Virus record (IMG/VR): IMGVR_UViG_3300027522_000041 | Span: 1-23,483 of that record | Reading direction: 5' to 3' (one strand) | From: a virus | Length of the DNA: 23,483 nt | In this document: piece by piece, positions 1 to 23,483 of the stretch | How the letters are laid out: each line of letters begins with the position of its first letter | Numbering within the stretch: the first letter of the stretch is position 1 | The notes under the pieces: generated by a model | The model's database searches: none | Told to the model about the DNA's origin: nothing | What the model saw: only the letters and a program-made list of their open reading frames with translations | Program-made: the position numbers and the translations under genes

Positions 1-1205
1 CCACCCTCTCTTAATCTTAGAGCATTACCCAATATATCATAACCGATATTGTTAGGTGCTTCAATTAATGTTTTACCAGAAGCGTTACTCCAATCCATCA
101 TACCCAACTGAGGTATGGTAGGTTGTTGGTCATCGTATGTAGCACCTGATATAGTTCCGTTATTACCACCGCCTGAACTATCGTAAGCAATCGAACCGCT
201 ACCTTCCGATAAAGCCCAGTAACCTACTAGATTAGCTAAAGCAACCGAACCGCCTTTATTAAATACAAGGTCGTTTGGGTTGTTGTAGTCAATTAAAGCG
301 TCTGCTAAGGTTAATTGAGCATCGTAAATTTGAATATCAGCTATCGTTATAAGTCCATAGTCAGAATCTATTTTAGCAAGGTCAAATTCATCTACTAGAA
401 TATTAGTATCAGTAGTAATTACTACTCGCTTATAAGTCGTTCCTATTGCATCCGTATCAACTCCATTCACATAGATATTAGCGTTTGACCAAGTACCATT
501 TAAAGTAATAGTTCCGCTTACAGATGTTATATTATGAGTAGATGTAAGATTTGCTATCTGTTCAGTTGTATTAGTCGCATCTAATTTAATCCAAAAGCAA
601 ATAGATTTTAGGTTTATATTAGGGTCGCCAAAATCAATATCAACCGAATCATTCCCATTAAACTCCAAAGCCTTTCCTGTAAACAACTTAGCGTTGTTCG
701 TGTTGGTAGAAGCGTCAGGAGCGAATTGTCCTGCTTTTTTTACTGTGATGTTAGATATTGATAAGGTTGTTCCACCACCACCTGCCCTCGTTTCTATTTT
801 AAGAGAGTTTGTGTTAGATGCTGTTAAAACAACTGTAAATCTATCATTAGACGAAAACGTGTTAGACCACGTATTCCCTACACCAATCCTAATATTCCCC
901 TTTACGTAATTAGAAATATCAAAAGATAATTGGTATTCTGTACCCGCTACAATAGCAATAGCATTGCTTTGAGTAAATGATGAACTGAAATCAGCGTCTG
1001 TCGCATCAGCCTTATCAGTTCCAAGACTCCAACCCGAACCAAAAGTCCAAGCCGTTGTTCCTGTAGGAAAATCACCATCAACCACCAACTCAGCCCCCAA
1101 GACATCAGCCTTAGTAAAGCCAAGCCACATTTGTAAGTTCGAACTAACTATACTAGTTAATACGGCACTAAATCTTTTTATTCCTAACCCTATGCCTAAA
1201 AACAT
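1..1205 (-). CDS. Tail adhesin / receptor-binding protein with CBM-like and LamG-like domains (3' end beyond window)
   Basis: This frame opens with ATG at 1205 and stays open for 401 codons to the left edge, so the C-terminus is missing. Residues about 35-157 look like a family 4/9 carbohydrate-binding module: an early GAELVVDGDF strand, a central YQLSFDISNY strand and a closing LSISNITVKKA strand. Residues about 172-358 look like a LamG/concanavalin-A-like jelly roll, with SICFWIKLD near the start and GYWALSEGSGSIAYDSS near the end. Such domains bind glycans, so a host-surface adhesin at the tail tip is the natural role (inference). The start lies 3 bases after the stop of the 94-aa gene and the protein is last in the fibre cluster. 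Codon choice is odd: 7 TCG and 8 ACG codons in 401, against 4 in the 505 codons of the fibre at 1924-3441, which suggests recent acquisition of this gene or its domains. Confident in coding and domain type; the exact role is inferred. Confidence 0.8.
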   Translation of the reverse strand, partial: MFLGIGLGIKRFSAVLTSIVSSNLQMWLGFTKADVLGAELVVDGDFPTGTTAWTFGSGWSLGTDKADATDADFSSSFTQSNAIAIVAGTEYQLSFDISNYVKGNIRIGVGNTWSNTFSSNDRFTVVLTASNTNSLKIETRAGGGGTTLSISNITVKKAGQFAPDASTNTNNAKLFTGKALEFNGNDSVDIDFGDPNINLKSICFWIKLDATNTTEQIANLTSTHNITSVSGTITLNGTWSNANIYVNGVDTDAIGTTYKRVVITTDTNILVDEFDLAKIDSDYGLITIADIQIYDAQLTLADALIDYNNPNDLVFNKGGSVALANLVGYWALSEGSGSIAYDSSGGGNNGTISGATYDDQQPTIPQLGMMDWSNASGKTLIEAPNNIGYDILGNALRLREG

Positions 1206-1208
1206 ACG

Positions 1209-1493
1209 CTATAATTTATAGGCTATTATTGATCCGCCAGTTAAAGCTAGTGACGTAAAATTACCCTGTAAGGTTATTCCAGTAGATACTAGAAAATCTA
1301 CATCAGCATCTACAATAAAAGATACATCACATGCGCTTATATCTATAGTAGCATCAGCTAGAACTGTAAAAGCTGTGAAGGGCCCTGCGTGCAACGAAGT
1401 GTCATTTATTAGAATAGCAGCACTTGGTGCTACTGCTCGCCCTATACTTTTATTTATTGCATCTAATAATATTTCTTGATCTGTACGTAACAT
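1209..1493 (-). CDS. Small virion-associated protein (94 aa), unknown function
   Basis: I do not recognise a named family. The 94-aa product begins with a short helical stretch (MLRTDQEILLDAINKSIGRA), and the rest alternates hydrophobic and small residues (ILINDTSLHAGPFTAF, IDISACDVSFIV, LQGNFTSLALTGG) as expected of a small beta-sandwich. It sits between a coiled-coil protein and a CBM/LamG adhesin with only 3 and 10 bases of spacing, so it probably belongs to the fibre operon and may be a small tail-tip, baseplate or decoration protein (inference from position and shape). It starts at ATG with an A/T-rich leader and no Shine-Dalgarno motif. No signal peptide or membrane helix is visible. 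Confidence 0.7.
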   Translation of the reverse strand: MLRTDQEILLDAINKSIGRAVAPSAAILINDTSLHAGPFTAFTVLADATIDISACDVSFIVDADVDFLVSTGITLQGNFTSLALTGGSIIAYKL

Positions 1494-1503
1494 AATATAT
1501 GTT

Positions 1504-1902
1504 TTAATTTATAATTAAATTAATAGCCTCTATTTGACTTGCTGTTATTTTTGTTGGTAAAATATCTTCACTTACAGTATGTAGCTCAATATCAACCGTT
1601 ATATCTAACATTTCTTCAATTTTAGCTACATGAGTTTTTCTTCTTTCTATAACTTCAAAGTTTTCTTTTTCAAGTTTAGCAATAGCTTCTGTATCATCTT
1701 TAAGTTGATTAGCTTGCTGTGATAATGCTAAAAACTCTTTAGAAGGGCTTGCCATGTCTTCTAACTTTGATAGTTTTTGTTTTAGTGTAGTTATATTTTT
1801 AGCCACTACTAATCCAAATTTTACGCCTTCCAGATCTTTAACTAATTGTAGTCCATTAAATAAATCTACAAATTCTCTGTTTTTGTTTTTAAAAGTCAAC
1901 AT
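1504..1902 (-). CDS. Coiled-coil tail-cluster protein, unknown function
   Basis: The 132-aa product has a predicted alpha/coiled-coil core from about residue 38 to 98 (LKQKLSKLEDM, FLALSQQANQLKDDTEAIAKL, FEVIERRKTHVAKIEEML) rich in Leu, Lys and Glu. The N-terminal part (FVDLFNGLQLVKDLEGVKFG) and the C-terminal ILPTKITASQIEAINLIIN look globular. Similar short coiled-coil proteins are common among phage tail genes and are sometimes called DUF1617-like; I cannot verify that membership here. It lies between a fibre gene and the small 94-aa gene, 10 bases upstream of the latter, so it may be a fibre chaperone, a trimerisation factor or a minor tail protein. Start is ATG after an AT-only leader. 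Coding is secure, function is not. Confidence 0.7.
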   Translation of the reverse strand: MLTFKNKNREFVDLFNGLQLVKDLEGVKFGLVVAKNITTLKQKLSKLEDMASPSKEFLALSQQANQLKDDTEAIAKLEKENFEVIERRKTHVAKIEEMLDITVDIELHTVSEDILPTKITASQIEAINLIIN

Positions 1903-1923
1903 ATATAAAAAATTAATTGGTTA

Positions 1924-3441
1924 CTATCCTATACGATACATGGTAATAGCACTTGCACCTGTACGTCTTAATCTGAAGGTTCCTGTACCTATAGATACTG
2001 CATTATCTGCCGCATCTTGCGCATGTACTACCATATTCCCAACAAGGGTTACACCAGTACCAGCTGTTAAAGTTACATTCTGGAGTCCATCCGTGGCTAA
2101 GTTAATTAAAATCCAATCAACCGCATCATTATCTGCAGTTAAACTTAACCCTGATACTAAGTTAGCAGCAGTATCGGTTGCTTTACTTCTATCTGTTGTT
2201 GGAGTACATTGTACTATACCTGTAAGAATGTTAGCTGCACTAACAACTGTAGTACCGTCATCTGTTGTAGCTTGTGTTCCTTGGTATTTAATTATCTGTG
2301 GAGTAGAAGAAGAACGTGCGTATAACGGCTTTGCAGCTACTACTAAGTTTCCTGCATTTACAGTAAGACCTTGAAGAATGTCTACCGTAAGTGCAGTTGT
2401 TCTAGAACCTCCTGCTGTAAATGTTTTTAATAAAATGTTACCAGGCGCACCTGATACTCCATTTCCTGCAGATAATTCTAAATTACCTCCAGTTCCATTT
2501 CCTACACCATCACCTGCGTCAATTATTAAAGCACCACCAGCAGCGTTTCCGCCTCCACCATCAGCACCCTTAACAGTCAACTCTAGCCCTGCTGTACCTG
2601 AGGCAGATGTCATAGCTGTTATAGTATGTGCTTTATAGTCATTTGTATTACCTACTACAATTGCATTAGCAGTTGTACCACACAAGTGTAATTGCCCAGC
2701 AATAGTAGGTACACTAGGAGTACTATCTCCTATAAATACTTTACCATCCGCATCAACAGAAATACCTTCTTTTGTACCGTCTCCTGAAACAAAACTTCTA
2801 CCTGCTGCGTGGTCTAAATTAATATCATGTGCATTACAATCTAAATCAGCAGTTAAGCCTCCTAAACTTGCAGCAATAGTAATTGCTCCGGCAGCATTTG
2901 TAATAGTTACATTAGTACCTGCTGTAAGAGTAGAAACTGACGGATAACCAGTAGTAGCATTACCTATTAAAAGTTGTCCGTGTGTAGACATTGTAGATGT
3001 TGCAAACTGGTTTGCGCCAGACGCATATAGTATAGATCCTTTAGCAACTACTCCTAAACCTGTACCACCAGAACTTACAGGGCATGAACCTGTAATTACA
3101 GTATTAAAGTTAACTCCTTTAGTAAATTGAGCAGAAGTATTATCACACAAATTCAGATCTATACCTGCAGGTAATACTGATAAACTTATATTGTTTGAAA
3201 CAGTTGATGCAGTCAACATACTCGTAGTAGCTGACTTTATACCTTTATAATTTAACTGATTCTTATTAGTTATATTTACATATAGAGACTCAGAATTACT
3301 TCCCACAGTTGTTACACTTGGAAATAAATTAGTAAGAGGATACTTCTTAGCTGAATTGTTACCAGTGTTAGTAACCAACAGGACGTCATTTGCCGCTGCC
3401 GATGTTTTTGCTAGTGTGGATAGTGATTTTATTTCTGCCAT
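1924..3441 (-). CDS. Tail fibre protein with Gly-rich segment (505 aa)
   Basis: The N-terminus (MAEIKSLSTLAKTSAAANDV, then LLVTNTGNNSAKKYPLTNLF) has the look of a phage tail-fibre anchor. Residues about 118-195 carry the fibre-type pattern SSGGTGLG...GSILYASGANQF...HGQLLIGNATTGYPS...LTAGTNVTIT. Residues 291-334 are strongly glycine-rich with GGxLxLxAGxG spacing, which can form a glycine-rich shaft or polyglycine-II-like layer as in some adhesins (family knowledge, not proven here). The C-terminus (TLTAGTGVTLVGN, then GTGTFRLRRTGASAITMYRIG) looks like a beta-rich tip. It follows the 1510-aa fibre after only 6 bases and has an ATG with an A-rich leader. Role: host attachment or side fibre. It could instead be a baseplate-attached appendage; no chaperone or endosialidase domain is visible. 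Confidence 0.8.
   Translation of the reverse strand: MAEIKSLSTLAKTSAAANDVLLVTNTGNNSAKKYPLTNLFPSVTTVGSNSESLYVNITNKNQLNYKGIKSATTSMLTASTVSNNISLSVLPAGIDLNLCDNTSAQFTKGVNFNTVITGSCPVSSGGTGLGVVAKGSILYASGANQFATSTMSTHGQLLIGNATTGYPSVSTLTAGTNVTITNAAGAITIAASLGGLTADLDCNAHDINLDHAAGRSFVSGDGTKEGISVDADGKVFIGDSTPSVPTIAGQLHLCGTTANAIVVGNTNDYKAHTITAMTSASGTAGLELTVKGADGGGGNAAGGALIIDAGDGVGNGTGGNLELSAGNGVSGAPGNILLKTFTAGGSRTTALTVDILQGLTVNAGNLVVAAKPLYARSSSTPQIIKYQGTQATTDDGTTVVSAANILTGIVQCTPTTDRSKATDTAANLVSGLSLTADNDAVDWILINLATDGLQNVTLTAGTGVTLVGNMVVHAQDAADNAVSIGTGTFRLRRTGASAITMYRIG
2440..2571 (-). repeat. Glycine-rich repeat segment within the 505-aa fibre
   Basis: Residues 291-334 of the 505-aa fibre are dominated by Gly, with Ala, Asn and Asp (KGADGGGGNAAGG, then DAGDGVGNGTGGN and SAGNGVSGAPGN). 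The spacing GGxLxL/I-x-AGxG recurs about every 15-18 residues, which fits a regular beta or glycine-rich helical shaft. Confidence 0.6.
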
Positions 3442-3447
3442 TTTATT

Positions 3448-6400
3448 TTATTTAAGATTAGAATTGTTAACCGTAATTACAATTCCGTTAATAGTTATTA
3501 CTGATTCCACTTCGACAGTCTTTCCAGACTCTGCATTACTTACAGGAAGTTGACATTGTCTACAATAATTTTGTACAAAATTAATAAATTTACCTAAGTA
3601 GTTCTTACTGTGAGGCTTAGTTGGAGGCTCTTCGCATAGAACCCATCCAGGCCATACTCCAGGAGCATACTTAATATAAGGAAGATCTGGCAAGGCCATT
3701 CCAGTGTACACAGAACTTGAAGTGCTGAACACCTCTAATTGAGTACCTGATACATGTAAACTATCACTAGACTCTAGATACTTCAAAGTGTAAAATTTTT
3801 CTCTGGTTGTCCCAGAAACCTCAGCACTGTAATTATACTTGTACGTTTCTCCCACTTTGTATCGCCTAGACCCAGACCCTATAATTCCTAATGACAAATG
3901 CTCTACAATCGGAAGAGTGTTTGCAGCTTTTGCTTTACATGTTTTAAATTCTCCAGTACTAGGAGTAGCAGGGTCTGCACAATTGTATATACAATCTAAG
4001 CCTTTTTTACTCATAAGGTATTCTACCAGTATAAGTTTCCACGCATCTCTTGTCACACAATCTGATTTACCAGTTATAGTGTTTATAAATGCGTTTGTAC
4101 CAGCAGTACCAATACACTTTCTAATAACTTGTAGCTGCTGCTCTGTGTTGGCAGGCATGCAGAATGCAGGAGAATATAGATTATCTATAAATCCATACTT
4201 ACAAGGGTTACATTGTTCCCCATTCGCTCCATTTTGAGTAGACGGATCTGTACATGGGAGGGACGCAAACTCGTTATAATTGTTTGCTTCTGAATCTGTA
4301 CATCCGTAATCAGCGCATAAGCTTTGATTACACGACCCATTACCAGTTGCAGGGTCTATAGAAGAATCGTATGTACCCGAAGCTGGATCACAGCACCCGC
4401 AAGCTCCACCATCTCCTAGAGCCCTTGCGCCTGATGCACTAATGTTAAGATTAAACCCACCGGACACATCGTCCATTCCACTAAATTCTCCTGAATTAAA
4501 TAACGCAGTTAATTCGCCGTCAATATCTGTGATATGACATACACAGGCTCCTGAGTAAATCCCACTGTTTACAAGTGGTTGATCTCCTGAGAGTATATAT
4601 ATTGTATATAAGCCTGCATCTATATTTGAAACTAGAAAAGAAGTACCCCCGCCTGTCTGTGTGGACACAATGGTTACCCCATTATCTATACCTTGCGTAC
4701 TTAAAAAGTTACCGTCATCAATCACACTACTAAATCCTAAGTAGTTAGTCCCTGAAAGCTGCACATTATCGCCTTCATCAATTCCTACCGTATTATTAGT
4801 GTTAACAAATCTAAAACTAACAGGACCACTGTATGATGTATTTGAAATTGTAAAAGACCCACTGCTAGTTCCAGTTCCAGCACATGTGTCTGGAGGAATT
4901 TGACTAACTATGCTCCAATTATTAAATGAATGACAATTCTCCTCTACCTCGTAGTAGCAGGTCCCATCATTTGTGTTTGCAGAAGGTTCGTAGTTACACG
5001 CTGATGCATTTGTACAGCCATTAACTACTAACTCACTGCAAGTCCCATCATCTTCGGTAGCGGAAGGGTCATAGTTCATAAACGTAGGATCTGTACATCC
5101 TAGTGACTGCGTAGTAATACATGCAGTTGCTACAGAGCCAGTTGGAAATATTTCATCACCATATTCAGGATACGTTTGTGTGAATTCATAAGATACTTCA
5201 CTGTATTCTATATATGTAGGATCTGTACACCCACAAGGGCTTCCATAATTTCCAGTTAGAGAAGTCCAATTCCCAGCCCCATCAATAGCGGGGAATCCAC
5301 CTACATACCCAGCACATGTACCATCGTCCACTGAAGCAGTTGAATCATAATTACATGCAATAGGATCTGTACATCCCGGATATAGATAGTCAAACGCAGA
5401 CTCACACTCTTGACATAAATTCTCTCCTGTCAGATAGTCTCCTAAACCTCCCGATTCATTAACTTCCACAATACTAAACACTTGCGGTCCATTGGGAAGA
5501 AGAGTTATATTACAGATGTCCATAAGCCCATTATCTCCAGATATTTCAATATGTAGAGTCCCCAGCTGTGTGCCAACGTTAGAATTTATACTAGAAACAG
5601 TTGTACCAAAAGAAGTTGTCTCTTGGAAATTATAGATTCCATTCAATCCTTCGTCCTCATCCTGCGCAAGATGTATTGCAGTTTGGGTATCAGAGTATGA
5701 CCACTCAGTTTGGTCGGGGCTCACTAGGACAGTGTTCGCCACAGTAGCGCCTGTACTTTGATTTATAGTATAATATGTTGTAAAATAGCTAAAATTAGAA
5801 ATATAAACCCCTATTGGAATATAATTTAAGTTTAAAACCCTTTGACAGTACTCGTATAAAATAGATGTCTGTAAAAAAGAACTAGCGGTAGCCTGTAAAC
5901 TCCAAGCAATGTTTGTGTAAGCTTGGAGTGTCGGACTAGTTACGTTCCCAAGTTGGTATGTAAAGTACATTTTAAACTCACAAGCTTCCATTGCCTCAGT
6001 ATTCTGATATGCAAGGGTCCAAGTAAACATGTCATCAACCGTAGTCTGTAACGTTTCAGATGACGCAGGTGTACCGTAGCAGCTGCTTGGGTTGGTGTCA
6101 TAAAAAAGGCTATAAGTATCAGCGCCTATGTAATTAAAGGCTGTAGGATCATTACAACCAATTTTTAGTACTTGTACTATTAAATATGAAGCACACCCCT
6201 CTAATTCATGTGTACTATTACTATCCACATAACTTATCTTGTAGATGTAAGCGCCTCCAGGTAGGTTTGCGGTCAATCCGCCTGTGATAGTTGTTGTTGA
6301 TGCGTATGTAGTAGTTGTAGGGGTTGCCTCAGAAGTCCCTAAACTCCAATATAAAACTGAATTATATGGATCGGCACTAACTTGATCATATAGGGCGTCC

Positions 6401-7980
6401 GCGGAAGCGTTAGTGACAAATAGGGTTTTTCTTTCAAGTTTTATTACCCCTCCACTGCCATCAATCTCCACAGAGTCATCAAGGTTAAAGGAGTAATCCG
6501 CAGAAGTAGTATTATCTACTATAGTAGCAAAACTTACATTTAGTGTAAAAGACCCATCATTATTAGTACTTGTCGCATGCTGTAAGCTAGTAGAGTTTAG
6601 ATTGAATGCCCTCGTAGGGTCAGAGATCTCAACGTCGTGTATCTTTATAATATTAACTGCGTCAGTTGTATTATCATTAGTATTAGTATGTAACACTCCT
6701 GATGTGTTATGGCACCACCTACACACATCAGCTTCGCCTACTCCTTCTGCCAAGTAGTTTACTGCAGATGCAATGTGGCAATTTACAGAAGCTTGCGCCT
6801 CAAGGGTAACTATTCCCGAAACAGAGGCAGTCTCCACAAGTCCGTTGGCGTCAGTAACTGAAAACGTATACTGCTGTGTAGGTAGTGTAGTACCGCTTAG
6901 GTTAGTTATTTGTAAGGAAGTGTTACTAGTATTAGTAGCATCAAAGGCACTATTACTGCAGGTAGTATCTGAAGGTGGGCATGTAAAATTAAGATCGTAC
7001 GGAGGTGTACCACCTGACCAACTCAGATCTATATACCCACTACTAGCAACTCCTTCCGGAGATTGAAAATCATCAACATCTACGACAAAAAAAGCATCAT
7101 CTGCATTATCATATGTACAACAGATAGATTGCTGCACTAAAGTATAAATGTCTGATGCCGAATTTGCAGCAGATTGGTTGGCAAAATTATTAATTGAATT
7201 AGTTTCCGTACATCCCGTAGGCCACGGAGAAGCTAGATAGTAGTTATTAGCATTTGGGTCTCCACAAACTTTTAATACAGGTAATTGAGGATCAAATTCA
7301 GGTCCCCCCTTAATTGTAGTTACTACTAAGACTGATCCTCCAGTCCCACCAGTTCCATTCTGTGGAGCTTTCCCCATTCCAAATTCCCCTATAGACCCTG
7401 TAAATGATCTAGTGGATGATGTTTTTGGAGCAAACCCAATGTTCTTATCCCCATACTGATTTAGCAGTTCTGGGTTTATGTCAATTAAAGAAGTCTTACT
7501 ATTTGTAATAAAGTAATCCTTACTGTTAACATATATGTAATTACGCGCACTAAATCCTTTATTAGAGGTAACAGATATAGAATAGGCGTAAATATTTTTA
7601 GTTGGGGTAGGAGTAAATTTTACAGAATATATAAGATCGGACGAGTTAGAAACTGCGTCCGAATATAAATAAGTAATATCATCTAAAGATATTCGTTCAG
7701 TTCCCTGCGAGAGATCGTCAAACCCTATAGTAAGTGTTATGGTATTACTTTTAGAAGCCTTTCTATTTAGAATATTTAAAGGGATGGCTATTTCAGTTCT
7801 TCTAACATTATCTCTACTTGACGTAGTTGCTGTATAGCCGCTACTTTTTACAGTAGAATTTTCGTAACTTATCTCAAATCCCGTATGGGATGAAACACCT
7901 ATTCCTTCCTTTGAGAATACATTTAAGATTACAGTTTCATTATGTACTAGTGCCGTTACAGCTGTAAATTGATAAGCCAA
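3448..7980 (-). CDS. Giant cysteine-repeat tail fibre/adhesin (1510 aa)
   Basis: This is the largest gene here. Residues 1-235 form a probable virion-attachment head ending in a Gly-rich hinge (NGTGGTGGS). About 318-392 resembles a SprB repeat (LSWSGGTPPYDLNF, then YTFSVTDANG), known from Bacteroidota gliding adhesins. From about residue 238 onwards, six to eight copies of a Cys motif of the form GCTDPxAxNYxxxAxxDDGTC occur, best preserved near 4956-5027, 5035-5103 and 5310-5383 and degenerate near 4250, 5220, 6140, 7200 and 7250. Such motifs are typical of secreted proteins of marine Bacteroidota; paired Cys suggest disulphide- or metal-stabilised modules outside the cell. The C-terminal 250 residues are again Cys-containing and unrecognised. 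The only available start is TTG at 7980 (next in-frame Met is about 200 codons in), and the frame is continuous with the upstream 200-aa gene apart from one TAA. Likely a host-binding fibre; enzymatic activity is not visible. Confidence 0.8.
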   Translation of the reverse strand: MAYQFTAVTALVHNETVILNVFSKEGIGVSSHTGFEISYENSTVKSSGYTATTSSRDNVRRTEIAIPLNILNRKASKSNTITLTIGFDDLSQGTERISLDDITYLYSDAVSNSSDLIYSVKFTPTPTKNIYAYSISVTSNKGFSARNYIYVNSKDYFITNSKTSLIDINPELLNQYGDKNIGFAPKTSSTRSFTGSIGEFGMGKAPQNGTGGTGGSVLVVTTIKGGPEFDPQLPVLKVCGDPNANNYYLASPWPTGCTETNSINNFANQSAANSASDIYTLVQQSICCTYDNADDAFFVVDVDDFQSPEGVASSGYIDLSWSGGTPPYDLNFTCPPSDTTCSNSAFDATNTSNTSLQITNLSGTTLPTQQYTFSVTDANGLVETASVSGIVTLEAQASVNCHIASAVNYLAEGVGEADVCRWCHNTSGVLHTNTNDNTTDAVNIIKIHDVEISDPTRAFNLNSTSLQHATSTNNDGSFTLNVSFATIVDNTTSADYSFNLDDSVEIDGSGGVIKLERKTLFVTNASADALYDQVSADPYNSVLYWSLGTSEATPTTTTYASTTTITGGLTANLPGGAYIYKISYVDSNSTHELEGCASYLIVQVLKIGCNDPTAFNYIGADTYSLFYDTNPSSCYGTPASSETLQTTVDDMFTWTLAYQNTEAMEACEFKMYFTYQLGNVTSPTLQAYTNIAWSLQATASSFLQTSILYEYCQRVLNLNYIPIGVYISNFSYFTTYYTINQSTGATVANTVLVSPDQTEWSYSDTQTAIHLAQDEDEGLNGIYNFQETTSFGTTVSSINSNVGTQLGTLHIEISGDNGLMDICNITLLPNGPQVFSIVEVNESGGLGDYLTGENLCQECESAFDYLYPGCTDPIACNYDSTASVDDGTCAGYVGGFPAIDGAGNWTSLTGNYGSPCGCTDPTYIEYSEVSYEFTQTYPEYGDEIFPTGSVATACITTQSLGCTDPTFMNYDPSATEDDGTCSELVVNGCTNASACNYEPSANTNDGTCYYEVEENCHSFNNWSIVSQIPPDTCAGTGTSSGSFTISNTSYSGPVSFRFVNTNNTVGIDEGDNVQLSGTNYLGFSSVIDDGNFLSTQGIDNGVTIVSTQTGGGTSFLVSNIDAGLYTIYILSGDQPLVNSGIYSGACVCHITDIDGELTALFNSGEFSGMDDVSGGFNLNISASGARALGDGGACGCCDPASGTYDSSIDPATGNGSCNQSLCADYGCTDSEANNYNEFASLPCTDPSTQNGANGEQCNPCKYGFIDNLYSPAFCMPANTEQQLQVIRKCIGTAGTNAFINTITGKSDCVTRDAWKLILVEYLMSKKGLDCIYNCADPATPSTGEFKTCKAKAANTLPIVEHLSLGIIGSGSRRYKVGETYKYNYSAEVSGTTREKFYTLKYLESSDSLHVSGTQLEVFSTSSSVYTGMALPDLPYIKYAPGVWPGWVLCEEPPTKPHSKNYLGKFINFVQNYCRQCQLPVSNAESGKTVEVESVITINGIVITVNNSNLK
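4250..5385 (-). repeat. Tandem-like cysteine motif repeats (GCTDPxAxNY…DDGTC)
   Basis: Five copies lie in this interval: near 4250-4308 (YGCTDSEANNYNEF), 4956-5027 (NGCTNASACNYEPSANTNDG), 5035-5103 (LGCTDPTFMNYDPSATEDDG), 5200-5240 (CGCTDPTYIEYSE) and 5310-5383 (PGCTDPIACNYDSTASVDDG). At DNA level they share the plus-strand core gatctgtacaycc (for example at 5088-5100 and 5363-5375). Degenerate relatives lie outside at about 6120-6162 and 7180-7272. Confidence 0.8.
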
Positions 7981-7998
7981 ATTAGTAGGATTTAATAG

Positions 7999-8601
7999 TT
8001 AGTAACTGCCTGATCCCGAAGATACAGAATTTGAATTTCCACATCCACATCCATTTGAACATAGCTCTATTGATTTATTATATTTATTTTCAGCGTCTTG
8101 GACTGCTGCTTGTAAAATCATAGAGTTAGGACCTTCAGAACTGCTTAAACTTTTTAAAACAAATTCTGCGGACCTTTTAAATAAAAACATTTTTTGAGCA
8201 TCTAAAAGACTTTCATTACACTTGTCATCTGTGCAGTCACAGTCCACAGCTGTGTACATCTTATCTGCGATACAACAATCTATAGTCTTACCTAGTAGTA
8301 GGGCACCATAAGATTTTACACTTGCATTAGCAGATGTAGTATTTAACTCAAATAAATTTACCCCTTTCCAATCTATACCTAATGCTTTAAACTGAGCACT
8401 TGCAATTGTAATAGTAAAAGTACCAGTAACTCCAGTAGCAGATGAGTGGCTAGTATTGTTAGGATTTACTATAGCTATTCCCGCAGACACATTCACTGGG
8501 CTGGGGTATACTCGTATATTTCCAAAAGTCTCGTTTATAAGACTATATTTTATTAATATTATATCAGAATCAGAAGATTCTATAACACTTAGTATTGCCA
8601 T
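7999..8601 (-). CDS. Virion/tail-cluster protein with Cys-rich middle and Gly/Ser/Cys tail (200 aa)
   Basis: I do not recognise a named family. Residues 1-105 are beta-type (SVIESSDSDIILIKYSLIN, then GTFTITIASAQFKALG). A Cys cluster follows at about 108-128 (CCIADKMYTAVDCDCTDDKC), then a helical stretch (LLDAQKMFLFKRSAEFVLKSL and AVQDAENKYNKSIELC), and a Gly/Ser/Cys tail (CSNGCGCGNSNSVSSGSGSY). It starts with ATG just after an intrinsic terminator and directly precedes the 1510-aa fibre in the same reading frame, separated by TAA plus six codons. It is probably a fibre-linked structural protein or adaptor (inference from position and shared Cys richness). The cysteine pairs could bind metal or form disulphides. 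Confidence 0.7.
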   Translation of the reverse strand: MAILSVIESSDSDIILIKYSLINETFGNIRVYPSPVNVSAGIAIVNPNNTSHSSATGVTGTFTITIASAQFKALGIDWKGVNLFELNTTSANASVKSYGALLLGKTIDCCIADKMYTAVDCDCTDDKCNESLLDAQKMFLFKRSAEFVLKSLSSSEGPNSMILQAAVQDAENKYNKSIELCSNGCGCGNSNSVSSGSGSY

Positions 8602-8622
8602 TAGAAAGGTTTTTTAAATTAT

Positions 8623-8657
8623 AAAAAAGCTACTAAGGGAACCAGTCCCTTAGTTGC
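8623..8657 (-). terminator. Intrinsic terminator between decoration-type gene and 200-aa gene
   Basis: On the minus strand GCAACTAAGGGA pairs with TCCCTTAGTAGC (12-bp stem with one mismatch, 9 bp perfect) around a 5-base loop at 8641-8645, followed at once by TTTTTT (8628-8623) and more A/T. This is a classic Rho-independent terminator placed 21 bases after the stop of the 128-aa gene. It ends a segment encoding likely abundant virion proteins, or reduces read-through into the fibre genes. Confidence 0.85.
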
Positions 8658-8678
8658 TTAGTATTTTAAAGAATATTA

Positions 8679-9065
8679 CTAGTCTATTAATATATACTCT
8701 ACAATAATATCCAAATCTGCTGTGCCGCCTGTTAAAGCTGCAGTACCTATTGCTACTTTAATTGCTGTACCATTAGATGTGCTATCAGCTGTTGCTACAA
8801 CACTTTCTCTTTGAACATATCCAGCTGCGATTAAGTTAGCTTCTGTTAATGCTGATGTAGTAGTTACACCTCCTGCAATAATAGTAATTGTTGCATTATT
8901 TGAAGATGAATCTATTACTCCGTTAGAAATTACAGTTGTTGCTGTAATAATTGCATTTTTAGGAATTAATGACGTGTTTGCTAGTGCTTGTGTAGCTACT
9001 CCAACACCATCAGACGCTAAGTATCTTGCATAAGCTTGTCCGTATTTTACTTCTCTTTGTGCCAT
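8679..9065 (-). CDS. Small decoration-type head protein (128 aa)
   Basis: The product is small, rich in Ala, Thr, Val and Ile, and has the pattern of a beta-barrel capsid decoration protein: SLIPKNAIITATTVISNGV near residue 31, short beta stretches (ATITIIAGG, AIKVAIGTAALTGG) and a closing DLDIIVEYILID strand. Small proteins with this LIPKxAxI...LTxGxxDxxVEY pattern accompany many phage capsids as trimeric decorations or head fibres; membership is inferred from the pattern only. It lies after the 312-aa virion gene and before a strong terminator, as expected for an abundant product. The ATG is preceded by the A-rich leader AAAATAAAATAAA, identical over 18 bases (including the start) to that of the 505-aa fibre. 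Confidence 0.7.
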   Translation of the reverse strand: MAQREVKYGQAYARYLASDGVGVATQALANTSLIPKNAIITATTVISNGVIDSSSNNATITIIAGGVTTTSALTEANLIAAGYVQRESVVATADSTSNGTAIKVAIGTAALTGGTADLDIIVEYILID

Positions 9066-9080
9066 TTTATTTTATTTTAA
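9060..9080 (-). promoter_or_regulatory. A-rich translation-initiation leader (128-aa gene)
   Basis: Upstream of the ATG lies TTAAAATAAAATAAA, with no Shine-Dalgarno motif. The 18 bases AAATAAAATAAAATGGCA recur exactly at the start of the 505-aa fibre (3436-3453), and related A-rich leaders precede the capsid and 312-aa genes. A-rich, SD-less initiation regions are typical of Bacteroidota. Confidence 0.5.
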
Positions 9081-9089
9081 ATATTAATA

Positions 9090-10028
9090 TTAAAGTATAA
9101 CGTTTCCAAATCCAGCACTAGCGCAATATGCGTTCATAGCGTTTTCAAATGCTAAAGCATTGGTACCTGAACCTGATGTATTAACTACCATAATCTCAAT
9201 AAGATTATCTACACCGTTAATAGAAGAAGATGTACTACCGTCTTTAGTAGATACAATATTCCACACATCGTAATTAGTATCTGCAACCGCTGCTAATGCA
9301 GGTTGGTTAGGCATTTTTAATCTATCGTAGTATCCAAACTGAATACCTTGTAGATTTTCTTCTAATTCACGAAGTAAGTTACCATCGCCTACACCTGGAT
9401 CAGGATTTGCTGATACAGAAGCTATATGAGTTTGTGTACCTCCATCATAACTTTCTACAATAAGTTGAATGTTTGCTGGAGCTTCTTCCCAAACGTTTCC
9501 GCTTTGAGCTACATCACCTCTTAATGCTCCTGAAAATATAACTGTTGCACCTGCTGTAGCATCTGCTGTTGCGTTTAACCAATCAGGAATATTATTTAAA
9601 GCTTCAAAAGCTGTTTTTACTGTTGCATCTGCATCTGTGTGAGGTTCTGAAGCTGCAATTGCTGTAGAAAAACTAAAAAATTCTGGAGCTGGTCCACCAA
9701 TTCTTACAAACTTTAATACTAAAGTTCCTGCTGCTGCAGAAGTTGCTGCAATAGTATTAGTTACTGTACAAGCTACTGGAGACTGTTCAGATTGCCCTGA
9801 CCAGTTAACTATGTTACGTCCGTCAATCCATGGAGAGAAACGGTTACCGCTTGCATGCCCTTGAGCGAAGCGAATTCTTGGTGCATTACCTATAGTATCT
9901 CCTAAAACTAGGGCTGTAGGTCCATTTGCACTTTCTTTTTGAATCATTACACCACCTGCTGCTACTGCACCTGTTGCTGCTGTAACTGTTGCTGCGGCTT
10001 CTGCGCCAATTATCAAATGTCTTGCCAT
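9090..10028 (-). CDS. Probable abundant virion structural protein (312 aa)
   Basis: I do not recognise a named family. The product is Ala/Thr/Gly-rich at its N-terminus (IIGAEAAATVTAATGAVAAGG). A middle part reads like a structural beta/alpha domain (RIRFAQGHASGNRFSPWIDG, FEALNNIPDWLNATADA, NIQLIVESYDGGTQTH), followed by a conserved-looking stretch (LLRELEENLQGIQFGYYDRL) and a C-terminal VDNLIEIMVVNTSGSGTNAL. The position between a connector-type protein and a decoration-type protein, upstream of a strong terminator, suggests a highly expressed head or tail component such as a tail-tube or capsid accessory protein (inference). No transmembrane segment. It starts at ATG with an AT-only leader. 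Confidence 0.75.
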   Translation of the reverse strand: MARHLIIGAEAAATVTAATGAVAAGGVMIQKESANGPTALVLGDTIGNAPRIRFAQGHASGNRFSPWIDGRNIVNWSGQSEQSPVACTVTNTIAATSAAAGTLVLKFVRIGGPAPEFFSFSTAIAASEPHTDADATVKTAFEALNNIPDWLNATADATAGATVIFSGALRGDVAQSGNVWEEAPANIQLIVESYDGGTQTHIASVSANPDPGVGDGNLLRELEENLQGIQFGYYDRLKMPNQPALAAVADTNYDVWNIVSTKDGSTSSSINGVDNLIEIMVVNTSGSGTNALAFENAMNAYCASAGFGNVIL

Positions 10029-10047
10029 TTTGATTTAATTTTAATTA

Positions 10048-11787
10048 TTATTCATTTTTACCTAACTCATTTAAATGAGTCTTATAGCGGGGATCTGAAA
10101 TCCCTTCTAAGATACCGCTTACTGTCATTGCAACGATCTCTTCATGAGTATGTTGCGGTAAGTCACAATTTATATTTAAACTGTAACTCACAGTTGCAGG
10201 TTTTCTTAAGTACTTTAATTTTACGCTGTATGGAAGAACAGATACTAAATCTGAAGAACTCATACTTACTTTTTTAATTAGAGTATATACAAATATAGAA
10301 TTATTATCGAACATACCTAAAATTCTATCATCTGACGGCTTATTAAAAGGATCTTTAAGTAATCCTAAAACATCATCATGTTGAACATATGTAATTGCCT
10401 TAGATATACCAGGAAATTCTTCTCCTAGCTGTCCTACAGCTGAATACAAACTAGAATCTACCGACCAGTTATCACCAACTAGCCATCTTTTCAGTCCGGC
10501 CGTTTCTGTTGAATCAACGGACCCATCATTTTGAAGTATAAGTTTAGACGTGATATTAAAGTCAGTTAGACCTGTACTTTCCATAGCTGAGTTAGCATAA
10601 AAATAACTCCACTCTGGCTCGTCGAAATAATACCCTACAGTCTCAGAAATTATTGTGTCTCCCGTATCCAAATCAACTATAGTTCTTATAGAGTCATAGC
10701 TATAATTTAGAGTGTCCTGTATTGTAAGGTACGATGTAAAATCTACTGCATTCTGTGACCCAGTTGTGTTTGCAATAATGGCACCCGTATTTAAATCAAC
10801 AGAATTACCTTCAGTAAGTAGTGTGTCTGCAATTAAGCCTGCAGCCTCTGCAGTGAGTATATTTCCCCAAACATCTAAATCTAACTCTACTGTAAATTTC
10901 TCAGGAACTACCACCCCATCATATTCTTCGTAGTACACTGATACACCCTCAGCAACTGTATTTAAAATACTAGTTATTATATATTGTTGGTATTCTAAAT
11001 TTGGGTCTAGTACAATATTAAGTACTTTTCCATTAACAGTCACTGTCTCAGTAAACTCCGCTGTAGGGGCACCTAAAGATCCGGATATAATAAATTCATT
11101 TGGGGTATTACCATATCCATTGGTATCACTTGCAGTGTTTCCTATATTATCCAGAAATCCGGTATTATCATAATCCACACTCCAGACACTCTTACTGAAT
11201 GTAGCTCCATTTCCAATTTCAAAGATAGAAGAAATATTTCCTGGATCTACATCTGTAACGTCAGTGGCAACACTAGCGCCACCTAAAATATCTACATCAG
11301 CTCTCCACCCAACAAGTACGCCATTACGACCGTACAATTTCAAATCTTCAAGCATAAATGTAAATGTAGCTCTTTCGCTTGTACGTGTAGATAGTTCAAA
11401 TCTAACATCATTCTCACAGCTAGCGTTCTGCAGTACATTGCAGTAACTATTTATATGGTATAAGTAATTAGCAGGAATAGTAAACTTATCTACGTATAGA
11501 AAGTCTACTTTACCAAAAGTTTTCCTGTTACTTAAAATTCTACGTTCTTGGAAGTATACATACTCCTCCGAAGAAGATACGAGACTACGTAAGTCATCAA
11601 TGCGCTTCTGAGATTCCTCAAATCCTTTACGGTAAATATTATTTTTACCATATTTAAGATTAACAAAGCGCATTATAGACTTATTTAATTCCATGTCTAT
11701 TTCCTGCGAAAGTAAACTGTCAGCCTGGAGTGAATTAATCTTATCCACTCCCTGCTGGACAGCAATATGCATATTATTAATATTCAT
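10048..11787 (-). CDS. Probable head-tail connector/ring protein (579 aa)
   Basis: The N-terminus (MNINNMHIAVQQGVDKINSL, ADSLLSQEIDMELNKSIMRF, FEESQKRIDDLRSLV) and the C-terminus (LPYSVKLKYLRKPATVSYSL, CDLPQHTHEEIVAMTVSGIL, DPRYKTHLNELG) resemble a neck or connector-type structural protein that I have seen in Bacteroidota phages, placed after the capsid gene; this is recognition from pattern, not a search. Between them, from about residue 165 to 460, is a long acidic, beta-rich segment (Asp/Thr/Ser/Ile) with no recognised motif, which may be an insertion domain exposed on the virion. It follows the 269-aa gene by 15 bases and precedes the 312-aa gene by 19. Role: ring or adaptor joining portal and tail (inference). 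Starts at ATG; no Shine-Dalgarno. Confidence 0.7.
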   Translation of the reverse strand: MNINNMHIAVQQGVDKINSLQADSLLSQEIDMELNKSIMRFVNLKYGKNNIYRKGFEESQKRIDDLRSLVSSSEEYVYFQERRILSNRKTFGKVDFLYVDKFTIPANYLYHINSYCNVLQNASCENDVRFELSTRTSERATFTFMLEDLKLYGRNGVLVGWRADVDILGGASVATDVTDVDPGNISSIFEIGNGATFSKSVWSVDYDNTGFLDNIGNTASDTNGYGNTPNEFIISGSLGAPTAEFTETVTVNGKVLNIVLDPNLEYQQYIITSILNTVAEGVSVYYEEYDGVVVPEKFTVELDLDVWGNILTAEAAGLIADTLLTEGNSVDLNTGAIIANTTGSQNAVDFTSYLTIQDTLNYSYDSIRTIVDLDTGDTIISETVGYYFDEPEWSYFYANSAMESTGLTDFNITSKLILQNDGSVDSTETAGLKRWLVGDNWSVDSSLYSAVGQLGEEFPGISKAITYVQHDDVLGLLKDPFNKPSDDRILGMFDNNSIFVYTLIKKVSMSSSDLVSVLPYSVKLKYLRKPATVSYSLNINCDLPQHTHEEIVAMTVSGILEGISDPRYKTHLNELGKNE

Positions 11788-11802
11788 AAAATCATACTAA
11801 TA

Positions 11803-12612
11803 TTAAAGTGCCAATTCTTTGAGCTTTGCTCTAAGAACTGTCAACGTTCCTGAATTCTTTTTATCTTTTAAGAAAACAACTGCATCTTCTACTGTATCAC
11901 CTATTATCTCATCAATGAATATAATTTGGTTTCCAATTTTACGGAGCACACTTGCTGTAACTAATTCTTCAATTTCTGCTTTTATTTCTAAATTTTTATC
12001 TTTTGCAATCTTTAAAAATTGCTTAGTATTAGAATCTTTAATTTCATATAGAGCATTTTCAACTTGCTCAGCAGTTAATCTATCTGGATTTGTATTTGAC
12101 ATAAGTCTTAATACTCTTTTCATATTCTTAGGGTCACCTGAGAGTTTAATAAACTCTTTATCAGCATCCTTCTTAAATTGAATCTGCGTATTTTTAACTT
12201 TATCTTCTCTACTTAAGTCTTGAATGTAAAATCTTTTTCCAAAGTCTTTTGACATCTCTTCTTCTGTGAGAGCTACATGAGGATGCTTAATTGCAAACTT
12301 GTATTTAAGATAATCCATAATACTAATTGGAGATCCATCTTCATTTAAACCAATCTCTAATTCTACCCCTGTAAATCCTACAGGTATTGTCATTTCTGCC
12401 CAGAATTCTTTAGAATGTTTTGGCCAATCATTATGTGACGGGCTAACATCTAAAATACCTTCCATTAATTTTTTTTCTTCTAAAGGATCTAGTCCTTTCA
12501 AAGGTTGTCTATTTACATAAACACTACTGAGTCTTGTTACAGCCTCAGCTTGCACTGCTTTAGGTAAGTGATTATTAATCTCCTTACGCCTAATAAATAC
12601 TTTTTTACTCAT
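11803..12612 (-). CDS. Conserved-type post-capsid protein, unknown function (269 aa)
   Basis: I do not recognise a characterised family. The Lys/Glu-rich protein appears mostly soluble alpha/beta. It has a central segment (DWPKHSKEFWAEMTIPVGFT, then GVELEIGLNEDGSPISIMDY and LKYKFAIKHPHVAL) that looks like a folded binding domain, and a helical C-terminal half (AEQVENALYEIKDSNTKQFL, AEIEELVTASVLRKIGNQII). It is the first gene after the capsid gene and its hairpin and lies 15 bases before the connector-type gene, so a minor head or completion role is plausible (inference). It starts at ATG with A-rich upstream sequence (AAAATTAAAAGAACTGAGAA). Confidence 0.7.
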   Translation of the reverse strand: MSKKVFIRRKEINNHLPKAVQAEAVTRLSSVYVNRQPLKGLDPLEEKKLMEGILDVSPSHNDWPKHSKEFWAEMTIPVGFTGVELEIGLNEDGSPISIMDYLKYKFAIKHPHVALTEEEMSKDFGKRFYIQDLSREDKVKNTQIQFKKDADKEFIKLSGDPKNMKRVLRLMSNTNPDRLTAEQVENALYEIKDSNTKQFLKIAKDKNLEIKAEIEELVTASVLRKIGNQIIFIDEIIGDTVEDAVVFLKDKKNSGTLTVLRAKLKELAL

Positions 12613-12675
12613 AACTTCTCAGTTCTTTTAATTTTTATTTGTTAATAGGGGGAAAGAATAGCTCTCCTATATTTA

Positions 12676-12706
12676 AAGTTAAAGATGTGGGGGACTAGCC
12701 CCCACA
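12676..12706 (-). terminator. Hairpin after the capsid gene (terminator or attenuator)
   Basis: A perfect 8-bp stem, TGTGGGGG (12686-12693) and CCCCCACA (12699-12706), encloses the 5-base loop ACTAG. Read on the minus strand it is followed by TCTTTAACTTT, a moderate U-rich tract. It begins about 45 bases after the capsid stop. It may terminate or attenuate transcription, or protect the capsid mRNA from 3' decay. Confidence 0.7.
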
Positions 12707-12749
12707 ACCTAACCAAAAACCAATATATGTAAACCGCAACGAATTGCCT

Positions 12750-14192
12750 TTATGAAGCCACACACGTGATGTCGATAGAAGTATCAAAACGCTTAAGCGC
12801 GATACCAGCTGTCTTCAACATGTGTACAGATGCACCATCCACGTCAGACGCTCTAGAAGAACTAGAATCAAATCCACGAGGAACTACAGAACCTGCTACG
12901 CACCATCTCATCATTTCACGACCTTTCTTAGAGATCATTTGTAGGTTACTTTGACCATCATAGTTAGATTGATCAACGAATACCATACGGTAAGACTCAA
13001 GTGAGTACCCTGTTACTGGGTGTTTTGCACGAGCTTGTGCTACAGCACCGTGATCAAACATAGGTAATTTAACTACGTTGATTACGTGACCATCCATATG
13101 CTCATACGAATTAAAGTATCCAGATAAACCTAAGTTACGTCCAGATCCTGTGATGAAACGATTCTCTCCACCTACTTTCCAAGCACCTGCGGTAGTTGTG
13201 AAATGATTTTTAAGAGCTTCATCAAATTCACGGGCACCACCGGTACCAGTGTATAAAGTAACTTGCTTATTAGCAGTGTCAGTCATTCCGTAGAATAAGT
13301 CACCAATAATATTTTTAAGTTTAGTTTCAGTCATTGTAGAATAAGTATCCTTGTTGATTACTTGTTCTAGTAAACCAGGACCTACGATTACAGGTTGACC
13401 ATTCTCATCTTTCATTTGGGTGTGCCCATTTGAATCATAAGATTTTTGACCATACCAGTAGTACATCTCACACTCTTCTTTGAAGTCAAGCATGTGTAAG
13501 TACTCTTCGTAATCCATCCACAATTTAGTTGTAGAACCACCTTTAGTTGGTAAAGAAAATTCAGCTACAAAATCTTTAGCATTACCAGACATGTGGTAAG
13601 ACTTACGAACTGTAGTTAATTTGTTACGAACTAAACCTGGAGTTTCCCAATTAGAAGCATTCCCACGAGAGAAATCAACTCCTACTGGAGCGTACATTTG
13701 CGCAAACAAAGCTCCGGCAGTAATATCTGCTACAGGCATTGCTGCAGTAGCTGCAGGGTTTACTAATTGTAAAGTATATACCCAGTCAGTACCCTTTGAT
13801 TCAGGTGCTTTCATGATACGAGCTTGTACACCCGATTGAGATACTAATACGTAAGGAAATACAAAGTGCTTATCAGGGAAAGAGACCTCAAAAGTTGATC
13901 CTCCTACTCCAATGTTACTGCCTGTGCTAGTTGCTGCTACTGGACGAGTTCTCAATCGTTGTGTTGCCACACGATACTCATACTCTAATCGGTCAATTGA
14001 CTTAGCGTTACCAACACCTTCAGTTAAGAAAGATAGTGGAAAACGTTTATCATCTTTACCTGATAAATGAGTAATGATTGGAGATAGTTCAGCAGGCTTA
14101 GACAACAACGCGTTTGCAAGACTGTTCGAGTCAGTCATTTGCGAATCGTTATAAAACGTTTTTTGAACGCTTATATTTGTTCCATTTGCCAT
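12750..14192 (-). CDS. Probable major capsid protein (480 aa)
   Basis: The call rests on context: a 480-aa soluble protein directly downstream of an acidic scaffold-type gene, following portal and terminase, and ending at a strong hairpin as often seen for the most expressed virion gene. The size fits HK97-fold capsid proteins. The N-terminal part (residues 1-60: TFYNDSQMTDSNSLANALLS, PIITHLSGKDDKRFPLSFLT) could be the N-arm. Further stretches are LRTRPVAATSTGSN, FVFPYVLVSQSG, DFVAEFSLPTKGGSTTKLWM, MEDYEEYLHML-like acidic helices, and DGHVINVVKLPMFDHG near the C-terminal third. No cleavage site is certain. The start is ATG after a TTTTAAAATAGATAAAAA leader. It could in principle be another head protein, but no better candidate exists in the window. 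Confidence 0.78.
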   Translation of the reverse strand: MANGTNISVQKTFYNDSQMTDSNSLANALLSKPAELSPIITHLSGKDDKRFPLSFLTEGVGNAKSIDRLEYEYRVATQRLRTRPVAATSTGSNIGVGGSTFEVSFPDKHFVFPYVLVSQSGVQARIMKAPESKGTDWVYTLQLVNPAATAAMPVADITAGALFAQMYAPVGVDFSRGNASNWETPGLVRNKLTTVRKSYHMSGNAKDFVAEFSLPTKGGSTTKLWMDYEEYLHMLDFKEECEMYYWYGQKSYDSNGHTQMKDENGQPVIVGPGLLEQVINKDTYSTMTETKLKNIIGDLFYGMTDTANKQVTLYTGTGGAREFDEALKNHFTTTAGAWKVGGENRFITGSGRNLGLSGYFNSYEHMDGHVINVVKLPMFDHGAVAQARAKHPVTGYSLESYRMVFVDQSNYDGQSNLQMISKKGREMMRWCVAGSVVPRGFDSSSSRASDVDGASVHMLKTAGIALKRFDTSIDITCVAS

Positions 14193-14242
14193 TTTTTATC
14201 TATTTTAAAAGTTATATATGCAGTCGTGTTTCCACTAGTTGC

Positions 14243-15313
14243 CTAAGTTAATAAATCGAGACTTAGTTCATCAAAATCAACGTTTGTCTTTCTTCTGGAT
14301 GCTTTATCAGCACTCTTAAGAGATTTGCCAGTTCTAGATATTTTGTCTTTAAGTGATTTTGCACTTACTGTTTTAGCTTTAGTATTTATGATTTTATCCA
14401 AATCAAATCCTCTATACATGAGGTAGTCCATAGCTAACTTAACATCTAATTCGGCATCTTTATGATCCAAATCTCGTTGTGTTTGACCTTCTTTAGTCAC
14501 GGGTTTAGAGATATATTCAAAAAATTTCTTTTTATCTCTAGCTGGTAAAGTTATTCCTGCAAGTTCGGTAGACTCATCAATTGTTTTATTTAAATCACCC
14601 CAAAACTTTTCTTGCTCTTGGTACGCTTCCTGTTGTTGTGCTTTCTGCTTAACAACTAGTTCTTCTCTTGAACTTGCTTGAACTTTAATTAAAGCGTCTT
14701 TTGCTCTTGATGCTTTATCAAACAGTTTACCACTGTCTTCGTAGTCCTCAAGAATTTCATCTATGAATTCCTTATCATGACCTTTAACATTAAAGTATTC
14801 TGCTAATACAGTTTTTTGCATTCCAACATCATCTTTAGAGATGCTCAATTCAGTATAGTCATTAGTAGCTCCAAACGTTTCCATAAATTGTTTAGAATTC
14901 CCACCAGCCATAGTGTATTCTAAATGTTTTTTAATTATAGGAAACTTTTCAAACAAACCTTCAAGTTGATCTTCAGCCATTTTACCTGCTGCGTCCTTTG
15001 TAAGAGCAATTAAGCCTTCACTAGTATCTTCGTAATCTCCTTCAAGGTCGTATCCCAGCTTAGCTAGTATTTCAGAAACAACAGAATCATCCTCAACAGG
15101 TTCTTCTTCTTCTTTGTCTTCTTCTACTAGTTTGTCCTCTTCTGGTACAACGTCGTCTTCTTTTGGGTCTTCTATTTCAAGTTCGTCTTGAATTACCTCT
15201 TCTACTACTTCTTCTTCAACACTATCTTCTATAGCATCTAACGATACACCTTCTCCTGCAATTACGTCATCAAAGGTTATATCGTCTAATTGTATTTTTC
15301 CTGGGTCAGTCAT
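14243..15313 (-). CDS. Putative capsid scaffolding protein, acidic (356 aa)
   Basis: The first 85 residues are extremely acidic (EEEVVEEVIQDELEIEDPKE and EEDKEEEEPVEDDSVVSE). They are followed by helical segments (ILAKLGYDLEGDYED, EDQLEGLFEKFPIIKKHLEY), a likely coiled coil (ASSREELVVKQKAQQQEAYQ to about residue 245) and a basic C-terminus (KSLKDKISRTGKSLKSADKA). This charge pattern, with an acidic N-terminus, helical middle and basic tail next to the capsid gene, is typical of scaffolds, whose basic tail contacts capsid subunits. It lies 50 bases before the capsid gene and after the modular peptidase protein. It has no recognisable protease motif, so maturation cleavage would need another enzyme. 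ATG start at 15313. Confidence 0.7.
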   Translation of the reverse strand: MTDPGKIQLDDITFDDVIAGEGVSLDAIEDSVEEEVVEEVIQDELEIEDPKEDDVVPEEDKLVEEDKEEEEPVEDDSVVSEILAKLGYDLEGDYEDTSEGLIALTKDAAGKMAEDQLEGLFEKFPIIKKHLEYTMAGGNSKQFMETFGATNDYTELSISKDDVGMQKTVLAEYFNVKGHDKEFIDEILEDYEDSGKLFDKASRAKDALIKVQASSREELVVKQKAQQQEAYQEQEKFWGDLNKTIDESTELAGITLPARDKKKFFEYISKPVTKEGQTQRDLDHKDAELDVKLAMDYLMYRGFDLDKIINTKAKTVSAKSLKDKISRTGKSLKSADKASRRKTNVDFDELSLDLLT

Positions 15314-15398
15314 GATATTTGGTTTTTACAAATTTACTAATATAATAGTTAGTTTTACACTTAACTTATATTTTAGAAGCGTGTTTATTATATAACAC

Positions 15399-17699
15399 TT
15401 ATTCCCCTATATATCTATAGTACACCTTCCCTATTGCTTTTTCATTAATAGGATTCTTACTGTTTTTCTGAAGCTCCGCAGTTGTAGGTTCATTCTTTTT
15501 ATGCCAAGGTTTAGAGGAGTATCCGTCATTATAGTACTTATCACCCCCAGCAGTTATCCCCATGTGACTATAATTTCTATCTGCATCAGATCCTTTGTAA
15601 AATTGAACTATATCGCCTGGAGTTTGTTGCCCTTCTGGTACAAAATCATACCCATGAGATTTATAGTTACTAGCAAACTTGTCATTATCCTGCTCTAACC
15701 TCCCATCCCATTTACCTGACTCTCTCAGTATCTCTGAGGTAGATGACACACAAGTATTACCATAACAGATAGGAGTTCCTCCCGGAGATTTAAACTGTGC
15801 GCCAAATGCTAGTGGGCTAGCATACTCTATACCCTTTTGGACTGCAATAGCCGCTGCTTTATACTGCATAGGTATATTTGAGAGAAGCTTACTCCAAGCA
15901 GAGTTCGGCTTTTCACCATACGCTTCTGGAAACCATGACTGGCTCAGTCTACTAAAATCTCTTTTGTTATCTGCTGCAGTTTGTGAATTCTGAATTACAA
16001 TATTATCATCAAACCCACCTTTCTGATATTTACCTTTAAATCCTCCAGTCTTTTGTTTTTTATTTAAATCTTTTGTATTATCTCCTGGCACATTACCTCT
16101 TACGTTCCGTACCATTTCAAGCGTACCCGCAACTAAAGCGTCAGCGGCCTGCCTAGCAGGTTTTCCTTTTGATAGCGCGGCTGGCACCATAGGGAGTGCA
16201 GCGAGAGTACTTAATAACGCATCAGTGTACTCGCCTTTTGCGTAATCTTTATCTGCTTGTTTTGCGTACTTAGCCCAAGCAAATGGGTTTATATTATCAA
16301 GAACATAGTCATCAATGATGTTTCTGTTTGTGGAATTTATAGGGATACTGTGAGGCATGTCCTGATTTCTAACACTGTACCCAAATGCAGTCATAGGACT
16401 TGCAGCATAATCAGTCAACTTTTCACCCCAGGAAGGCTCTTTATACGCCATAGACCTATTCGATGAATTTGGCGTTGATGAAGTTAGTTTTTGCCCTTGT
16501 AAATCTAAAACATCCTTAGAATAATTATGTACTGATGTATTATCAGATACTGAAGATAAATCTTCGTACGGATCAAACCCACCTTTCTGTTTATAAAAAG
16601 CTGACATGTTTTTTATAGTATTACCTGCATCTCCTATATGTGTTGAATACCCTGAACCACTGCCAGAATTCCGCATTGTTTTTACTAAATCTGGAGGCAA
16701 TATAAACTCATCAGCACGGGCTGCATTATAGGGACCATTACTAAGCTTTCTTGCCTTAGAGGTACTATTTATCATATTGAATGACTCCGCAGTTGACTTA
16801 TCAGTAGTTATATTAATCAATCTTCTCGGATCGCCAGGCGCTAAATAAGCTGCTTGCCCCTCAAGCCTAGGTAAATTTGTATTACGTTTAGTATTATTTA
16901 CATAGAATTCATTTGCACTATTTGAAAACCAATTCCCATCCTCATAGTTTTTAAAACTCTTTGAGGTTACGTTTGCATCTTCTATTCTACTTAATCTAAC
17001 TGCATCTTTTTTTGGAATTATTTTAACTCCATCCTTTGTAAATGCTGAAACTCCTTTTGGGAACATAGCTTTTGCGCCCGACCCAAAAGTTTTCAAAGCT
17101 TTTCCATACGGAAATAAAGCTTCAAAAGTTAAATGTGAGGCGTCTGCATCAGGTATATTCATCCCATGGCTATTTAACCACATCTCACTAGTTTTATTCG
17201 TCTCATACTCCGCCTGAAAGTCCATATTAGCTTCCATTTCTGGAGTTATTGCATTAGGATTTGGTTTTGTATAATTTACATTAGTACTTTCAGATACTGA
17301 AGATAATTTTTCAAAAGGGTCAAACCCACCTTTCTGAAAACTTTTGCTGCGTAGAGAGCCTTTAAACTCTTCAAGATCAAACCCGCCATTTTTATAGTCT
17401 GCTGGTGTTTCTATAACTGTACCTTTGTCTTCTCCCATAGGAAGATTACCTACTCCAGGAGGAACATTCTCATAACTCCTAACTAAGCTACCCTGTTTAT
17501 CAACCTTTTTAATGTCAATAGGATAATCCATGTCCATAGTATTAAAGCTCCCAGTAGATTCAGGAAAAACCATTGAAGTCCCTTCAGGTTGATTACTCAA
17601 CCCTTCCTTCTGCTGTTCAGGAGTTTCTGCAACTTTTGCTTGTTGCATCAAGTCAGTCATAGGCACCTTAGTGGCTATTGACTGCTTTAACATGTCCAT
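15399..17699 (-). CDS. Modular DUF192 / possible ADP-ribosyltransferase / cysteine-peptidase protein with GGF linkers
   Basis: Residues are counted from an upstream TTG (17714); I chose ATG 17699, since the TTG overlaps the portal stop (TTGA) and is a weaker start. Residues about 22-108 match DUF192 (PF02643)-type spacing: VAETPEQQKEGLSN, TSMVFPESTGSFNTMDMDYP, IDIKKVDKQGSLV, VIETPADY. Then come GGF motifs (109-131). About 200-345 resembles ADP-ribosyltransferase-like phage domains (VRLSRIEDAN, DGNWFSNSANEF, RADEFILPPDLV; low confidence). Another GGF motif (376-382) precedes an unknown domain (430-520: SWGEKLTDYAASPMTAFGYS, INPFAWAKYAKQADKDYA). Two GGF motifs (556-568) precede a C-terminal NlpC/P60- or CHAP-like cysteine peptidase (candidate Cys655 in CYGNTCVSS, candidate His717 in YSHMGI, TPGDIVQFYKG between them). 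Placed between portal and scaffold, it may be an internal 'polyvalent' virion protein, a lysin, or the maturation protease (inference). Confidence 0.8.
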   Translation of the reverse strand: MDMLKQSIATKVPMTDLMQQAKVAETPEQQKEGLSNQPEGTSMVFPESTGSFNTMDMDYPIDIKKVDKQGSLVRSYENVPPGVGNLPMGEDKGTVIETPADYKNGGFDLEEFKGSLRSKSFQKGGFDPFEKLSSVSESTNVNYTKPNPNAITPEMEANMDFQAEYETNKTSEMWLNSHGMNIPDADASHLTFEALFPYGKALKTFGSGAKAMFPKGVSAFTKDGVKIIPKKDAVRLSRIEDANVTSKSFKNYEDGNWFSNSANEFYVNNTKRNTNLPRLEGQAAYLAPGDPRRLINITTDKSTAESFNMINSTSKARKLSNGPYNAARADEFILPPDLVKTMRNSGSGSGYSTHIGDAGNTIKNMSAFYKQKGGFDPYEDLSSVSDNTSVHNYSKDVLDLQGQKLTSSTPNSSNRSMAYKEPSWGEKLTDYAASPMTAFGYSVRNQDMPHSIPINSTNRNIIDDYVLDNINPFAWAKYAKQADKDYAKGEYTDALLSTLAALPMVPAALSKGKPARQAADALVAGTLEMVRNVRGNVPGDNTKDLNKKQKTGGFKGKYQKGGFDDNIVIQNSQTAADNKRDFSRLSQSWFPEAYGEKPNSAWSKLLSNIPMQYKAAAIAVQKGIEYASPLAFGAQFKSPGGTPICYGNTCVSSTSEILRESGKWDGRLEQDNDKFASNYKSHGYDFVPEGQQTPGDIVQFYKGSDADRNYSHMGITAGGDKYYNDGYSSKPWHKKNEPTTAELQKNSKNPINEKAIGKVYYRYIGE
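16009..17391 (-). repeat. Dispersed QKGGF-encoding repeat within the modular protein gene
   Basis: The 17-base plus-strand sequence tcaaacccacctttctg occurs exactly at 16009-16025, 16573-16589 and 17320-17336, and a diverged copy (tcaaacccgccattt) at 17377-17391. A further GGF coded by other bases is near 16040. On the minus strand it encodes QKGGFD. Two copies (at about 17320 and 16573) extend into a longer protein repeat, DP[F/Y]E[K/D]LSSVS with similar following residues. The copies flank predicted domain boundaries. Confidence 0.85.
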
Positions 17700-17710
17700 T
17701 GGATTTAAAC

Positions 17711-20059
17711 TCAATTTTCGCTAGATTTAGATTTATCTTTTGATTGTCTTTCTTGTGAAGCTAAGGATTCTCTATTCTTCCTTTCACCGGATTGTCTATC
17801 GGCTGCAGACTGTCTTTCTCGTGACCTAGAGTCCTCTCTCTTGAGACTTTCATCGTTCCGCTTAGATCTACTACCCTCGATCGCTTGAGAGGCCTGTACG
17901 TCGACCTGACGCTCTTTAACGTTTAAATCTCCTTCCTGCTTATCAACTTGGGCATCCAGTTTCATCATTTCAACCTTAGCACGGATCATTGCAACTTCAA
18001 TATCAGTCTCACGATCCTTTTCCTTATTCATATTTTCATTTTCTGCCTCAGCTTGTTGCTGTTGAAGAAGAGCTTGTTGCATTTCTTGTTCAGCTTGTTG
18101 TTGTGATTGCTCTAATTCTTGTAGAGATTTCTCAGCTGATGATATTTTACCTTTAATGTCTGTGAAGCTTTCCGCATCGAACATCTCCGCGATAGTAGAA
18201 GCAGGTACACCATTTTGAATCATAGATTGAGACAGTTGCTTAATAGCATCTAACTTATCTTGATCTTTACCAGAGTCTGATACAAATATTCCGTACTCAG
18301 ATTCCATATGCTCCATAGATTCTAAATCTAGGAACTCTGTAACACCGTCAGCCATAACATACATAGCCTTTTTACCATTAATCCAAGCTTCCTTAGAATA
18401 ATCTACTAATGCTTGTAAATCTTTTTGCTCTAACCTTCCAAATTTGCGAAATAGATCTTCTGTAATATGAGAAGACTGTACAATAGCTTGTTGAGAAGTA
18501 GCTTTACCTTCATAACTACCAACTTGTCCTTGTCTTTGTCTATTTACACCAGATAATTTTTCCCATTCCTCCATGATAGAGTTAAGAAGAACAATATACT
18601 GCTCAATAGTCTTAATAGACATATCAAGTACAGATTGATGCTGTGGAGAAAGTTGTACACCTTCTTTATTGTAATCTACCCACGCAACACCCGTACCTTC
18701 TACATAGTACATAAATTTATCCATGTCCCATTTTTTTGGAATCATGTTAATATCAAATTGTACAATAATATCTTTACTTCTAGCAATTGCTAGTTCAAGT
18801 CTATATTTATATATATTATAATTCAATTGGTAAGGAATACCAAGGGATACTAATGAAATATTTCTCGCATTTCTGTCTGAGTACTTTCTACCGTTTATAG
18901 GAAGCTTACATAGAGAAGGATTATCTAAAGAAACTCTTTGATTAGAGATTGGTTTCATTTTTACATAAATATCACCATCAATTCTAGTTCCTTCCATTAC
19001 TTCATTTACCCACATCCAAGTTAAGTTAGCTCCTTGCTCTTTAAGCTCAATTGGCATTTTGAATAATTCATCTACTTCTATTTCTTCTATTGTGCCTGTA
19101 GTAGGATCTGTAAACTCTAAAAAACCAATACGTTTTCTAGACTTCCAGTAAACATTTACAACTTCTATCAATCTACTTCTATGTGCATTTTCATCTGAAG
19201 ATGCACTCTCAGGTCTAAACGCTAAGTATGAATGTAAGTCGTGATTTTCAGGATTTTCTAGTTTTAAAACCTGCTCAGGAGTAAGTTCGTCGTAGTAGTG
19301 ATCTATTATTGTAGATGCATGCACAAACTTACGTACAAGGGCCCAATCGCCATCTTCTACAAACTCTAAATCTGGATCTTTGTCGTAGTCTACATCTATA
19401 GGGTTTAGTATATCATAAAAAGGTTCATTACCTCTCACACCTCTGTGAGTATACACTTCTCCAGTAATTAAAAAATCAAACCAAGCTTTATTAAGCTTTT
19501 CATAGATTTCTTCGCTATACATAATATAGTTTAACGCTCGTTGCCCATGTACAGCTCTTGCATCTACATAAGACTTTTCAAATTGTTCAAGTATGTTTTC
19601 AGGAAGCTCTACTTCTTCAGTAGGAACGCCTGTTTCCATTCCCTGCTCATTAAGCTTATTAATAAAACTCTGTTCTAAGTTTTTATAAATAAGCTGTTGC
19701 TTTTGTGTTTCTTTATTAGAAACAGTATCCGCATTCTTTACAGTAACAGTATAATTAAGAGGTCTTTTAGACTTTTCTCCTAATAGGAGATCAATTATAG
19801 GTTTAATGATAGGGTAGTTACGCATTTTCGAAGGAAAATTCTTTCTAGCTTTACCATACGGTTTTAGTACATACCCATAATCTGACTCTTCAATTACACC
19901 GTTGTAATAGTCATATAAAGATCGTAAATGATCTTTACGTTCACTTGTTCCGTGTCCAGATATATTTATAAATGCTTCAACACATTCTTCTTTCCACTTT
20001 TTAGTCTTTTTACTAAGTGGTATACGCTGTTGTGGTATGTTATCTTCTCCTTTATACAT
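17711..20059 (-). CDS. Portal protein (about 782 aa) with coiled-coil and charged C-terminal tail
   Basis: I chose ATG 20059 over an upstream in-frame TTG at 20068; residue numbers count from the TTG. The portal assignment rests on IIKPIIDLLLGEKSKRPL (about 87-103), the helix pair around KAWFDFLITGEVYTHRG (about 194-210), NPIDVDYDKDPDLEFVEDGD (222-241) and a long helical region (QYIVLLNSIMEEWEKLSGV to EGKATSQQAIVQSSH), all typical of portals of Bacteroidota phages and dodecameric head vertices. The gene is flanked by TerL upstream and the scaffold/capsid block downstream. Residues about 644-732 form a Gln/Glu-rich coiled coil (QQQAEQEMQQALLQQQQAEA), and 733-785 is a striking Arg/Ser/Glu/Lys tail (DSRSRERQSAADRQSGER). 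The tail may be internal and bind DNA or the ejected protein (inference). Confidence 0.85.
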   Translation of the reverse strand: MYKGEDNIPQQRIPLSKKTKKWKEECVEAFINISGHGTSERKDHLRSLYDYYNGVIEESDYGYVLKPYGKARKNFPSKMRNYPIIKPIIDLLLGEKSKRPLNYTVTVKNADTVSNKETQKQQLIYKNLEQSFINKLNEQGMETGVPTEEVELPENILEQFEKSYVDARAVHGQRALNYIMYSEEIYEKLNKAWFDFLITGEVYTHRGVRGNEPFYDILNPIDVDYDKDPDLEFVEDGDWALVRKFVHASTIIDHYYDELTPEQVLKLENPENHDLHSYLAFRPESASSDENAHRSRLIEVVNVYWKSRKRIGFLEFTDPTTGTIEEIEVDELFKMPIELKEQGANLTWMWVNEVMEGTRIDGDIYVKMKPISNQRVSLDNPSLCKLPINGRKYSDRNARNISLVSLGIPYQLNYNIYKYRLELAIARSKDIIVQFDINMIPKKWDMDKFMYYVEGTGVAWVDYNKEGVQLSPQHQSVLDMSIKTIEQYIVLLNSIMEEWEKLSGVNRQRQGQVGSYEGKATSQQAIVQSSHITEDLFRKFGRLEQKDLQALVDYSKEAWINGKKAMYVMADGVTEFLDLESMEHMESEYGIFVSDSGKDQDKLDAIKQLSQSMIQNGVPASTIAEMFDAESFTDIKGKISSAEKSLQELEQSQQQAEQEMQQALLQQQQAEAENENMNKEKDRETDIEVAMIRAKVEMMKLDAQVDKQEGDLNVKERQVDVQASQAIEGSRSKRNDESLKREDSRSRERQSAADRQSGERKNRESLASQERQSKDKSKSSEN

Positions 20060-20135
20060 AATTTTCAAAAATACAAATTAATACTTCATGCCTTGCAGTG
20101 CTTATACATTTTAAACTATTCCTTATAATATAGCA

Positions 20136-22100
20136 CTAATAATAATTTTGGTCAAACCACTTATTTGCTGATCCATCTTCCAATACTTCCCTAACTTCTG
20201 AATTGTACATTTCTCTAGTGTGGTACATGCCAATCATTAAAGCCATTACCCTGTCAAAATTTCCTCTATGATTAAACTTTATTAATTCTTGTAAAAGCGC
20301 TAAGTCATATATCTTATGCATATTTAATACTTGAGAACCATCTTCATTTACATGTCTAACGGTATTTAACCAATCTCTAATATACAATTCACCTTGACGT
20401 TTTCGAGGTTCTGTAGTATGCATACCAAACTGTCTTTTTACTGTTTTACTTCTAAGGTTCTTTTTATCAAGCATTTCAAATTCTTCTTGAAGCCTGTGTA
20501 ATTTTCTATGCCGCCTAGCGTAAGCAATAACTTCACCACGGTCATTCTCAAAACCTATTTTTGCATTGTAATAGTCTGAAAGCATAAACATATTTCTGTT
20601 AAACTCATCTTGACTATGTGGTCTTCCAACATAAGAAGCTACAATCATATCATCTGGCCGGGATATATTATTAACCCTTTTAAGAACATAGCATGCTCCT
20701 AAAGATGATGAATCTGCAGATTGATTTTGCCCATATGGATCATGGCATATTAAATATAGATTAGCAGGAACTTGTTGACTTTCATTTTTATATGGAGACT
20801 CATATATTACAGTACACCCATTTAAGTTATCTTCTTTTCTGTGAGGGTATCTTAAAATAGGTCTAGCATCTCCTTCAAGTTTAAACTGTATTTTATTTTC
20901 TTTTCCGTGATACAAAGATCCAGCCGTCCCTATTGTATGTAACTTGTTGACTTTTACATTATTATACTGTTCTTGTAAAGATGCTATATCAAATAGATTT
21001 GCTGAAATCTGAAGAGTAGCTTCTCTAGGATTCATTGGATGCTCTGCTATGTACTGATCAAGAGCTTTAGGATCATTTGTTCCCTTTTTCTTTATTCTGT
21101 TTTCTTCTTCAAAAGCCACTGCAGTATCTCTACTAGAGTTACCATCTTTATCTATAAAGCCTTCTAGGTTTTCATAAATAGGAACAAAGTGTCCACAGTA
21201 TGTACCAGCCGCTCCTGCATCCCAAATATTAGAAAAAGATAAGCAATCATACGAATGTGGGTTGTAGAATAACTCTTCCATCCCTTCAAAATCAGCTCCT
21301 TCTGTACCACCAGTACCAAAAGCTACCATAGTACCAAGAGTGTTTGCACCTTGACGCATTGTAGGCATTGATACTTCCCAAGCTTTTAACAGCCCTGGGA
21401 ATGCACCAGCTTCTTCAAAAAATATAAGTTCACCAGCTTTCCCCCTTACTTTATCTGGATTATCTTTTAGAGACACACCCATAATCATAGACTTCATGCC
21501 TAATTCAACATCTGCACCGTTTACATTCTTTTTGTAACCAGACATCTTGTTCATTTCTCTATCCTTAAGACGAGGTTGAGTCCATGCTGTATTATTATCC
21601 ACAAAAGATAGGATCTCCCAGGCCTTAGACAACAGCCCATCACCAATAAGGTATTCCTTCTGTCCTGCAAACACATAATTCTTACTATTACGAACTAAGA
21701 AGTAATTTCTAGCAAGCATTGCTGCGGCTTTATATGAATAACCTTTACGACGTGCTTTTAACACTGTCATATGTTTATTAGATTTTCTACATTCATCTAT
21801 TGCTGTGAAATATTTAAAATCTCCATCATAAAAAGCAGGAAATGTACGTTCACGTTTAGCTAGTACAGTACCATCAGGTAGGATCTCTTCTACAGACCTA
21901 TCAATAGGGCAGAAATTTAAATAAAAATAGTGGTTACCTGTAATAGTAGTAGCACCTACAGTATAACCGTATAAACACTTTTGTTTTTGGTCATCCCAAT
22001 ACTCATAATAATCTTTAGTCCCAGGCAAGGCTCTAGTGTATACTCCATACTCCATGTACAATAGAGCAGTCTTCCTAAATGCATCAGTGTCTTTAAACAT
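20136..22100 (-). CDS. terL: Terminase large subunit (654 aa)
   Basis: TerL packages DNA by ATP hydrolysis and cuts concatemers. Visible motifs: a Walker-A-like loop at about 114-124 (LKARRKGYSYK), unusual in lacking the classic GKS/T but in the right place; Walker B at 224-231 (ELIFFEEAG); a coupling stretch at about 256-265 (GTMVAFGTGG). The nuclease domain has Asp454 (ICHDPYG), Glu518/Asp520 (IGFENDRGEVIAYAR) and Asp616 (FDRVMALMIGMYH), the expected RNase-H-like acidic triad. Length fits the family. It overlaps the upstream 80-aa gene by 8 bases (ATGTTTAA) and is followed by the portal after a roughly 75-base spacer. The best-supported gene in the window; whether packaging is headful or at cos sites cannot be told here. 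Confidence 0.95.
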   Translation of the reverse strand: MFKDTDAFRKTALLYMEYGVYTRALPGTKDYYEYWDDQKQKCLYGYTVGATTITGNHYFYLNFCPIDRSVEEILPDGTVLAKRERTFPAFYDGDFKYFTAIDECRKSNKHMTVLKARRKGYSYKAAAMLARNYFLVRNSKNYVFAGQKEYLIGDGLLSKAWEILSFVDNNTAWTQPRLKDREMNKMSGYKKNVNGADVELGMKSMIMGVSLKDNPDKVRGKAGELIFFEEAGAFPGLLKAWEVSMPTMRQGANTLGTMVAFGTGGTEGADFEGMEELFYNPHSYDCLSFSNIWDAGAAGTYCGHFVPIYENLEGFIDKDGNSSRDTAVAFEEENRIKKKGTNDPKALDQYIAEHPMNPREATLQISANLFDIASLQEQYNNVKVNKLHTIGTAGSLYHGKENKIQFKLEGDARPILRYPHRKEDNLNGCTVIYESPYKNESQQVPANLYLICHDPYGQNQSADSSSLGACYVLKRVNNISRPDDMIVASYVGRPHSQDEFNRNMFMLSDYYNAKIGFENDRGEVIAYARRHRKLHRLQEEFEMLDKKNLRSKTVKRQFGMHTTEPRKRQGELYIRDWLNTVRHVNEDGSQVLNMHKIYDLALLQELIKFNHRGNFDRVMALMIGMYHTREMYNSEVREVLEDGSANKWFDQNYY

Positions 22101-22335
22101 CTTTCAATGTACTTAGTATTGTGCACTTTTCAAAATCTTCTAAGCTGCCATAGTGATCTAAGAGCATTTCTATTATAGAATGCTTATCATTAAAATTAAA
22201 AGGAAGCGAAAAGTAATCTTTATCACTGTCATTTAATTCTTTATACAATTTATCTAAGTTCTTTTCTTTAGTTATAACTGCATACGCATTATCCATTGCT
22301 GTGTTTAAGTTTTCTAATCCTTCTAAATAATCCAT
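22093..22335 (-). CDS. Small protein before terL, unknown function (80 aa)
   Basis: An 80-aa acidic, mostly helical protein (MDYLEGLENLNTAMDNAYAV, then NFNDKHSIIEMLLDHYGSLE, closing DFEKCTILSTLKDV). I recognise no family. It shares one base (TAATG) with the stop of the preceding 174-aa gene and overlaps terL by 8 bases, so translation is probably coupled to both. Position suggests a packaging accessory. The one visible cysteine is not part of a motif. Confidence 0.65.
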   Translation of the reverse strand: MDYLEGLENLNTAMDNAYAVITKEKNLDKLYKELNDSDKDYFSLPFNFNDKHSIIEMLLDHYGSLEDFEKCTILSTLKDV

Positions 22336-22859
22336 TACTGACTGTATTTATTAACTATAACTCCACCCCTATTTGCAGAGAGAGTTTGTTGTTCTTTCTT
22401 GACTAGCTCTTCTAACTTACTAAGACCATTAACTACGTCGGCCATTTTAGATAGATTAGCTACTAAATCTTTTGCTTGATATATAGGTCTCCCATTATCA
22501 TCTACATCTGTAAGATCTACAATCTCAAAGTAATGTTTCAACTTATTTATTGCAGACCTAGCAGCTTTCAAAAGCTTTATTGCGTGTGTTTCTTTTAACT
22601 CTATATATTTATCGCATGCAGCGTTAACTTTAGTATCAGGAGTCCATTTACTTTTAAACACACTGCTTATAATCTTTTCCTGTTTCTCAGTTAGGTCATA
22701 AACAGAGAATGGGGAGTTATGATCGCACATGTGGTACACATACGAGAACTCTTTAATAGCTATATCCTTTTTCCTCTTTGAGATTTCTTCAAACTCTTTA
22801 ATCGTGAGTACGTACGGAGACACTATGACTGAGTCATTACTTATTGTTAACAGTTCCAT
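22335..22859 (-). CDS. Protein in the small-terminase slot, unknown function (174 aa)
   Basis: I do not recognise a verified family. The protein is helical and basic-acidic mixed: ILTIKEFEEISKRKKDIAI-like N-terminal segment, FSYVYHMCDHNSPFSVYDLT in the middle, AIKLLKAARSAINKLKHYFE and DLVANLSKMADVVNGLSKLE towards the C-terminus, and a short basic end. It is separated from terL by a single small gene, which is where small terminase subunits often lie, but no helix-turn-helix motif is clear. Phage proteins with a similar IKEFSYVYHMCDxxSP stretch occur upstream of packaging genes. It overlaps the HU-like gene by 23 bases and the 80-aa gene by 1. Function by position only. Confidence 0.7.
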   Translation of the reverse strand: MELLTISNDSVIVSPYVLTIKEFEEISKRKKDIAIKEFSYVYHMCDHNSPFSVYDLTEKQEKIISSVFKSKWTPDTKVNAACDKYIELKETHAIKLLKAARSAINKLKHYFEIVDLTDVDDNGRPIYQAKDLVANLSKMADVVNGLSKLEELVKKEQQTLSANRGGVIVNKYSQ

Positions 22860-23061
22860 TCTTTTTATTTTGTATATGAGCTAACCTGCCCGGTTTAACA
22901 GAGAACTTACCAAAATAAGGTAACCTAACCGTTTCAAACTCCCCTTTCTTTATAACGTCATGTATAAATTTAAACTGGTAGTTTACTATATCTTCAACTT
23001 TACTTAGCGGCAGGTTATACTTCGTCGCTAGCTTTTGGATCAGGCTTTTTTTGATGCTCAC
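22837..23061 (-). CDS. Short HU/IHF-like DNA-binding protein (74 aa)
   Basis: The N-terminal IKKSLIQKLATKYNLPLSKV and DIVNYQFKFIHDVIKKGEFE match the helical dimerisation region of HU/IHF proteins, and VRLPYFGKFSVKPGR matches the strand around the conserved GFGxF. The protein ends near residue 74, so the DNA-clasping beta-arm and C-terminal helix of the usual 90-aa HU are missing or greatly shortened. The only sensible start is GTG at 23061, which fits the HU N-terminus. It overlaps the zinc-ribbon gene by 47 bases and the 174-aa gene by 23. HU/IHF-like genes are recurrent in the structural blocks of crAss-like phages (family knowledge). It may bend DNA for packaging or organise virion DNA. 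Confidence 0.8.
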   Translation of the reverse strand: MSIKKSLIQKLATKYNLPLSKVEDIVNYQFKFIHDVIKKGEFETVRLPYFGKFSVKPGRLAHIQNKKNGTVNNK

Positions 23062-23338
23062 TGTCTGTTAGTATTAATTCAACTGGCCATTTACTAGGCA
23101 CGTTAGGGCAATCTGCAGTTTTCCATTTAGCTTTATGTTCAACTAAACACCCACATTTACCACATCTCATTTTCTCTTTTATTAAAAATGGACATGCGTT
23201 ACAAATTTTTAATCTTTCTATATAATTTTCAGAAGACACATTTGGTGCCCCTTCTTTTACGTATTTAGCAAGTTCAGCAGTAAAAGACTTAGCCATAGAA
23301 AAAATACTTGGCAATTTTAATTTTTTTTCTTTAGACAT
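23015..23338 (-). CDS. Zinc-ribbon-like cysteine-rich protein (107 aa)
   Basis: Six cysteines form a clear pattern at residues 46, 49 (CNAC), 59, 62, 64 (CGKCGC) and 77 (DCP), with His68 nearby, as in zinc-ribbon or rubredoxin-like knuckles. An amphipathic N-terminal helix precedes them (SMAKSFTAELAKYV). It starts 8 bases inside the preceding gene (ATGTCTAA) and its last 47 bases overlap the HU-like gene in another frame. Similar short proteins with ERLKICxxCP...CGKCGC are found in many phages of Gram-negative hosts and remain uncharacterised, as far as I know. Metal binding is a strong inference; function unknown. Confidence 0.75.
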   Translation of the reverse strand: MSKEKKLKLPSIFSMAKSFTAELAKYVKEGAPNVSSENYIERLKICNACPFLIKEKMRCGKCGCLVEHKAKWKTADCPNVPSKWPVELILTDSEHQKKPDPKASDEV

Positions 23339-23483
23339 TATTTAATTGTATTAATTTTTCTAAATAAATAGCTAAGTCCATCGCTTCTTCTTGGGCATGT
23401 ATAAGCCACTCTAACTCTGTGAGGTCAGTACGATCCATTGTAGTATTGTACTTTTTCTTCCCTACTTCTGCTCGGCCTAGCAT
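23331..23483 (-). CDS. Small protein at window edge, unknown (50 aa, possibly longer)
   Basis: Reading on the minus strand from ATG at 23483-23481, the frame gives 50 codons and a TAA at 23333-23331. The C-terminal half is helical and acidic (DLTELEWLIHAQEEAMDLAI, then YLEKLIQLNN), a pattern I recall from the C-terminal tail of small phage proteins that sit beside nucleotide-pool or packaging genes. Because the ATG is at the very edge, it may be internal and the true start may lie outside the window. It overlaps the next gene by 8 bases (ATGTCTAA), which fits a coupled operon. Confidence 0.6.
   Translation of the reverse strand: MLGRAEVGKKKYNTTMDRTDLTELEWLIHAQEEAMDLAIYLEKLIQLNNV

Follow-up and report, generated by a model that had tools for sequence, protein, structure and literature searches.

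A DUF192-anchored protein with interchangeable modules between the portal and scaffold genes of aquatic crAss-like phages, most likely a customisable virion cargo

The gene between the portal gene and the presumed scaffold gene of a crAss-like phage, here called X, codes for a protein with an N-terminal anchor that is followed by a payload. Related phages with nearly identical portals have different payloads. X is most likely a customisable cargo of aquatic crAss-like phages, riding in the particle and aiding host entry. We infer that it is an accessory virion cargo with interchangeable modules, which is packaged and ejected, and assign a probability of about 0.65 to this reading.

The window, an IMG/VR virus record of 23,483 bases, represents a crAss-like phage, as indicated by a Pfam match to Crass_capsid and by portal and terminase PHROGs that lead to crAss-like records. 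Its lineage probably infects hosts of the Flavobacteriia type. The genes terminase, portal, X, presumed scaffold and major capsid protein follow each other on the minus strand:

20136..22100, minus strand: terminase large subunit (PHROG 6681, E 2.6e-136)
17711..20068, minus strand: portal protein, upstream neighbour of X (PHROG 6547, E 3.9e-128)
15399..17714, minus strand: gene X, anchor and payload, 771 aa from TTG 17714 or 766 aa from ATG 17699
14243..15313, minus strand: presumed scaffold, acidic coiled protein preceding the capsid gene (by position and composition; no family match)
12750..14192, minus strand: crassvirus major capsid protein (Pfam Crass_capsid, E 5.3e-84)

The preliminary description had placed a modular protein between portal and scaffold. 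This is indeed a real open frame in a crAss-like head operon: the X frame is open on the minus strand, and the plus strand across the region has many stops. The coordinates given there, 15399-17699, fit the ATG form of X, and the strand (minus), which had been absent, is now added. The TTG start overlaps the portal stop (TTGA), and both TTGA and ATG 17699 are kept in the relatives L005, L006 and L069. The gap between X and the scaffold gene is 85 bp. Elsewhere in the window (3448-7980, minus strand) a 1510-aa protein is encoded that contains repeats of a Cys-rich GCTDP.A.NY...DDGTC unit and is probably a tail or surface-exposed protein.

The N-terminal part of X comprises two features:

17643-17699, minus strand: short helical N-terminus ahead of DUF192
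17397..17642, minus strand: DUF192-like domain, residues 20-101 (766-aa numbering), Pfam PF02643

DUF192 (COG1430, PF02643) is a widespread family of unknown function. The window copy matched PF02643 with E 3.4e-6 and 27.5 bits, just above the gathering cut-off of 27, and a Pfam match to DUF192 at E<=0.01 was present in 57 of the 87 X proteins scanned (best 8.4e-9). An AlphaFold2 (AF2) model of the homologous, payload-free 143-aa protein of L011 (61 sequences in the alignment, pLDDT 81.5) matched 3m7a (Foldseek E 1e-4; VIA Z 9.7) and 3pjy (Foldseek E 2e-3; VIA Z 10.5), both of which we take to be DUF192 structures; the next VIA row reached only Z 6.4. Since the Pfam matches in the relatives agree with the position of the L011 model on DUF192 structures, the earlier proposal of a DUF192-like domain is valid at the family level: the N-terminus of X is a DUF192 domain, with the fold predicted for the L011 homologue rather than for the window copy. 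A scan of 84,980 genomes of bacteria and archaea did not find the anchor, and there was therefore no sign of prophages. The literature searched, which covered few subscription journals, held no joint mention of "DUF192" with "phage" and "virion". The anchor of X gives the DUF192 family a possible phage role.

Three further blocks follow the anchor in the window protein:

16584..17267, minus strand: block 2, possible ADP-ribosyltransferase (by motif order), residues about 145-372
16977-16997, minus strand: candidate motif R..E of block 2
16920-16937, minus strand: candidate motif GNWFSN of block 2
16695-16715, minus strand: candidate motif DEFILPP of block 2
16050..16574, minus strand: block 3, helical, residues 376-550, a singleton among the relatives by BLAST
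16212-16238, minus strand: hydrophobic-hairpin pattern KGEYTDALL of block 3
15402..16010, minus strand: block 4, CHAP/NlpC-like cysteine peptidase, residues 564-766, common to L005, L006 and L069
15750-15752, minus strand: candidate catalytic Cys650 of block 4, in a stretch invariant in 4 homologues
15564-15566, minus strand: candidate catalytic His712 of block 4, in a stretch invariant in 4 homologues

Block 2 had been described as ADP-ribosyltransferase-like. Its R, WFS and E motifs do occur in the order of ADP-ribosyltransferases, but neither Pfam, which gave no match, nor hhalign, which was convincing only against the direct homologue L160, lent support to the assignment. The block is conserved only in L005 and L006 (R, E and WF are kept in both) and has a dN/dS of about 0.37. 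It is a possible, unconfirmed ADP-ribosyltransferase. When the ART-like and middle blocks of the window were compared by hhalign with the other modules, nothing convincing was found. The hydrophobic-hairpin pattern of block 3 was present in 9 of 88 X proteins, the window and 8 others, with 10 matches compared to 0.01 expected from shuffles, and in several relatives it directly precedes ART- or kinase-like segments. Foldseek matches of the middle block to MIT/TPR were set aside as common helical bundles.

The C-terminal cysteine peptidase of the preliminary description was retained with a reservation. C..HMGI is invariant in four homologues and block 4 resembles Pfam CHAP, but with E 5.6e-4 below the cut-off, and the NlpC/P60 (C40) matches by Foldseek were weak and came from a poor model. 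This moderate evidence points to a putative CHAP/NlpC cysteine peptidase at the C-terminus. The AF2 model of full-length X from the window (40 sequences) had a pLDDT of 43.6 and was too poor for use. Homologues of X, of its CHAP block or of its ART block were not found in 50,697 phage records.

The blocks between the GGF motifs do not form one invariant domain. L005 and L006 have the anchor, the ART-like block and the CHAP block in common with the window; their second block is different, and the middle block of the window is missing. L069 shares only the anchor and the CHAP block. Since these relatives share only some of the window blocks, the modules can be regarded as separable, as had been proposed.

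Scans with terminase, anchor and portal resulted in 223 loci, with overlaps between several that share a contig; 134 loci could be read on both sides, at the portal and at the scaffold/capsid. The slot between portal and scaffold nearly always contains one gene and sometimes two, and it was occupied in all but three IMG/VR contigs with both flanks readable. L180, L181 and L186 lack X: their portal and scaffold genes are intact, with about 86 bp between them. In L028 an extra gene (10293-11534, its start also seen in L032 and L034) lies between portal and X. It begins with MCKPC...KY.SGG, has CxxC and GG motifs and a candidate Cys/His peptidase-like stretch, and may be a second cargo. In L041 (2281-4493) the portal gene is found in two frames (354 and 392 aa), due to a sequencing error or a real split.

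The 88 non-redundant X proteins have a median length of 534 aa, the shortest being 119 aa and the longest 1553 aa. The anchor comes first in 82 of them. Behind it stand up to six interchangeable modules, or none, and many relatives end in a basic GG-containing tail. Cutting the X proteins at the motif and clustering by BLAST gave ~78 segment families in 73 distinct orders, numbers which are approximate because single-linkage clustering is rough. The portals of L053 and L055 are 100% identical over 768 aa, and their X proteins have 911 and 879 aa with different module order. Likewise L037, L044 and L073, with portals of 98.4-99.0% identity, have X proteins of 672, 1369 and 149 aa. Synonymous divergence between L005 and L069 was 0.38 for the anchor, 0.13 for the second block and 0.40 for the CHAP block, the kind of unevenness that exchange would produce. 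Purifying selection (dN/dS about 0.1-0.5) acts on every block tested. A recurrent module, PSNLRDTDTTTYNLRGAYEAG...HPT, was seen in X of L008, L010, L090, L005 and L069; its dS of 0.13 between L005 and L069 suggests recent exchange.

The stretch from the portal gene to the capsid gene is a common place for the gene of a capsid maturation protease. The gene position and the peptidase-like domain would agree with X being such a protease, or another essential assembly factor, but peptidase modules are missing in many relatives with close capsids (the capsids of the window and of the anchor-only L063 are 97% identical), and X is gone entirely in L180, L181 and L186. The protease reading was rejected as contradicted by these loci, and a role in assembly is very improbable.

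Five GGF motifs occur in the window protein, all at block borders:

17379..17387, minus strand: GGF junction 1 (YKNGGF), anchor end, residue 105
17322..17330, minus strand: GGF junction 2 (FQKGGFDPFEKLSSVS), repeated linker copy 1, residue 124
16575..16583, minus strand: GGF junction 3 (KQKGGFDPYEDLSSVS), repeated linker copy 2, residue 373
16038..16046, minus strand: GGF junction 4 (KTGGF), residue 552
16011..16019, minus strand: GGF junction 5 (KYQKGGF), residue 561

QKGGF, which had been reported for every junction, is present at three only; the others have NGGF or TGGF. A scan of 15 window genes found a GGF-type motif in X alone and in none of the 14 others. In the X proteins GG[FYW] occurs 155 times compared to 42.6 times in shuffles (maximum 60 in 200 shuffles), an enrichment of 3.6-fold. 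The consensus of the seam is Y-[KQ]-K-G-G-[YF]-K, with the general form Y-[KQ]-x-G-G-[FY]. Outside the anchor, 95 of 454 homology borders were located within 15 aa of a motif versus 53.5 +/- 6.8 at random positions, an excess that is indicative only, because the borders are not independent. In 52 of the 88 X proteins GG was also present close to the C-terminus, within the final 16 residues (12 expected), often in a C-terminal tail GG-[YI]-R-[RK]-K-C-[KR]-Y-G-C-W that stands behind quite different modules. The DNA of the motif is varied, with 57 distinct sequences among 71 sites; therefore the seam is kept as protein. As a general rule, a DNA-level recombination site at the motif is ruled out by this diversity, although the window still has one repeated linker: the linkers at junctions 2 and 3 are a repeat with 58/90 identity of the DNA.

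This near-repeat, and the fact that all data are from assembled contigs, raise the question of whether part of the length variation of X is an artefact of metagenome assembly, in which repeated linkers cause false joins or collapses. The same architectures were recovered from independent samples (for example L099, L103, L104 and L105; L009 and L010; L073 and L100), frames are open over up to 1553 codons, and the motif DNA is diverse. We regard an assembly artefact as highly unlikely.

The payloads of the relatives include a range of enzymes. Pfam detected an SLT transglycosylase in 5 X proteins, besides Phage_lysozyme2, DUF2272, PG_binding_1, reprolysin-like, kinase-like and CHAP domains, and X of L152 matched ART-PolyVal (PF18760, E 3e-14). 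HExxH is present in 14 of 88 X proteins. The PHROGs matched were endolysin, lytic tail protein and "internal virion protein with endolysin domain". The idea of a polyvalent protein fits the zincins, SLT, lysozyme and Pfam ART-PolyVal found in the slot of the relatives. Several domains per chain are in line with it, too; the ADP-ribosyltransferase of the window itself is a candidate only. In the payload of L170 (2688-4787) we noted a protein-kinase-like HMDMHSGNVLV...DP motif (ABC1, E 0.0037). By eye, X of L041, L045, L066 and L139 showed caspase/CHAT-like GH...C-Y-[LMF]-G-[ST]-C patterns, and X of L132, L139, L151, L152, L157, L185 and L099 showed Gly/aromatic-rich repeated strands, often C-terminal, that resemble small outer-membrane barrels.

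Peptidases in many variants (HExxH, and CHAP in the window), together with the enrichment of GG[FYW] and its proximity to module borders, would also be in line with a polyprotein that is cut at the GGF seams by its own or another peptidase during head assembly to give separate proteins. We consider this improbable: a cut at the motif at the extreme C-terminus frees only a short tail, most motif-bearing variants are without a recognised peptidase, and the payload-free, anchor-only forms of L011, L063 and L073 still have the motif.

Zincin modules of L066, L045, L041, L072, L143 and L132 matched gp041 of phi4:1, a Cellulophaga phage (Lightbulbvirus), with E 1e-20 to 2e-10, and a module of L045 matched gp040 of the same phage (47% over 75 aa, E 1.5e-11). 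The two genes are adjacent in the structural block of phi4:1, and their products are annotated as virion proteins from MS/MS. gp041 carries a Phage_lysozyme2 domain; gp040 contains the [FY]Q-x-GG motif four times and ends in a GG tail. Like X, this pair has the homologous zincin, an SPDKN...MKGV module and [FY]Q-x-GG motifs. Unlike X, it is encoded by two adjacent genes in a tail/structural block and has no DUF192 anchor by Pfam. A BFVD match to an 895-aa phi4:1 protein (the length of gp040) was weak and was discounted as proof of DUF192.

The matches of modules to these MS-annotated proteins argue against X being an unpackaged late cytoplasmic or lysis-related protein that is merely sited in the head operon. 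Such a function would agree with some payloads falling in PHROG "endolysin" families, and no proteome for this lineage came to light. It is unlikely, however, given the slot that is fixed in all but three of the contigs with readable flanks and the short anchor-only forms without a lytic module.

As a virion cargo, X may act as follows. The anchor, co-made with the portal from the overlapping start, would dock X to the portal or scaffold, and X would be enclosed in the capsid. The GGF linkers would be flexible, exchange-tolerant seams between modules and perhaps also binding tags. During infection X would exit through the tail, and its modules would work one after another. Those of the CHAP, lysozyme, SLT and zincin types could breach or reshape the cell wall or cut proteins, those with a hydrophobic hairpin or a barrel-like form could engage membranes, and ART or kinase-like ones could modify host proteins. 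In the window, the payload would consist of a possible ART, a hairpin block and a CHAP-like peptidase. Fast exchange of payloads would let the phages adapt their entry or counter-defence to local hosts. For the question of how crassviruses breach the envelope and overcome host defences, this single slot, in which dozens of modules can be exchanged behind an unchanging tag, supplies a list of candidate entry enzymes and effectors. The DUF192 anchor and the GG tail suggest a portable cargo-loading tag.

Virions of the crassvirus phiCrAss001 contain cargo near the portal (PMC10172136), and podovirus ejection proteins carry swappable peptidoglycan hydrolase domains (PMC8954989). T7 gp14/15/16 and the crassvirus cargo proteins gp45 and gp46 resemble X as proposed here in being ejected, in swappable hydrolases and in packaging near the portal. 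They are core infection proteins, whereas X is naturally absent in some relatives and far more variable. The phiCrAss001 cargo proteins gp45, gp46, gp47, gp49 and gp50 come from another gene block than the slot of X, and in phi14:2 the scaffold gene follows the portal gene with nothing encoded between them. The gut Boorivirinae cr50_1, cr10_1 and cr55_1 have an HExxH-type "peptidase" in the slot of X, and cr1_1, of the genus of cr55_1, retains the N-terminus and tail with the peptidase gone. The slot, the constant N-terminus and C-terminal tail, the gain and loss of the peptidase and the GG motif in cr1_1 are as in X; the Boorivirinae protein differs by a single payload and by the lack of a detected DUF192 in cr50_1. 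The likeness is one of layout, with N-terminal helices that are at most candidate homologues of the aquatic anchor.

The domain set, which could not be matched to a described system in the preliminary description, is less isolated than it seemed there: close precedents exist in polyvalent proteins (PMC5512222) and MuF toxins (PMC5576092). Polyvalent proteins are long chains of several domains (zincin, ART, lysozyme and novel ones) in phages with portal-terminase packaging (Iyer et al. 2017, PMC5512222), and they are stated not to follow the constant-N-terminus layout of polymorphic toxins (PMC5512222); DUF192 is not mentioned in that paper. X fits this class by its predicted composition, with several unrelated domains per polypeptide in a portal-terminase phage. 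It differs in the constant N-terminal anchor, the fixed genomic slot, the extreme payload turnover and the GGF-type seams.

MuF polymorphic toxins are encoded directly downstream of portal genes in temperate phages (PMC5576092; Bxa, PMC11699363). They share with X the position immediately downstream of the portal, a constant head-associated N-terminus and exchangeable C-terminal payloads including ADP-ribosyltransferases. Unlike them, X has a DUF192 anchor and several modules in series instead of one toxin, some forms are payload-free, and the payloads lean to cell-wall enzymes and peptidases. The MuF domain (PF04233/PF06152) had no match in 87 X proteins; the window has no immunity gene after X, and the slot is nearly always single-gene in the relatives. 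By analogy of layout, X would work like MuF polymorphic toxins but is not one of them. Tentatively, and at somewhat less than even odds, we propose that lytic crassviruses possess a MuF-free, virion-borne polymorphic cargo with one loading tag, whose module strings are swapped via GGF seams at nearly the pace of strain divergence, and which would be a phage counterpart of bacterial polymorphic effectors.
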